A DNA stretch of 64,000 nucleotides from Nitrosococcus watsonii C-113 (GTDB lineage Bacteria > Pseudomonadota > Gammaproteobacteria > Nitrosococcales > Nitrosococcaceae). The stretch spans positions 496,001 to 560,000 of the forward strand of contig NC_014315.1 of the NCBI RefSeq assembly GCF_000143085.1, written 5' to 3'. Below are positions 1-64,000 of the stretch, in pieces. Below the pieces are notes generated by a model. The model worked only from the letters and a program-made list of their open reading frames with translations. It did not search any database and was not told where the DNA came from. Both the position numbers and the translations under genes were made by a program. How positions within the stretch are numbered: position 1 is the first letter of the stretch; each line of letters opens with the position of its first letter.

Positions 1-2
1 GG

Positions 3-263
3 CGCTGGCTGCTACGCCATGAGGCCCTGGTGGACGCCAAGGCTCGCCAAGAGCTTAGCGCTATGCTCAAGGACAATCAGCGCCTGGAGACGGTCTATCG
101 CTTCCGCCAGCAGCTTCAGGCTCTCTGGTCCCAGGCCTGGTCTAGCCAGGAGGCACTCTTGGACGCCCTGCAGGAGTGGTGCCGTCAGGCCGAGGACTCC
201 GGCATCAAAGCCTTGCAGGATTTCGCCCTCTCCCTGCGCGGCTATTCCCTTCAGCAGGTTTGA
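3..263 (+). CDS. Fatty acid desaturase, C-terminal fragment (5' end outside window)
   Basis: An open frame enters from the left edge and ends with TGA at 261-263; the visible 86 residues have no start of their own and continue an upstream coding frame. The segment is charged and helical (pattern ARQELxxML, LETVYxFRxxLQALW, LQEWCxQAExSGIKAL). I recognise it as the C-terminal tail of DesA-type acyl desaturases of purple sulfur bacteria and relatives, which often precede rpmG/rpmB. The His-box catalytic part would lie upstream and is not visible, so the assignment rests on tail similarity alone. A strong hairpin follows the stop. Confidence 0.6.
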   Translation, partial: RWLLRHEALVDAKARQELSAMLKDNQRLETVYRFRQQLQALWSQAWSSQEALLDALQEWCRQAEDSGIKALQDFALSLRGYSLQQV

Positions 264-286
264 ATGGATAAATAATTTTATGATGC

Positions 287-324
287 CCTCTAAAAACCCG
301 CCAGGAAAGACGGGTTTTTAGAGG
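287..324. terminator. Bidirectional hairpin terminator between desaturase and rpmG
   Basis: A perfect 14-bp inverted repeat (CCTCTAAAAACCCG at 287-300, its complement at 311-324) encloses a 10-nt loop. Each arm carries an A/T run at the outer half of the stem, so either strand gives a GC stem followed by U-rich sequence. It sits between two convergent genes, as expected for a shared terminator. Confidence 0.8.
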
Positions 325-345
325 AAATTCAAGCAGAATTAATAG

Positions 346-501
346 TTACTTAATTTTAGCTTCTTTATAAAGAACATGCTTGCGTACTACTGGATCGTAT
401 TTTTTCTTTTCTAGCTTTTCCGGTGTGGTACGTTTGTTCTTTGTCGTCGTGTAATAATGGCCGGTACCTGCACTGGATACCAACTTGATTTTATCGCGCA
501 T
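346..501 (-). CDS. rpmG: 50S ribosomal protein L33
   Basis: This 51-residue basic protein (starting [19 protein letters not shown]) matches the L33 family of the large ribosomal subunit in length and sequence, including the conserved NKR and KKYDP(V/R) segments. A longer in-frame reading upstream is ignored because the family start is the ATG at 501, preceded by a purine-rich GGAGAGAG site. The residue positions where zinc-binding L33 variants carry Cys pairs hold no cysteines here, so this is the Cys-free (C-) form. It lies 13 nt downstream of rpmB and is probably cotranscribed with it; the hairpin at 287-324 ends the unit. Confidence 0.96.
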
Positions 502-514
502 ACTTTCTCTCTCC

Positions 515-751
515 TTATATTTTTTCGCCTCGGGCTCGCATATCCGCCAAGACTCGATCAATACCTAGTTTATCGATCATTCGGAGTCCTTTGCCACTTA
601 CTTTAAGTTTTACCCAACGATTTTCACCTTCAACCCAGAACCGATGGGTATGGAGGTTAGGCAGAAACCGGCGCCTAGTTTTGTTATGGGCGTGGGAAAC
701 ATTATTACCGCTCGCGGGGCGTTTGCCCGTTACCTGACATACTTTGGACAT
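515..751 (-). CDS. rpmB: 50S ribosomal protein L28
   Basis: The 78-residue product has the L28 signature: [12 protein letters not shown], then NNVSHAxNKTRRRF and a C-terminal [11 protein letters not shown] helix. Length is the family standard. It forms the classic rpmB-rpmG pair; an AGGAG ribosome binding site lies just upstream of the ATG. The promoter should lie in the roughly 100-bp gap before the neighbouring EEP-family gene. The protein is a structural part of the large ribosomal subunit. Confidence 0.97.
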
Positions 752-850
752 TATTGATTACTCCTAGATAAGCGCCTGGAGAACCCAGGGGACGTTATGA
801 ATGTAAAAAAGCGGGTTATACCAAATCTTGGGTAAATTTTATAGAAGCCT

Positions 851-1720
851 TTATATCCAGGCAACTTTTTGTCCAGGTTTTGGGGTGTTTTCGGCAGGTA
901 GCGCGGGATTTTTATCATCCCATAACCCTATTTCCACCGGAACCAAAATTTCCGTAGCTAATGGAAGATGATCAGAGACGGCATGGGCTAATGCGCAAAC
1001 TTGAATGACCTCTAACGAGGGGCTTACTAGGATATGATCAATATGCCGTTTTGGGCGCCAGCTAGGATAGGTTGGGATTTTAGTGACTGGTGCCTTCAGT
1101 CCAGTTTTTCGCAATAAGGCACGCAATTCAGGGCTGTGAATCTGGCAATTTAAATCCCCCATGACCACGACGTACGGATGATTGTGGACTAAGTTACTGA
1201 TGAAATCTAATTGCTGGGTTCGCGAGCGGCGGCCTAGAGCAAGGTGAATCATAAGGACGATTAGGGGATTTTTGGGATTACCAAAGTGGGCCAAGATAGC
1301 CCCTCGGCCGGGTACTAGACCTGGCAGCCGATAGGTACGAAGATAGCTTGGCTGTATTCGGCTAAGGAGGGCATTGCTTTGCTGAGCGATATTAGCAAAG
1401 CGGCGCGTGGCTTGCTGGTGCAAATAGGTAAAATCGCAAAGTTCCGCAAGTAGTTTTGCTTGGTTCACAAAGCCGGTGCGCAGGCTACCACTATCTGCTT
1501 CTTGCAACCCCACAATATCGAAATCCGATATTACTTGGGCAATGCTGGCTAGGGTTTGATGGCGGCGCCCATCGGGCAGAATATGCTTCCAGCTCCGGGT
1601 AAGGTAATGATGATAACGGGTAGTGGTAACGCCTGCTTGAATATTATAGCTTAACAGGCGCAGGCTGTGTTGTTCCTGAGCAGAAGAAGTTGACGGTGAA
1701 CAAAGGGCTAAGTCAGGCAT
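851..1720 (-). CDS. Endonuclease/exonuclease/phosphatase (EEP) family protein
   Basis: This 289-residue protein shows the ordered motifs of the EEP/DNase I-like fold: LLSYNIQAG near residue 23 (metal-contacting Asn), GLQEAD (catalytic Glu), MGDLNC (Asp/Asn), HIDHILVS and a terminal SDHLPL (catalytic His). These residues form the metal-dependent phosphodiesterase site used by exonuclease III-like nucleases, sphingomyelinases and inositol phosphatases. There is no signal peptide, so it is probably cytoplasmic. Substrate cannot be decided from sequence. It lies 31 nt downstream of the epimerase gene and may be cotranscribed with the sugar-nucleotide genes. Confidence 0.85.
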   Translation of the reverse strand: MPDLALCSPSTSSAQEQHSLRLLSYNIQAGVTTTRYHHYLTRSWKHILPDGRRHQTLASIAQVISDFDIVGLQEADSGSLRTGFVNQAKLLAELCDFTYLHQQATRRFANIAQQSNALLSRIQPSYLRTYRLPGLVPGRGAILAHFGNPKNPLIVLMIHLALGRRSRTQQLDFISNLVHNHPYVVVMGDLNCQIHSPELRALLRKTGLKAPVTKIPTYPSWRPKRHIDHILVSPSLEVIQVCALAHAVSDHLPLATEILVPVEIGLWDDKNPALPAENTPKPGQKVAWI

Positions 1721-1751
1721 TCTAACCTTTCCTTAAAGTTAATCTTCTTGC

Positions 1752-2762
1752 TTATCTTACCTTATGGTAATTTTTATACCAGGCTACGAAGCGGGCGATC
1801 CCTTCTTCGATAGGTGTAGCGGGGTGGAACTCCATGTCCTGGATTAAATCATCCACATCCGCATAGGTGGCAGGGACATCTCCAGGTTGTAGAGGGAGTA
1901 AATTCTTTTTTGCTTCGCGGCCCAGACATTCTTCTAGTATTTTAATAAATTTACCGAGTTCTACCGGTTGGTGATTACCTATGTTGTAAATTCGGTAGGG
2001 TGCGGAACTTGTATTTGGCTCGGGGGTAGCCCCATTCCAGTTGGTGTTGGGAGTCGGGAGTCGATCCAGTGTGCGTGTCACTCCCTCTACGATATCGTCA
2101 ATATAGGTAAAGTCCCGTTGATGACGCCCGTAATTATAGATCTCAATAGGTTTGCCTGCCAGGATATTACGGGTAAACTTAAAAAGAGCCATGTCTGGTC
2201 GCCCCCAAGGGCCATAGACGGTGAAAAAACGCAATCCAGTCGTTGGAAGTCGATATAGGTGGCTATAAGTATGGGCCATTAATTCATTAGCCTTTTTTGA
2301 AGCCGCATACAAACTCAAGGGATGATCCACATTATCTTGGACTGCGTAGGGCATTTTGGTGTTAGCGCCATAAACAGAGCTACTGGAGGCAAAAACGAGA
2401 TGTTCTACTTGGTAATGGCGGCAGTTCTCTAAGATGTTCAGGAAGCCATATAGATTGCTATCCATATAGGCATAGGGATTTTCCAAAGAGTAACGAACGC
2501 CAGCTTGAGCCGCCAGATTAACTACCCGTTGGGGCTGGTATTTAGCAAATATAGCCTGCAAAGCTTCGCGATTCTCCAGCCCGATAGGCACTTCGGTAAA
2601 AGCGGAGTCATTTTGAAAGCGAGCCAGCCGGGCTCGTTTCAGATCAACATCGTAATAGTCATTGAGATTATCAACGCCAATGACTTCATCACCCCGCTTT
2701 AGTAGTTTTTCGGTCAATGCCGCGCCGATAAAACCGGCGCTTCCCGTCACCATAATTTTCAT
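1752..2762 (-). CDS. NAD-dependent UDP-sugar 4-epimerase (UDP-glucuronate epimerase type)
   Basis: This 336-residue extended short-chain dehydrogenase has the N-terminal Rossmann motif VTGSAGFIGAAL, a VDNLNDYYD segment typical of UDP-glucuronate 4-epimerases (LspL/Cap1J type), the SSSSVYG catalytic Ser region and the YAASKKANE active-site Tyr/Lys. Family members invert C4 of UDP-glucuronate to UDP-galacturonate for capsule or LPS. It is 59 nt downstream of the UDP-sugar dehydrogenase, which would provide an acidic UDP-sugar. The pair probably makes a uronic-acid donor; the exact sugar (GlcA or N-acetylated) is inferred, not seen. Confidence 0.88.
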   Translation of the reverse strand: MKIMVTGSAGFIGAALTEKLLKRGDEVIGVDNLNDYYDVDLKRARLARFQNDSAFTEVPIGLENREALQAIFAKYQPQRVVNLAAQAGVRYSLENPYAYMDSNLYGFLNILENCRHYQVEHLVFASSSSVYGANTKMPYAVQDNVDHPLSLYAASKKANELMAHTYSHLYRLPTTGLRFFTVYGPWGRPDMALFKFTRNILAGKPIEIYNYGRHQRDFTYIDDIVEGVTRTLDRLPTPNTNWNGATPEPNTSSAPYRIYNIGNHQPVELGKFIKILEECLGREAKKNLLPLQPGDVPATYADVDDLIQDMEFHPATPIEEGIARFVAWYKNYHKVR

Positions 2763-2821
2763 TTAGACGTTTCCTGGACTTTGCCTTAGGGCATTATTAT
2801 GTAGGCCAAATTTAGAATAGC

Positions 2822-4099
2822 TTAAAGGCGGCCATCTACCGCCTCCTTAGGGAGAAGATGTTTGACGTCGTAGAGAATGCTTTTTGGTTTCCCTAAGGCG
2901 CGAATGCCTGTGGCGTTCAGCTCAGTAAATTGCTGGTGAGCTACCGCCACGATGATAGCATCGTAATAACCGTCTCTTAAATTAGTGACAAGAGCAATTC
3001 CATACTCTTGTCTAGCCTCCTTAGCGTCTACCCAAGGATCGTAAATATCAATTTGAGCATGGTAGTTTTTGAGCTCGGCGATAATATCCATCACCCGGGT
3101 ATTGCGCAAATCGGGGCAGTTTTCCTTGAAAGCGAGCCCTAGAATTAATATTCTGCTATCTACTACATGGATGCGGCGCTGGGTCATGAGTTTAACTATT
3201 TGGCTAGCAACGTAGCTTCCCATGCCATCGTTAACGCGACGGCCGGCGAGGATCATTTCCGGTTGGAAACCGATGGCTTGCGCCTTATGGGTGAGGTAGT
3301 ATGGGTCGATGCCAATACAGTGCCCGCCAACCAGTCCGGGGCGAAATGGCAAGAAATTCCACTTGGTCGCTGCTGCATCCAAGACCTCCTGGGTATCAAT
3401 ACCAAGTCGGTTAAAGAGCATTGCCAACTCATTGATGAGGGCAATATTGACATCCCGTTGGGTATTTTCGATTACTTTGGCCGCTTCAGCCACACGGATG
3501 CTATTTGCTTTATGGGTGCCTGCGGTAATAATACTGGCATAAATCTGATCAACCAATTCCGTGGCTTCAACAGTAGAGGCCGATATAACCTTGCAGATAG
3601 AAGCTACTCTATGCTCTTTATCTCCTGGATTGATTCGCTCGGGGCTATAACCTGCAAAGAATTCTTGATTATAGGTGAGTCCTGATTCGCGTTCCAGAAT
3701 GGGAACACAAACCTCCTCGGTAGCTCCTGGATAAACGGTAGATTCGAAAATAGCGATATCCCCCCGTTTAAGTACTTTGCCTACCGTACGGCTCGCGCTT
3801 TCCAAGGGGCGGAGATCAGGGCGTTTATGTTCGTCAATAGGCGTAGGAACGGTGATAATGTAGACATTGCAAGCAATTAAATCTTGTGGTTGGTGGGTAT
3901 AATGGAGTTGGGTGGCTTCTGCCAGTAATTCAGGTTCTACTTCTAGAGTACTATCATGTCCTTCTTTTAACTCCGCAATACGTTTTGGATTGATATCAAA
4001 CCCCATAGTAGGAAACTTTTTGCCGAATTCCACCGCCAGGGGGAGCCCCACATAACCTAGCCCGAGAATTCCCACTCGTATTTCTGTTAATGTTAGCAC
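2822..4099 (-). CDS. UDP-sugar 6-dehydrogenase (TviB/WbpO-like)
   Basis: The 425-residue protein has an N-terminal NAD Rossmann motif ([13 protein letters not shown]), a central dimerisation helix region and the catalytic thiol in [12 protein letters not shown] (Cys261). It oxidises the C6 hydroxyl of a UDP-hexose or UDP-N-acetylhexosamine to the carboxylate. The [11 protein letters not shown] and [17 protein letters not shown] segments match the TviB/WbpO/WbpA branch rather than short UDP-glucose dehydrogenases. It is followed by an epimerase on the same strand, the usual TviB-TviC or WbpO-WbpP style arrangement. Its upstream neighbour is gatA, which is functionally unrelated. Confidence 0.88.
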
Positions 4100-4205
4100 C
4101 GCATGTTTCTCCCTTATGTTAGCAATTCGGTACGATGTATTGGTTTATTTAGGTGAATATAGGAGGGTAATTGCTTGCGAGGCTATCGGTCTAGTAGCTA
4201 AATTC

Positions 4206-5657
4206 TTAATAGCCTGGAGGAATGTGGTCATGCCAGTCCGTGACTTGTTGGTAGCGGTGGGCAAGGTTAAGGAGGCGCGCCTCGCTGAAATAATTGCCGA
4301 TGATTTGCAAGCCGATGGGCAGCCCTTGGGCAAAGCCTGCCGGAATGGAAAGCGCGGGCAATCCAGCCAGGTTAACGTTGATGGTATAAATATCAGCTAA
4401 GTACATAGCAACCGGATCATCGCTTTTCTCTCCGAGTTGAAAAGCGGGTGTTGGTGAAGTAGGGCCCATAATGATATCTACCTCGGTAAAGGCTTGTTTA
4501 AAATCATTGCTGATAAGTCGCCGTAACTTCTGGGCTTTGAGATAATAGGCATCGTAGTAGCCTGCCGAGAGCACATAAGTGCCTATTAAAATCCGGCGCT
4601 TGACTTCAGGGCCAAAGCTTTCCCCCCGAGAGCGGCAATAAAGATCCAGGAGATCCTTGGGATTATCGCAACGATAACCAAAACGAGCACCATCATAGCG
4701 GGAAAGGTTAGAAGAACACTCTGCTGGGGCAACCACATAATAGGTGGGGACAGCTAGCTCGGTGTTAGGCAAGCTGATTTCATGGATCTGAGCGCCGAGG
4801 CGTTCAAATTCTTTGATAGCGGCTTCAATGGGGATGGCGATATTCGGGTTTAGGTTTTCAGCGAAATATTCTTTGGGCAGGCCGATTTTAATCCCCTCGA
4901 TACTCTCTTCAAGAGAAAGGGTGTAGTCGGGAACATCTTGCTCTACAGAAGTGGAGTCCCGCTCGTCGAAACCCGCCATGGTATTAAGTAAAAGAGCTGC
5001 ATCCTGGGCAGTGCGAGCCATAGGACCGCCCTGGTCGAGGCTGGAGGCAAAAGCAATCATTCCGTATCGGGAAACCCGGCCATAAGTAGGCTTTAGCCCC
5101 GTGATTCCACATAAAGCTGATGGTTGACGGATAGAACCACCGGTATCTGTTCCGGTTGCCGCAGGAGTCAATCTTGCAGCTACTGCCGCCGCCGATCCCC
5201 CCGAGGAACCACCGGGAACTCGGTCGTGAGCCCAGGGATTTTTCGCTGGACCATAGAAACTGGTCTCATTGCTGGAACCCATGGCAAATTCGTCCATGTT
5301 GGTCTTGCCAAGCATTACGGCGCCGGCGGTTTTGAAGCGAGAGACTACGGTAGCATCATAGGGCGCGGTAAAGTTGTCGAGCATTTTCGAGCCGCAGCTC
5401 GTTTTAACGCCGCTAGTGCAAAAAATATCCTTGTGAGCTAAAGGGATACCCGTTATCGGGCTTCCTTCCCCAGATTGTAAGATGGCATCGGCGGCTTTAG
5501 CCTGTTTAAGGGCTTCTTCAGTAGAGACGGTAATAAAGCTATTGAGATTTTCATTCAGCTGCTCTATACGTTTGAGATAGTGTTGGGTGAGTTCTTCGCT
5601 TGAAAATTCGCGGGCTTTTAGGGCGCTGGCCAGTTCGGCTAAGGACTTTTGATGCAT
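4206..5657 (-). CDS. gatA: Asp-tRNA(Asn)/Glu-tRNA(Gln) amidotransferase subunit A
   Basis: The 483-residue protein carries a full amidase-signature site: Lys76 (in LAHKD), cis-Ser151 (GGSSGG) and nucleophile Ser175 ([11 protein letters not shown]). GatA releases ammonia from glutamine and channels it to GatB, which amidates mischarged Asp-tRNA(Asn) or Glu-tRNA(Gln). It is 27 nt downstream of gatC, so the two are cotranscribed. The usual third gene, gatB, does not follow: the next gene is a nucleotide-sugar dehydrogenase. The normal length and intact active site argue that GatA is functional and GatB is encoded elsewhere. Confidence 0.95.
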
Positions 5658-5684
5658 GGATTATTTCTCAAAAACTGTGTTAGC

Positions 5685-5972
5685 TTAATCAATAACTTTA
5701 GGGATTAAGTAGACGCCTGCCTCAACTTGGGGAGCAATAGCCTGAAAGGTCCTCCACTGATCGTTTTCAGTAACTTCGTCAGGACGTAGTCGCTGGATGG
5801 CGTCTAAAGGGTGGGCCATGGGCTCGATATTGGTAGTGTCAACTTTATTCATTTGTCCTACGAATTCGAGGATTCGGCTTAAATCGTGTCTGTAATGTGG
5901 AATGGCCTCCGAGTCGATGGCAAGGCGAGCCAAGTGGGCGATATATTCAACATCCGCCGTTTTTAATGTCAT
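5685..5972 (-). CDS. gatC: Asp-tRNA(Asn)/Glu-tRNA(Gln) amidotransferase subunit C
   Basis: A 95-residue GatC-family protein with the typical pattern of an N-terminal V-x-YIAHLARLAI helix, a central RILEFVGQMNKVDTTN segment and a C-terminal PMAHPLD...RPDEV tail. GatC wraps around and stabilises the GatA-GatB interface. I chose the ATG at 5972 (MTLKTADVEYIA), which fits the family; a longer frame to 6017 adds unrelated residues. It is the first gene of a minus-strand unit with gatA. A roughly 460-bp gap separates it from the divergent mltB. Confidence 0.94.
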   Translation of the reverse strand: MTLKTADVEYIAHLARLAIDSEAIPHYRHDLSRILEFVGQMNKVDTTNIEPMAHPLDAIQRLRPDEVTENDQWRTFQAIAPQVEAGVYLIPKVID

Positions 5973-6436
5973 AATTTTTCCTCTAGCAGGATTATGGTAT
6001 ACGGGATTTTGACACACTTCTTGGCTTGCTCAAAAGGCTCCGCCATTGCTAAAGTACGGTGCTTTCTATATTAGAGAGACCGTTTCAGTAATACCCTTTA
6101 ATGCCGATACGGTATCGAGAGCTGTTTTGTTGTTTTGTAAGGTCCCTATGCAAGCACTTATACTACTACAGGCATCCTCAAGCGTGCCTTATTAGGGCTC
6201 GGCCCAAAGTTACTATATCCTGCCCTTAGGTTATGTAGGTGAATAGGCTGATTCATTTGTATTTTACTACAGAATGGGGCCGGCTTTTTTAGTATGGTAC
6301 AGAGGGTGGTATTGCTGCGTTTGGTGAGTGGAGGTTTGACAGCTTAAGGTATTTTTCAATGGTTGGTAGATGACTATCGTCCCGAAGTCACTGCCAGTTG
6401 CTTCTTGGGTAGCAGAGGTTGCCGCGGAACAAGCTC
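5973..6436. other. Divergent intergenic region between gatC and mltB
   Basis: About 460 bp with no convincing coding frame on either strand. It must hold the promoters of both the gatCA unit (minus) and the mltB-rlpA-dacA run (plus). I see no clear operator, riboswitch or RNA gene in it. Confidence 0.5.
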
Positions 6437-7426
6437 ATGAGAAAGATAATCACTTTTTGGGTCTATGCCTTTTTGCCCCTGGTAGTAGCTGCTGCCGACA
6501 GCGATTTACCTGGTATCGATGATTTTATCGATGAGATGGTTGCCCAGCATGGTTTTGATAAGCCCGAACTCAAGCAATTGTTTGCCGAGGTCGAAGTTAA
6601 AACGAACATCCTCCAGGTGATTTCACGACCGGCAGAAAAGAGTAAACCCTGGTATGAGTATCAGCGTATTTTTCTTACTCCTGAGCATATTCAGAGGGGA
6701 GTCGCTTTTTGGGAAACCAACCAACGCAGTCTTGCGCGGGCTCAAGAGGTATTTGGGGTACTCCCTGAGGTCATTGTTGCCATCCTGGGGGTAGAAACTC
6801 GTTATGGCCGCCATATGGGCCGCTACCGAGTCATTGACTCTCTTGCTACTTTGGCTTTTCGTTACCCACCGCGCAGCCGGTTTTTTCGTCAGCAGCTGAT
6901 TGAGTTTTTATTGCTCGCGCGCGAAGAAAGAAAAGATCCGCGCAGTTTTACAGGTTCCTATGCGGGAGCGATGGGACTTGCCCAGTTTATGCCCGATAGT
7001 TTTCGTCATTACGCCGTGGATTTTGATCAGGATGGTTGGCGAGATATTTGGGAAATTCCGGAAGATGCGATTGGCAGCATTGCCAATTTTCTGAAAAAGA
7101 AGGGTGGTTGGCAAGCAAATGCTCCTGTAGCCAGTTTAGCGGAAGTCAATGGGGTTGATTATCATCAATGGCTAAAGCGGGGGCTTAAACCATCGATACC
7201 CGTGAGTCAGCTGCTTCAGGAGGGGATTCAAGTAGCAGATTCTATCTCTAAAGACCAGCTTGCCTCCGTGTTTGTGCTGGAACAGGAAAAGGGTCCTGAG
7301 GTTTGGCTAGGGTTTAATAATTTTTATGCTCTGATTCGTTATAATCCTAGCCCTCTATACGCCATGGCGGTTTATCAGTTGGCCAAGGCCATTAAAGCGC
7401 GGCGTGAAGGCCAAAGCAGCTTATGA
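6437..7426 (+). CDS. mltB: Lytic murein transglycosylase B
   Basis: The 329-residue protein begins with a signal peptide (MRKIITFWVYAFLPLVVAAA) and has the MltB/SLT-3 catalytic core: ILGVETRYGRHMGRYRVIDSL with the catalytic Glu, then the GAMGLAQFMPDSF and DFDQDGWRDIW substrate-groove motifs. It cleaves the MurNAc-GlcNAc bond with 1,6-anhydro formation in the periplasm. I prefer the ATG at 6437 over a TTG at 6419, since GGAAC lies at proper spacing before the ATG and the signal peptide starts there. No lipobox is evident, unlike E. coli MltB. The stop overlaps the rlpA start by 4 nt, indicating translational coupling. Confidence 0.93.
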   Translation: MRKIITFWVYAFLPLVVAAADSDLPGIDDFIDEMVAQHGFDKPELKQLFAEVEVKTNILQVISRPAEKSKPWYEYQRIFLTPEHIQRGVAFWETNQRSLARAQEVFGVLPEVIVAILGVETRYGRHMGRYRVIDSLATLAFRYPPRSRFFRQQLIEFLLLAREERKDPRSFTGSYAGAMGLAQFMPDSFRHYAVDFDQDGWRDIWEIPEDAIGSIANFLKKKGGWQANAPVASLAEVNGVDYHQWLKRGLKPSIPVSQLLQEGIQVADSISKDQLASVFVLEQEKGPEVWLGFNNFYALIRYNPSPLYAMAVYQLAKAIKARREGQSSL

Positions 7427-8193
7427 AGTGGGGAGTGTTATCTCTCATGTTTTTTCTGGCGGTGCCATTGAATATGGCTTGTAGCCGTTTTCCAGTAACC
7501 CAGGAGAATAAGCTGCTAGCGGATGATAAGCCCAATGATTCCGCCCCCCACCTGGAACCGCTTAGCAAGTATGGTAATCCCCCTTTCTACGAAGTCAACG
7601 GGCAGCGTTACTACACCCGCCGCAGTAGCGGCGGTTATAAGGAAAAGGGGATAGCCTCTTGGTATGGATCAAAGTTTCACGGCCGCCGCACTTCCAGTGG
7701 CGAAATTTACGATATGCATGGGATGACTGCGGCTCACCGTAGCCTGCCTTTACCCTGTTATGTGACAGTGACTAATTTAAGCAATAAGCGTCAAGTCATT
7801 GTGCGCGTCAATGATCGGGGGCCATTTCACTCCAACAGGATTATCGATCTTTCCTATGCAGCCGCCGTAAAGCTAGGTTTGGATAGACAAGGTACAGGGC
7901 TAGTGGAGGTACGGGCTATAGAGCCAAAACCCGCTCTGAATAGGACGGTAGGTATTTCTGAAAACGAATTTTATCTTCAGGTCGGTGCTTTCCAAAACCC
8001 CCGCGGTGCAGAACAGTTACAACAGCAACTACGGTCAGCCATTAGTGCAGAAGTGAAAGTGAGTCCCCTGCCAACGCAGCAGGCTCCTTTCTACCGGGTG
8101 CGCGTTGGTCCTTTATCGAGTGTGGAAAAGCTGGATAATATTACCAAGCGTCTTGCCGAACTGGGTTTCCCCCACCCTATTGTTGTTCACTAA
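7423..8193 (+). CDS. rlpA: Septal ring lytic transglycosylase, RlpA-family lipoprotein
   Basis: This 256-residue protein has a lipoprotein signal ending in LNMAC (Cys20), a central double-psi beta-barrel domain (GIASWYGSKFHGRRTSSGEIYD ... VRVNDRGPFHSNRIIDLS, with the catalytic Asp/His region) and a C-terminal SPOR domain (FYLQVGAFQNPRGAEQL ... YRVRVGPL). RlpA cleaves denuded glycan strands at the septum; SPOR binds stripped peptidoglycan. The start overlaps the mltB stop (ATGA), and dacA follows 65 nt later, so a cell-wall remodelling operon is likely. Confidence 0.94.
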   Translation: MKWGVLSLMFFLAVPLNMACSRFPVTQENKLLADDKPNDSAPHLEPLSKYGNPPFYEVNGQRYYTRRSSGGYKEKGIASWYGSKFHGRRTSSGEIYDMHGMTAAHRSLPLPCYVTVTNLSNKRQVIVRVNDRGPFHSNRIIDLSYAAAVKLGLDRQGTGLVEVRAIEPKPALNRTVGISENEFYLQVGAFQNPRGAEQLQQQLRSAISAEVKVSPLPTQQAPFYRVRVGPLSSVEKLDNITKRLAELGFPHPIVVH

Positions 8194-8258
8194 ACGGCTA
8201 CCGCTGTGCTATCGTAGCCAAGATAGTAGCTTACCTAGTTGGCCTGATATGGCCGCTC

Positions 8259-9428
8259 ATGCAGCCTAAAATAAATGCGATGAAATCATGTAGTTTTCTT
8301 CTCCCTTGGTATTGTTCTCTCTTACTGTTTTTGGGGGGTGAAGCGTGGGGGCAGTCTCTGCCTATTCCGGCGCCACCATCTCTCAGTGCCAAAGCGTACC
8401 TCCTACAGGACTTTGCCACCGGCCGAGTTCTTGCCGAGCACCAGGCCGATGAGCGGATTGAACCCGCCAGTATCACCAAGCTCATGACCGCCTATGTGGT
8501 GTTTAAGGAACTGAAGCAGGGTCGCATCCATCTTGCGGATGAGGTGCTTATTAGCGAGAAGGCATGGCGTACGGGGGGATCGCGAACTTTTATCGAGGTG
8601 AACACCCGGGTACCTGTGGAAACTCTAATAAAGGGCATGATCATTCAATCGGGCAACGATGCCAGTGTAGCCCTGGCTGAATATGTGGGCGGTACTGAAG
8701 AAATTTTCGCGGCGTTGATGAACCAACAGGCGCAGCTCCTGGGTATGACGGGCTCTCACTTCGTCAATAGCACAGGGCTGCCCCATGAAAATCACTATAT
8801 GACGGCACGGGATATCGCTACCTTGGGAAGGGCTATTATTCTGGATTTTCCTAAGTATTACGATTGGTATTCCGAACAAGCATTTACTTATAACGGAATT
8901 ACTCAGTATAACCGTAATCTTTTGCTAAGACGCGATTCCAGCGTTGATGGTTTTAAGACGGGGCACACAAACTCAGCTGGTTATTGCCTAGCTTCTTCTG
9001 CCATGCGGGATGGGATGCGCTTGATTGCGGTTGTCATGGGAACAGGGAGCCCTAAAATCCGCATGCAGGAATCCTTGGCTTTGCTGAACTACGGCTTTCG
9101 CTTCTATGATACTCGCAGCATTTATGCTGCTAAAGAGGCGGTTACTAAGGTACGCGTTTGGCAAGGGGCAAACAAGGAATTACCGCTAGGGCTGACGGAT
9201 GATCTCTCGGTGACTTTGCAGCGGGGACGCTGGGAGGAGTTGTCATCGTCAGTGCGAGTGCAAAACACAATCACGGCCCCTGTTAGCGAAGGGCAGAACC
9301 TCGGGATCGTCACGGTTAGGCTGGGTGACAAAGTCTTGCTCAAACGGCCCTTGCTCGCGTTGACAGCAGTTCCAGAAGGGAGCTGGTGGCAACGGCTGAT
9401 TGATTGGGTATTGTCCTTTTTTGCCTAA
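8259..9428 (+). CDS. dacA: D-alanyl-D-alanine carboxypeptidase (PBP5/6 type)
   Basis: The protein (389 residues from this start) has the complete active site of the S11 penicillin-binding proteins: SITK (Ser71), SGN (Ser131) and KTG (Lys233, in GFKTGHTNSAGYC). A signal peptide covers about residues 9-32, and the C-terminus ends in an amphipathic helix (WWQRLIDWVLSFF) typical of PBP5 membrane anchoring. It trims the terminal D-Ala from pentapeptide stems in the periplasm. An in-frame ATG at 8280 is an equally plausible start, since it begins directly at the signal peptide. The following aminotransferase reading frame runs into its 3' end. Confidence 0.94.
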   Translation: MQPKINAMKSCSFLLPWYCSLLLFLGGEAWGQSLPIPAPPSLSAKAYLLQDFATGRVLAEHQADERIEPASITKLMTAYVVFKELKQGRIHLADEVLISEKAWRTGGSRTFIEVNTRVPVETLIKGMIIQSGNDASVALAEYVGGTEEIFAALMNQQAQLLGMTGSHFVNSTGLPHENHYMTARDIATLGRAIILDFPKYYDWYSEQAFTYNGITQYNRNLLLRRDSSVDGFKTGHTNSAGYCLASSAMRDGMRLIAVVMGTGSPKIRMQESLALLNYGFRFYDTRSIYAAKEAVTKVRVWQGANKELPLGLTDDLSVTLQRGRWEELSSSVRVQNTITAPVSEGQNLGIVTVRLGDKVLLKRPLLALTAVPEGSWWQRLIDWVLSFFA

Positions 9429-9438
9429 AGAAATACTG

Positions 9439-10302
9439 TTGGCCACGGCTTATCTCAATGGTGAGTTTTTGCCTTTAGGGCAGGCGAAGGTTTCCGTTTT
9501 GGATCGGGGATTTTTGTTTGGCGATGGAGTCTATGAGGTGATCCCGGTTTATGGTGGGCACTTTTTCCGCTTGGCCTTACACCTGCAACGCCTTGCACAA
9601 AGCCTTGAAGCTGTTCGTTTAGAAAATCCCTTCTCGGAAAATCAATGGCAGAACATGCTCCAAGAATTAGTCGAGCGTAATGAGAGTGTAGATCAAACTG
9701 TTTACCTGCAAGTGACCCGAGGGGCTGCCATTCGAAATCATGCCTTTCCTGATCGGGTTGAGCCCACGGTTTTTGCCATGAGCAGCCCCCTCGAGCCGCT
9801 ATCGGCGGAGCTACGGATAAAAGGAGTTAGCGCCGTGACGCGAGAGGATATTCGTTGGAAGTGCTGTCACATCAAGTCCATTGCTTTGTTGGCTAATGTC
9901 TTATTACGCCAGGAAGCAATTGACGCAGGAGCACAAGAAGCAATTTTGCTGCACGAGGAACAGCTAACCGAAGGGGCGGCCAGCAATGTGTTCATCGTTC
10001 GCGAAGGCGTACTGGTTACCCCCCCTAAAGGTTCATTTTTATTATCCGGGATTACCCGGGATCTGATACTGGAACTAGCGAAAGAAAACGGAATTCCTTG
10101 CCAGGAGCGGGCAATTCTTGCCCAGGAATTGACTCAGGCGGACGAGATTTGGTTAACCAGTTCCACCCGGGAAATTATCCCCGTAACCCGGATCGATGGA
10201 ATCCGGATCGGCAATGGCGCGCCCGGTCTCCTATGGCAGCGAATGGATAAGCTGTATCAAGCCTACAAGATGAAGGTGCGAGCGGGTCTTTGCGAGAATT
10301 AA
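9439..10302 (+). CDS. dat: D-amino acid aminotransferase (class IV PLP fold)
   Basis: The protein has the class IV aminotransferase signature: YLNGEFLPL..AKVSVLDRGFLFGDGVYEVIPVYGG at the N-terminus, the PLP lysine in CCHIKSIALLANVL, and EGAASNVFIV / LLSGITRDLIL phosphate-binding segments. Dat interconverts D-alanine and D-glutamate via 2-oxo acids, matching the dacA neighbourhood. The start is uncertain. The only in-frame ATG (9400) lies inside dacA and adds unrelated residues. The TTG at 9439 fits the family N-terminus best, with TTG 9421 and CTG 9436 as alternatives. lipB starts 5 nt after the stop. Confidence 0.88.
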   Translation: MATAYLNGEFLPLGQAKVSVLDRGFLFGDGVYEVIPVYGGHFFRLALHLQRLAQSLEAVRLENPFSENQWQNMLQELVERNESVDQTVYLQVTRGAAIRNHAFPDRVEPTVFAMSSPLEPLSAELRIKGVSAVTREDIRWKCCHIKSIALLANVLLRQEAIDAGAQEAILLHEEQLTEGAASNVFIVREGVLVTPPKGSFLLSGITRDLILELAKENGIPCQERAILAQELTQADEIWLTSSTREIIPVTRIDGIRIGNGAPGLLWQRMDKLYQAYKMKVRAGLCEN

Positions 10303-10306
10303 AGCC

Positions 10307-10981
10307 ATGAATAAGAAGATCCCAGTGGGCGTTGATACGCTGCGGATACGAAACCTTGGCCTTCATGATTACAATACCGTATGGCAGGCGATGCGGGATT
10401 TTACCGCTCGTCGCGACAATGCCACCGTGGATGAATTGTGGTGGGTGGAACATCCCCCGGTTTTTACCCTAGGGTTAAATGGCCAAGAGTGCCATTTGCG
10501 GGATGTAGGTGGCATTCCTGTAGTGCGCTGTGATCGGGGGGGGCAGGTCACCTATCATGGGCCAGGGCAAAGCATCGTTTATATTTTGGTTGATCTGCGC
10601 CGCCGGGCTTTGGGGGTGCGGCAATTAGTGGATGCGTTAGAATTATCCGTAGTGGATTTGCTACAATCCTATGAAATCGAGGCAGAACGCCGGGCAAAGG
10701 CTCCAGGCGTGTATGTTCAAGGCGGGAAGATTGCCTCCCTGGGCCTGCGGGTGCGGGGAGGTTGCTGCTATCATGGGCTAAGTTTAAATGTGGCTATGGA
10801 TTTGTCGCCCTTCTATCGTATTGATCCGTGCGGCTATTCAGGCATGGAAGTTATTGACCTCAAACGTTTAGGTAAGGTGCTTCCACTGGCGGTTGTTCAA
10901 CAGAATTTATCTCGCTATCTGATGCGGCGGTTGGGATATTTAGCCCCGTTCTATGAAGAAGAAAACAGGATGATTAAATGA
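10307..10981 (+). CDS. lipB: Lipoyl(octanoyl) transferase
   Basis: This 224-residue LipB has the conserved [12 protein letters not shown] substrate loop and the Cys/Lys dyad, Lys141 (GGKIASLG) and Cys175 (DPCGYSGM). It moves octanoate from acyl carrier protein to apo-lipoyl domains, forming an acyl-enzyme thioester. It sits 5 nt after dat and overlaps lipA by 4 nt (ATGA), so lipB-lipA are translationally coupled. The small ybeD/DUF493 gene that commonly precedes lipB in gammaproteobacteria is absent. Confidence 0.96.
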
Positions 10982-11952
10982 GCCAAAAAACCCCATCTCC
11001 ACCTGGTGAATTAAAGCGGGATATCCGGGCTTTGAAGGGGGCCTCTAAAGTTGCTCGAATTCCGGTGAAGGTTGAACCTACCACGGAGCGTCAACGTAAG
11101 CCCCACTGGATTCGTGCTAAGGCGCCCATAGGTCCCGAGGTATTACGGCTTAAGGGATTGTTGCGCGAGCATCGATTGCATACGGTTTGTGAAGAGGCCG
11201 CTTGCCCTAATCTTGGTGAGTGTTTTGGGCACGGTACGGCGACTTTTCTTATCATGGGTAATATTTGTACCCGCCGTTGTCCTTTTTGCGATGTTGCCCA
11301 TGGACGGCCAGATCCTTTGGATACTGAGGAGCCTATGCATTTAGCCCAGGCTATTGGGGCGATGGGGCTCCGCCACGTAGTGGTGACCTCGGTTGATCGG
11401 GACGATTTACGCGATGGTGGCGCGACTCATTTTGTGCGCTGTATTCAGGCAATTCGTGCTCAGTCGCCCCGGACCTGTATCGAGGTTTTGGTGCCGGATT
11501 TCCGAGGACGCATGGATCGGGCATTGGAGGCATTGGTGGCTGGGCCGCCTGATATTTTTAACCATAATTTGGAGACAGTGCCTCGTCTCTACAAGGCGGT
11601 TCGTCCTGGCGCGGATTATCTGTGGTCGTTGCGTTTATTGGCGCGTTTTAAGGAGGAGCATCCAGCAGTTCCCACTAAATCCGGTTTGATGCTGGGTTTA
11701 GGAGAAGAGTTAGCGGAAGTGGAACAGGTGATGAAAGATCTTCGTGCTCATGGCTGCGATATGCTGACTTTAGGGCAATACTTACAACCTAGTCTTTATC
11801 ATCTGCCGGTGCGGCGTTTTGTGACTCCGGAGGAGTTTGATGGGTTAGGGGATAAAGCACGGGAGATGGGTTTTACCCATGTTGCCAGTGGCCCCATGGT
11901 ACGTTCCTCCTATCATGCCGATCGCCAGGCTGCCGGCGAATCCGTCGCTTAG
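10978..11952 (+). CDS. lipA: Lipoyl synthase (radical SAM)
   Basis: The 324-residue protein carries both iron-sulfur sites of LipA: the auxiliary cluster C-x4-C-x5-C (Cys71, 76, 82) and the radical SAM C-x3-C-x2-C (Cys97, 101, 104). It inserts two sulfur atoms into the octanoyl chain bound to lipoyl domains of pyruvate and 2-oxoglutarate dehydrogenases and the glycine cleavage H protein. The auxiliary cluster is the consumed sulfur source. It works directly after LipB, whose stop it overlaps. The C-terminal [10 protein letters not shown] motif, which supplies a Ser ligand to the auxiliary cluster, is present. Confidence 0.97.
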
Positions 11953-12118
11953 CGTTTTTTGCTATCATATATAAAGTATCCTAGCCTTGTATGGGGAGGA
12001 GGGGATTCGTGCTTTTGTCTGTTTTAGTGGATATGGCAAGAGAGTTGTTCTAAACAAATTTACAATAACGGTGTTTAGGGTGTAGACACTACGAATGCTT
12101 CCAAGTGAGGAGGTCCAC

Positions 12119-13279
12119 ATGAGTGAATATTTACCCGGTCTTGAAGGAGTTCCCGCGACTCAGTCCAATATCTCGGATGTGGATGGTGAACGTGGTATTT
12201 TATCTTATCGGGGTTATCCCATTGAAGATTTAGCTGAACGCAGCACCTTTGAAGAGACCACCTTGCTATTGTTGGACGGTGAATTGCCAACAGCTCGGCG
12301 TCTTGAAGAATTTACCCAGGAACTACGTCAGAATTATCGGGTAAAATATAATATTCGAACCCTGATGACCGCGTTGCCGAGCACGGGGTCTCCCATGGAA
12401 ATGCTCCAGGCGGGTGTTTCTGCGCTGGGGATGTTTTATCCGGGTAATGAATGCTTGACTGACTCCGATTCGTGTACTGATCGTGACTACGTTGATAATA
12501 TGACGGTCAAGATTATTGCCCGCATGCCTGCTCTAGTTGCTATGTGGGAGCATATCCGTAATGGTTATGATCCCATTCCTCCTCGCCCTGATCTGCCCAT
12601 TGCCGATAATTTATTGTATATGTTTTATGGCGAGGAACCGGACCCACTCTTGGCAAAGATCATGGACACCTGCCTGATACTCCACGCCGAGCATACTACC
12701 AATGCTTCTACGTTTGCCACACTAGTGACGGCCTCCACCTTGGCTAGCCCCTACGCAGTAATTTCAGGTGCAATTGGCACCTTATCAGGGCCTTTGCATG
12801 GGGGCGCTAATGAACGTGTGGTTGAGATGCTGCGGGAGATCGGCCGGCCGGAAAATGTAAAAACATGGCTTGATAAGCAATTGGACCGCAAGCAAAAAAT
12901 CTGGGGTTTTGGGCACCGGGTTTATAAAGTTAAAGACCCACGGGCTAAGATCTTGCAGAAATTGATGGAACGACTGCCAGCCGAACGGGGAGGGCAGCTC
13001 AGCCCGTTATTTGAAACAGCCATCGCCTTGGAAGAAGCCGCCACGGAGCGATTGGGGCACAAGGGCATTTATGCCAATGTGGATTTTTATTCAGGTATCC
13101 TTTATATGGAATTAGGAATACCCATCGACCAGTTTACACCCTTATTTGCTGTCTCTCGCTCTGCTGGCTGGCTGGCTCATTGGCACGAGCAGCTTTCTGA
13201 TAATCGTATTTTCCGTCCTACTCAAGTGTATGTTGGTGAGCCTCTGCGGCGGTATGTTCCGTTGAAGGAGCGTAGCTAG
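12119..13279 (+). CDS. gltA: Citrate synthase
   Basis: The 386-residue enzyme shows the citrate synthase motifs LHAEHTTNASTFA (first catalytic His), GPLHGGANERV (second His) and GFGHRVYKVKDPRA with the later Asp. It condenses acetyl-CoA and oxaloacetate. Its length and sequence fit the short, dimeric-type enzymes found in Gram-positives and many autotrophs rather than the roughly 430-residue NADH-inhibited hexameric GltA. The start at 12119 is set by a GAGGAGG site 6 nt before the ATG; an upstream ATG at 12095 lacks this. It appears monocistronic, with its own promoter in the 166-bp gap after lipA. Confidence 0.94.
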   Translation: MSEYLPGLEGVPATQSNISDVDGERGILSYRGYPIEDLAERSTFEETTLLLLDGELPTARRLEEFTQELRQNYRVKYNIRTLMTALPSTGSPMEMLQAGVSALGMFYPGNECLTDSDSCTDRDYVDNMTVKIIARMPALVAMWEHIRNGYDPIPPRPDLPIADNLLYMFYGEEPDPLLAKIMDTCLILHAEHTTNASTFATLVTASTLASPYAVISGAIGTLSGPLHGGANERVVEMLREIGRPENVKTWLDKQLDRKQKIWGFGHRVYKVKDPRAKILQKLMERLPAERGGQLSPLFETAIALEEAATERLGHKGIYANVDFYSGILYMELGIPIDQFTPLFAVSRSAGWLAHWHEQLSDNRIFRPTQVYVGEPLRRYVPLKERS

Positions 13280-13375
13280 CTGAGTTTCTGGCAGGGCGGT
13301 ATTATTGATTTCTGTCCTAGGGCAAAAGATTTCCCTATTAGTCCGGCTCGCTAGGCGCAGGTTATCCAAGCTGAT

Positions 13376-14389
13376 TTAGCTCCGAGGCAGTTTACTAGGG
13401 GCGCCGGCTTGTTCTTGGACTAACAGGGGCACTAAATAGCCGGGCAGGCGGGCCCGCAGGGTTCGATGCAGACGCTGGGCGCTCATGAGATCCACTTCAA
13501 AATGCGCTGCCCCTTGGACTTTGTCTAACAGATGGAGGTAATAGGGGAGTACCCCTGCATCGAACAAGCCTTCGCTCAAATCACTCAGGGCGCCGACTTT
13601 ATCATTAATCCCCCGCAACAGCACGGTCTGATTGAAGAGTCGGCACCCTACATGGGAAAGGTCGTTAAGCGCAGCGGCTACCCTGTCGTCAAGTTCGTTA
13701 ACATGATTAGCATGGATAACCACTACTTTCTGGAGGGAAGTCTCTTCAAGCCACTGGAGCAAATGGTTGTCTACCCGTTCTGGTAATACCACGGGTAGGC
13801 GAGTGTGAATACGTAGCCGCTTAACATGGGAAATAGTGGCTAGCGTTTGGGCCAGCTCGGCTAGGCGGTTATCAGCGAGGGTTAAGGGATCACCGCCGCT
13901 CAAAATGACCTCCCGAATGCTCTGGTTCTGGGCAATATATTGCAGTGCTCGCTTCCAATGTTCTTGGGCCGGATTATGGTCTCCGTAAGGGAAATGACGG
14001 CGAAAGCAATAACGGCAGTGGATGGCACAGGCGCCTGTGGCGACTAAAAGTACTCTTCCAGTATATTTCTGGAGAACGCCCGGCGCAGGCATCGCCGCCA
14101 AATCCCCTACAGGATCAGTGTTAAAACCGGGTGAAATTTGATCTTCAGCGTGTAAAGGAAAGACTTGCCGGAACAGGGGATCGTTAGGATCGCCTTTTTT
14201 CATACGGGCGATGTAACTTCGGGGCACCCGCAGGGGAAATTGCCGGCGAGTAGTCTCGCTGGCAATTTGGGGGTGGGTATCCAAGCCCGTTAGTACAAGT
14301 AGTTCTTGGGGGTTGCGCACAGCCTGGGAGAGTGCTGTTTGCCAAACGGGTTTCTGCAGAAGATGGGATGATTGCGTTATCATAGCCAA
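13376..14389 (-). CDS. epmB: EF-P (R)-beta-lysylation protein, lysine 2,3-aminomutase
   Basis: A 337-residue radical SAM protein of the KamA family. The cluster motif is CAIHCRYCF (Cys121, 125, 128), followed by ILSGGDPL and a PLP-binding C-terminal region. It isomerises (S)-alpha-lysine to (R)-beta-lysine, which EpmA then attaches to elongation factor P. The gene is divergent from efp with only 26 nt between start codons. It lacks the extended N- and C-terminal regions of clostridial KamA, as is typical of EpmB. Confidence 0.95.
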
Positions 14390-14415
14390 TTTTTTGTAAT
14401 CAGAGGGAGGCCCAC

Positions 14416-14985
14416 ATGGCAGGCTATAGTACCAGCGAATTTAAATCCGGTCTCAAGGTAATGATGGATGGAGATCCCTATACCATCATGGAAAATGAAT
14501 TTGTTAAGCCCGGTAAGGGGCAAGCTTTCAATCGGGTAAAGCTGCGCAATTTGAAAACTGGCCGGGTGATTGACCGCACCTTTAAATCCGGTGATTCCTT
14601 GGAAGCGGCGGATGTAATCGAGACCCAATTACAGTACCTTTATTCAGATGGCGAGTTTTGGCATCTTATGTCGCCAGAAACTTATGAGCAGTATTCAGCC
14701 GATACCGCCGCTGTTGGAGATTCGACCAAGTGGCTTAAGGAGCAAGATACTTGTACCGTTACTCTGTGGAATGGGGCCCCCCTTTTAGTATCACCGCCTA
14801 ATTTCGTCACCCTTAAGGTGACCGAAACCGATCCAGGCATTCGTGGTGATACCTCGGGGGGGGGTAGCAAGCCAGCTACCTTAGAGACGGGTGCGGTGGT
14901 TCGGGTTCCTTTATTCATTGATGTAGATGAGGTGCTTAAGATCGATACCCGCACTGGCGAGTATGTGGAACGAGCCAAGGAATGA
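14416..14985 (+). CDS. efp: Elongation factor P
   Basis: A 189-residue EF-P with the three beta-barrel layout (KOW-like domain I, then two OB domains). The modification-site loop reads VKPGKGQAF with Lys34, the residue beta-lysylated in E. coli, and the rest of domain I matches beta-lysylated EF-Ps. EF-P binds between ribosomal P and E sites and relieves stalling at polyproline. A GAGGGAGG site precedes the ATG. It is flanked by both modification enzymes, epmB and epmA. Confidence 0.97.
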
Positions 14986-15034
14986 GTGGGAAACATTGCT
15001 TTCTGGCTGTTATTCTTCGGTATTGTTGGCCAAC

Positions 15035-16033
15035 ATGGTTAAAACAGAGGTGCCCTGGCGTCCCCGGGTCGATAAAAAGGTATTGGAGGCTAGAGCTCGC
15101 CTTCTGGCTAACATTCGCCATTTCTTCGCGCGACGTGGAGTCTTAGAAGTAGAAACCCCCATACTTTCCACCGCGGCAGCAACCGCTCCTCACCTTCATA
15201 GTCTGGTGACCGCCTATCAGGGGCCTCAGGCCCCTAAAGAAGGCCAGCAGCTTTTTTTGCAGACTTCCCCCGAACATGCCATGAAACGTCTGTTGGCGGC
15301 AGGGAGTGGTCCAATTTACCAGGTTGCGCGGGTTTTTCGCAATGGGGAGAACGGGCGGCGGCACAATCCCGAATTTACCCTGCTGGAGTGGTATCGGCCC
15401 GGCTTTGACCACTTAGCCCTGATGGCAGAAGTGGATAGTTTGCTATCCTTGCTTTTGGGAACCCCCGTGGGAGAACGTCTTAGTTATAGGGAAGTTTTTC
15501 ACCGCTATTTAGAGATAGATGTTTTTACCGCCAGTGATAAGACTTTGGCCCGGCTTGCAAATGCGCAAGGTTTTCGAGATGGGGTGGCCCGTGGAGGGCA
15601 AGCGCGACAAATTTATCTGGATTTTTTGCTAGCTACCATTATTGAACCCCGGCTGGGAGGGGAGCGGCCCTGTTTTATTTACGACTATCCTGCCTCCGAA
15701 GCCCAATTGGCCCGCATTCGTCCCCCATCGGAGAGTTGTCCTAGACCTTTGGCTGAGCGCTTTGAGGTTTACCTCAAAGGCATGGAGTTGGCTAATGGTT
15801 ACCATGAGCTGTGTGATGCAGTGGAACAACGGCAACGTTTTGAAGCAGATCTAATCCAACGGAGGAGAAGAGGACTTTCGGAAGTCCCCCTAGATGAGTT
15901 TTTGTTGGCTGCCTTGGAGCAGGGACTGCCAGAGTGTGCCGGGGTGGCGCTAGGGGTAGATCGGCTGCTCATGCTGCAGCTAAACAGTGCCCGTATTGAG
16001 GAAGTTTTGGCATTTCCTCTTATGCGGATTTAA
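15035..16033 (+). CDS. epmA: EF-P-(R)-beta-lysine ligase (GenX/PoxA/YjeA)
   Basis: This 332-residue class II tRNA-synthetase-like protein matches the lysyl-tRNA synthetase catalytic core without its anticodon-binding domain: EVETPILS (motif 1), FLQTSPEHAMKRLLAAG and RVFRNGENGRRHNPEFTLLEWYR (motif 2), and GVALGVDRLLML (motif 3). It activates beta-lysine and ligates it to EF-P Lys34. I chose the ATG at 15035 because upstream in-frame residues run through the efp 3' end and are not family-like. It lies 49 nt downstream of efp and ends at a clear terminator. Confidence 0.94.
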   Translation: MVKTEVPWRPRVDKKVLEARARLLANIRHFFARRGVLEVETPILSTAAATAPHLHSLVTAYQGPQAPKEGQQLFLQTSPEHAMKRLLAAGSGPIYQVARVFRNGENGRRHNPEFTLLEWYRPGFDHLALMAEVDSLLSLLLGTPVGERLSYREVFHRYLEIDVFTASDKTLARLANAQGFRDGVARGGQARQIYLDFLLATIIEPRLGGERPCFIYDYPASEAQLARIRPPSESCPRPLAERFEVYLKGMELANGYHELCDAVEQRQRFEADLIQRRRRGLSEVPLDEFLLAALEQGLPECAGVALGVDRLLMLQLNSARIEEVLAFPLMRI

Positions 16034-16062
16034 ATTTAGGGTAATATTAGCCTAAATTTTTT
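16032..16062 (+). terminator. Rho-independent terminator after epmA
   Basis: A 9-bp inverted repeat (AAATTTAGG at 16032-16040, complement at 16051-16059) with a 10-nt loop is followed by a short T run. It overlaps the epmA stop codon region. The stem is AT-rich, so efficiency may be modest. Confidence 0.6.
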
Positions 16063-16079
16063 ACCATAGGATTTAAGCC

Positions 16080-16274
16080 ATGAGTATCGAAGTCGGGGGC
16101 CTTTTCGGTTTATTGCTATTGATTGCGGATGTTTGGGCGATTTTGAATATTTTTCAAAGCGGTGCCTCTACGGGCGCAAAAACATTGTGGATCGTATTAG
16201 TGCTTATACTGCCTTTAGTTGGTTTTATCCTTTGGTTTTTGCTGGGCCCGAGGGCATCTTCATTCAAGAGGTAG
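16080..16274 (+). CDS. Small two-helix membrane protein, PLDc_N-like
   Basis: A 64-residue protein with two hydrophobic segments (about residues 8-26 and 36-54) joined by a short FQSGASTGAKTLWI loop, then a basic tail. The pattern of aDVWAIxNIxxS...K.LWIxxVLxLPxxGxIxWxxxGPR matches the phospholipase D-nuclease N-terminal (PLDc_N) family of small inner-membrane proteins. No catalytic HKD motif is present, so it is not itself a phospholipase. Function unknown. It stands alone, convergent with pqqE, just after the epmA terminator. Confidence 0.75.
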   Translation: MSIEVGGLFGLLLLIADVWAILNIFQSGASTGAKTLWIVLVLILPLVGFILWFLLGPRASSFKR

Positions 16275-16285
16275 GGTGGGAGGTA

Positions 16286-17449
16286 TCAGCCGCAGAATTT
16301 TTTAGAATTTCGTGGATGACGGAATATGAGTGGTTTGTTCTTGTTTGCCGGTAAAGGTGTTTGTTGGTGAGCTGCGGTAATAGTGTCTACTACGGTCGGA
16401 TGGTGGGGCGACAGGTCACAGACGGGATCGGTATTACGGGCATCGCCCGTCAATAAATAGGCTTGGCAGCGGCATCCTCCAAAGTCCTTGAAACGCTCGG
16501 GACAGCTTCGGCAAGGTTCCTTCATCCATCCTTGGCCCCGGAATACATTAAAGTCTGGTGATTCATGCCAGATCCACTCAATACTATGGTTTTTTACATT
16601 GGGTAAGGTGAGGCCGGGTAGCTGGCGGGCAGCGTGGCAGGGAAGGGCGGTTCCATCCGGAGCGATGGTGAGAAAAATATTTCCCCAACCATTCATGCAG
16701 GGCTTGGGGCGGTTCTCGTAATAATCCGGCACCACATAATAAATCTTCATTTTCCCCCCCATGCGGGCTTGGTATTGGTGGGCTAGAGCTTCGGCCCGTT
16801 TTAGCTGTTCGCGGGTGGGGAGTAAGCGGTTTCGGTTATGCCAGGCCCAGCCATAATACTGGGTAGTGGCTAATTCCACGTAGTCGGCCTTGAGTTCGAT
16901 GGCAAGATCCAGAATTTCTCCTATCTGGTCGATGTTATAGCGATGGAGAACAAAGCATAGCACCATGGGATAGCCGTGTTTTTTCACGGCCCGGGCCATG
17001 GCCAGTTTATGTTGAAAAACATCCGCGCTGGCAAGTTGGTTATTGAGGTTTTCGGAAGCAGCCTGGAAACTAATCTGGATATGGTCAAGACGAGCAGTTT
17101 TAAAAGCCGCAATCCGGTCTTCGTCCATGCCAACGCCAGAGGTAATGAGATTAGTGTAATAACCAAGTTTACGGGCTTCGGTGATGAGTACTTCTAGATC
17201 ACGCCGCGCTAGAGGTTCGCCACCAGAAAATCCTAGCTGAGCGGCTCCCATGGCCCGGGCCTCGTGAAATACCCGCAACCAATCTTCAGTAGAGAGTTCG
17301 TACTTGTGTTTAGCAAAGTCTAAGGGATTAGAACAGTAAGGACATTGCAGAGGGCAGGCGTAGGTGAGTCCCGCTAGCAGCCATAGAGGCTGTGTTCTTG
17401 TATTGTCATTAAAACGATTAATTTTCGGTGGAGAGCCAGCCATTACCAT
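16286..17449 (-). CDS. pqqE: PqqA peptide cyclase (radical SAM)
   Basis: The 387-residue protein has the N-terminal radical SAM motif CPLQCPYCS (Cys32, 36, 39) and a C-terminal SPASM region with multiple Cys ([23 protein letters not shown]) binding auxiliary clusters. PqqE makes the carbon-carbon bond between the Glu and Tyr side chains of PqqA, the first step of pyrroloquinoline quinone synthesis. It overlaps pqqD by 32 nt, consistent with the known need for PqqD as peptide chaperone. It is the last gene of the minus-strand pqqABCDE unit. Confidence 0.96.
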
Positions 17450-17687
17450 AAGCAGTCTCTAAAAATTCGCGCACATCATTTGCTAAGTTTGCTTGCGGGT
17501 ATTGTTCCTGTAGCAACGCAATAATAGCGTTGATGCTTAGCTTGCCGTTGCAATGTTTGAGTATTTCCCCGGCGCTGAGGTTCAGTTTAATCATGCCTTC
17601 TGGATAGAGGAGAACATAACAATCCTGTGCCTCTTCCCATTGGAAGCGGTAGGGAGGTGCGATGGTAGGGATGTCGTTATCATGCAT
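17418..17687 (-). CDS. pqqD: PQQ synthesis protein D, PqqA-binding chaperone
   Basis: An 89-residue RiPP recognition element protein of the PqqD family: [26 protein letters not shown] (winged-helix beta strands) followed by [10 protein letters not shown] helix regions. PqqD binds the PqqA precursor peptide and presents it to PqqE. It starts 9 nt after pqqC and its 3' end overlaps pqqE by 32 nt, so the three proteins are probably made in a coupled fashion. Confidence 0.95.
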
Positions 17688-17696
17688 GGATCTAGG

Positions 17697-18419
17697 TTAA
17701 AACTCCGTGTGATAGGGAGGACGATTTTCAATGTACGCCATCCAGAGGGCATCCAGCAGAGTCCATAGTACATCCAGCTTAAACTGTAAGATGGCTAGTG
17801 CCCGTTCCTGTTGGGCGCGGCTTTGAAAGTAATCTAGGGTCGTTTCTAGGCCGTGTCGGACATCCCGCCGGGCCTCGCTGAGACGCTTGCGAAAATAATG
17901 GTAGCCTTTCGCTTTAATCCAGGGGTAATAGCGGGGCCAGTTGTCTAATCGTTGTTGATGGAGGGAAGGGGCAAATAGCTCCGTAAGAGAAGAGCAGACG
18001 GCTTCCTGCCAGGTAGCGTGGCGGGCAAAGTTGACATAAGCGTCAACGGCAAAGCGTACTCCGGGCAGAACTTGCCGCTGGGATTCCAGCGTTTCCCGGC
18101 TTAAGCCCACGGCATCGCCTAGCTGAAGCCAGGCTTCGATGCCTCCTACGTCTTCGCCATAACCATCATGATCCAGAATTCGCTGTACCCATTGGCGCCG
18201 CACTGATCGCTGGGAGCAATTGGCCAGGATGGCAGCATCCTTGAGAGGGATGCAGGTATGGTAATAAAAGCGGTTGGCTACCCATCCTTGAACCTGATAC
18301 TGGTTCAGCTTGCCGCTATTCATTAATACCTGGAAGGGGTGGTGAATGTGGTAGAAGCATTCTTTTTCCCGCAGCTTCTGCTCGAATTCCTCGCGGCTCC
18401 AGGGGGGTTGTTCCGTCAC
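17697..18419 (-). CDS. pqqC: Pyrroloquinoline-quinone synthase
   Basis: The 240-residue all-helical protein matches Pqq[21 protein letters not shown] at the N-terminus, [21 protein letters not shown], and a [24 protein letters not shown] segment. This cofactorless oxidase carries out the final eight-electron oxidation and ring closure to PQQ. The active-site His and Tyr/Arg-rich segments are present. It sits 17 nt after pqqB. Confidence 0.96.
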
Positions 18420-18436
18420 GCCTCTCTCCTTTTTAC

Positions 18437-19366
18437 CTAGAGGGTAATTTCCATACCGTCAAAGGCCACTTGGATGCCGGCCGCTTCCAATTGGGTTCGT
18501 TCAGGCGATTTTTCATCGAGGATCGGGTTGGTGTTATTAATATGAATGAGTATCTTCCGGAGATTAGTAAGGGGAGCCAGGACGCTCATCATGCCTCCCG
18601 GGCCAGATTGGGGAAGATGGCCCATCTCGGTGGCGCGTTTCTGGGTAATGCCGGCCTGTTCCATCTCATCCTCGGTCCAAAAAGTGCCATCTATCAGTAG
18701 GCAATCGGCTTTTTCCATCAGAGAGAGGACATGATCTTCGATTTGCCCTAGACCTGGCGCATAAAATAAGTTTTTCTGGGTAGCTGGATCTTCAAGCCGC
18801 AGGCCGATGGTATCTCCTACATGATAATTGTGACGATGGGGGGAGTAAGGGGGCGCTTCGCTGCGCAGGGGCACCGGCGTTAAGCGTAACCCTGCAATGC
18901 CCTCCACCTGAAAGTCCTCGCCTGGAGCATCTCCCTGTGGCAGCCGAATGGGATGCCAGTTTACTGTGCAGTAATGATCCAGCACTTTGAACAGAGGATT
19001 ACCGGTAGTGAGATCCTGATGGACGGATTCAGTGCAGTATACATCTAAAGGCCGGTGATGTTCCCGCAGCATCAGCAGCCCCGTGGTATGATCGATCTGG
19101 CTATCCAGCAGCACAATACCGCGAATGCCAGTATCCCGTAGTGCCCGACCCGGCTGAATAGCAGGAAAATGCTGGAGCTGTCCTAAAATATCCGGGGAGG
19201 TATTAAAAAGTACCCAGTCAGTGCCATTGGTGCTGGCTGCAATCGAGGATTGGGTCCGTGCCTGCCCCTTGAATTTGCCTTTGCGCAGGCGATTGCAGTT
19301 GTGGCAATTGCAGTTCCACTGGGGAAAACCTCCCCCCGCACCTGATCCTAGAACATGGATTAACAT
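18437..19366 (-). CDS. pqqB: PQQ biosynthesis protein B (metallo-beta-lactamase fold)
   Basis: The 309-residue protein begins [19 protein letters not shown] and has the metallo-beta-lactamase-fold pattern with a [10 protein letters not shown] segment and [13 protein letters not shown] metal-site-like region. PqqB acts as an iron-dependent hydroxylase on a Glu-Tyr intermediate. The start at 19366 fits the family; a longer frame to 19489 would read through the pqqA-pqqB stem-loop and into pqqA. It is 73 nt downstream of pqqA, with a strong hairpin in between. Confidence 0.95.
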
Positions 19367-19390
19367 TGCTTTGTTGGTTGAGGAAGCGAA

Positions 19391-19426
19391 AAGTCTCGCT
19401 TGGAATAGGGCTTCCAAGCGAGACTT
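19391..19426 (-). promoter_or_regulatory. Stem-loop between pqqA and pqqB
   Basis: A perfect 15-bp inverted repeat (AAGTCTCGCTTGGAA at 19391-19405, complement at 19412-19426) with a 6-nt loop. On the minus strand it begins 13 nt after the pqqA stop and is followed by CTTTTCGCTT-type sequence rather than a clean T run. That suits a partial terminator or 3' mRNA stabiliser giving excess pqqA transcript over pqqBCDE. Confidence 0.8.
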
Positions 19427-19439
19427 TACTTCTACTTGG

Positions 19440-19511
19440 TTACCGTTGGTAAATATACATGGTAACTTCGAAGCCAAAGCGCAGTTCACAATATGCAGGT
19501 TTTATCCACAT
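19440..19511 (-). CDS. pqqA: PQQ precursor peptide PqqA (23 residues)
   Basis: A 23-codon frame beginning [16 protein letters not shown] and ending in MYIYQR then TAA. It has the family hallmark Glu-x-x-x-Tyr in FEVTMY, whose Glu and Tyr are the carbon source of PQQ. A GGAG ribosome binding site lies 7 nt upstream of the ATG. It is the first gene of the pqq unit. The start and surrounding W-x-K-P motif match known PqqA peptides. This gene is short enough to be missed by standard gene callers. Confidence 0.95.
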
Positions 19512-19665
19512 AATTTCATCTCCTTTACTAGCACCCAGCTAATATCATAGTTATATTTTCAGTGAAATTCACTAGCGCTTGCATCATGGACCTTTATCGT
19601 TGCTCGTAGGCGAACGAACAAGCAGCGCAAATGACAGTGAGAGAGGTTTTGGCTGGTAAAGCGAA

Positions 19666-21111
19666 TCAAGTATTTTCCCCGGCATCGATTTCCCTTTGTA
19701 GCTGCCGCAGGCGAGCTTCGATTTTGGAGCGCTGATAGAAATTATCATTTGCTGTTTTGTTAGCTAATTGTAACTGTTTAATTGCCCTTTCAGTCTGCCC
19801 ATTGTAATAGTAGTATTCCGCTAGCCAGCGGTGAGACTCTGCCTGGCTGCCAGCATCCCCTTCTGCTTGGGCAAGTAAGTGGTAAAGGCGTCCTGTGGCG
19901 GCGCCTAATTGCACCTGGCGTCTTAGTAAGTCCCGTGCGGTTTGGGGACGATGGCCCTGCAATAAAGCGCTGGCGTAGTTGACTACGACAGCGTAGTCGT
20001 CTGGGTATAATTTTTGGGCGCTCTCATAGATTTCGAAGGCGGTTTTAAAACGGCCGGCGGCCACCTCCACCTGGGCGAGAGCGAGTCGGTAGGTCCGATT
20101 ATCACCGTTTTTTTCAAGTAACTTTAGAATTTGTTGCCGCGCCTTGCGAGGTTCTCCATTTTCTACTAAGGCAAGGGCGTAACCATAACGGGTGGCTGCT
20201 TCGTTTACGTAACGGCCGGTTTCTAAGGCCTGGCTAAACTGGTGTGCCGTCTGCGCGTAATTATCACTGGTTAGCACCTGGAGTTTAGCGCGCGCGAGGT
20301 GAAACTGGGGATACTCCTTGACGGGTTGAGGACTTAGAGTTTGGGCCCGGCCCATTGCATCGGCAATACGGTTGGTAGTCACCGGGTGGGTGCTAAGGAA
20401 TTCCGGCGGCCGGGTCCCATAGTAACGACTTGCCTGCTGAAGACGCTCGAAGAAAGCAGGCATAGCGAAAGGGTCGAAGCCAGACCGTACCAGGGTTTGC
20501 ATGCCGACTCGATCTGCCTCTTTTTCATTGGATCGGGTGAAGTTAATTTGAAGCTGAGCAGCACCTGCTTGGACAGCGGCCAGTCCAGCAAGGCCGGCAT
20601 TAGGATTTTCGATCCCCAAGATAAGGGCGGCTACTAACGCGGCTGTCATGGGTAGACTTAAACGGCTGCGTTGTTCGAAAGCTCGCGCCAGGTGACGTTG
20701 GGTGACATGGGCAATTTCATGGGCCAGTACGGCTGCTAGCTCACTTTCGGTCTGGGAATTTTCCACGAGGCCGGAATGGATCCCGATATACCCCCCTGGG
20801 GCAGCAAAGGCATTAATAGTCGGATCCTGAACGACAAAAAAAGTGAATCCTTGTCCCGGATTATCGCTATTGGCGACCAATCGAAACCCCAGCGATTGGA
20901 TATAAGTCGTTATTTCCGGATCTTCAATAATGGTGACCGAATTACGCAGGCGGCGCATAAAGGCTTGCCCGATACTGCGTTCCTGTTCCGGCGATATGGC
21001 GACTCCAGAATGATCGCCGATTTCCGGTAACTCAATTTCATCGGCGCTTAGGGTGGGCGCTGTTAGTAAAATGACGCTCCATAAGACCGTGCTAAACAAC
21101 TGCACTCGCAA
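19666..21111 (-). CDS. bepA: Periplasmic M48 metalloprotease/chaperone with TPR domain
   Basis: The 481-residue protein has a signal peptide (about residues 1-23), an M48 peptidase domain with zinc motif HEIAH (His131, Glu132, His135) and the third ligand in NEKEADRVGM, and a C-terminal half of TPR repeats. This is the BepA (YfgC) layout. BepA helps assembly of LptD and degrades stalled outer-membrane proteins at the BAM complex. It stands alone on the minus strand, divergent from tusA. Confidence 0.9.
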   Translation of the reverse strand: MRVQLFSTVLWSVILLTAPTLSADEIELPEIGDHSGVAISPEQERSIGQAFMRRLRNSVTIIEDPEITTYIQSLGFRLVANSDNPGQGFTFFVVQDPTINAFAAPGGYIGIHSGLVENSQTESELAAVLAHEIAHVTQRHLARAFEQRSRLSLPMTAALVAALILGIENPNAGLAGLAAVQAGAAQLQINFTRSNEKEADRVGMQTLVRSGFDPFAMPAFFERLQQASRYYGTRPPEFLSTHPVTTNRIADAMGRAQTLSPQPVKEYPQFHLARAKLQVLTSDNYAQTAHQFSQALETGRYVNEAATRYGYALALVENGEPRKARQQILKLLEKNGDNRTYRLALAQVEVAAGRFKTAFEIYESAQKLYPDDYAVVVNYASALLQGHRPQTARDLLRRQVQLGAATGRLYHLLAQAEGDAGSQAESHRWLAEYYYYNGQTERAIKQLQLANKTANDNFYQRSKIEARLRQLQREIDAGENT

Positions 21112-21395
21112 TTTCTCTATCCCTGATGTTTTTAATGTAAAGTTAACCTATTAAGACTCAGTCTGGTCAGTCCGGTTCAGTGAAGAAATCTATTTCCTTA
21201 ACTTGGCTCAAACAGCTTGCTAGTATAGCCGTTGAAAATGAGCCGTCTGCTTACGATAATTGGATTAGGGCAGCAGGCGGGCGCGCCGCCGGGCAGCAGC
21301 ACCCGTCTTCAAAAAACGCTTAGCTTATAAGTTAGCTTTTTCCAAGCTATGATGGCGCCTCATGTTGTTACTCATTATGTTAGAGTTAAGCTACC

Positions 21396-21638
21396 ATGCC
21401 TGATTATGATGCCGAGCTCAATGCTATTGGTTTACCCTGTCCTTTGCCTGTATTGCGGATTCGTAAAGCACTACAGACTCTAGAAGGAGGACAGACTTTG
21501 TATGTAGTGGCCACAGATCCGGATTCTTTAAAGGATGTGGAAGCTTTCACCCGCATTACCGAGCATGAGCTTTTGGAAGCTCGCGAGGAAGAGAGCACAT
21601 ACCATTTCGTAATCCGTAAAGGTATGACTCCTAAATAG
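21396..21638 (+). CDS. tusA: TusA-family sulfurtransferase
   Basis: An 80-residue SirA/TusA protein with the active-site motif LPCPLPVLRIRKAL (Cys in CPxP) and a DPDSLKDVEAF segment. These proteins carry persulfide sulfur, for example for tRNA thiolation, molybdenum cofactor or sulfur oxidation pathways. In BepA-linked copies the role is unassigned. It has its own short upstream region and is divergent from bepA; the gene after it begins 88 nt downstream. Confidence 0.9.
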   Translation: MPDYDAELNAIGLPCPLPVLRIRKALQTLEGGQTLYVVATDPDSLKDVEAFTRITEHELLEAREEESTYHFVIRKGMTPK

Positions 21639-21726
21639 ATCATTTTAAATGTGAGAGTTCTTTGTTGCACCGCCTGAAAAAAATCCTTACCCTTAAGCGT
21701 CCTACAGTGATGAAGGTGAAGCGTCG

Positions 21727-22365
21727 ATGAACCTGGAGCAAGCTCGCGTTAATATGGTGGAACAGCAGATCCGCCCCTGGGAAGTACTCGATCAGCGGGT
21801 ATTGGATCGGCTTGCCGCCGTGCTTCGGGAAGATTTTGTTCCGCCAGCATTTAGAAACCTGGCTTACGCGGATGTTCAAATACCTCTTGGGCAAGGACAA
21901 GTGATGTTGCCCCCCATCATCGAGGGCCGTTTACTCCAAGCTTTGGATCTTAAGGAGTCAGAATCCGTTTTGGAGATAGGAACCGGGACTGGTTATCTAA
22001 CAACAGTTATGGCCGGTTTGGCTGGCCATGTTACTAGTGTCGATATTTTTCCTGAATTACGGCGCTTTTCTGAACAGCCACTAGCCAATATTTCTCTGGA
22101 GGTAGGAGATGCAGCCCGTGGCTGGTCTAAGGGAGGGCCTTTCGATGCCATTGCGATCACGGGCGCTCTTCCTGATTTGCCTCGTGCTTTTCTGGAAACA
22201 CTCAAACTGGGTGGACGTTTGTTTGCGGTTCTAGGCCGGGCGCCGGTGATGGAGGCAGTGCTCATTACCCGCGTAGGTGAGCAAGAGTGGTCCCGGGAAG
22301 GGTTGTTTGAGACGGTTATACCACCCTTGCTTAATAGCGAGCCCAAGCCAAAATTCGTGTTTTAA
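21727..22365 (+). CDS. Protein-L-isoaspartate O-methyltransferase family protein
   Basis: The 212-residue SAM-dependent methyltransferase has motif I VLEIGTGTGYLTTVMA and an N-terminal MVEQQIRPWEVLD...V...RE.FVP segment typical of a PCMT-like subfamily commonly placed directly before tolC. The ERVLEIGTGSGY-like core supports methyltransferase activity; the isoaspartyl substrate is family-based and not demonstrated for this branch. It lies 64 nt upstream of the TolC gene. Confidence 0.85.
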   Translation: MNLEQARVNMVEQQIRPWEVLDQRVLDRLAAVLREDFVPPAFRNLAYADVQIPLGQGQVMLPPIIEGRLLQALDLKESESVLEIGTGTGYLTTVMAGLAGHVTSVDIFPELRRFSEQPLANISLEVGDAARGWSKGGPFDAIAITGALPDLPRAFLETLKLGGRLFAVLGRAPVMEAVLITRVGEQEWSREGLFETVIPPLLNSEPKPKFVF

Positions 22366-22429
22366 CCACCGGAAGTTTCGGGCTCAGGGAATTAAGTATT
22401 TTATGTATTGCACAGTAACAGAGTAAGCC

Positions 22430-23782
22430 GTGGCTTTCATAAAAAACGGCTTTTTTCTAATTATCCTTGGTTTTGTCGCCTCTTGGCCTGTCCAAGCTTC
22501 TGACCTGTTGGAGGTTTATCGCTTGGCGCGGGGGAACGATCCCCAGCTGTGGGCTCAGGTGGCGGAAGTGCAGGCCGCATTGGAAGCCAAGCCTCAAGCC
22601 AGGGCTTTATTTTTTCCGACGGTTGATATTTCCTCCAATTTTAACTGGACTAATCAGAATCTCACCTTGCTCCAGCAACGAGTAGATCCAAATACTGGTT
22701 TTACCATTCCTGGTTTTCAGGGCTCCTATATTAATTATGGTTATAGCCTGAACTTAGCTCAACCGGTGTACCAGCGGGAAAATTTTGTTCTTCTCAAACA
22801 GGCGGACGCTACTATTGCCCAGGCCCGGGCAAATTTGGTGGCTGAGGAGCAAGGATTATTGGTCCGGGCGTCTGAGCGTTATTTTGGCGTGCTTACGGCT
22901 CAAACAGGACTTTCCTTTGCCCAGGCGGAAAAAGAGGCCATTGCCAAGCAGTTGGAGCAGACCAAGCAGCGCTTCGAAGTGGGGATGAATACAATTGTGG
23001 ATGTCAATGAGGCCCAGGCTGCTTATGATTTAGCGGTTGCGCAGGTGATCGCTGCCGAAAATGCCCTATCCAATAGCTATGAGCAATTACGAGAGGTGAC
23101 AGGACAATATGTTCGAGATCTGGCCGATCTGAAAGACAATACCCCCTTACTGAAGCCAGATCCCATGAATATTGACCGATGGGCCGAGACCGCGCTGCAG
23201 CAGAACCCCCAAATTGATGCCTCGGCGGCGGCGGTGGATAATGCCCGCCAAGAAATACAACGGCAGAAATCCGGCCATTATCCTACGCTGGAGGTGGTGG
23301 GTTCTAAATCCACCAATGTGACGGGGGGAGGACGTTTTGGTGGGTTCCAAAATGATATGGATGTCATTGGTCTGCAATTTAATCTGCCACTCCTTCAGGG
23401 TGGGGCCGTAGTGTCCCGCACCCGGGAAGCCCAGCACCAGCTAAAACAAGCTCTGGAGCAGCTAGAGCAGGCCCGCCGGCAAGTTTTCCGCCAGACCCGC
23501 GAGGCTTATTTGGGTGTTGTGTCCGAAGCTAGTCAAGTCAAGGCTCTGCAGCAGGCTATTGTCTCCAATCAAAGCTCTCTCGAAGCAACCGAAGCAGGTT
23601 TTGACGTGGGGACCCGCACTACCGTAGATGTGCTCAACGTACGGCGTGACTTGTTCCGCGCCCTTCGGGACCATGCCCAGTCCCGTTATGAACACCTGCT
23701 CGATACCTTGCGCCTGAAGCAAGGGGCGGGCATTATTACGTTGCGAGATCTGGAGGAAATCAACCAGTTGTTGCAGGAATAA
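22430..23782 (+). CDS. tolC: TolC-family outer membrane channel
   Basis: The 450-residue protein has an N-terminal signal peptide ending near PVQAS, and two repeated halves of long helical, Gln/Ala-rich coiled-coil segments (about residues 60-230 and 260-430) as in TolC trimers. Conserved VDVNEAQAAYDLA and TRTTVDVLNVRRDL motifs mark the repeat boundaries. It forms the exit duct of type I secretion and efflux pumps. The start is a GTG at 22430; an in-frame ATG upstream is cut off by a stop. It follows the PCMT-like gene. Confidence 0.93.
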   Translation: MAFIKNGFFLIILGFVASWPVQASDLLEVYRLARGNDPQLWAQVAEVQAALEAKPQARALFFPTVDISSNFNWTNQNLTLLQQRVDPNTGFTIPGFQGSYINYGYSLNLAQPVYQRENFVLLKQADATIAQARANLVAEEQGLLVRASERYFGVLTAQTGLSFAQAEKEAIAKQLEQTKQRFEVGMNTIVDVNEAQAAYDLAVAQVIAAENALSNSYEQLREVTGQYVRDLADLKDNTPLLKPDPMNIDRWAETALQQNPQIDASAAAVDNARQEIQRQKSGHYPTLEVVGSKSTNVTGGGRFGGFQNDMDVIGLQFNLPLLQGGAVVSRTREAQHQLKQALEQLEQARRQVFRQTREAYLGVVSEASQVKALQQAIVSNQSSLEATEAGFDVGTRTTVDVLNVRRDLFRALRDHAQSRYEHLLDTLRLKQGAGIITLRDLEEINQLLQE

Positions 23783-23791
23783 CGCCCTAGG

Positions 23792-25072
23792 TTAGCCGCT
23801 TAAAAGGACAGTAATCTGTTGCATTATTTTGCTTGATGCGCCTTGATTTTGGGCGATTACCCGTTGTCCTGCCTTGCCCGCTTTAACCCGCAGTTGAGGG
23901 TCGCCTAGATAGCGCACTACCGCCTGGGTTAAATCTTGAATGGTTTGTATCTGGGTTGCTGCACCCGCTTCCAGTAATTGATGGCTGATCCCCTTAAAAT
24001 TAAATAGATGGGGGCCTAGAATAACAGGCCGTTTTAGGGCGGCGGGTTCCAAGGGGTTATGCCCGCCCACAGGAACGAGGCTGCCTCCGAGAAAAGCTAC
24101 ATCCGAAGCTGCAAAGAATAAGAGAAGTTCGCCCATACTGTCCCCGAGGAAAATTTCGGTAGCGGGCGCGCATGCTCGCTGTTCGCTCCGGCGCTGGGTA
24201 ATAAAGCCTTGCCGTTGGCACAATTGATGAACGCGGTTGAAACGCTCTGGATGGCGTGGTACCAGTATCAGCAGGGCGGTGGGGTAGTGTTTTCGTACCT
24301 GCTTAAAGGCAGCTAAAATCTGCTCTTCTTCCCCTTCATGGGTGCTAGCGGCAATCCACAGGGGACGCTGCGCGCCCCATTGGCGCCTTAATGACGTTCC
24401 CTGAGCAGCCAGGTGGGGGGGAAGCTTGAGTTCAAATTTGAGATTACCCGTTACCTGAACCCGCTCAGGAGGAGCGCCAAGAGTGATAAAGCGGTCGGCA
24501 TCAGCTTTTCCCTGGGCGGCAATAAAAGCAAGCTTAGAGAGCATGTCACGGGTAAGCACGCCTAAACGATAATAGCCCAGCGCCGAGCGTTCCGAGAGGC
24601 GGGCGTTAGCTAAAATGACCGGGATCTTGCGGCGTTGGCATTGATGTAACAGGTTGGGCCAAAGTTCTGTTTCCAGGATAATGCCAAGTAGAGGCTGAAC
24701 CCGCTGCAGGAAACGGGCGGTAGCATCGGGCAAATCGTAGGGCAAATAGCAGTGTGCCACGTTTGCTCCTAGTTGCTTTTGGACCTGGGCTGAGCCCGTG
24801 GGCGTGAGGGTCGTTAGTAACAGCGTATGATGGGGATAACAGCTCAATAAGGCCCTCATTAAGGGCAGACTGGCTTGGACTTCTCCTACCGATACCGCAT
24901 GGACCCAGATAACCGCTTTCCCAGTCAGGAAGGGAGCGAAACCGAACCGTTCTCCCCAGCGGTGAAGATAAGCTGGGGCGCGGCAGCCTCGCCACAGGAG
25001 ACGAATGATTACCAGCGGGATAAATAAATAAAACAATAGGCTGTAAAAGGTTCGGAAAGCTGAGACCGGCAT
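23792..25072 (-). CDS. waaA: 3-deoxy-D-manno-octulosonic acid (Kdo) transferase
   Basis: The 426-residue protein has an N-terminal membrane anchor (RTFYSLLFYLFIPLVIIRLLW) and GT30 motifs: WVHAVSVGEVQAS with the catalytic Glu, and the C-terminal LGDSMGEL..F and GGSLVPVGGHNPLEPA donor-binding region. It adds Kdo to lipid IVA at the cytoplasmic face of the inner membrane. It is downstream of hldD on the same strand, giving an LPS inner-core group with hldE and hldD. Confidence 0.95.
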   Translation of the reverse strand: MPVSAFRTFYSLLFYLFIPLVIIRLLWRGCRAPAYLHRWGERFGFAPFLTGKAVIWVHAVSVGEVQASLPLMRALLSCYPHHTLLLTTLTPTGSAQVQKQLGANVAHCYLPYDLPDATARFLQRVQPLLGIILETELWPNLLHQCQRRKIPVILANARLSERSALGYYRLGVLTRDMLSKLAFIAAQGKADADRFITLGAPPERVQVTGNLKFELKLPPHLAAQGTSLRRQWGAQRPLWIAASTHEGEEEQILAAFKQVRKHYPTALLILVPRHPERFNRVHQLCQRQGFITQRRSEQRACAPATEIFLGDSMGELLLFFAASDVAFLGGSLVPVGGHNPLEPAALKRPVILGPHLFNFKGISHQLLEAGAATQIQTIQDLTQAVVRYLGDPQLRVKAGKAGQRVIAQNQGASSKIMQQITVLLSG

Positions 25073-25106
25073 GGCACACGGAAGGATTTTTCTGATCAGA
25101 AGTAAG

Positions 25107-26060
25107 TTAATTTTGATTTTCGCCTAGCCAACGCAGGTAGGTTGTCACCCCTTCTTCAACCAGGGCGAAAGATTCGGCATAGCCTGCTTCCCGCAAAGCA
25201 CGGGTATCGGCCTGGGTAAAACTTTGATAACGTCCCCGTAAGTGGTCAGGGAAAGGGATATACTCAATTTCACCGTGCCCATGGAAAGCGAGTACGGCCT
25301 GAGCTACCTCATTGAAGGTTTGAGCTTGGCCCGTGCCCACATTAAAAATCCCGGATTGGTTGGGATGTTCCAGAAACCAAAGGTTGACCGCCGCTGCATC
25401 CGCAACGGAGACAAAATCACGTCGTTGCTCGCCATGTCCGTAGCCGTCGCAGCCTTCAAACAGTTTGATTCGGCCTGTTTCTATGAGCTGGCAATGGGCA
25501 TGATAAGCAACGCTGGCCATGGTGCCCTTGTGGGCTTCCCTGGAACCATATATATTGAAGTAACGGAGGCCAACGATTTGGCTGGGGGCTGTGGGTAGAT
25601 AACGCCGCACATATTGATCAAATAGCCATTTGGAATAACCATAGACGTTGCGCGGGGTCTCGAATTCGCGCTGTTCCCGAAAAATGGAGCCGCTGCCATA
25701 GACTGCCGCGCTAGAGGCATACAGGAAGGGAATACGGCGCTCTAAGCAATAGTGTAAAAGGTGTGTTGAGTAGCGGAAGTTGTTTTCCATCATATAGCGC
25801 CCGTCCCATTCCGTGGTGGCACTGCAAGCACCTTGATGTATAAGGACATCTACAGGATGGGGAAATTCCTCGCCGGCCTTTATTGCCTGCAAAAAAGCTT
25901 GTTTATCCCAATAATCCCAGATTTCGCAATCGACTAAATTGCTGAATTTTTCTCCCTGGGTTAAATCATCGACTACCAGAATATCTTCCCGCCCCCATTG
26001 ATTGAGCGCCTTGATAATATTGCTGCCAATAAAGCCAGCGCCGCCTGTAACAATAATCAA
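25107..26060 (-). CDS. hldD: ADP-L-glycero-D-manno-heptose-6-epimerase
   Basis: The 317-residue extended SDR begins [18 protein letters not shown], has the [11 protein letters not shown] catalytic Tyr/Lys motif and the [14 protein letters not shown] substrate loop characteristic of HldD. It inverts C6 of ADP-D-glycero-D-manno-heptose for LPS core synthesis. It lies 12 nt after hldE, whose product feeds it. Confidence 0.96.
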
Positions 26061-26072
26061 AAAACCGTCTCC

Positions 26073-27494
26073 TTAACTTTTGCGAATAATCTCAATAATT
26101 TGGCTGGTGGAGCAACCCTGCTGGTAGTTGAGGATAATGATTTTTCCGCCATTAGCCACCACGGCGCTGGCCCCGGCGACCTGCTCCGGGGCGTAATCAC
26201 CGCCTTTCACCAAAATATTTGGCAGAACTCGTTCAATCAGTCGTGCTGGGGTATCCTCCGAGAAAGGGACTACCCAGTCCACGTCATGGAGTGCCGCCAA
26301 GACTGCCAAGCGTTGAGCCAGAGAATTGATGGGCCGGCTTTTGCCCTTGAGGCGTTGAACCGAGGCATCATCATTGACGGCTACAATCAGGCGATCCCCC
26401 AATTGGTGCGCTTCGGCCAGGTAGCTTACATGGCCAGAATGAAGAATATCAAAACAACCATTGGTCATCACAATACATTCCCCACGGCTGCGAGCCAGGT
26501 TAATGAAATGCAGTAGTTCTTCCTCGCTAGTGATTCCCCGGCGGATCGCCCTGGGATGTAATACCTGCTGAAGCTCATTACGGGTGACGCTGGCCGTACC
26601 CAGTTTACCCACGACAATCCCTGCTGCTTGGTTGGCAAGGAGGGTAGCTTCCTTAAAGCTACCACCGGCGGCTAGCGCGGCACCCAGGACAGAAATTACC
26701 GTATCTCCAGCCCCAGTCACATCAAAGACCTCTCGTGCTTCCGTTGGCAGATGGAGAGGGAAGTGTTCCCGTTGTAACAGAGTCATGCCCTGCTCACCGC
26801 GGGTAATGAGCAGGGCTTCAAGCGCTAGCTGCTGCCGTAACTGTTCTCCTTTTTCAACGAGGACCATCTCATCGGCGCAAGGTCCGACCACAGCTTCAAA
26901 TTCGGCCAAATTGGGGGTGATGATGCTAGCGCCACGATAGCGGGAGAAAGGAACGCCTTTAGGATCAATCAGAATGGGCACCCCAGCTTTCCGGCCGAGA
27001 GCGATGAGCCCCTGTGGTTCTTGGAGTGTGCCTTTGCCGTAATCAGAAAGGATCACGGCTGACTTGCCGCTCAAGGCGGCGTTATAGGCAGGGAGTAGTG
27101 CTTTGCTGTGTGCAGGGATAAAGCCATCTTCAAAATCTAGGCGGATCAATTGTTGGTGGCGGCTGATAACACGCAGTTTAGTAAGCGTAGCAATATCAGG
27201 GAATTCTTCCAAGCAGCAATGGACTCCCCGCTGAGTCAGCAAGGACCGTAGCGTAGCTGCGGCCTCATCGACGCCAATCAATCCGAGCAGCGTCACCTGG
27301 GCCCCGAGCGTCGCGACATTGACCGCGACATTGCCTGCTCCGCCAGGCCGATCTTCCCGCTCCGTTACCCGTACCACGGGTACGGGAGCTTCCGGTGAAA
27401 TACGTGAAGTAGTACCGTGCCAGTAGCGATCCAGCATCACATCGCCAATGACGAGCACTTGGGCGCTAGTAAAGTCAGGTAAGCCGTGGGTCAT
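26073..27494 (-). CDS. hldE: Bifunctional heptose-7-phosphate kinase / heptose-1-phosphate adenylyltransferase
   Basis: The 473-residue fusion has an N-terminal PfkB sugar kinase (GGAGNVAVNVATLGA; DVTGAGDTVISVLGAALA with the catalytic Asp) and a C-terminal nucleotidyltransferase (VMTNGCFDILHSGHVSYLAEA with the HxGH motif). It makes ADP-heptose together with GmhB. It is the first gene of the hldE-hldD-waaA unit. Confidence 0.96.
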   Translation of the reverse strand: MTHGLPDFTSAQVLVIGDVMLDRYWHGTTSRISPEAPVPVVRVTEREDRPGGAGNVAVNVATLGAQVTLLGLIGVDEAAATLRSLLTQRGVHCCLEEFPDIATLTKLRVISRHQQLIRLDFEDGFIPAHSKALLPAYNAALSGKSAVILSDYGKGTLQEPQGLIALGRKAGVPILIDPKGVPFSRYRGASIITPNLAEFEAVVGPCADEMVLVEKGEQLRQQLALEALLITRGEQGMTLLQREHFPLHLPTEAREVFDVTGAGDTVISVLGAALAAGGSFKEATLLANQAAGIVVGKLGTASVTRNELQQVLHPRAIRRGITSEEELLHFINLARSRGECIVMTNGCFDILHSGHVSYLAEAHQLGDRLIVAVNDDASVQRLKGKSRPINSLAQRLAVLAALHDVDWVVPFSEDTPARLIERVLPNILVKGGDYAPEQVAGASAVVANGGKIIILNYQQGCSTSQIIEIIRKS

Positions 27495-27642
27495 GCTGTT
27501 GGAAGGATTGCTAAAAATCGGCCCATAATACCATAGGGATACTGGCTAAACCTCAAGCTTTTTAAGTTGTTCCTTACGGAACATGACTGCTTGCTTATCC
27601 GTGGGCGAATTTCAATTGCAATCAAATAATACATCTAATAAA

Positions 27643-27661
27643 ATTAATGCGAATCATTCAC
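27643..27661 (+). promoter_or_regulatory. Fur-like box upstream of multicopper oxidase
   Basis: The 19-bp ATTAATGCGAATCATTCAC agrees with the classical Fur consensus (GATAATGATAATCATTATC) at 13 of 19 positions, with the strongest agreement in the right-hand AATCATT arm. It lies 25-43 bp before the multicopper oxidase ATG, in an AT-rich promoter region. Control by iron is inferred from this match only. Confidence 0.5.
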
Positions 27662-27685
27662 AATAATTATAATTAGGAGATTACC

Positions 27686-28807
27686 ATGGTATTTCGTATC
27701 AAACAGGGAGAGTTTTTATTATCGGGTTTGCTGCTTCTGGTATCGTTGCCGGTTAGTGGGAATGATGCCTGGCCGGGACGGTGGAGCGGTTGGGGTCAAT
27801 TCCCGCCTTTTGCTGGCGAGAGTCCGGCCGCACCTGCTCCCGGAGAAGGCGCAGTCCGACATTACTACATTGCCGCGGAGGAGAGGAGTTGGGATTTTGC
27901 GCCCACCAATCAGAATCTCATCCGTTGCTCGGATCAGCATGCTCCCTGTTCCTTGCCGGAGCCCTGGACGAGTAGCCACATCTTTCCCTCAGTTCGTTAT
28001 ATAGAGTACACAGATGACACCTTTACCACCCCCAAGCCTCAACCTGAGTGGCTAGGAATTTTAGGGCCGATCATTCGGGCGGAGGTGGGGGATACGCTTA
28101 AGGTGCATTTTTGCAATCAGACCGCAACCGGCACTTACAGCATGCATCCCCATGGGCTGCGGTACACGAAAGATAATGAGGGGGCTCCGTATTTTGGGGC
28201 AAATTCAACCGATACTCTACCAGGCGCTGGAGCCCGGGTTCCAGCCGGCCAATGCTTCGATTATACTTGGGTCGTGAGCGAGGATAGCGGGCCGGGGAAG
28301 GGTGATCTTTCTTCTAAAGTATGGTGGTACCATTCCCATGTCGATACGCCAGCCGATACCAGCGCTGGCCTACTCGGCCCCCTTATTATTACCCGTTACG
28401 GCATGGCCAATGCCGATGGCGCTCCAAAGGATGTGGAGCGGGAGTTTGTGACGGCTTTTTTTATCTTCGATAAACTGGAGGGTGAAGAGGCCGGACTGAT
28501 GCATAGCATCAATGGGCGTCTTTTTGGGAATCTGCGAGGGCTGGTGGCAAAACACGGCGAGCGGGTGCGCTGGCATGTGCTCGGAATGGGCAATGAAGTG
28601 GATCTCCATACTCCCCACTGGCATGGCGAAACGGTCTCGGTGGGTGCGCCTCACGTAGCGCGGCGGACAGATGTGCTGGAATTATTACCCGCCTCCATGA
28701 TAACGGCTGATATGGAGGCTGATAATAATGGGGAGTGGCTATACCATTGCCACGTCGCCGACCATATCGAGGCGGGAATGAGCACTACTTTTCAAATTCT
28801 ACCTTGA
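27686..28807 (+). CDS. Two-domain ceruloplasmin-like multicopper oxidase
   Basis: The 373-residue secreted protein has a signal peptide (residues 1 to about 24) and two cupredoxin domains. Domain 1 has MHPHG (His154, His156) and WYHSH (His216, His218). Domain 2 has HTPHWHG (His308, 311, 313) and HCHVADHIEAGM (His354, Cys355, His356, His360, Met365). This gives a full type 1/2/3 copper set. The IEYTDDTFT and LGILGPIIRAEVGDT segments resemble ceruloplasmin/hephaestin repeats more than three-domain laccases or CueO. Plausible roles are ferroxidase, cuprous oxidase or nitrite-related chemistry; a Fur-like box upstream favours iron. Confidence 0.88.
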   Translation: MVFRIKQGEFLLSGLLLLVSLPVSGNDAWPGRWSGWGQFPPFAGESPAAPAPGEGAVRHYYIAAEERSWDFAPTNQNLIRCSDQHAPCSLPEPWTSSHIFPSVRYIEYTDDTFTTPKPQPEWLGILGPIIRAEVGDTLKVHFCNQTATGTYSMHPHGLRYTKDNEGAPYFGANSTDTLPGAGARVPAGQCFDYTWVVSEDSGPGKGDLSSKVWWYHSHVDTPADTSAGLLGPLIITRYGMANADGAPKDVEREFVTAFFIFDKLEGEEAGLMHSINGRLFGNLRGLVAKHGERVRWHVLGMGNEVDLHTPHWHGETVSVGAPHVARRTDVLELLPASMITADMEADNNGEWLYHCHVADHIEAGMSTTFQILP

Positions 28808-28841
28808 AGAATAACCCTGATTAACGTCTGGTTTTGCTTTT

Positions 28842-28871
28842 CCATGGACCTGAGTAAAAACAGGTCCATGG
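28842..28871. terminator. Perfect 11-bp hairpin after multicopper oxidase
   Basis: CCATGGACCTG (28842-28852) and its complement (28861-28871) flank an 8-nt A-rich loop. It lies 35 nt after the oxidase stop and just before the convergent helicase gene. There is no T run beyond the stem on the plus strand, so it may be a weak terminator or processing hairpin. Confidence 0.55.
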
Positions 28872-28889
28872 TGTCGCTCTCTTTTGGCG

Positions 28890-30392
28890 CTATGGGATAG
28901 CAAGAGGATGGCTGTTGTTGAGATAAAGGCTATGAAAACTCTTTTGCTTTTTTACCGTTTTTTTATAGGGTTTCTTTTTTTTCGTTGTCTCTGCAGGCGC
29001 CACTTTCCTGGGTTTATGCTTAGCCGTCTTGCGGGAGGAGGGGGTGCCATGGACTACCGGCTCAGAGCGCGGAGCACCCACCAGAGGGCGTTCCCGCTGC
29101 ATGGAATAAGTCAACGCGGCGGCTATATCTAACGGGGAGAGATCTTCTTGTTGAGCCCATTGCTGGACTAAATGGCGGAAAGCAGAGAGATTTTCCTTTT
29201 CCAAGGTGTTCATAACTTGCTGCTTAAACCGTTCGATACGCCGGTCTATGACCTGTTGGTGGCTGGGCAGTTGCATTTCATAGAGGGGTTGCCCTGTCGC
29301 TCTTTTGATAGCACTCAACATTCGCCGCTCGCGGGGCGCAACAAACAACGTGGCGGTACCCGTGCGGCCTGCGCGGCCAGTGCGGCCGATACGGTGGATG
29401 TAGGTTCCGGTATCATAGGGAATATCATAATTGACTACATGGCCGATTCGTTTCACATCTAGTCCGCGAGCAGCCACATCGGTAGCGACGATGATGTCAA
29501 TGGTATTTTTTTTGAGCTGATCAACCACTTTTTCCCGTGAGGATTGGGGCATATCTCCATTCAGTGCTGCTGCTGCATAGCCCCGCGCCGTTAGCTTTTT
29601 TGCCAGTTCTTCCGTTGCGATTTTAGTACGGACAAAAATAATCGTGGCGTCGTATTCCTCAGCCTCCAGCATGCGGGTGAGCGCATCTAGTTTATGCAAG
29701 CCGGAGACTAACCAGTAGCGCTGATTGATGGCCGGAAGAGAAGCAGTTTTTCCCTTAATTTTAATATCCTGGGGTGCATGTAAATGGCGGCTTGCGATAT
29801 TACGCACGGACGTGGGCATGGTAGCGGAAAAGAGGGCAACCTGCCGCTTTGTCGGTACTTGTTTTAAAATCCACTCTACGTCCTCGATGAACCCCATCTT
29901 TAGCATTTCATCAGCTTCATCTAGGATCACTGTCGTTAATGTAGTTAGGATCAGACTCTTGCGTCGCAGATGATCCATGATTCTGCCTGGGGTGCCTACG
30001 ATGACGTGGGCGCCTCGTTTGAGTTGGCGGAGCTGGTTTCCCATGGATTGACCGCCGTAGATAGGAAGGACGTGAAAATCCTCCAGATGGCGGGCGTAGC
30101 TTTGAAAAGCTTCTGCCACCTGAATCGCGAGTTCCCGCGTTGGGACGAGTACCAGCGCTTGCGGCTCTCTCCGTGATAATTCCAACCGTTCTAGGGTTGG
30201 AATGGCAAAAGCCGCTGTTTTTCCCGTGCCCGTTTGAGCCTGCCCTACCAGGTCATGGCCCGCTAAAAGGTGGGGAATAGCTCTTGCTTGAATAAGGGTA
30301 GGTGTTTCGTATCCTACTTGCTTGATGGCTTGCAGAATAGGGGCGCTGATGGCAAAACTGTCAAAAGATAAGGGTTCTGTAGAAGATGGCAT
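28890..30392 (-). CDS. DEAD-box ATP-dependent RNA helicase (CsdA/RhlE-like)
   Basis: The 500-residue protein has all helicase motifs: Q motif (PTLIQARAIP), AQTGTGKTAAF, PTRELAIQV, DEADEMLKMGF, SATMP, and HRIGRTGRAGRTG. After the two RecA domains (about residues 20-375) comes a helical extension and a Lys-rich tail (KPRKVAPAETTKKKKPYKK) typical of CsdA/DeaD-type enzymes. It unwinds structured RNA, probably in ribosome assembly or cold adaptation. I chose the ATG at 30392 (MPSSTEPLSFDSF); residues before it are not family-like. It is near an RRM protein and a cold-shock protein on the same strand. Confidence 0.93.
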   Translation of the reverse strand: MPSSTEPLSFDSFAISAPILQAIKQVGYETPTLIQARAIPHLLAGHDLVGQAQTGTGKTAAFAIPTLERLELSRREPQALVLVPTRELAIQVAEAFQSYARHLEDFHVLPIYGGQSMGNQLRQLKRGAHVIVGTPGRIMDHLRRKSLILTTLTTVILDEADEMLKMGFIEDVEWILKQVPTKRQVALFSATMPTSVRNIASRHLHAPQDIKIKGKTASLPAINQRYWLVSGLHKLDALTRMLEAEEYDATIIFVRTKIATEELAKKLTARGYAAAALNGDMPQSSREKVVDQLKKNTIDIIVATDVAARGLDVKRIGHVVNYDIPYDTGTYIHRIGRTGRAGRTGTATLFVAPRERRMLSAIKRATGQPLYEMQLPSHQQVIDRRIERFKQQVMNTLEKENLSAFRHLVQQWAQQEDLSPLDIAAALTYSMQRERPLVGAPRSEPVVHGTPSSRKTAKHKPRKVAPAETTKKKKPYKKTVKKQKSFHSLYLNNSHPLAIP

Positions 30393-30440
30393 GCAATTAA
30401 AATCCTGCTGATTTAAATAATCGATAATTGAAGTTTCATC

Positions 30441-30830
30441 GTGGCTAATTACGACTTTTCCATTCAAAATTTTTCCAGCCCAGTAGATCACGCCTTGGTG
30501 CTAACCAAGGTGGCGGTTTGCGCCCCCCTAGTCTTGGCGCTTCTCGCTCCACCCGCCTACGCAGGGGAATACGATCAGGTAAAAGCACACACAGGGAGCA
30601 TGCTTTTATTCCTGAATCTAGGCTTCATGAGTGGGGGTGGTATGTTTTCTAGCGTTTCTCATCACCACCGTGACCGGTTTCAATTTTGCGTCTACAAAAC
30701 CTTATCCGTTCGACAACTTCGCACGCTACAAGATGGCTCGGGCTTTGGCGATTGCAACGCACAAGACCCTTGCCATGCACATTGTTTTTCCGCCTACTGC
30801 AGAAAGATCGTCCTGCTAGCAATAAGATAG
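30441..30830 (+). pseudogene. Possible frameshifted small membrane protein
   Basis: In the gap between the helicase and RRM genes a plus-strand frame encodes a hydrophobic, signal-like stretch (VCAPLVLALLAPPAYAG). A second frame beginning at 30631 continues with another membrane-like segment (CFLAFLITTVTGF) and an HKTLAMHIV end. The two join naturally near 30630 by a +1/-1 shift, as if one two-helix membrane protein was broken. I recognise no family. The region is antiparallel to the helicase promoter and could also be chance ORFs. Confidence 0.25.
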
Positions 30831-30930
30831 TGATACCAAGTCTTTACCGATGAAACAATAATGATTACGCTCTCGCGTTTGATGTCATTGGAGAGCGTCG
30901 TTCTAGGGTATTCAGAAATTAAATAGCCAA

Positions 30931-31206
30931 TTAGCGGCGGCGTCTGCCGCCGCGGCCGCGGCGTTTTTCCTCTTTGGTCTGATTCACATAGATAGTTCGA
31001 CCTTGGAGTTGCGAACCGTCCAACGCGGCGATAGCAGCACGACCTTCATGGCCTTCCATGTTGATTAGAGCGGTGCCGCGTGCCTGACCGGTAAATAAAT
31101 CTTTATGTAAGGTCAAAGAGCGCACGGTACCGTAGTCAGCGAATAAAGCGGTAAGACTCTCCTCGGTTGTACTTGTTGGCAAACCACGCACAAAAAGTGT
31201 GATCAT
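30931..31206 (-). CDS. RRM-domain RNA-binding protein
   Basis: A 91-residue protein with one RNA recognition motif: RNP2 LFVRGLP near residue 4, RNP1-like GQARGTALINM near residue 42, and a C-terminal Arg/Gly tail (EEKRRGRGGRRRR). Small RRM proteins of this type are found in cyanobacteria and proteobacteria and are often cold-induced. The RNP1 sequence departs from the usual KGFGFVxF (an Ala-Leu replaces the first aromatic), so RNA affinity may differ. It is downstream of the cold-shock gene on the same strand, with a hairpin between. Confidence 0.9.
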   Translation of the reverse strand: MITLFVRGLPTSTTEESLTALFADYGTVRSLTLHKDLFTGQARGTALINMEGHEGRAAIAALDGSQLQGRTIYVNQTKEEKRRGRGGRRRR

Positions 31207-31235
31207 TGAGCCTCTCTAGGAAAAGTAAGAAGAGC

Positions 31236-31268
31236 GAAGAGGTCGGCTCTCGGGGAGTCGACCTCTTC
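31236..31268 (-). terminator. Hairpin between cold-shock and RRM genes
   Basis: GAAGAGGTCG (31236-31245) pairs with its complement (31259-31268), and the inner bases extend the stem to about 14 bp with one G-U pair. It lies 20 nt downstream of the cold-shock gene stop. A pyrimidine-rich tail (CTCTTCTTACTTTT) follows on the minus strand. It probably sets the ratio of cold-shock protein to RRM transcript. Confidence 0.65.
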
Positions 31269-31287
31269 ATCAAAGGAATATTATCCG

Positions 31288-31497
31288 TTATAAAACGGTA
31301 ACATTATCAGCTTGAGGGCCTTTCTGGCCCTGTACTTCAATAAAACTGACCTGTTGACCTTCCTTGAGGGTTCTGTGGCCGCTGCCAGTGATGGAACGGT
31401 AGTGCACAAACAGATCGCTGCCCCCTTCCCGTTGTATAAACCCATAACCCTTTGAATCATTGAACCACTTCACGGTTCCTGTCTGTTGTTCTGACAT
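31288..31497 (-). CDS. cspA: Cold-shock-domain protein
   Basis: A 69-residue CSD protein: [17 protein letters not shown] (RNP1, KGYGFI) and DLFVHYRSI (RNP2, in place of the usual LFVHFSAI) with a C-terminal PQADNVTVL. It binds single-stranded RNA/DNA and melts structures. The His-Tyr-Arg replacement of HFS in RNP2 is a small departure. A roughly 430-bp gene-free region precedes it, allowing a long 5' leader as in classic csp mRNAs, though no cold box was verified. It heads a cluster with an RRM protein and a DEAD helicase. Confidence 0.93.
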
Positions 31498-31927
31498 AGA
31501 AAGCTCTCAAAAAAATAATATAACTCTCTGACATCTCGAAAAAGATGCCAGCGGATGGAACTTGAGTATCGGGGAGCGAACGAGTTGGAGCAGAAATGCA
31601 TTTGGAAGGAAGAACAAAAAATTCTACACTAACCGAAGACGCGATCCTTAATACTCTAGCATTTCGTATCATAGGAGACTGGAAGGAGAATTACAAGCTT
31701 AATAGACGCAGATCAATATATCCATTGCATTGTTGGCGGTAGAAGGGGTGGGTGATAAGCTGCTTAGGAGGGAGTTTTTTTCATGGGCTGAAGGTCAAGG
31801 GGTCAAATATCCGTTTGATCTAAAATAGTGATGGATCGGTTGGGAAATTTTTATTTTATTCATTGGTAATTCTTGACTTAACAAGGGAAATAGAATCAAT
31901 AATTTATCCGCTTAAAAACATGATGCC
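31498..31927. other. Gene-free region upstream of cold-shock gene
   Basis: About 430 bp between the cold-shock gene and the M24 hydrolase. No credible coding frame is seen. It contains the promoter and probable leader of the cold-shock gene and the end of the five-gene operon; no specific site could be assigned. Confidence 0.45.
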
Positions 31928-33241
31928 CTAACGTGCGTTCAGCTCCCGTGGAGCCTTGGTTAAAAACTCGCCCCCCTTATCCGTGACAACTACCGTATCA
32001 GAGAAGAAGGCATCTCCTTCTCCCGTCCGCAAAAGCCAGGACATCAGATGGAAGACCATTCCTTTTTGAATAACCATGGTGGAGCCTTCGCGCAGTCCCT
32101 TGGGAACACCGGAACCTGACCAGCTTGGGGGAAACCCAATACCAACGATATAGCCGCAGTGATGGCGGCGGTAATGGGAAAATCCTGCTTTATCTACACA
32201 CCGCTGCCAGGCTTTATAGACAGAATCAGCGGTAACGCCGGGTTTTAGAGCGTCCACTGCGCTATATAACGCGGCTAAACAGGTTTCATAGGCTTTTTCC
32301 GCTTTTGGTGAGATCTGCCCAATATGCGCCAAACGTCCAATCGGTGCATGATAACGCCAATAACAGCCAGCCATTTCCAAAAATAAAAGATCCTCCTTCT
32401 GTAGTATATCAGCGTCCCATTCGTCCCAGGTTCCATGTTCATGGGCTAGTGTGCGCGTGGACCGTACCAGGGGTACGAAAGCGGGGTAGGCGCCACCACG
32501 CAGAATCATGGTTTGATAGATAGCCCCCATCACATTACGGCTAGAAACGCCAGGACCGGCCATGGCAATCCCTGACATCATCATGGCATCGGAAATCTCT
32601 GCCGCCTTCCGGGTGCATGCCAGCTCGGTTGGTGATTGAACAATTCGGCACTCGGTAACTAGATCCTCTGCATCGGACCACTTCACGTCAGACATTCTAT
32701 TTACAAAGGCTTCCGCAATTTTGTAGGGTAAAAAAGCACTGCTTTTTTCGAAGGCCACGTGGGCAGAGGTGAGTCCTAGTTCCTGGAGAGCTTGGCAGGT
32801 AGCCTTTACGGGTGCCGAATAATCCTTGAGTTCTGTTTCATCGTTATGATCGCTTTGGATGGAGATTCCCAAGCTCATGGACCAAGGACCCAGCCCGCCC
32901 GTTTCCGGTCCCTCCATGGGGGTACTTAAAGTGAGGTCTTTGTCCCGATGTTTGGGTTTGGGCAGCGGGGGAACACCGTCTGAGTAGAGGTAGCATTTTA
33001 CGGTAGGTACCACCATATCCTCGACGATGGCTTTCTCCATCGCCCGGATGATGAGGGCGGGTTCCTTATCGAGGGACAATACTAAAGAAGTATAGGCGAA
33101 ATAGCCTTGATGACTCAGGCCGGTGAGATAATAAATATTTTCCGGGTTAGTGATGATGATGGCATCGAGCTTTTGCTCCGCCATTTTTTCTCGAACCTGA
33201 TGGACCCTTTCTTCAAACTCTTCGTCTGTGAAAAATCTCAT
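31928..33241 (-). CDS. M24-family pita-bread hydrolase without metal ligands (ectoine hydrolase/creatinase-like)
   Basis: The 437-residue protein has an N-terminal creatinase-type domain (LDAIIITNPENIYYLTG) and a C-terminal pita-bread fold (RRHHCGYIVGIGFPPSW, residues 358-374; LREGSTMVIQKGMVFHLMSW). The positions that hold two Asp, one His and two Glu metal ligands in aminopeptidases read Glu289, Ala299/Pro300, His360 or 361, Ser401 and Ser414, so at most the His remains. This is like creatinase and the ectoine hydrolases DoeA/EutD, which work without a dinuclear site. A Pro/Lys/Asp-rich insert (about 88-142) makes it longer than DoeA. Last gene of a five-gene operon; substrate unknown. Confidence 0.75.
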   Translation of the reverse strand: MRFFTDEEFEERVHQVREKMAEQKLDAIIITNPENIYYLTGLSHQGYFAYTSLVLSLDKEPALIIRAMEKAIVEDMVVPTVKCYLYSDGVPPLPKPKHRDKDLTLSTPMEGPETGGLGPWSMSLGISIQSDHNDETELKDYSAPVKATCQALQELGLTSAHVAFEKSSAFLPYKIAEAFVNRMSDVKWSDAEDLVTECRIVQSPTELACTRKAAEISDAMMMSGIAMAGPGVSSRNVMGAIYQTMILRGGAYPAFVPLVRSTRTLAHEHGTWDEWDADILQKEDLLFLEMAGCYWRYHAPIGRLAHIGQISPKAEKAYETCLAALYSAVDALKPGVTADSVYKAWQRCVDKAGFSHYRRHHCGYIVGIGFPPSWSGSGVPKGLREGSTMVIQKGMVFHLMSWLLRTGEGDAFFSDTVVVTDKGGEFLTKAPRELNAR

Positions 33242-33329
33242 TTCTTATTTCACCCTATTCTTGCGATTTTTGGTTCGAAAATAATTTATTTAATTTTTTC
33301 CTTCATAATGGGGTGGGTTCTTTGGCTCT

Positions 33330-34469
33330 TTACTCCTGTTCCATCAGGCTTCCAACTATTTTATAAAGAAAAAAACGGTAATTTTCCATGCTATGAATGC
33401 TAATGTTTTCGTCAGGTTGGTGGGCTTCCTGAATACTGCCCGGGCCGCAAACCACAGTGGGAAGGCCAGCTTGCTGATATAGCCCCGCTTCTGTCATGAA
33501 AGGGGCGGTGCCAATTTTTCCCTCTTCCAGAAATTCCTTCAGCCAAGTGGCGATTTCCCGATTGGATTCGGCTTTAAGCCCAGGAACAGCCGTTTTAATA
33601 TGGTTTTCTACCTCAATTCCAGGTATTTGTTTTCGTAGGGCGTGGATCAGACGTTCCCATGCTTCATTGAGCTGAGCTGGATTTTGGGAAGGCAGGGTAC
33701 GGCATTCCCAATCAAATTGACAATGTTCCGGAATGATATTGATAGCAGTCCCGCCTTGGATAGCGCCCACATTGAAGGTGGCCGCTGGAGGATTGAAATC
33801 TCTGTTCTCTTCTGGGGGTAGAATTTCCTCTAGGGCGGCAATTAGTTTAGAGGCAAATACAATGGCACTGGCGCCTAGCTGGGGGCAGCTTGAATGGGCC
33901 GGTTTTCCCCTGATGTGGGTGGTGGTAATTTGAATGCTTTTGTGAGCCGTGACCAACTCCATATCTGTGGGTTCACCGATCAAAACAAAGCGGGGCGGGG
34001 GAGATAGGGTTTTTAAATATCCGATAAGCGCTTTAGCGCCTCCGCAACCGATCTCCTCATCGTAAGTAAAACAGAGATAGAGGGGGCATTGCAGGCGATG
34101 GCCCTCGATAGAGGCCGCTATCTCCAACGCCAAAGCGAGAAACCCTTTCATATCGGAGGTGCCCCTGCCATACAGGCAGCCATTTTTTTCAACTAGCCGA
34201 AATGGATCGTTGGTCCAGGCTTGCTGGTCTACCGGGACCACATCGGTATGGCCGGCCAGCATCAGGCCGCCCTTCTTGTCGGGCCCAATCCGGGCCATGA
34301 GGTTTGCCTTGTTCCTTTGCTTATTATAGAAGCGCTGGGTTTGAAAACCCCGGCTGTTGAGAAAATCTTCGCTATACTCGATGAGGGGCAGATTGGTTTC
34401 CCTTGAAATGGTAGGAAATCTAATCAGTTTTTCCAGGATAGGGAGATAGGGAGCCTCGTTATTTTCCAT
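33330..34469 (-). CDS. argE: M20-family deacetylase (ArgE-like)
   Basis: The 379-residue metallohydrolase has LMLAGHTDVVPVDQQAW (first zinc His/Asp), GTSDMKGFLAL (bridging Asp), TYDEEIGCGGAK (catalytic Glu pair) and a lid domain from about residue 180 (THIRGKPAHSS). Best overall match is acetylornithine deacetylase. Arginine synthesis is possible, but its place in an operon with a PLP lyase, an aldehyde dehydrogenase and an ectoine-hydrolase-like protein suggests another N-acyl amino acid substrate. Its start overlaps the aldolase stop by one base. Confidence 0.85.
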   Translation of the reverse strand: MENNEAPYLPILEKLIRFPTISRETNLPLIEYSEDFLNSRGFQTQRFYNKQRNKANLMARIGPDKKGGLMLAGHTDVVPVDQQAWTNDPFRLVEKNGCLYGRGTSDMKGFLALALEIAASIEGHRLQCPLYLCFTYDEEIGCGGAKALIGYLKTLSPPPRFVLIGEPTDMELVTAHKSIQITTTHIRGKPAHSSCPQLGASAIVFASKLIAALEEILPPEENRDFNPPAATFNVGAIQGGTAINIIPEHCQFDWECRTLPSQNPAQLNEAWERLIHALRKQIPGIEVENHIKTAVPGLKAESNREIATWLKEFLEEGKIGTAPFMTEAGLYQQAGLPTVVCGPGSIQEAHQPDENISIHSMENYRFFLYKIVGSLMEQE

Positions 34470-35509
34470 TAGGGGACCTTGTCCTTGTTCATGTTTCGTA
34501 TTTTTTGCGTAAAATCTCGCACTTCCTCCGCTGTAGTATCAAATGAAGTCATCCAGCGCACGATGGTGCTAGCAGAGTCCCAGATCGCAAAAGCATAATG
34601 TTGTTGTAAACAGGGTACCCAAGAGGGAGGTATTCGGGCAAATATCCCATTGGTTTCTACGGGGACGACAAATTCCACCTGCGGAATATTTTTGAGTCCT
34701 CGTTCCAGTAAAGCCGCCATTTCATTGGCGTGTTGCGCATTTTTCCTCCAGAGATCGTTGCTTAATAGAGCTAGAAATTGAGCTGAGATAAAACGCATTT
34801 TGGAGACTAGTTGCATGCCTTGTTTACGGTAGAAGCCAGTCTTTTTCGTCCACTGGGGATCGAAGAAAACAATCGCCTCAGCTGCTAGTAGCCCATTTTT
34901 GGTGCCGCCAAAGGAAAGTATATCCACGCCTACATCTGTGGTCATCTCTTTTAGGCTTAAATTCAGCCGGGCAGCGGCGTTGCTTAACCGAGCTCCATCC
35001 ATGTGGAGTAGCAACCCTTGTTCATGGCAAAAATCCGCCAGGGTTTTAATCTCTTCAGGCGTATAGATAGTCCCCCATTCTGTGCATTGGGTAATGGAAA
35101 GGACTTTCGGCTGGGCGCGATGGACCATGGCCGTGCCGCGTAACAATGGCGCCACGGTTGCTACATTTAACTTGCCTTGCTGAGTGGGAGCAGTTAGTAC
35201 CTTTGATCCTAGGAATTTTTCCGGCGCTCCGCACTCATCCCGGTGAAGATGGGCGCAGTCGGCGCAGATAACGGCCTCAAAGGAAGACATGACGCTTTGC
35301 AGGGCAATCACGTTAGCGGCGGTGCCTGTCAGTACAAAAAATGTTTCAGTCTGGGCTCCAAAATGCTGTTTGAATAGTTGGAGGGCCTGTTGGGTGGTGG
35401 GATCGTTGCCGTAGGCAACGGCGTGGCCGTGGCTGGTTTTTTCCAGCATGGCCATGACTTCTGGGTGTATGCCGGCTGCGTTGTCGCTGATAAAATGCCG
35501 TTCTCCCAT
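34469..35509 (-). CDS. Threonine-aldolase-like PLP enzyme
   Basis: A 346-residue fold-type I enzyme of the beta-eliminating lyase/threonine aldolase group. Features are DNAAGIHPEVMAML, a VAYGNDPTT loop, HMDGARLSNAAA (PLP ring Asp) and the Schiff-base lysine in SFGGTKNGLL. Low-specificity threonine aldolases split beta-hydroxy amino acids into glycine and an aldehyde. An aldehyde dehydrogenase lies 8 nt upstream, a suitable partner for the aldehyde product. Substrate is inferred only. Confidence 0.87.
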   Translation of the reverse strand: MGERHFISDNAAGIHPEVMAMLEKTSHGHAVAYGNDPTTQQALQLFKQHFGAQTETFFVLTGTAANVIALQSVMSSFEAVICADCAHLHRDECGAPEKFLGSKVLTAPTQQGKLNVATVAPLLRGTAMVHRAQPKVLSITQCTEWGTIYTPEEIKTLADFCHEQGLLLHMDGARLSNAAARLNLSLKEMTTDVGVDILSFGGTKNGLLAAEAIVFFDPQWTKKTGFYRKQGMQLVSKMRFISAQFLALLSNDLWRKNAQHANEMAALLERGLKNIPQVEFVVPVETNGIFARIPPSWVPCLQQHYAFAIWDSASTIVRWMTSFDTTAEEVRDFTQKIRNMNKDKVP

Positions 35510-35517
35510 CCCTCGAC

Positions 35518-37002
35518 TTACCTCCGCAATACAGTGACTGTTTTGGTTTCCGTGTAGGCATCCAGGGCTTGTTCACCCAACTCCCGGCCGAGTCCGGATA
35601 GTTTAAAGCCGCCAAAAGGCGCTGCTGGATCGACCACATTGTAGCAGTTGACCCAGACGGTCCCGGCTTTTACCCCTGCGGCCACCGCATTGGCTTTGTC
35701 GATGTCTTGAGTCCATACGGCCGCCGCAAGGCCAAAGGGGGTATTATTGGCTTTTTCAATAACTTCATTGATGTCTTTGAAGCGTAGCACACTAGCCACT
35801 GGCCCGAAAATCTCATCCGTTGCGATGGCCATATCCTCCTTGACCTCCCTAAAGATGGTGGGTTGGATAAAATAACCTTGCTCAAAGGCCCGCTCGCCGC
35901 CGGTGACACATTTTGCGCCTTGCTCCTTGCCAAGGGCGATATAGCGCATAATTTTATCGAACTGGGCCTTGTCGATTTGAGCTCCATGCTCGGTAGCGGG
36001 ATCGAAGGGATCGCCCAGTTTACGTTTGGCTGCCTTCTCGGCAAATTGCTCCACGAATTCATCATAAATATTGTTATGCACAAAGGCGCGGCTACCGGCG
36101 CAGCAGTTTTGTCCTTGATTTAGAAAAATAGCACCAAAGGAACCCGTAATAGCTTCTTCCAGATTGGCATCGTTAAAGATGATGTTGGGGCTTTTACCTC
36201 CTAGCTCAAAGGACAGACGTTTCATACTGTTAATCGTGGCCTGCTTAATCGTTTGGGCGGTTTTATATTCTCCCGTGAAGGCGATTTTCTCAACTAGGGG
36301 GTGCTGTACTAGGGCCGCGCCCGCCGTAGGACCGAAACCGGGCACAATATTGAGCACACCTGGAGGAATGCCTGCCTCCAGGGCCAGCTCACCGGCGCGA
36401 AGGGCCGTCAGGGGCGTTTGCTCCGCCGGTTTCAGAATAGCAGTGCAGCCAGCGGCCAGGGCAGGACCTAACTTCCAAGCCGCCATTGCCAGAGGAAAGT
36501 TCCAGGGAATGATCAGGCCGCAAACTCCCACTGGCTCCCGGCGCGTATAAGTGAAGAAAGGCCCGGAAATAGGAATAGTCTTGCCATGAATTTTGTCCGC
36601 CCAGCCGGCAAAATAACGAAGCGTAGCCGCGGCGCTGGGAATATCGTAGCCTAGGGCCTCGTTGATGGGCTTCCCATTGTCCAAGACTTCAAGCTTGGCC
36701 AGTTCTTCCATATGGTCTTCAATCAAATCGGCCCACTTCAACATTCGGCGGCCCCGTTCTCGGGCGTCCATTTGGCGCCAGGGGCCGCTATCGAAAGCTT
36801 TACGGGCCGCTTGGACCGCTAGGTCAATATCTTCCGCATCGCCTTCCGCCACCTGGGCAATCACTTCTTCGGTGGAGGGATCGACAGTAGCAAAGGTTTT
36901 ACCACTGAGGCTGTTGCGGAATTCGCCATCAATCAGTAAGCGAGTCTGGCGCACCGCTACCTGCGCTTTGTGGGTGAGGGGCAATGGGGCTGGCTGGTTC
37001 AT
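35518..37002 (-). CDS. NAD(P)-dependent aldehyde dehydrogenase
   Basis: The 494-residue protein is a standard ALDH: IIPWNFPLAM (Asn169 oxyanion), KPAEQTPL, FELGGKSPNI (Glu266 general base) and GQNCCAGSR (Cys300 nucleophile), with the C-terminal PFGGFKLSGLGRELG. It resembles betaine aldehyde and ALDH2-type enzymes. The usual FTGST turn reads FTGEY (residues 242-246), an uncommon change near the cofactor. It is the second gene of the operon, 8 nt before the threonine-aldolase-like gene, so it may oxidise that enzyme's aldehyde product. Confidence 0.92.
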   Translation of the reverse strand: MNQPAPLPLTHKAQVAVRQTRLLIDGEFRNSLSGKTFATVDPSTEEVIAQVAEGDAEDIDLAVQAARKAFDSGPWRQMDARERGRRMLKWADLIEDHMEELAKLEVLDNGKPINEALGYDIPSAAATLRYFAGWADKIHGKTIPISGPFFTYTRREPVGVCGLIIPWNFPLAMAAWKLGPALAAGCTAILKPAEQTPLTALRAGELALEAGIPPGVLNIVPGFGPTAGAALVQHPLVEKIAFTGEYKTAQTIKQATINSMKRLSFELGGKSPNIIFNDANLEEAITGSFGAIFLNQGQNCCAGSRAFVHNNIYDEFVEQFAEKAAKRKLGDPFDPATEHGAQIDKAQFDKIMRYIALGKEQGAKCVTGGERAFEQGYFIQPTIFREVKEDMAIATDEIFGPVASVLRFKDINEVIEKANNTPFGLAAAVWTQDIDKANAVAAGVKAGTVWVNCYNVVDPAAPFGGFKLSGLGRELGEQALDAYTETKTVTVLRR

Positions 37003-37107
37003 GGAGTGACCTCCTTGAATTCGGGTTGGTTAGCATGGTTCCGTTTCATAACTGGGACTGGCATGCTCCCTTTGCGGTTATGCTTTTTCCCTCAGAGAGT
37101 TTAGCTG

Positions 37108-38010
37108 TTAGCTATACATGAGGGACAGATATTTTTCCGCCTTGTCGCAGAGGAAGGTAAGGACGGTTTTGATTTCAGGATTGCGGCGCTTGATCTCCTG
37201 GGCTGCCCACACGTTGGCCCCGGAACTTGGACCGACAAAGAGGCCCCGTTGCCGCGCCAGTTCCTTGGAGACCTCAATCGCCGTTTCGCTTTCCACATGG
37301 ACAATGTCATCGATCTCGTGTCGATGGCGCTGGTAAATGGTCGGAATAAAACCGTCGGAAATACCTTCAATTTGGTGATCAGCCACAATGCAGCATTCAA
37401 GGGTGCGAGATTCCTTGGGTTCCATGGCGTAAACCTTGATTTGGTCGTTATGCCATTGGCGCAAGGCTTGGGAAACGCCAATCAGGGTGCCGCCGGTACC
37501 AACGCCCTGGACGACGGCATCGATCCGCATGGTTTCCGGGATCTGGGCAATGACCTCCTGGCCGAGCCAGTCCCGGTTTTCATCTACATTCCATTCATTG
37601 TCAAATTGTTGGGGGCAATAATAGCCTGGCTGGGCGCCAAGTTCCTGGGCTGTGCGCAGGGCGTCATTGACCTGAAAATGGCCGACGAATTTGATTTCAG
37701 CGCCCAGGCCACGGGAAATTTTGACTCGCTCGGATGTATAGCCATCCGGCATGACCACTATCATGCGGTAGCCTTTGATGGCAGCAACCATACTCATGGC
37801 GTTTCCTGTGTTGCCGCTGGTCGCCTCAACGATGGTGTCGCCAGGCTTCAGCAAGCCTTCCGTTTCCGCTTTTTCGATCATATATTTAGCTATCCGCGCC
37901 TTGATGGAGCCAGAAGGATTCAGAAATTCGCATTTGGCAAGAATGCCGTCTCCCAAGTCTAGCAAAGGTGTCTTGCCAATGGCATCCAGAATTGTGTGAC
38001 TAATGGTCAT
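37108..38010 (-). CDS. Cysteine-synthase-family PLP enzyme
   Basis: A 300-residue fold-type II enzyme. The PLP lysine is Lys37 in NPSGSIKAR (the usual cysteine synthase reads SVKDR), followed by the phosphate loop TSGNTGNAM, a GVGTGGTLIG loop and GPSSGANVWAA. It carries out beta-replacement or elimination on Ser, O-acetylserine or related amino acids. The changed lysine motif and operon position (first gene, before ALDH and threonine-aldolase-like genes) suggest a special role instead of bulk cysteine synthesis. CysM/CysK activity remains possible. Confidence 0.85.
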   Translation of the reverse strand: MTISHTILDAIGKTPLLDLGDGILAKCEFLNPSGSIKARIAKYMIEKAETEGLLKPGDTIVEATSGNTGNAMSMVAAIKGYRMIVVMPDGYTSERVKISRGLGAEIKFVGHFQVNDALRTAQELGAQPGYYCPQQFDNEWNVDENRDWLGQEVIAQIPETMRIDAVVQGVGTGGTLIGVSQALRQWHNDQIKVYAMEPKESRTLECCIVADHQIEGISDGFIPTIYQRHRHEIDDIVHVESETAIEVSKELARQRGLFVGPSSGANVWAAQEIKRRNPEIKTVLTFLCDKAEKYLSLMYS

Positions 38011-39171
38011 ATAATGGCCTCGGTTCGGTGGATGGTTGCAGGATTTTTTATTCAGGATAAGCTATTTTGTTTTCATAGCCTATTGGGACTTGATCATAAC
38101 TGCTTTTCACATAGAGGTTTGGCTTGGGTAGAATTAAGGGCCTGAATGCCTGCTCTTTTCAACCTATCCAAAACACGTTCCCGTGTATCATAAGTTTTAT
38201 CAGACTAGAAACACGCCAATATCATGGAGGATATCGGGAAGCAAGATATCCGCTTCTTGCCCATCATGCCTCTGCCTGGTTTCCTAAAGCACATCGCATG
38301 GGGCATGAACTTTGGTGGTTAATCTGCTTTTGGAACGCCTCATGTATTCAGTGATTTTATCTCTCCTTTGCACCGACGGCGTGCTGATGAGCGTGGACAA
38401 TCGTGGAATCAATCATCGCCTATGACCGTCACACCAACTGTTCTCACTCGTGCGGGCAGAAAGTGTTGCAGCCGTTTCCATACATAATCCTTCCTTAAGG
38501 TCTATAAATTATTAGTGAATCATAAATTTGCATATTTTGTGAATCCATCTGGCGAAAAATAATCTTCTCGCGCCTGATCTGGATAGACCTCAATGTCAAG
38601 TGTCTGCCGGGGGGGACAGGCGCCAGAGGTTTTAACCGAGCGTTGAAATATGCATTAATCTTTGTTTTATCATATACTTCGGTGGGTGCCCAGAATTACG
38701 GGGACTATGTATAGTTAAGAAAGAGATTCTTTCGTTGGCATTGATTTTGGTATTAAATCATCTGTCGTGATTTTAGGCTGTCAAGCCCCGCTAATAATAA
38801 ATTAAAGAGGATTCTCATAGGAGTTTAGGAGATTAAATCGGAATCTATCCTAGAAGCAAAAAGCTCTTACCGCCGGATGATAGCCAAGTAGCGGCTTGCT
38901 AAATTGCATCACCGGTAAAGAAAAGCCGTGCTTCATGCTGCATTAATTTAAACCTAGTATCGTCAAGACAGACATTAAATGCACGCAAGAGTCGAGTAAG
39001 ACCGCGTTGGCGATGTGAATAAGACTAGGTTTTCGTAGAGTATCCTAGGCTTTTTATGAGCGGATAGATGTTATGCGGGTAGATCAAAAGCAGAAAAAGT
39101 TTTTTTGCAACCAAGGAACCGCTATTGGCAGTAGCAACCACGCTTTTGTTCAACTTGATTCTTGTGGGGGT
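38011..39171. other. Decayed, gene-poor region with transposon remnant
   Basis: About 1.16 kb with no intact gene. It holds the promoter of the five-gene operon near 38011-38120 and an IS5-type transposase fragment at about 38357-38490. A further minus-strand stretch near 38525-38635 reads like a short protein C-terminus (PPRQTLDIEVYPDQARED) without a start. Base composition is more AT-rich than in neighbouring genes. It looks like a scar of past insertion and deletion. Confidence 0.6.
38357..38490 (-). pseudogene. IS5-family transposase remnant
   Basis: On the minus strand a frame ending at 38357 reads MIDSTIVHAHQHAVGAKER from 38416, the characteristic first-Asp motif of IS5-family (IS427-like) DDE transposases. 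Just upstream in another frame is VWKRLQHFLPARV, resembling the segment before that motif. The reading frames are broken and the rest of the transposase is gone. I did not find matching inverted repeats. Confidence 0.65.
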
Positions 39172-39639
39172 ATGATTAGCAGCCCTCCCGGGGAGAAAGA
39201 TATCCCATGGATGTACCATGCCCTGGCTCTCGCCCGATATGCTGAAGAGACGGGGGAAGTCCCGGTAGGGGCGGTAGTGGTGCAGGAGGATGAAATAGTG
39301 GGTGAAGGTTGGAATTGTCCTATTAACAGCCGTGATCCCACGGCCCACGCCGAGATCCAAGCCATTCGCGCGGCTAGCCAGCAGCTCGGTAATTACCGGC
39401 TAGTGGGGACAACTCTCTATGTAACGCTGGAGCCCTGTGCCATGTGTGCTGGTGCCATTATCCAGGCAAGAATTCGACGGGTAGTATTTGGTGCTTTTGA
39501 TCCAAAAGGGGGGGCAGTAGGCAGTGCGCTGAGTATTCTTCCTGGCGAGCGACTCAACCACCAGGTCGAATGCCAAGGGGGCGTTTTGGCAGAGGCTTGC
39601 GGAGCGATTCTATCGGCCTTTTTCCGGGCCCGGCGGTAA
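39172..39639 (+). CDS. tadA: tRNA-specific adenosine deaminase
   Basis: The 155-residue deaminase has the zinc motifs HAEIQAIRAA (His ligand, catalytic Glu) and PCAMCAGAIIQARIRRVVFGA (two Cys ligands), plus an N-terminal MYHALALARYAEETGEVPVGAVVV typical of TadA. It converts A34 to inosine in tRNA-Arg(ACG). I chose the ATG at 39172, preceded by a GGGGG purine run; an ATG at 39073 adds 33 residues not seen in the family. It stands alone between gene-poor regions. Confidence 0.92.
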   Translation: MISSPPGEKDIPWMYHALALARYAEETGEVPVGAVVVQEDEIVGEGWNCPINSRDPTAHAEIQAIRAASQQLGNYRLVGTTLYVTLEPCAMCAGAIIQARIRRVVFGAFDPKGGAVGSALSILPGERLNHQVECQGGVLAEACGAILSAFFRARR

Positions 39640-40436
39640 TTGTACTAACTCTTAGCAGAATTAACCCTTTTATACGCCTCCTTATTCGTCCACACTTACC
39701 CTCCCCTTGAAAATGGCCTGCTCAAAAAAGGCCAAACCCTTCCTGCAAAAAACCAAGTGCGAACCAAAAAAACATTCTACCGAGTCTTGGCTTAGCTACT
39801 CCCACATCCTCACTTCGCCAGTATGGCCCAAAACCTATTTTAAAGAGTACGTCTAATTAAATGGGAAGTAGGGAAGTCCCCGCAAGCCTCTTTATCAGGG
39901 AGAAAAATGGGTTTGTGGAATATTATCAACACACTCTGCACTTACCCATATTTTTTACTGATAGGTACTTACCTTCTTTAGAAGAGCTTAAGAAGCTTGA
40001 TCCAGGTTTGGGATGCCATCGCGCGCTGTATCCTGCATGGGGGAAGAAGTTAATTTAATCGAATTTGCCATGGGTGTGCCGCTTCTCCGAAAGGGAATAC
40101 GGGTTTGTTGTAAAAATCATACAAATAGATCCTATGGGTAGCAAAACTTATCAAATATATTTTAATGTAATTGCATATTGATCAAATGTTCCCAATGGTA
40201 TAAAACTTAAAGAAGATTGTTTAACTATTGAAACAAGCTATTGAGGTAAGGAAAAATTAAATAAAAAATATGCCTTGTCGGTAAGTAAAGACAATTGAAC
40301 GAGGAGGGCCGATAATATTGTTGCAGAAAACCTTGCAATGACCGATAAAGTGGTTAAAATGCCACAAACGCCTTAAACTCTGGAGTTAGGGCGCTGAATA
40401 ATCATCAGTTTCTGTAGTCAACAAAAGGGAGTATTT
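39640..40436. other. Gene-poor region upstream of porin
   Basis: About 800 bp with only a 65-codon frame at 39861-40058 that I do not recognise and do not consider convincing. The part close to 40437 is AT-rich and should contain the porin promoter and leader. No RNA gene, repeat or operator could be assigned. Confidence 0.45.
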
Positions 40437-41792
40437 ATGAACAATTTCAAAAAAACCAAACTCGCGGTAGCGGCCGCCGCCGCCATGGGACTTTCGCTGC
40501 CGGCGGGGGCTGTCGTTGTGGTGGGGGGAGAGAACGGGTGGGAAGTCAGTTTTGACGGTAATATCAACCAGTTCTATGTCTGGACCGATCCGGATAGGCG
40601 GCCTGACGGCGTGATTGGCGGTAACATGCCTAGCAGCTTCACTCAGGATCAGAACGGTAATATTCGCAGCACGGCAGAAGAATCTAGCCGCTTCCGCACG
40701 GGTTTGATGCCGGCCCTGTTTAGTTTCAATGTGAAGGCACCCACCTGGAATGGGTTGGACATAGGGGGTCGAGTTAGCTTTGCTGGCCAGACCAACAATG
40801 CCAATACCAAGAACAGCGATTTGGGTGTCAATGGTGGCTTTGGCGATACAGGTATCGGCAAAATCAGAAGCGATTCCACGAGTGATCTTGGCGGCAATCT
40901 CGAATTCCGGGAAGCCTTCTTTACCGTGGATGGGGCTTTCGGCCAAGTGCTTCTAGGTCGAACCTTATCCTTGTTCATGGGCAAGAATATCCTCACTGAC
41001 CAGACCTTGTTTGGTGTGGGTGCTACTGGCAGTGTCCATGGGGGCGGCTTTACCCTGGGGCGGATTGGTTATGGTTATCTTTATCCCAACTTTAACTCCC
41101 AGGCTCGTTGGACCAGCCCGGATATGATGGGTTTCAAGGTCTCCTTGGCGGCCGTGGACCCTTCTCAGGTCTGTGGTGAAGGAGCCGGCCTTGCAGGCGG
41201 TGTGAACTGTGCGAGGGAGACTCAGTCGCCTCGGGGAGAGGGCGAAGTGAGTTATGCCGGCACCTTTAATAACGGCAGCTATCAGGTTTGGGGTTCGGGG
41301 ATGTGGCAGAATGTCCGCTACAGCGGCAACTCGTCTAATGACTTTAACGTCTGGGGCTGGACTGCGGGGGCGCAAGTCCAATTTATGGGTTTTGAGGTCA
41401 ATGGCTCCTACTACGATGGCGAAGGTTTGGGTACTTCCTTCCTCATGGATGCGGATTCCCTGGATGCCACGGGACAAAAGCGCGACAATAGGGGATGGTT
41501 GGCTCAGGGAGGCTACACCATCCTGGGCCACACCAAGTTAGCGGTCAGCTATGGCATCTCCAGGGCAGATGAGACCAGTAACGACAGTATTTGCCGTACC
41601 GGTGGGATTAATTGTGTAGGCGCTGCCGGGGCCCGGCTTGAGAAGCAGCAATCCTATGTGGCGGGTATCTATCACGATGTTAATGCCAACTTGAAGTTGG
41701 TAGCGGAATATTCCCGGCTAGAAAACGAGTGGCACGGCGGCCAGAAACAAGAGGCCAATGTGGTGGGCGTTGGCGGTTACTTCTTCTGGTAA
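40437..41792 (+). CDS. Outer membrane porin
   Basis: The 451-residue protein has a signal peptide (MNNFKKTKLAVAAAAAMGLSLPAGA), then alternating hydrophobic/polar beta strands, many Gly/Asn turns and aromatic girdles (for example NINQFYVW, WGWTAGAQVQF, LVAEYSRLEN), and ends in Phe-Trp as expected for BAM recognition. This is the layout of a 16-strand general porin. Paired Cys (CGEGAGLAGGVNC; CRTGGINC) lie in probable extracellular loops. Substrate unknown. It is a single gene with a strong terminator. Confidence 0.85.
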   Translation: MNNFKKTKLAVAAAAAMGLSLPAGAVVVVGGENGWEVSFDGNINQFYVWTDPDRRPDGVIGGNMPSSFTQDQNGNIRSTAEESSRFRTGLMPALFSFNVKAPTWNGLDIGGRVSFAGQTNNANTKNSDLGVNGGFGDTGIGKIRSDSTSDLGGNLEFREAFFTVDGAFGQVLLGRTLSLFMGKNILTDQTLFGVGATGSVHGGGFTLGRIGYGYLYPNFNSQARWTSPDMMGFKVSLAAVDPSQVCGEGAGLAGGVNCARETQSPRGEGEVSYAGTFNNGSYQVWGSGMWQNVRYSGNSSNDFNVWGWTAGAQVQFMGFEVNGSYYDGEGLGTSFLMDADSLDATGQKRDNRGWLAQGGYTILGHTKLAVSYGISRADETSNDSICRTGGINCVGAAGARLEKQQSYVAGIYHDVNANLKLVAEYSRLENEWHGGQKQEANVVGVGGYFFW

Positions 41793-41815
41793 GTAATAAT
41801 CCTTGCAGCTTGAAA

Positions 41816-41845
41816 GGGCGCCACAATGAATGGCGCCCTTTTTTT
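41816..41845 (+). terminator. Rho-independent terminator after porin
   Basis: GGGCGCC (41816-41822) pairs with GGCGCCC (41832-41838) across a 9-nt loop and is followed directly by seven T. It is a textbook terminator for the porin gene; the convergent zinc-ribbon gene ends at the T run. Confidence 0.92.
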
Positions 41846-42371
41846 AGCTGTGCTCCTCGCTTCGCTTGAGGCGCTGAAAGAGGGTGTGCTGGCATTTGGG
41901 GCAGGGCGGCAGGGGACTAGCCTGATGAAAATGGAGCCGCTCACCGCAATTTAGGCATGCAAAAGTTCCGATGCCAATAATCTCCCCCGTTTGGTAATCC
42001 TGGGCATGGCGGGCCTGCTCTGCCCAGAGGGCGAGCTCAAAGCGGGTTTTATCCGCGACTTGGGAAAAGGCGTCGAGCAATTGCTCTTCAATGAGTTCGA
42101 GATCCAACATGAGCCAGTCGCCAAGGGCCTTGCCAGTATTGCTCAAGTATCTTGCCGCGTCTTCCAGATCGCGGCGAAGATATTCTCCTAGCCGATCTGC
42201 TTCTTCCTGGCTCAGTTCACCCGCTTCAACGGCTTTTTGTTTGGCGGCTTCGATTCCTTTGGAGACCTCGGGCTCGGCTTTGCTTTCTTCCTCGCCTACG
42301 AGGGAGCGTACCCGGCTCACCATTTTATGGTAAGCGTGGGCGAGTCTATCGTCTTTGTCCCGTGTATCCAT
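41844..42371 (-). CDS. YbeL-like (DUF1451) zinc-ribbon protein
   Basis: A 175-residue cytoplasmic protein with a long charged helical N-terminal part (about residues 1-120; AYHKMVSRVRSLV ... LSQEEADRLGEYLRRDLEDAARYL) and a C-terminal zinc ribbon, CLNCGE...CPKCQH (two CxxC pairs). This matches the DUF1451 family of E. coli YbeL. Role unknown. It is convergent with the porin and divergent from dsbB. Confidence 0.85.
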   Translation of the reverse strand: MDTRDKDDRLAHAYHKMVSRVRSLVGEEESKAEPEVSKGIEAAKQKAVEAGELSQEEADRLGEYLRRDLEDAARYLSNTGKALGDWLMLDLELIEEQLLDAFSQVADKTRFELALWAEQARHAQDYQTGEIIGIGTFACLNCGERLHFHQASPLPPCPKCQHTLFQRLKRSEEHS

Positions 42372-42516
42372 CTTGGCTTTCCTTTTTTTCTAAAATACAG
42401 TGTAGTTTGGCCGAGAAATCTAGGAAGAGCAAAATGAGTAATTACCCTTCTTCATTAGGGATAATAGCAAAAGTTTTTCTCTAGAATATTTATTTTTGCT
42501 TCGAGGAGCATGTTTT

Positions 42517-43026
42517 ATGAGGCTTTCAGTCCGTTGGGTTTTCTTTTTAGGTTTCTTTCTGTGCGCTTTAATGCTAGCGATAGCGGGCTATTTTCAATTT
42601 GTCGAGGACTTGGAACCTTGCCCGCTCTGCATCTTATCTCGCGTGGTGGTATTGGCTATCGGGGGGATATTTTTAGTAGCTGCGCTCCATAATCCTAGAA
42701 GCTGGGGAGTAAAAATATATGCCCTATTGGGATTTGTAGTTACCCTAATCGGGATAGGTGTAACGGGGCGCCATGTATGGTTGCAGAATCTTCCGGCCGA
42801 TCAGGTGCCTGCTTGCGGACCTGGGCTCAACTTTATGCTAGACAATTTCCCTTTGACCGAGACTCTGGAATTGGTGTTTCGTGGTTCTGGAGAGTGTGCC
42901 GAAGTTCAATGGAGCTTTTTAGGGTTGACCATCCCCGGATGGACGCTGGCAGCTTTTCTGTTGTTAGGGGTAATAAGTCTATGGCAAATGGGGCGAGCAG
43001 GCAGTGGCGTAGAGAAGTTGACCTAA
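42517..43026 (+). CDS. dsbB: Disulfide bond formation protein B
   Basis: The 169-residue inner-membrane protein has four membrane segments and both redox pairs: CPLC (Cys35, Cys38) in the first periplasmic loop and Cys100/Cys127 in the second. It reoxidises DsbA and passes electrons to quinone. The ATG at 42517 lies 10 nt after GAGGAG; an in-frame TTG at 42496 would place that site inside the gene. DsbA is not in the window. Disulfides in BepA and the porin loops are plausible clients. Confidence 0.94.
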   Translation: MRLSVRWVFFLGFFLCALMLAIAGYFQFVEDLEPCPLCILSRVVVLAIGGIFLVAALHNPRSWGVKIYALLGFVVTLIGIGVTGRHVWLQNLPADQVPACGPGLNFMLDNFPLTETLELVFRGSGECAEVQWSFLGLTIPGWTLAAFLLLGVISLWQMGRAGSGVEKLT

Positions 43027-43145
43027 TAATGGTAAGGACGGTGTGGGTGGGGTGGTGACTGCCCCACTCGGTCCAATCGCCTAGAGTACGCAGTAACCAC
43101 TTGGAAATATAAAGTTATAAGAGGACCAGCAAGGAGGGTAAAAGG

Positions 43146-43370
<225 letters not shown>

Positions 43371-43417
43371 TCAATGATCTCCTATTAGTGGATAAAATGG
43401 TTAGGGCTTGGATTTTA

Positions 43418-44134
43418 TCATGTTTCCTTAAGGATGCTCCACTTTTTTTCTTGATAGACTTCTAACGGATGAAAAGCGGATTTATAGTTCATTTTATGGC
43501 TATTTTTAATCCAGTAGCCCAGGTAGACGTAGGGAAGGTTCAGCGCTTTGGCTTCACTGATTTCCCACAGGATAATATAAATCCCTAAACTGCGTCTTTT
43601 TTCGTTTGGGTCGAAAAAGCTATAAACTGCTGACAGTCCATCGGTGAGAGCGTCTAGGGCCGCGACGGCAAGCAGGCGTTCCTCGCCGTCGCGAAATTCA
43701 ATTAGAGATGTTTCATTCCAGCCGCTAACGATAAAGTTAAGATAATCCTCGGGCGTTGAGTCGTCCATGCCGCCTTGAGGGTGACGGCTATTCAGATAGC
43801 GGCGGAAAAGGTCAAAGTGCTCGTCGCTAAATTCCACGGGGCGGTAGAAAGCGCTTAGATCTTGGTTAAATTTCCAGGCCCGTCGTTGGCTCCGGTTAGG
43901 TCGAAATTGAGCCACCGGAATCCGCGCTGGTTGGCAGGCGGAACAATGGGGGCAGCGGGGGCGGTACACGAGGCGGCCACTACGGCGGAATCCAAGGCGC
44001 ACTAGGGTGCTATAGCGGGCAATATCTATAACAGCCTCCGGATCGGCAAAAAGATTGGTAGCGGTTTGATCCGGTAGGTAGCTACAAGGTTGGGGAGGGG
44101 AAAGGTAAAAGTCAAAATTCCAATAGGAAGTCAT
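43418..44134 (-). CDS. bpt: Aspartate/glutamate leucyltransferase (Bpt)
   Basis: The 238-residue protein has the ATE/Bpt N-terminal Cys motif CSYLP...A and CxxC-type CPHCSACQP, and a GNAT-like C-terminal domain ([50 protein letters not shown]). It transfers Leu from Leu-tRNA to proteins with N-terminal Asp or Glu, making them N-degron substrates. It overlaps aat by 4 nt, so both transferases are co-translated. Confidence 0.93.
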
Positions 44135-44853
44135 AAGGGCTTCTGTAAAAGATCCTGATCAAAGTACCATGGCCCTTTGAGCGAGGGGCTATGAGAGAGT
44201 TCCTGGAGCCAGTGGAGAAACTTGCTCCGGGGAAGGGTTTGAGCCCCCAAGCGTTGCAGGTGTTCAGATTGGATTTGGCAATCAATGAGAGGAAAGCCCC
44301 ACCGCTGGAGCTGACGGCAGAGATAAACGAATGCTATCTTAGAGGCATCGGGGCGCTTGCTGAACATGGATTCGCCGAAAAAGATACGGCCTATACTGAC
44401 TCCATACAGTCCTCCAATCAGCGCCTTGCCTTCCCAAGTTTCTACTGAATGTGCTATTCCCATTTTGTGGAGACGATTATAGGCGCTTTTCATCTCAGGG
44501 GTGATCCAGGTTCCCCCCTCATCCTGGCGGGGGCTAGCGCAGGCTTCAATTACCCCTGGAAAGTCTAGGTCTAACGTAACCTGATAAGTTTCCCTGCGCA
44601 GCCGTTTGCGTAAACTTCGGGAAATATGCAGTTGTTGTGGGAATAAAACCAGCCGTGGATCAGGCGACCACCAGAGGATAGGTTGTCCTTGCTCGTACCA
44701 GGGAAAGATACCCTGCCTATAGGCCATTATAAGCCGTTCTGGTGACAGATCGCCGCCAATAGCCAGCAGTCCGTTTGGTTCGGCCAGCGCTAGCCTAGGG
44801 TGGGGGAATGTGTTGGCTAGCTTCTTAGAATCAATACAATAAAATTCCTCCAT
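44131..44853 (-). CDS. aat: Leucyl/phenylalanyl-tRNA-protein transferase
   Basis: The 240-residue protein carries Aat motifs: [52 protein letters not shown] and the C-terminal [19 protein letters not shown] and [16 protein letters not shown]. It adds Leu or Phe to N-terminal Arg/Lys for ClpS/ClpAP degradation. It overlaps bpt. No clpS or clpA is in the window. Confidence 0.96.
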
Positions 44854-44937
44854 GGGGGTTTATCCAAATATCGCAGTGAGATAAGAGAAAGGCATTGTAA
44901 ACAGTATACTGGGTAAGCCATAAGCCGTGCCAGGGTC

Positions 44938-45537
44938 TTAAAGATGCTGGCGGCTTTGGAAGGCGTGGGATAGGGTGTTACTATCAATGAATTCAAGCTC
45001 GCCGCCTAGAGGAACTCCATGGGCAATACGGGTGGTAGTGATCCCGCGAGTTTGCGCCAATTCACTGATGTAATAGGCGGTTGCTTCACCTTCAACGGTT
45101 AGATTAGTGGCAAGGATAACTTCGCGAATTTGATCTGTATCCAGTCGTTTTGCCAGTAAGTCCATACCCAATGCTTCGGGACCCACGCCATCAAGGGGAG
45201 ATAAGTGCCCCATTAGAACGAAGTACCTACCAGCATAGTTTGTTGCTTGCTCAATGGCTTGGACATCACTGGGCATTTCCACAACACAGAGCTGTCCGTG
45301 ATCCCGCCTGGAATCGGCACAGAGGGAACATAGATCGGTTTCACTGAGGATGCGGCAAGTTTGGCAGTGCGTCATCTTATCCAGCGCCTCCAGCAATGCT
45401 TGGGCAAGGCGTTGCCCCCCTTCCCGATTAGATTCCAAGAGGTAAAAGGCCATGCGCTGCGCAGATTTAGGGCCAACGCCAGGGAGGCAGCACAGGGCCT
45501 CAATGAGGCGTCCTAGAGAAAGGCCGAATAAACTCAC
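44938..45537 (-). CDS. recR: Recombination protein RecR
   Basis: A 199-residue RecR with helix-hairpin-helix ([17 protein letters not shown]), a C4 zinc finger ([16 protein letters not shown]) and a Toprim domain ([14 protein letters not shown] ... [16 protein letters not shown]). It loads RecA with RecFO at gaps. It completes the conserved dnaX-ybaB-recR unit, 28 nt after ybaB. Confidence 0.97.
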
Positions 45538-45565
45538 AGAGAGTTAAGATGCTAGATTAATGAGC

Positions 45566-45886
45566 TTAGAGAGGCAGCTTAAAGCCAGGGGGGAGCATGC
45601 CAGAGGTCATACTCGACATCTTTTCCTTTGATTGGGTTTCTACTTGGCGCACAGCATCGTTAATGGCTGCTGCTACCAAGTCTTCCACCATCTCCTTATC
45701 TTCCTGCCATAGCTCATTGTTGATGCTGATACGCCGGCAGTCGTAACGTCCAGTCATGACTATGCTGACCATGCCGCCTCCTGCTTGACCGGTGACTTCC
45801 ATGTTAGCCAGCTCTTCCTGGGCTTTCTCCATATTGGATTGGAGTTGCTGAGCTTGCTTCATCAAATTGCCAAGTCCACCTTTCAT
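45566..45886 (-). CDS. ybaB: YbaB/EbfC nucleoid-associated protein
   Basis: A 106-residue YbaB/EbfC protein: [23 protein letters not shown] helix, then [25 protein letters not shown]. It is a small dimeric DNA-binding protein of uncertain cell role. It is between dnaX and recR, as in E. coli. Confidence 0.95.
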
Positions 45887-45936
45887 GTCTCAAATCTCCT
45901 CGATGTAATGTGAATCTGGTTTCTGAAATCAGGGTG

Positions 45937-47526
45937 TTATTTCTGTTCGGGCTTAGTAAGGGGGCGAACGCTATCTAGCGGTAGCCGGGCATTGAAGGTT
46001 TCGCTAAGCGCCTTAATATTGGCATCATTCTGAATAGATTCTACTGCGGCTTGCTGCCACGCTGCATCTTCCTGTTTGCGTCTGGTTGCTACCGTATCGG
46101 TGCCAGGGGTTGAATCCACAATCCGAATAGTTAATTGAATGGCTTCGCCATAATATTCCGCTAAAGCTTGTTGTAGACGATCTTCTGCCCGTTTGCTATG
46201 AAGGTTGGCCATATTGGGGGCGAGTTGTAAATAGATAGCACTCTCTTCACGCCGCTCTAAGGCGCAGTTTTCCGCCAGTTGTCGCGCAATAGCGGTTAAT
46301 TTCAGCCGGGTAACCAGTCCTAGCCAATGATCGTTGCCGGATAGGGAGTGAGGGGCGGTTTCTTGGATTAAGGGCGGATCAGGTGAAGTCGTTCCCCTTC
46401 TTTCTGGCTTAGGGCTAGCCAGTGTTTGAGAAGAAGAAACCCCTTCTGCTGGGCGGAAACATAGCATCCGTAGCAGAATCATCTCGAAGGCCGTATGGGG
46501 ATCAGGGGCATAGGTCAAATCGCGACTACCAATAAGACCAATCTGGTAAAATAGCTGAACTTCTTCGGCGGTTATTCGGGTAGCAAGATTGGAGAATGTT
46601 TCTCGTTCATCTATATCGTCAATCGTATCTGGAGCAAGTTGATAAAGGGCAAGACGCTGTAGCAAATGTAATAAATCCGCTAGCATGGAGGATACATCTA
46701 CCGAATAGGCGCAGATTTCCCGTACTTTTTCAATTAACCCCTGCCCGTCACCGGCTAGTAGGGCGTCAAGCAAAATGAATAACTCTCCCTGTTCGATGCT
46801 GCCTAGCATAGCATACACGTCGGCTACTATCACCTGGCCTCCGCCATAATTGATGGCCTGATCCAGAAGGCTAAGAGCATCCCGTACGCTGCCTTCAGCG
46901 GCACGGGCGATCAGCGTTAATGCGTGGGATTCTGAGGGAATTTTTTCCGCTTGCAGAATCCTAGCTAAGTGTTCAGCAATGACCTTGGAAGCAATCCGCC
47001 GCAGATTGAATTGGAGACAGCGGGAAAGGACGGTAACAGGTAATTTTTTGGGATCGGTCGTAGCTAGCAAAAACTTAATATGCGGCGGCGGTTCTTCTAG
47101 GGTTTTGAGCAAGGCGTTAAAACTTGAAGTGGAGAACATGTGAACTTCATCAATAAGATAAACCTTATAGTGACCGCGGCTCGGTGCGTAATGAACATTT
47201 TCCAGTAATTCGCGGGTATCATCCACGCCGGTGCGAGAGGCAGCATCCACTTCGATTAGATCCACAAAATTTCCCCCATCAATTGCTTGGCAGTTCTGGC
47301 ACTTTCCGCAGGGGGTCGATCTTACTCCCTCTTTACAATTAAGGGATTTGGCGAGAATACGGGCTAGAGTTGTTTTGCCTACTCCTCGAGTTCCAGTAAA
47401 TAGAAAAGCATGATGTAAGCGGCCTTTATCAAGGCCATTAGTTAAAGCACGGACTACCTGCTCCTGACCCACCACTTGGGAGAAGTCGCAGGGTCGCCAT
47501 TTTCGTGCAAGGACTTGATAACTCAT
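45937..47526 (-). CDS. dnaX: DNA polymerase III subunits gamma/tau
   Basis: The 529-residue AAA+ clamp-loader protein has Walker A GTRGVGKTTLARILAK, a four-Cys zinc module (CKEGVRSTPCGKCQNC), Walker B YLIDEVHM and sensor 1 ATTDPKKLPVTVLSRC. The C-terminal part is shorter than in E. coli tau (643). I did not see a candidate frameshift slippery heptamer at the gamma-end position, so whether a gamma form is made is undecided. First gene of dnaX-ybaB-recR. Confidence 0.96.
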   Translation of the reverse strand: MSYQVLARKWRPCDFSQVVGQEQVVRALTNGLDKGRLHHAFLFTGTRGVGKTTLARILAKSLNCKEGVRSTPCGKCQNCQAIDGGNFVDLIEVDAASRTGVDDTRELLENVHYAPSRGHYKVYLIDEVHMFSTSSFNALLKTLEEPPPHIKFLLATTDPKKLPVTVLSRCLQFNLRRIASKVIAEHLARILQAEKIPSESHALTLIARAAEGSVRDALSLLDQAINYGGGQVIVADVYAMLGSIEQGELFILLDALLAGDGQGLIEKVREICAYSVDVSSMLADLLHLLQRLALYQLAPDTIDDIDERETFSNLATRITAEEVQLFYQIGLIGSRDLTYAPDPHTAFEMILLRMLCFRPAEGVSSSQTLASPKPERRGTTSPDPPLIQETAPHSLSGNDHWLGLVTRLKLTAIARQLAENCALERREESAIYLQLAPNMANLHSKRAEDRLQQALAEYYGEAIQLTIRIVDSTPGTDTVATRRKQEDAAWQQAAVESIQNDANIKALSETFNARLPLDSVRPLTKPEQK

Positions 47527-47774
47527 GAAATCCTAAATAAACCGCTTTCTTCCAGCAGCAATGATATACCGATTTATCATATTTTAGCTCTTAGCGTCGA
47601 TTAATTCGGATAAAGTTTGGGAGAATTTCAATCGGGACAAGCTGTAAAAAGAAATAAAATGTTTATTCTCTTAGCTTAAGGAAGCTATTTGCGCAAGCAA
47701 AATCTAGAGAATAAGCCTGGAAACTAATCCATGGTGGACAATTATAGAGGGAATAAGATATCTGGATTTAATAA

Positions 47775-47890
47775 TGGCGGCGGCTCGTACTAGCCACACC
47801 CCGGCACACAAATCTGTTGTTACCGCTGCTCCCTTCCAGGCCTGACGGGGTTCACAACTTATTGTTGCGAGGGGACCAGCCGAGCCACCA
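47775..47890 (-). ncRNA. ffs: Signal recognition particle RNA (4.5S, small bacterial type)
   Basis: On the minus strand, the sequence folds as a long hairpin whose ends (GGTGGCTCGGCTGG and the complementary GAGCCGCC) pair. Its apical domain contains the conserved motif CAGGCCTGGAAGGGAGCAG, with GGAA-type tetraloop and internal loops bound by Ffh. Length and position (upstream of dnaX on the same strand) fit the gammaproteobacterial 4.5S RNA. The exact ends are approximate. Confidence 0.93.
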
Positions 47891-47944
47891 TTGTAAATCT
47901 CTCTATTTATTCTGCGCTATGGTTTAGAATTAGACAAGGTTTAC

Positions 47945-47963
47945 TTAAGGGAGCTTCTAAAAA
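47945..47963. repeat. IS5-family left inverted repeat and TTAA duplication
   Basis: TTAA (47945-47948) is followed by the 15-bp end GGGAGCTTCTAAAAA. The same arrangement occurs in inverse form at 48998-49016 with two mismatches, so the pair marks the outer ends of the element. Confidence 0.85.
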
Positions 47964-49012
47964 GCCGAGCACCGACCCAGCGAACTTATTGCTTACCAGC
48001 TACCCTGATGATTTTCACAGCGACGTGCCCTTTCTTTTCTATTTCTCACTGATCAAGCAGCCAACCACGCCAGACGGCGCATGTTGTAAACTAAGTTCAT
48101 CATTCTGATCTTAACCTCGGCCCTGGATTGGCCAATAGTCCGTATCAAACGATCCGACTGCTGGACACACACATGCTCTACCCGTGCCCGCACCTTCGAT
48201 CTCTTTCGATTGGCAGCTTTTTCCCGCTCATTAAGCGGTCGTTTTCGGGTTCCCTTCCGGTGTATATGACTTCGATAGTTCGCCGTTGGTAGCTCCTTTT
48301 CCCTTGCTGGGTCGCGATAGGCCGCATCTGCTCCGACATCTCCGCTGCTATTGTTCTCATCCAACAGCTCCTCTGCTTCTTGGTCCAGCGGGCATCAACA
48401 TCTTTCTGCGCCGCCTTGGCATCACGCCAGCTTTCGGCAGTTTCTCCCTCCTTGATCTGGGCATTCTCATCCCCGCTGTTGCGCCGCTCGGATGCCGGAA
48501 CAATGGCTCCATCTACGAGCTCTCCCTTGTGGGCAGTGAAACCGGCTGCATCAATCTGGCGTAGCACCTCGGTGAAAAGTTTATCGACAAGTTCGAGCTT
48601 CTTTAGCCTCTCCCCCCGAAATACCCCCATCGTCTTGGCATCTAGCACCTTCCCCTCAGAACTCAAACCAAGAAAACGACAGAAACTGTAGCGATCCCGG
48701 AGCTGGAATTCAGTCTGATCATCCGAGAGATGTAGAAATGCTGCAGCACAAGAACTTTCAACCTCAGCACTGCATCAAAAGGAGGATGCCCTCCTTGACG
48801 TGGATCACCATTCCGATAGATCGATCCGAGTATTTTTCGGAATACCTCCCACTGTACCGTTCGCTCCAATGTTGGCAGCGGGCCTCTGAGGCGCTCAAGT
48901 AGATCGAGCCGGACTCCATGGTCAAAAAAACTAGGTTGCATGCCTGTTTCTATAATTAGGGTCCTAGATGACCTCCATTATCGCAGATTGGGATGGGTTT
49001 TTAGAGGTTCCC
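47949..49012 (-). mobile_element. IS5-family insertion sequence (defective)
   Basis: A 1064-bp element bounded by 15-bp inverted repeats (GGGAGCTTCTAAAAA and, inverted at the other end, GGGAACCTCTAAAAA; 13/15 identical) and flanked by a direct TTAA. The 4-bp YTAA-type target duplication is typical of IS5. It contains one transposase gene in broken frames on the minus strand. It is inserted between the SRP RNA gene and tRNA-Ser. The intact ends mean it could still move if a transposase is supplied in trans. Confidence 0.85.
48053..48941 (-). pseudogene. IS5-family transposase, frameshifted and internally deleted
   Basis: Three consecutive minus-strand frames give one IS5 transposase: an N-terminal part ending near 48670 (GHPPFDAVLRLKVLVLQHFY), a middle part (FCRFLGLSSEGKVLDAKT ... 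VDGAIVPASERRNSGDENAQIKEG ... DARWTKK) and a C-terminal part (DENNSSGDVGADAAYRDPAREKELP ... NLVYNMRRLAWLAA). The first junction is a frameshift near the LSDDQTEF motif. At the second, after DARWTKK, about 40 family residues including a Gly-Tyr-Lys-His segment are missing. The enzyme cannot be active as it stands. Confidence 0.85.
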
Positions 49013-49016
49013 TTAA
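48998..49016. repeat. IS5-family right inverted repeat and TTAA duplication
   Basis: TTTTTAGAGGTTCCC (48998-49012) is the inverted copy of the left end, followed by TTAA (49013-49016) matching the left target duplication. Confidence 0.85.
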
Positions 49017-49549
49017 TGTTTATGGTTATGGCGCTTGTAAAGTTACAGCTACGCTGTTATTATAAAAAACTGAAGCGTTTTCGAGTATCCCGTAGCCATA
49101 GGGATGGCTTTATTTATACGCGGTTGAAGCCGACGCTGTTGAACGAACGCTCCACTTTTGAAATATTATTTGGTCCCTAAAGCGACTCCTTTAGAGAGCT
49201 ATTTCCTTCCGCATCATTTGGATCAATGCTTGATGTATCTTCGTAGCGAAGGCGAAGAATTTCTAAGCTAGCGCACTCTAAAGAGAGATCGGCGAGTAAT
49301 GGCCGTCCCCGTGAGGGCGGAAAATTCCCAAAAATTTAAAATGCAGCTTGGATAAGACTAACTAAGTTGGCAGGGAGAGAAGTGACTCCTCGGTATGGCC
49401 ATCTAGCAAACGAGCTTAAACATAGAGGCCCATAAGAAGGATCGCTTTTTAATATCCCTTACTTGTCTTCACTATGCAGCATCTGCTTTAATCCGCGTTG
49501 ATTGAATGGGTATCCAAATTTCACAAAAGTGTGGGATAAGGTTTGAATT
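49017..49549. other. Gene-free region between IS element and tRNA-Ser
   Basis: About 530 bp with only short unlikely frames. No recognised gene, RNA or repeat. Part of it lies upstream of the IS and may have been the original leader or tail sequence before insertion. Confidence 0.4.
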
Positions 49550-49640
49550 TGGCGGAGAGGGAGGGATTCGAACCCTCGATACGCGGTTAACGTATACACA
49601 CTTTCCAGGCGTGCGCCTTCAACCGCTCGGCCACCTCTCC
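49550..49640 (-). tRNA. tRNA-Ser (GGA anticodon)
   Basis: The minus strand reads GGAGAGGTGGCCGAGCGG at the 5' end, has an anticodon loop with GGA (CTGGAAA), a long variable arm as expected for serine, a GGTTCGAATCC T loop and an acceptor end CCTCTCCGCCA with encoded CCA. All four stems pair. It reads UCC and UCU codons. Confidence 0.95.
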
Positions 49641-49900
49641 GAATATGGTAGCTTTTAAGATTAACCTAAGAACGGCCCTAGGGGCAACTTACAATAATAC
49701 ATACTTAGACAAATTTTCATCATATTGCTGGAATTTCTATAAGGGCTAGACGGGGAGTACTTTTGCTGGTAGGTTCACAACTTAGCCAAACGTTGCCTTT
49801 CTAAAATACTCAACTCGCTCAAATCTCCTTGTCGTGCCAGGGCAGCTAACGCCTGCCAACCATTCGATTTATTGCATTACAAACAACTAGACCAACTTTC

Positions 49901-51157
49901 ATGAATCTGACTGAACTCAAGACGAAGAGCGCTTCCGAACTCTTAGACATTGCCCAGTCCATGGGGCTAGAAGGTATTTCCCGTCTGCGCCGACAAGATC
50001 TTATCTTTGCACTTCTCAAAGCGCATGCGAAGAATGGCGAAGATATTTACGGCAACGGAGTATTAGAACTGCTCCAGGATGGATTTGGTTTTCTCCGCTC
50101 GGCCAGTGCTTCCTATCTTGCCGGGCCTGATGATATTTATGTCTCGCCTAGCCAAATAAGGCGTTTTGGACTTCGTACTGGGGATACCGTTGAAGGTAAA
50201 ATTCGACCTCCTAAAGAGGGAGAGCGTTATTTTGCCCTACTTAAGGTCAGCAGCATCAATTTTGAGCCGCCAGAGCAGTCTCGAAATAAAGTACTGTTCG
50301 AAAATCTGACCCCTTTATTTGCTAATGAACGCTTAGTCTTGGAGCGAGGCAATGGGAGTACGGAAGATCTCACCCCCCGGGTAATAGATTTAGTGGTGCC
50401 GGTAGGTAAGGGGCAGCGAGGGCTCATTGTCTCTTCTCCCAAATCGGGAAAAACCGTGATGCTTCAGAATATTGCCCAATCTATCGCCGCTAACCACCCG
50501 GAATGCTATCTTATAGTGCTACTTATCGATGAGCGACCCGAAGAGGTAACGGAAATGGCCCGTTCGGTACGAGGCGAGGTCGTTTCTAGTACTTTCGATG
50601 AGCCTGCAAGCCGCCATGTTCAAGTGGCGGAAATGGTGATAGAAAAAGCTAAGCGGTTAGTAGAGCATAAGCGGGATGTCGTTATTCTACTCGATTCCAT
50701 TACCCGTTTGGCCCGCGCCTATAATACGGTAATTCCTTCCTCTGGCAAAGTCCTCACCGGGGGGGTCGATGCTAATGCTCTGCAACGGCCAAAGCGTTTT
50801 TTTGGCGCGGCCCGTAATCTAGAGGAGGGGGGTAGTTTAACTATTATTGCCACTGCCCTTATTGATACCGGTTCACGCATGGACGATGTGATTTATGAAG
50901 AATTCAAAGGCACGGGTAATATGGAGATCCATTTGGAACGGAAGCTTGCTGAAAAGCGAATCTACCCCGCAATTAATATCAGCCGCTCGGGCACGCGGCG
51001 TGAAGAGCTTCTCACCCATCCAGAGAATCTGCAAAAGACATGGATTTTACACAAATTGCTTGCCCCAATGGACGAGGCGGAAGCCATGGAGTTTTTACTT
51101 AGTCGGCTCAAAGAAACCAAAACCAACGACGAATTTTTCGATTCTATGAGACGATAA
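49901..51157 (+). CDS. rho: Transcription termination factor Rho
   Basis: The 418-residue protein has the N-terminal helical domain ([22 protein letters not shown]), the RNA-binding cold-shock-like domain ([32 protein letters not shown]) and a RecA-type ATPase with Walker [11 protein letters not shown] (Lys184), Walker [19 protein letters not shown] and the R-loop region. It translocates on RNA and ends transcription. It is the first gene of a plus-strand run to purA. The 260-bp upstream region could hold its autoregulatory leader. trxA and rhlB, which commonly flank rho, are 8-10 kb downstream here. Confidence 0.97.
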
Positions 51158-51191
51158 AAATTCACTTTGTGTCATCTTTTCTCAATAAAGT

Positions 51192-52136
51192 ATGTCTATT
51201 CGGCCGCCCGCGGTGTTTCTTATGGGGCCGACCGCTTCAGGGAAAACCGAATTAGCTTTAGCGCTTGCTGAACGCTTGTCCTGTGAAATTATTAGTGTCG
51301 ATTCAGCCCAAGTGTATTGCGGCATGGATATTGGTACTGCCAAACTAAGCTTAGCGTTACGGCAGCGCTACCCCCATCACCTGATTGATATTCTTGATCC
51401 AGCGGAGGCTTACTCAGCGGGACGCTTTCGTGCTGATGCTTTAACCTTAATGAGGGCTATCAGCAAACGAGAACGAATTCCCCTCCTAGTAGGAGGAACC
51501 ATGTTGTATTTTCATGCCCTAACCTATGGAATTTCCCCTCTTCCTCCGGCTGATCCGGAGGTTCGGGCCGCTATAGATAGGGAGGCAGAGATGAGGGGCT
51601 GGAAGGCTTTGCATCGCCGCTTGGCTAAGTTGGACCCCATGGCGGCGCAGCGAATCCATCATCATGACCCGCAGCGTATCCAACGTGCGTTAGAAGTTTT
51701 CCAACTGACCGGTAGACCCTTAAGTGAGCTAATTGCTAATTCTCGAGAAATGGTGCTACCTTATCGGGTGATTAGGCTGATTTTAGCGCCTGCCGAACGG
51801 ACGGTTCTTCACAGCCGCATTGAGCAGCGCTTTCGGGCTATGTTGAAAGCAGGTTTTTTGGAGGAAGTTAAAGGCTTATTTATGCGCCCGGATCTCAGTC
51901 TAGAGTGTGCTTCTATCCGTGCAGTAGGCTATCGCCAAGCCTGGCTTTATTTACAAGGCCGATTTTCTCTCCCTACCATGGCTGAACAAGCTATTAGCGC
52001 AACCCGGCAGATGGCTAAGCGACAGTTGACCTGGCTGCGGCGGGAGGGCAACGCAATCCATGTTGATCCAGAAGAAAAGGATCATGTAGAGCAAGCATGG
52101 AGACAGCTAGAGATAGCATTGGTCCAGGCTTCTTAA
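51192..52136 (+). CDS. miaA: tRNA dimethylallyltransferase
   Basis: A 314-residue MiaA with P-loop GPTASGKTELALALAERL, DSAQVYCGMDIGTAK substrate motif and DPQRIQRALEVFQLTG region. It adds a dimethylallyl group to A37 of tRNAs reading U-starting codons. It is 34 nt after rho and heads the miaA-hfq-hflX-hflK-hflC run known from E. coli. Confidence 0.97.
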   Translation: MSIRPPAVFLMGPTASGKTELALALAERLSCEIISVDSAQVYCGMDIGTAKLSLALRQRYPHHLIDILDPAEAYSAGRFRADALTLMRAISKRERIPLLVGGTMLYFHALTYGISPLPPADPEVRAAIDREAEMRGWKALHRRLAKLDPMAAQRIHHHDPQRIQRALEVFQLTGRPLSELIANSREMVLPYRVIRLILAPAERTVLHSRIEQRFRAMLKAGFLEEVKGLFMRPDLSLECASIRAVGYRQAWLYLQGRFSLPTMAEQAISATRQMAKRQLTWLRREGNAIHVDPEEKDHVEQAWRQLEIALVQAS

Positions 52137-52465
52137 ATTTGTCGTGCCTATTCGCGGGCCTATGCTAGACTTTAGTTTGGGCCAGTGAATGGACAAGGCG
52201 GGAAAATTGAACTATAGAATGAGGTACAGTACTAAGCAAGTGTAATTCCTATGTTAAGGAATAATGGATAAAAATGTAGATTTTGGTGGCAAAATGAGCA
52301 GCTTGTCGCTAGACAATTAATCTCTCCATACTTAAATGATGGGCGAGGGGAAAAACAATAATATTTTATAATGCGATCATCTTGAAGCCGGATAGGCGCT
52401 TAGCACGCCTTCTCTCTGGCCTTAATCTATCATTGAAAACAAAAATTACGAGGGAGAAAAGGCCA
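52137..52465. other. Intergenic region upstream of hfq
   Basis: About 330 bp with no gene. It is AT-rich near hfq and should carry an hfq promoter; no specific -35/-10 pair or hairpin is strong enough to assign. An upstream in-frame ATG at 52382 is rejected as the hfq start. Confidence 0.45.
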
Positions 52466-52738
52466 ATGTCACGTGGGCAGTCGTTACAAGACCCATTTCT
52501 TAATGCCTTGCGTAAGGAGCGAGTTCCAGTCTCGATATATCTTGTTAATGGAATTAAATTACAGGGGCAGATTGAGTCTTTTGATCAATTTGTTGTTTTG
52601 TTGAAAAATTCTGTTAGCCAAATGGTATACAAACATGCTATCTCTACGGTCGTTCCCGCACGCAACGTTAAATTATCTAGCAATGAGGGAGAAAATATTC
52701 ATCCTATTGGAGGAACGCGTTCTGCTGATGTCGATTAG
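52466..52738 (+). CDS. hfq: RNA chaperone Hfq
   Basis: A 90-residue Sm-like protein: Sm1 ([34 protein letters not shown]) and Sm2 ([17 protein letters not shown]) match Hfq, including the Tyr/Phe-rich proximal pocket residues and YKHA motif. It pairs sRNAs with mRNAs as a hexamer. The start at 52466 ([11 protein letters not shown]) fits the family; GAGGGAG lies upstream. The C-terminal tail after residue 70 is short and acidic. Confidence 0.97.
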
Positions 52739-52782
52739 GGCTGGGTTTTATTTCAGGCTGACCGGCAGGTTCTGGGAGGCTT

Positions 52783-53931
52783 GTGTTGTTTAGCCATTCT
52801 GAAGGCAGTAAGGGGTATAATTATAGCGCAATCTTGGTCCATATCGACTTTCATGGGCCTGCTTATCATGAGATGCAAGCAGAGTTTATCGAACTTGTTT
52901 CCTCTACAGGGATGCAAATAGTTACGATACTTTCTGGAAAGCGTCAGAGTCCCCATCCTAAATACTTTATTGGCCGTGGCAAGGTAGATGAAATTCGTGC
53001 TTGGGTAGATGCTGAACAAGCAGATTTAGTGATATTTAATCATGATCTAAGTCCGGCTCAAGAGCGTAATCTGGAGCAATTCTTGCAATGCCGGGTACTG
53101 GATCGGACGGAACTTATTCTAGATATTTTTTCCCAGCGGGCCCGCTCCCATGAAGGTAAATTGCAGGTAGAATTAGCGCAGCTACAACACCTGTCTACTC
53201 GTTTAGTGCGAGGTTGGAGCCATTTGGAACGCCAAAAGGGAGGAATCGGTTTGCGGGGACCGGGTGAAACGCAGCTGGAAACCGATCGTCGCCTGATTGG
53301 CAATCGTATCCGGCAGTTGCGTAAACGGCTGGAACGGGTGAGAAAACAGCGAGATCAGGGGCGCCGCTCGCGGCATAAGGCGCAAGTACCCACGGTGTCT
53401 CTGGTAGGTTATACTAATGTTGGGAAATCCACCTTATTTAATCGTTTAACAGCATCTCGGGTTCTGGTGGATGATAGATTGTTTGCGACTTTAGATCCTA
53501 CATTGCGGCGCTTGCGGTTAGCGATGGTTCAGCCTTTGATATTAGCTGATACCGTCGGTTTCATTCGCCACCTACCCCATGAGCTGGTGGAGGCTTTTCG
53601 CTCCACCTTAGAAGAGACCCGCGATGCCGCTCTGTTGCTTCATGTGGTCGATGCTTCTTCGGAAGAGCGTGGGAGTCTCATTGCTCAGGTGAACAAGGTT
53701 CTGCAAACAATAGGTGCAGAAGAAATTCCTCAACTGGAAGTTTATAATAAAATCGATCAAGTAGAGGGCTGCCAGCCAAGATTAGAAAGGGATGCTTCTG
53801 GCCGTGTTCATCGAGTATGGTTATCGGCAACTAGTGGTGAGGGGCTTGAATTGTTGCGACAAGCGTTAGCTGAATACTTCCCGGTGAAGAGGCCTGTGGA
53901 CCTGCCGCAAGGGATTCATGCTTATCAGTAG
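52783..53931 (+). CDS. hflX: GTPase HflX
   Basis: The 382-residue GTPase has the HflX N-terminal ND1/ND2 (YFIGRGKVDEIRAW; ELAQLQHLSTRLVRGWSHLERQKGGIGLRGPGETQLETDRR) and a GTPase domain with G1 VGYTNVGKSTLFN, G3 DTVGFI and G4 NKID. It splits stressed 70S ribosomes. The start is a GTG 3 nt after GGGAGG; a TTG one codon on is an alternative with better spacing. The C-terminus is a little shorter than in E. coli HflX. It is between hfq and hflK as usual. Confidence 0.95.
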   Translation: MLFSHSEGSKGYNYSAILVHIDFHGPAYHEMQAEFIELVSSTGMQIVTILSGKRQSPHPKYFIGRGKVDEIRAWVDAEQADLVIFNHDLSPAQERNLEQFLQCRVLDRTELILDIFSQRARSHEGKLQVELAQLQHLSTRLVRGWSHLERQKGGIGLRGPGETQLETDRRLIGNRIRQLRKRLERVRKQRDQGRRSRHKAQVPTVSLVGYTNVGKSTLFNRLTASRVLVDDRLFATLDPTLRRLRLAMVQPLILADTVGFIRHLPHELVEAFRSTLEETRDAALLLHVVDASSEERGSLIAQVNKVLQTIGAEEIPQLEVYNKIDQVEGCQPRLERDASGRVHRVWLSATSGEGLELLRQALAEYFPVKRPVDLPQGIHAYQ

Positions 53932-54057
53932 CGAAACTTGCCGGGTAGAGTTATGTCCCTGTAGAATGTCAAATCATTGTCAGTATTTCTCCTTGTAAAC
54001 AACTTGTAGGCATGTGGTTATGGATGTCTACACCAACTATTTGGAGTAGGTAGATTA

Positions 54058-55305
54058 ATGGCTTGGAATGAGCCGAACGGGAACAAAGATAAAGATCCTT
54101 GGAATAAAGAAGGGGATCAATGGGGTAAAGACGGCGACCGACAAGGGCCTCCGGATCTTGATGAAGTTATCCGCAATCTAAAAGCCAAGCTTAGCGGGTT
54201 ATTTGGTGGTAAAGGGGGTGGAGGACCTGGCGGTAGCCGCCCAACTTTAGGTCGAGGGGGGAGCCTCTTGGGCTTGGCGCTCTTAGTGCTGGTCCTTGCT
54301 GTAATCTGGCTGCTGTCAGGTATCTATATTGTTGCCCCCGCTGAGCGTGGAGTAGTATTGCGCTTTGGTGAATACGTTGCTACTACTGAGTCGGGACCCC
54401 ATTGGCACATTCCTTATCCTATTGAGAAGGTAGAGCTGGTTGATGTGGCGCAAATCCGAAGCTACGAGATTGGCTACCGTTCTACGGGTAGAGGGCAGGC
54501 TGGGTCACCGGTGCCAACCGAGGCATTGATGCTCACCCAAGACGAAAACATTGTAGATGTTCGGATTGCAGTCCAATATCGAGTTAAAGATGCGGCTAAT
54601 TATTTATTTAATGTACGTAATGCGGATACTAACCTACGCCAAGTGGTCGAAAGCGCCCTTAGGGAAGCTGTAGGTAAAAGCAAAATGGATTTTGTTTTGA
54701 CCGAAGGACGCAGTGATATTGTGCTTCGGACAGAGGAATTGGCACAGCAGGTTTTGGATCAATATCATGCGGGGCTGATTATTACTAGTGTCAACATGCA
54801 AGATGCTCAGCCGCCAGAGCAGGTGCAGGCAGCCTTTGCGGATGCCATTAAGGCGCGGGAGGATCAGCAGCGGCTAAGAAACGAGGCTGAGGCGTACGCC
54901 AATGATATTATCCCTAGAGCGCGTGGTGCCGCTTTCCGCAAGGTCCAGGAGGCGGAAGCTTACAAAAGCAAAGTTATTGCCCTTGCGGGAGGTGAGACGG
55001 CTCGTTTTGCGCAGGTGCTGAAAGAATACCTAGATGCGCCAGAAATTACTGAAAAACGGCTTTATTTGGAAGCTATGGAAACGGTAATGGAACGCAGCCG
55101 TAAGGTTCTGGTGGATGTGCCTGAGGGTACCAATGTTTTTTATCTTCCTCTTGACCGTATGGTGAACGAGGGAAATCCTAAGGGGCAGCGTCTTATTTCT
55201 CTTGATCGGTTATCTTCTTTTAATAGTGAAACCTCGGACAGCGAGGAGCAGCGTAGGCGCCAGAATAGCAACAATGATGATAGTCGGAGTCGGAGGGGGC
55301 GGTAA
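54058..55305 (+). CDS. hflK: FtsH modulator HflK
   Basis: The 415-residue SPFH-family protein has a charged, Gly-rich N-terminus (WNEPNGNKDKDPWNKEGDQW; GGKGGGGPGGSRP), a membrane segment (LLGLALLVLVLAVIWLLSGIYIV), a stomatin/prohibitin domain and a hydrophilic C-terminus. With HflC it forms a large periplasmic cage around FtsH and limits its action on membrane proteins. Its stop overlaps the hflC start by one base. Confidence 0.96.
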   Translation: MAWNEPNGNKDKDPWNKEGDQWGKDGDRQGPPDLDEVIRNLKAKLSGLFGGKGGGGPGGSRPTLGRGGSLLGLALLVLVLAVIWLLSGIYIVAPAERGVVLRFGEYVATTESGPHWHIPYPIEKVELVDVAQIRSYEIGYRSTGRGQAGSPVPTEALMLTQDENIVDVRIAVQYRVKDAANYLFNVRNADTNLRQVVESALREAVGKSKMDFVLTEGRSDIVLRTEELAQQVLDQYHAGLIITSVNMQDAQPPEQVQAAFADAIKAREDQQRLRNEAEAYANDIIPRARGAAFRKVQEAEAYKSKVIALAGGETARFAQVLKEYLDAPEITEKRLYLEAMETVMERSRKVLVDVPEGTNVFYLPLDRMVNEGNPKGQRLISLDRLSSFNSETSDSEEQRRRQNSNNDDSRSRRGR

Positions 55306-56219
55306 TGGGTAGAAGCTTTAGTATTTTGGCCGGTCTCGTAGTGCTCTTGCTTGTTATCGGTTCGCAGAGTGTTTTTACTGTCAATGAGCGGGAGAGGGCT
55401 CTATTATTATGGCTGGGTAAAATCGAGCGCTCGGATTTCGAGCCTGGCCTCCATTTTAAAGTACCGTTCTTTAATTCAGTACGTAAATTCGATGGCCGGA
55501 TTCTTACCCTCGATGCGGAGACTGAACGGTATCTCACGATTGAGAAGAAAAATGTTCTAGTCGACTCCTTTATGATGTGGCGAATTGGGGATGTAGCCCA
55601 GTACTATCGCTCTATGGGGGGAGATGAGAGTCGCGCTGCCCTGCGACTTTCTCAAATCATCCGGGCTGATCTGCGCAGTGAATTCGGACGGCGTACGGTG
55701 CAGGAGGTGATTTCTGGCGAGCGTTCCTTGATCATGGAGCACATGCAGCGGCGAGCTAACAAGGAAGCCAAAGAATTTGGAATTACTATTGCTGATGTAC
55801 GCATCAAGCGTGTTGATTTGCCCAAAGATGTAAGTAGTTCGGTTTATGCTCGTATGGAGGCTGAGCGGCAGCGGGTAGCCAAGGAGCTACGCTCACAAGG
55901 TGCCGAGACGGCTGAGCGTATCCGCTCGGAGGCGGACCGGCAGCGTACTATCGTTTTGGCGAATGCTCAAAAAGAGGCTGAGAATATTCGAGGTGCGGGG
56001 GACGCTATAGCAACCGGTATTTATGCGGAAACCTTTGGTCAAGAACCAGCATTTTATGCTCTTTATCGTAGTTTAGCAGCTTATCAGAAGGTTTTTTCCC
56101 AGGAGAGCTTGTTATTGCTAGAACCAAAGGGGGAATTTTTCCGCTTCTTCAATCCTAATAAGTTAGGGCTTGAAGAAGTAGAACCTAATTCCAGACTTGC
56201 TACACCAGAACTGGAATAA
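55305..56219 (+). CDS. hflC: FtsH modulator HflC
   Basis: The 304-residue SPFH protein has a short N-terminal membrane anchor (ILAGLVVLLLVIGSQSVFTV), the SPFH domain (ERALLLWLGKIERSDFEPGLHFKVPF) and a charged coiled-coil region (ERQRVAKELRSQGAETAERIRSEADRQRT). It works with HflK, made from the overlapping upstream gene. Confidence 0.96.
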   Translation: MGRSFSILAGLVVLLLVIGSQSVFTVNERERALLLWLGKIERSDFEPGLHFKVPFFNSVRKFDGRILTLDAETERYLTIEKKNVLVDSFMMWRIGDVAQYYRSMGGDESRAALRLSQIIRADLRSEFGRRTVQEVISGERSLIMEHMQRRANKEAKEFGITIADVRIKRVDLPKDVSSSVYARMEAERQRVAKELRSQGAETAERIRSEADRQRTIVLANAQKEAENIRGAGDAIATGIYAETFGQEPAFYALYRSLAAYQKVFSQESLLLLEPKGEFFRFFNPNKLGLEEVEPNSRLATPELE

Positions 56220-56244
56220 TAGAGAGGACTTGCTCTAGTTGTGT

Positions 56245-56286
56245 GCGGATGCGAAGCGAGGCATCCGCCGCCTTTCCGTTTTTCTC
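56245..56286 (+). terminator. Hairpin between hflC and hisZ
   Basis: GCGGATGC (56245-56252) pairs with GCATCCGC (56261-56268), loop 8 nt, followed by CGCCTTTCCGTTTTT. It could end the hfq-hflC transcript. hisZ starts 30 nt beyond it, so read-through or a promoter nearby is needed for hisZ-purA. Confidence 0.6.
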
Positions 56287-56315
56287 GCCACCGTATAAAG
56301 TCTAGTTAGCCAGTA

Positions 56316-58797
<2,482 letters not shown>

Positions 58798-58834
58798 AAT
58801 TCTCTTTGATTATCAAAGTAGGTTAAATATTATA

Positions 58835-58860
58835 CTTCCCTTTGGGGAAGCGTCGTTTTT
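58835..58860 (+). terminator. Terminator after purA
   Basis: CTTCCC (58835-58840) pairs with GGGAAG (58845-58850) over a TTTG loop, followed by CGTCGTTTTT. It lies between the convergent purA and glycine-zipper genes and is the likely purA terminator. Confidence 0.65.
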
Positions 58861-58874
58861 CGTGACTTCAACTT

Positions 58875-59345
58875 TTATCGAAGTAGCTTCCATCTTCCAT
58901 CCGGTTGCTGGCAGGCCGTTCCATAAAGCCGTTCACTCTTGCCATCAATAATAACTGACTGTTGGAACTCTCGGCAATAATTGCCAGAGGAGGAGACGCC
59001 ATCCCGTACCGGCGTGACTGAGCCTCGGTTCCCGCTATTTGGGTTATTCCAGGTGATCGTTTCCCCAATAGGAGCGTAGGAGGCATGCTCCATAGCTTGG
59101 CGAGCCTTCATTTGATCAACCTCATCCATGGTGCGACCAACGTTGCTGCCGACTAGGGCACCCAATAGGGTGCCCGCAGCAGTAGCCGCCAATTGTCCAC
59201 TTCCTGAACCGAACTGCGCTCCTAAAAGACCTCCGCCCGCGGCGCCAAGGGCCGTGCCAATAGTCTCTTTTCCCCCTGTATTCCCGGCACAGCCTCCAAA
59301 GAATATACTGAAGGCGATCACGACAGTGAGGGGTCTAATTTCCAT
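58875..59345 (-). CDS. Glycine-zipper surface lipoprotein (RT0821/Lpp0805 type)
   Basis: The 156-residue protein has a signal ending in a probable lipobox (IFFGGC, Cys19), then a glycine-zipper hairpin (about residues 26-70: GTALGAAGGGLLGAQFGSGSG ... AGTLLGALVGSNVG) and a C-terminal domain with WNNPNSGNRGSVTPVRDG and YCREFQQSV..GK..RLYGTACQQPDGRW. The C-terminal part matches the surface antigen family RT0821/Lpp0805. Likely outer-membrane attached; function unknown. Confidence 0.85.
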   Translation of the reverse strand: MEIRPLTVVIAFSIFFGGCAGNTGGKETIGTALGAAGGGLLGAQFGSGSGQLAATAAGTLLGALVGSNVGRTMDEVDQMKARQAMEHASYAPIGETITWNNPNSGNRGSVTPVRDGVSSSGNYCREFQQSVIIDGKSERLYGTACQQPDGRWKLLR

Positions 59346-59404
59346 AGTTTCATCTCATTTAAATTTGAATGGTTTTTACATAATCGTTGCTTCGGGAAGC
59401 CGCA

Positions 59405-59737
59405 TTATAGGTTACTATCGATAAAAGCCGAGAGCTGTGATTTTGATAGGGCACCAACCTTTGTTGCTTCTACGTTTCCGTTTTTAAATAACATCAAGGT
59501 TGGAATACCGCGGATTCCGTAACGCGGTGGGGTTGAGGGATTCTCGTCAATATTAAGTTTACAAATTTTGATTTTTCCTTGGTAATCATTTGCAATTTCT
59601 TCCAAGATAGGCGCTACTGTTTTGCAAGGCCCGCACCATTCGGCCCAATAGTCTACTAAGGCGGGCTGTTCCGATTTAAGCACTTCTTCCTCGAAGGTGG
59701 CGTCGGTTACGGTTACTGGTATGATGCGATCAGTCAT
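59405..59737 (-). CDS. trxA: Thioredoxin 1
   Basis: A 110-residue thioredoxin with WCGPC (Cys35, Cys38), buried Asp (LVDYWAEW) and cis-Pro in [13 protein letters not shown]. It reduces protein disulfides in the cytoplasm. It is divergent from rhlB with about 235 bp between the start codons. This resembles the trxA-rhlB layout of E. coli, except that rho is not adjacent. Confidence 0.96.
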
Positions 59738-59971
59738 TATAGATGCTCCAATTATTAAATTTAAATTGCCTATATTTTTATAGAGTGTATTGTTTTTACT
59801 TTAAGATTTTTATGTAAAGTTTAATTATCCTTCCATGATTATATGATATGGATTTTTCGATATGCTGAAGAACATTGATATAATATATAATGAAGCAATT
59901 ATTATAAATACGATTTCAGCGCAATTTGCGCTTATTTTCAAGCCGTAAGCTTTTTCTGATATTCAAGATCC

Positions 59972-61267
59972 ATGACTGATCCTGGTTTTTCTGAAATTTC
60001 ATTTGACAGCTTAAATTTGGCGGAGGCATTGATACAAGGGATTCAAAAGGCGGGTTTTGTCATTTGTACGCCGATTCAAGCTTTAGCGTTGCCATTGTTG
60101 CTAGCCGGAGAGGATGTGGCGGGGCAAGCCCAAACAGGTACCGGTAAAACAGCTGCCTTCCTGCTAGCGACAATGCAACGTTTATTGAGGGAGCCTAGCG
60201 TCGGAGTGAGTCAGCAGCCTCGAGGGCTAATCGTAGTTCCAACTCGTGAACTAGCTATTCAGGTAAGCAAGGATGCTCAGCTTCTTGGGCAGCATACCGA
60301 TTTGCGATGTGTTGTCGTTTATGGCGGCACTAATTACCGTAAACAGCGCCATCTCCTGGAGCAGGGCTGTGACATTCTGATTGGTACGCCAGGACGACTT
60401 ATTGATTATTATCAACAGGGAATAATCGGTTTTAAAAAAATTCAGACAGTGGTTTTAGACGAGGCCGATCGGATGTTCGACTTGGGTTTTATACGGGACA
60501 TTCGTTATATCTTACGCCGTCTCCCACCACCCGATAAGCGTCTTGGAATGCTATTCTCGGCCACTCTTTCTTTACGGGTGATGGAATTGGCATACGAATA
60601 TATGAATAATCCCCGGTTGCTGCGGATCGAGCCGCAGAAGGTAACCGTCGATAAAATCACGGAAAGAATTTATTTTCCCGCTAACGAAGAAAAAATTTCC
60701 CTGCTGCTTGCCCTTCTCAAACGCTTGGCGCCTCGACATGCGATTGTATTCGCCAATACTAAACATGGTGCAGAACAAGTATGGGGTTACCTGGAAGGTA
60801 ACGGTTTTAAAGCTGCTCTGCTTTCTAGCGATGTTCCTCAGGGTAAACGTCAACGTCTACTCACGGCGTTCCAAGATGGAATCTATCCTATTCTAGTCGC
60901 CACGGATGTTGCGGCGCGAGGTCTTCATGTCTCTACAGTGACCCATGTCTTTAATTATGATTTACCCCAAGATCCAGAAGACTACGTGCATCGCATAGGC
61001 CGAACCGCTCGGGCTGGAGCTAGCGGTTCGGCAGTGAGTTTTGCTTGCGAGGATTATGCCTTTTCCCTGCCTGATATCGAGGAATATATTGGTCATAAAG
61101 TCGTTCCTTTCTCAGTGGAGGAGGAGGAATTGCTAGTGCCTAAACAACGGGTATTTTTATCTTATAAAGATAAGAAAAAGTCGCGCAAGGAGGCGTCTTA
61201 CTCTGGTCAAAAAAAGAGAACTTTTCGGAAGAAGGAGACACCTTCAGGTGGCAAAAATCGTACGTAG
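59972..61267 (+). CDS. rhlB: ATP-dependent RNA helicase RhlB
   Basis: The 431-residue DEAD-box helicase has Q motif (TPIQALALPLLLAG), AQTGTGKTAAF, PTRELAIQ, DEADRMFDLGFIRDIRYILRRLP, FSATLS and HRIGRTARAGASG. The FDLGFIxDIRxxLRRxP segment and divergence from trxA identify RhlB, the helicase of the RNA degradosome. The C-terminal tail is basic and shows a KKKSRKEAS / KKRTFRKKE pattern. Confidence 0.92.
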   Translation: MTDPGFSEISFDSLNLAEALIQGIQKAGFVICTPIQALALPLLLAGEDVAGQAQTGTGKTAAFLLATMQRLLREPSVGVSQQPRGLIVVPTRELAIQVSKDAQLLGQHTDLRCVVVYGGTNYRKQRHLLEQGCDILIGTPGRLIDYYQQGIIGFKKIQTVVLDEADRMFDLGFIRDIRYILRRLPPPDKRLGMLFSATLSLRVMELAYEYMNNPRLLRIEPQKVTVDKITERIYFPANEEKISLLLALLKRLAPRHAIVFANTKHGAEQVWGYLEGNGFKAALLSSDVPQGKRQRLLTAFQDGIYPILVATDVAARGLHVSTVTHVFNYDLPQDPEDYVHRIGRTARAGASGSAVSFACEDYAFSLPDIEEYIGHKVVPFSVEEEELLVPKQRVFLSYKDKKKSRKEASYSGQKKRTFRKKETPSGGKNRT

Positions 61268-61280
61268 CTGTTGGTGTGTG

Positions 61281-62528
61281 CTATATTCCAGACTTTATAA
61301 CGCCTGATTTGGCGAGAAGGGGAAGATCGCCCGCTAAGCCTGAGGCTCGGCGCATGATCAGGCACTTGATAGGGGTTGCTGTATTAGTGGCTGTGAGGCC
61401 GAAATTGCGAATTAGCCGCGTTGGAAATTGAGTATTACCAAAAAGGCGTTTAAATCCATCCATAACCAATTGGGTGGCAAGATTATCCCCTTTCCGCCAC
61501 CGCTCAAAGCGCCGCAATACGGTTAAATTGCCTAGGTCTTTTTTACGCCTTTGGGCAGCAATCAGTACTTCTGCTAGGGTGGCGGCATCTAGTAACCCTA
61601 AGTTAGCACCTTGTCCAGCCAGAGGATGAATCGTGTGGGCAGCATCCCCAACAAGGGCTAGGCGAGGTTGAATATAGGTCTCTGCATGCCGCAGTCGCAG
61701 GGGGAAAGTGGCACGTGGGCTGAGCGTTTGAAGCGCGCCTAAGCGATACTTGAAAGCAGTGGCTAACGCTGTAGTAAACGCCTGATCTTCTAAGGCCAGC
61801 AAGCGAGCGGCTTCTTCCGGTGTCGTGCTCCAAACAATGGAGCAATGATAGGGGTGAGCTAACGGTAAAAAAGCCAGAGGCCCATGGGGAAGGAAGCATT
61901 GCCACGCAGTTTCCTGATGAGGTTTTTCTGTCTGCACCGTGGCGACTAACCCTTTTTGCTGATAGTCCCAACCCCGGTTGCTAATACCCGCCCATTGCCT
62001 TACCCGCGAATTAGCGCCATCTGCACCGATGAGCACGCGCGCCCCTAAACGTTGACCTTCCGCTAGCTGTAAATAAATTTTCCGTTCATGTTGGCTAATC
62101 CCGCATGGCCGGACAGGGGCATAGAAATCAATATTATTGAAGTTCTGGCATTGCTTTAGAAGCGCATTTTGAATCACCCGATTCTCAATAATGTGCCCTA
62201 AATGGGGTTCCCCAATTTCGGCGCTGTCAAAATGAATTTCCCCGCTCCCAGTCCCGTCCCACACATGCATTTCCCGAAAGGGACTAAGGCGTTGTGCCGC
62301 CATTCCTTGCCAAGCACCCAGATTTTTAAAAACATTCTCGGAAGCGCGGCTAATAGCCCTAACCCGAAGGTCATAAGTATCCTGAAGAGTATCCTCAGGA
62401 TCAGGTGGATTGGCCTCTACTAAGGCAATTCTGAGCGTGGGAGATTGCCCTAGGGCTAATGCCAAACAGGAGCCTATTGGGCCAGCACCGACAATCAGGA
62501 CATCATAGGAAGGAAAAGGTGAGGTCAT
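61281..62528 (-). CDS. UbiH/UbiI-type FAD-dependent ubiquinone hydroxylase (second paralogue)
   Basis: The 415-residue flavoprotein has the FAD motif DVLIVGAGPIGSCLALAL, the middle GADGANSRVRQW and C-terminal LVGDAAHTIHPLAGQGANLGLLDAATLAEVL. This is the UbiH/UbiI/UbiF/VisC family, which hydroxylates ubiquinone precursors at C5, C1 or C6. The ring position cannot be assigned from motifs; pairing with the ubiH-like gene suggests UbiI (VisC). I chose ATG 62528; the frame upstream runs through the ubiH coding end. It overlaps the upstream hydroxylase by 4 nt. Confidence 0.9.
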   Translation of the reverse strand: MTSPFPSYDVLIVGAGPIGSCLALALGQSPTLRIALVEANPPDPEDTLQDTYDLRVRAISRASENVFKNLGAWQGMAAQRLSPFREMHVWDGTGSGEIHFDSAEIGEPHLGHIIENRVIQNALLKQCQNFNNIDFYAPVRPCGISQHERKIYLQLAEGQRLGARVLIGADGANSRVRQWAGISNRGWDYQQKGLVATVQTEKPHQETAWQCFLPHGPLAFLPLAHPYHCSIVWSTTPEEAARLLALEDQAFTTALATAFKYRLGALQTLSPRATFPLRLRHAETYIQPRLALVGDAAHTIHPLAGQGANLGLLDAATLAEVLIAAQRRKKDLGNLTVLRRFERWRKGDNLATQLVMDGFKRLFGNTQFPTRLIRNFGLTATNTATPIKCLIMRRASGLAGDLPLLAKSGVIKSGI

Positions 62529-63757
62529 AGCAGGCTTAACCCCCGGGCTAGTCGTGGTTGCCGCCCTGCTAGCCCCGTGGCCTGGCGCATGAGTCGTCGC
62601 TTGAGGAGGGGAAGTAAATCCAAGGCAGTTAGACCCAAGCCTCGCGCTAGGCCGAGTCCAGCGTAATTGTTGGAAAACAGGCGCACGAGAATATCGGTCG
62701 ATTTGGCGATTAGGCGTTGATCCCACTGGCGCCATTGGACATAAGTCGATAAAGTTTCTGGTGCCCCTAAGTCATGGTCGGCTTTATGGGCATCGGCAAG
62801 CGTTTGCGCCAAGGCAGCAACATCCCGGAGTCCTAAATTAAACCCCTGGCCAGCAACGGGATGGAGGTTATGGGCGGCATTACCGATGAGTATAGCGCGG
62901 TGTGCGAGTTGTTGCTGTGAGCGGAGCAATTGGAGAGGGTAGACATGACGTTTACCAATCCGGGTAAATTGGCCAAGGCGTTGCCCGAAACGTTGCTGCA
63001 AATGGGCAAGAAAGGTTTTGTTGTCCACCGCAGCGAGATAAGGAACCTGCATGTTTTTCACCGTCCAGACCAGATTGGATCGTTTTTCACCGAGAGGTAA
63101 TAACGCTAAAGGGCCGGTATTGGTAAAGCGCTCGAAAGCTGTGCATTCATGAGGGTGTTCGGTTGCTACATTGGCGATAATGGCTGTTTGGCCATAGTCT
63201 TTTCGCTGGACTGGAATTTGTAGTAATTGTCGTACGAGGGAAGATCCTCCATCGGCAGCGATGAGCAAACGGGTAGAGAGGGTGCGGATGTGGTCTTGGG
63301 AAATGATTTGTACGCGCATCTGATCCCCCTCACCGCTAACGTTGATGACCTTGGCAGGAGAGAGAAGCTCAATTTGGGAAAAATTTTTAAGCGCTTGATA
63401 GATGATTTGGCCAAGCACTCGTGCTTCTACAACGTAACCCAATGCGGGAAGGGATGCCTGGGCAGCTTCTAGGCGTGTTACCCCAAAATGGCCCCGGTCG
63501 GATATATGGATATGGCGGATGGGGGTGGTTTTAGGGGCAATAGCGGACCAGCAGCCTATGCCTTCAAAGATTTGCCGGGAGCCAAAGGCTAGGGCAATAG
63601 CTCGGGAGTCAAAGCTGGGTTGTTCGTGCGTGGTTGGGGGGACAGCTTCGATAATGCCAATACGCAAGGGTTGGTGCGCCAAGGCTAGGGCCAAGCCACT
63701 GCCGATAAGACCACCGCCGGCGATAAGTAGGTCATAGTCGGGGGGCGTCGCCATCAT
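62525..63757 (-). CDS. ubiH: 2-octaprenyl-6-methoxyphenol hydroxylase
   Basis: The 410-residue FAD monooxygenase has [36 protein letters not shown] and [33 protein letters not shown]. The [20 protein letters not shown] form (Asn in place of Asp) and [23 protein letters not shown] are typical of UbiH (C1 hydroxylation). It follows pepP by overlap, giving the common pepP-ubiH-ubiI order. Confidence 0.93.
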
Positions 63758-64000
63758 AATGCGGATGCTCCTCTCTGGGAGGAAGCCATCAAGGTTTCAA
63801 TTTCGTCTACCGTTTTAGGGACATCCGCACTCAGAAGCTCACAGCCCTCTTTGGTAACGAGCACATCATCCTCAATTCTAACGCCGATATTCCACCATTT
63901 TTTAGCAATCCCCTGACTATCGGCGGGTATATACACGCCTGGTTCTACCGTTAGCGTCATGCCAGGCTCAAAAGTCCGCCATTCACCATCGACTTTATAA
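63754..64000 (-). CDS. pepP: Xaa-Pro aminopeptidase, C-terminal part (N-terminus outside window)
   Basis: The minus-strand frame enters from the right edge and reads [24 protein letters not shown], then [13 protein letters not shown] with the last metal-binding Glu residues of the M24 fold, and ends at 63754. An internal ATG at 63960 is not the true start. PepP removes N-terminal residues before proline. Its stop overlaps the ubiH start by 4 nt. Confidence 0.92.

Follow-up and report, generated by a model that had tools for sequence, protein, structure and literature searches.

The window, by which we mean the whole 64,000-nucleotide stretch of Nitrosococcus watsonii C-113 DNA that was analyzed, carries a pqqABCDE operon. 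PqqA, B, C, D, and E follow one another in order on one strand, and each matches its NCBIfam equivalog over the cut-off (Table 1). The PqqE model match begins at residue 19, and the true pqqE start may lie further in than the listed start at 17449. As listed, pqqE overlaps pqqD by 32 nt (17418-17449, minus strand), which suggests either translational coupling or a later pqqE start. The pqqB frame, for its part, stays open upstream through the hairpin described below to a GTG within pqqA (19489-19367, minus strand). Formally, PqqB could begin further upstream; counted from the ATG at 19366, the match to its model sets in at residue 3.

The next gene upstream of pqqA on this strand (19666-21111, minus) encodes a BepA-like M48 metalloprotease with TPR repeats, which scores 446.7 bits where the BepA model requires 570. 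Over the 120 nt ahead of pqqA, ungapped identity among members of the genus is 19 to 58%, and with so little likeness the gene neighborhood may not be conserved. A whole-genome profile search returned this pqqA as the sole match over the cut-off. A second pqqA copy as the source of an excess was therefore rejected: the genome has none over the cut-off, with two weak matches at 13.2 bits. No PqqF scores over the cut-off in the whole genome (G000; best 38.2 bits, cut-off 320), so the search points to no PqqA-trimming protease there. At locus L292 (661-3225, minus strand), an 854-aa ORF with N-terminal hydrophobic stretches resembles PQQ enzymes, at 96 bits to TIGR03075, below the cut-off; it likely encodes a membrane-bound quinoprotein of the glucose dehydrogenase type, a PQQ user.

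Table 1. Features of the pqq cluster and of the pqqA-pqqB spacer, in window coordinates
Feature	Coordinates	Strand	Evidence or remark
pqqA leader with strong Shine-Dalgarno AAAGGAGATG	19512..19531	-	Duplex -9.3 kcal/mol
pqqA, PQQ precursor peptide, 23 aa	19440..19511	-	TIGR02107, 41.4 bits (cut-off 20); PF08042, 45.4 bits (cut-off 21.1)
pqqA-pqqB spacer, 73 nt	19367..19439	-	
Terminator-like hairpin, perfect 16-bp stem, 6-nt loop	19390..19427	-	Same position in 4/4 genomes of the genus
U-rich tail after stem core, UUUUCGCUU	19384..19392	-	UUUU invariant in 4/4 of the genus
pqqB	18437..19366	-	TIGR02108, 413.9 bits (cut-off 245)
pqqC	17697..18419	-	TIGR02111, 352.2 bits (cut-off 240)
pqqD	17418..17687	-	TIGR03859, 113.6 bits (cut-off 46)
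pqqE, as listed	16286..17449	-	TIGR02109, 545 bits (cut-off 381.35)

The hairpin between pqqA and pqqB

An earlier note on this DNA had described a tiny pqqA of 23 codons followed by a stem-loop ahead of pqqB. Indeed, the TIGR02107 match, an inverted-repeat search, and the fold energy all agree with that description, and the stem is perfect as claimed, with a length of 16 bp and not 15 bp. Its arms span 19427-19412 and 19405-19390 (minus strand), and it is the only inverted repeat of at least 12 nt reported in 19200-19700. The whole 16-bp stem is stable, at -25.8 kcal/mol. The fold of 19450-19350 (minus strand) reaches -32.5 kcal/mol versus a shuffle mean of -14.05 (z of -6.2), and 0 of 200 shuffles are as low. 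The stem core begins about 15 nt after the pqqA stop, and the stem and the core end 23 nt and 26 nt, respectively, from the pqqB start codon.

The same note had found no clean T run behind the stem, which is wrong as stated, since UUUU directly follows the stem core, and all four genomes of the genus share it without change, as part of an invariant GAGAC-UUUU. The first three U residues of the tail can be counted to the stem as well, since they pair with the A tract at its base. When these base A-U pairs are taken as tail, a 12-bp core remains, GTCTCGCTTGGA...TCCAAGCGAGAC, with an energy of -20.7 kcal/mol; this is the core as scored. Directly after it comes TTTTCGCTTC, a moderate U tract; on a TransTerm-type sum, with a threshold of 3.5, this tail scores 4.3. 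By rough gene calls for this genome, a tail of at least 3.5 stands behind a stem at 11 of 86 convergent gene ends and, among 55 co-directional spacers 50-130 nt long, in 3; 1 of 60 shuffles has one. A simple terminator scan assigns the terminal A-U pairs to the stem and for that reason lists the pqqA stem for the plus (antisense) strand only.

Two other identities were considered for the hairpin. A REP-like dispersed repeat was ruled out, since genome-wide only the two arms themselves match at 0-1 mismatch; at up to 3 mismatches, an arm has 33 matches in the whole genome, and a backward control has 33 as well. A known RNA family was rejected too, with no Rfam match over the threshold in 19000-20000 (snoR28 reaches 22.1 bits versus a gathering threshold of 45, with E up to 1). 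The best fold pairs CAAAGC, which immediately precedes the pqqB start codon (19373-19368, minus strand), with GCUUUG in mid-pqqA; this predicted pairing could couple the translation of pqqA and pqqB. Locus L011 changes the pqqA side of this pairing (CGCTTCGGC).

The two genes also differ in their translation signals. No Shine-Dalgarno sequence was found before pqqB in the window, and across loci of all PqqA types pqqA has the stronger one in 191 of 218, as a raw count among these loci. The duplex energies were computed against an anti-Shine-Dalgarno string.

pqqA-pqqB spacers of relatives

Loci with pqqB were taken from the order, class, and phylum to which the window belongs and from a named genome collection. 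This named set comprises the best 80 of 232 relatives and is for that reason rich in Methylococcales. Among 260 loci, 229 have pqqA within 700 nt before pqqB; for the other 31, no pqqA was found before pqqB (contig ends, perhaps motif misses, perhaps loci truly without pqqA). Once exact duplicates were dropped, 224 distinct spacers were left. Eight spacers of at most 25 nt (one with the gamma/beta type of PqqA, seven with another type) were kept out of the counts, as was a truncated pqqB match in G028. The gamma/beta type was separated from other PqqA types by locus set and PqqA C terminus, without a tree, and the counts ignore relatedness. A stem was called strong at -12 kcal/mol or better.

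A strong stem is present in 175 of the 184 distinct gamma/beta-type spacers, which leaves 9 without one. In controls of the same lengths, it occurs in 27 of 184 segments inside pqqB, 14 of 145 after pqqB, and 22 of 182 before pqqA, and dinucleotide shuffles reach it in 1-10%, depending on the set. The U tail (score of at least 3.5) is found in 127 of the 184 spacers, versus 2/184 inside pqqB, 6/145 after pqqB, and 19/182 before pqqA; 18 of the 19 tails before pqqA are in the sister family. Broken down by set, the strong stem and the U tail occur, respectively, in 4/4 and 4/4 spacers of the genus, 40/41 and 22/41 of the sister family in the order, 68/70 and 63/70 of the named methylotroph-rich set (best 80 of 232), and 63/69 and 38/69 of the other gamma/beta-type loci. 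With other PqqA types, mostly outside the class, the stem shows no excess (13/32 spacers versus 11/32 for the control inside pqqB), and the U tail is present in 4/32.

A terminator score of the d'Aubenton-Carafa form is above 0 in 157 of the 184 gamma/beta-type spacers versus 36 of 920 shuffles. All four genus members are above 0, and the window scores 28.8. Across the wide gamma/beta-type set, at least one genome has the stem in 30 of 32 family codes, and the U tail appears in 19 of 32. Spacers of Methylococcales have the textbook form of a terminator, ending in about eight U residues, as in Methylotuvimicrobium buryatense 5G (L185), GGGGCTTGTAAGAGCCCCTTTTTTTT. From pqqA stop to stem, the set medians run from 12 to 24 nt; from the end of the core to the pqqB start, the median is 26.5 nt in the genus and 64.5 nt in the methylotroph-rich set (best 80 of 232).

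Closer to pqqB, the sister-family spacers of L037, L039, L053, and L056 have another stem, rich in A+T and about 16-19 bp long (such as TAAATCAGATGATTTT...). Family code f155, which belongs to the window's class, includes both kinds of PqqA: L094, L127, L128, L212, and L247 have an alpha-like PqqA and spacers of 7-35 nt (four of the five under 20 nt), and L112, L126, and L246 have the gamma/beta type and spacers of 68-152 nt. The presence of both types within f155 hints at transfer of the whole pqq cluster.

We then looked at how the stem pairs change. In the genus (four members), 91.9% of cells are paired, versus 22.6-54.8% when the partners are slid by one to three columns, and both partners have changed in 3 of 16 pairs. 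With four sequences the sample is small: as many double changes arise in 14 of 500 shuffles. In the sister family, taking all 41 spacers, 399 of 406 cells are paired, and changes on both sides occur in 9 of 10 pairs; L049 is the one spacer without the stem. Judged from these alignments, the stem is kept by compensatory changes.

The tail also has a preferred strand. Counted with full flanks on both sides, the sense tail scores higher than the antisense tail in 4/4 of the genus, 37/40 of the sister family, 65/68 of the named set (best 80 of 232), and 56/63 of the wide gamma/beta-type set; with other PqqA types, it does so in 7/13. The antisense tail reaches 3.5 too in 2/4 of the genus and in 56/68 of the named set (best 80 of 232). 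Since the antisense tail is frequently good, the bias is one of degree. This sense-side preference is a better fit to a putative terminator of the pqqA transcript than to a strand-neutral palindrome.

Expression evidence and readings of the hairpin

In the PQQ pathway, PqqA is consumed one for one as a substrate, and PqqB to PqqE are catalysts that turn over. Dosage control is therefore to be expected, which gives the arrangement found here a reason: a terminator-like stem lies between the precursor gene and the first enzyme gene, as in RiPP precursor operons. With a probability of roughly 70%, we read the hairpin as a leaky intrinsic (Rho-independent) terminator inside the pqqABCDE operon that sets the dosage of precursor to enzymes. 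Transcription from a putative upstream promoter would run through pqqA, and many polymerases would stop at the stem-loop and its short U tract. The stopped transcripts would be a short, abundant pqqA RNA with the hairpin at its 3' end. The remaining polymerases would read through and keep pqqB to pqqE at a low level, enough for catalysts. Translation would add a second layer, with a strong Shine-Dalgarno sequence for pqqA versus none for pqqB in the window. At the level of peptide and enzymes, the expected outcome would probably be a large excess of PqqA over the enzymes that process it.

Leakiness is what the short, moderate U tract leads one to expect. Furthermore, a simple scan detected no sense promoter-like site in 19360-19700, and downstream of the stem there is no room for a complete promoter before pqqB. 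With the core about 26 nt from pqqB and no sense promoter detected, read-through is the simplest source of pqqB to pqqE transcripts; were every polymerase to stop, the enzymes would be silenced.

Published transcript levels bear on this reading. Our survey includes family code f144, which we take to be Pseudomonas from its PqqA sequences. The U tail is present in 7 of its 19 spacers and absent in 12; several of its genomes have a spacer of the form CGCCTCGG...CCGGGGCG-TTTTTGTTTT or close to it. For Pseudomonas brassicacearum 3Re2-7, the excerpt of PMC6722718 gives RNA-seq values (log2 TPM) of 12.77 for pqqA, 6.86 for pqqB, 5.99 for pqqC, 6.32 for pqqD, and 5.96 for pqqE, at consecutive locus tags. 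The pqqA/pqqB step is thus about 60-fold, part of which could reflect RNA stability or a TPM length bias for a very short gene. In Methylosinus trichosporium OB3b (PMC3615186), pqqA is about 40-fold over pqqB, with the genes apart. The excerpt of PMC10112286 reports that an amsR mutant of Acinetobacter baumannii has pqqA down 31.8-fold with pqqBCDE unchanged. It also cites reports that PQQ depends little on the amount of pqqA, a point that tells against the stoichiometry argument. Three other partial texts add little: that of PMC3404531 has a table row without a pqqA value, that of PMC5665550 names pqqA only in a reference, and that of PMC5403930 holds nothing of help on the pqqA-pqqB question.

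The earlier note had proposed that the hairpin raises pqqA over pqqB to pqqE by partial termination or mRNA stabilization, and it had named conservation of the hairpin in relatives as a check. The conservation is there, in all four genus members and in most of the gamma/beta-type spacers. The direction of the proposal is supported by the stem and tail counts (175/184 and 127/184), the covariation, and the sense-side tail, and the step from pqqA to pqqB is present in the P. brassicacearum data of PMC6722718. What falls away is the premise of a missing T run.

An excess of pqqA would result as well if the stem were an RNA stabilizer. The pqqABCDE transcript would then be cut by RNase E, or ended by Rho, downstream; the stem would block 3'-5' exonucleases, and the pqqA piece would survive while pqqB to pqqE decay. 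Consistent with this, 57 of the 184 gamma/beta-type spacers, including the 12 from f144, have no tail of at least 3.5, most of them still with a strong stem, and many sister-family spacers end in GGGCAACGTT or GGGCATCTT. However, a stabilizer needs no U tract, and yet the tail is enriched (127/184) and is stronger on the sense side. Stabilization of the 3' end is doubtful as a general account but has to be taken seriously as a rival, most of all where a lineage lacks the U tract. It is also conceivable, if unlikely, that pqqA is a substrate gene and a leader-peptide-like sensor at once, where the speed with which ribosomes arrive at the stop codon would decide whether the stem forms. Leader-peptide attenuators of the trp type place a tiny ORF and a terminator-like stem ahead of biosynthetic genes, which is the layout seen here. 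Unlike theirs, the pqqA ORF is itself the substrate, and the stop-to-stem distance varies among sets (medians of 12-24 nt). If the sensor reading is true, Glu/Tyr supply or PqqA demand would tune read-through into pqqB to pqqE.

Control of pqqB translation, with the stem holding the start region or spacing pqqB from pqqA, would suit a pqqB that has no Shine-Dalgarno sequence in the window and a stem 23 nt from the start codon. Most of the predicted ensemble has positions -7 to -2 ahead of the ATG in pairs (unpaired 0.16-0.39); in the best fold their partner is a stretch of pqqA. The start codon lies outside the 16-bp stem, however, and positions -16 to -8 are largely unpaired (0.60-0.99). In the methylotroph-rich set, moreover, the median of 64.5 nt from core to pqqB is too far for direct blocking, and we consider this role very unlikely. 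The same 64.5 nt would be enough for a promoter, so that the hairpin could be a full terminator followed by a promoter of pqqB to pqqE's own. The genus leaves only about 26 nt, so that such a promoter would have to extend into the hairpin sequence, and the simple scan of the sense strand detected none; in the excerpt of PMC8102297, only PpqqA was active among Gluconobacter oxydans reporters. An arrangement of this kind is most improbable. Finally, other perfect inverted repeats of this length do exist in the genome, if rarely: 464 kb (the window plus 20 stretches of 20 kb) hold six with a stem of at least 16 bp and a loop of 3-10, the pqqA stem counted. A functionless chance palindrome is nevertheless contradicted by a position that is conserved despite changing sequence and by the compensatory changes, and we give it practically no credence.

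Known systems and significance

If the hairpin is a leaky terminator, it shares with intrinsic terminators in general a stable stem, U residues directly after it on the sense side, and an A tract before it; it differs from them in lying inside an operon and in its short U tract. Partial terminators between RiPP precursor and enzyme genes are known from lantibiotic operons such as nisA/nisB. There too a short precursor gene, a hairpin, and enzyme genes follow one another, and the arrangement serves precursor excess, as proposed here. In contrast to those products, PQQ is a redox cofactor and no bacteriocin, and the pqq element occurs in many families with differing stem sequences. The principle is known for RiPP precursor genes, and the pqqA-pqqB case adds an unusual breadth of conservation.

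A short pqqA transcript in M. extorquens was reportedly described by Ramamoorthi and Lidstrom in 1995, and that work may already touch on the pqqA-pqqB element. In searches of the open full-text literature, we found no description of a terminator-like stem between pqqA and pqqB. P. brassicacearum and M. trichosporium OB3b resemble the outcome proposed here in having pqqA RNA far above that of pqqB to pqqE. M. trichosporium OB3b differs in that its pqqA stands apart from pqqBCDE, so its excess needs no terminator.

The hairpin would give the expected dosage control a concrete sequence element. A stem so conserved is a testable candidate cause for the large step from pqqA to pqqB seen in RNA-seq, and it may be a part to tune in PQQ production strains.
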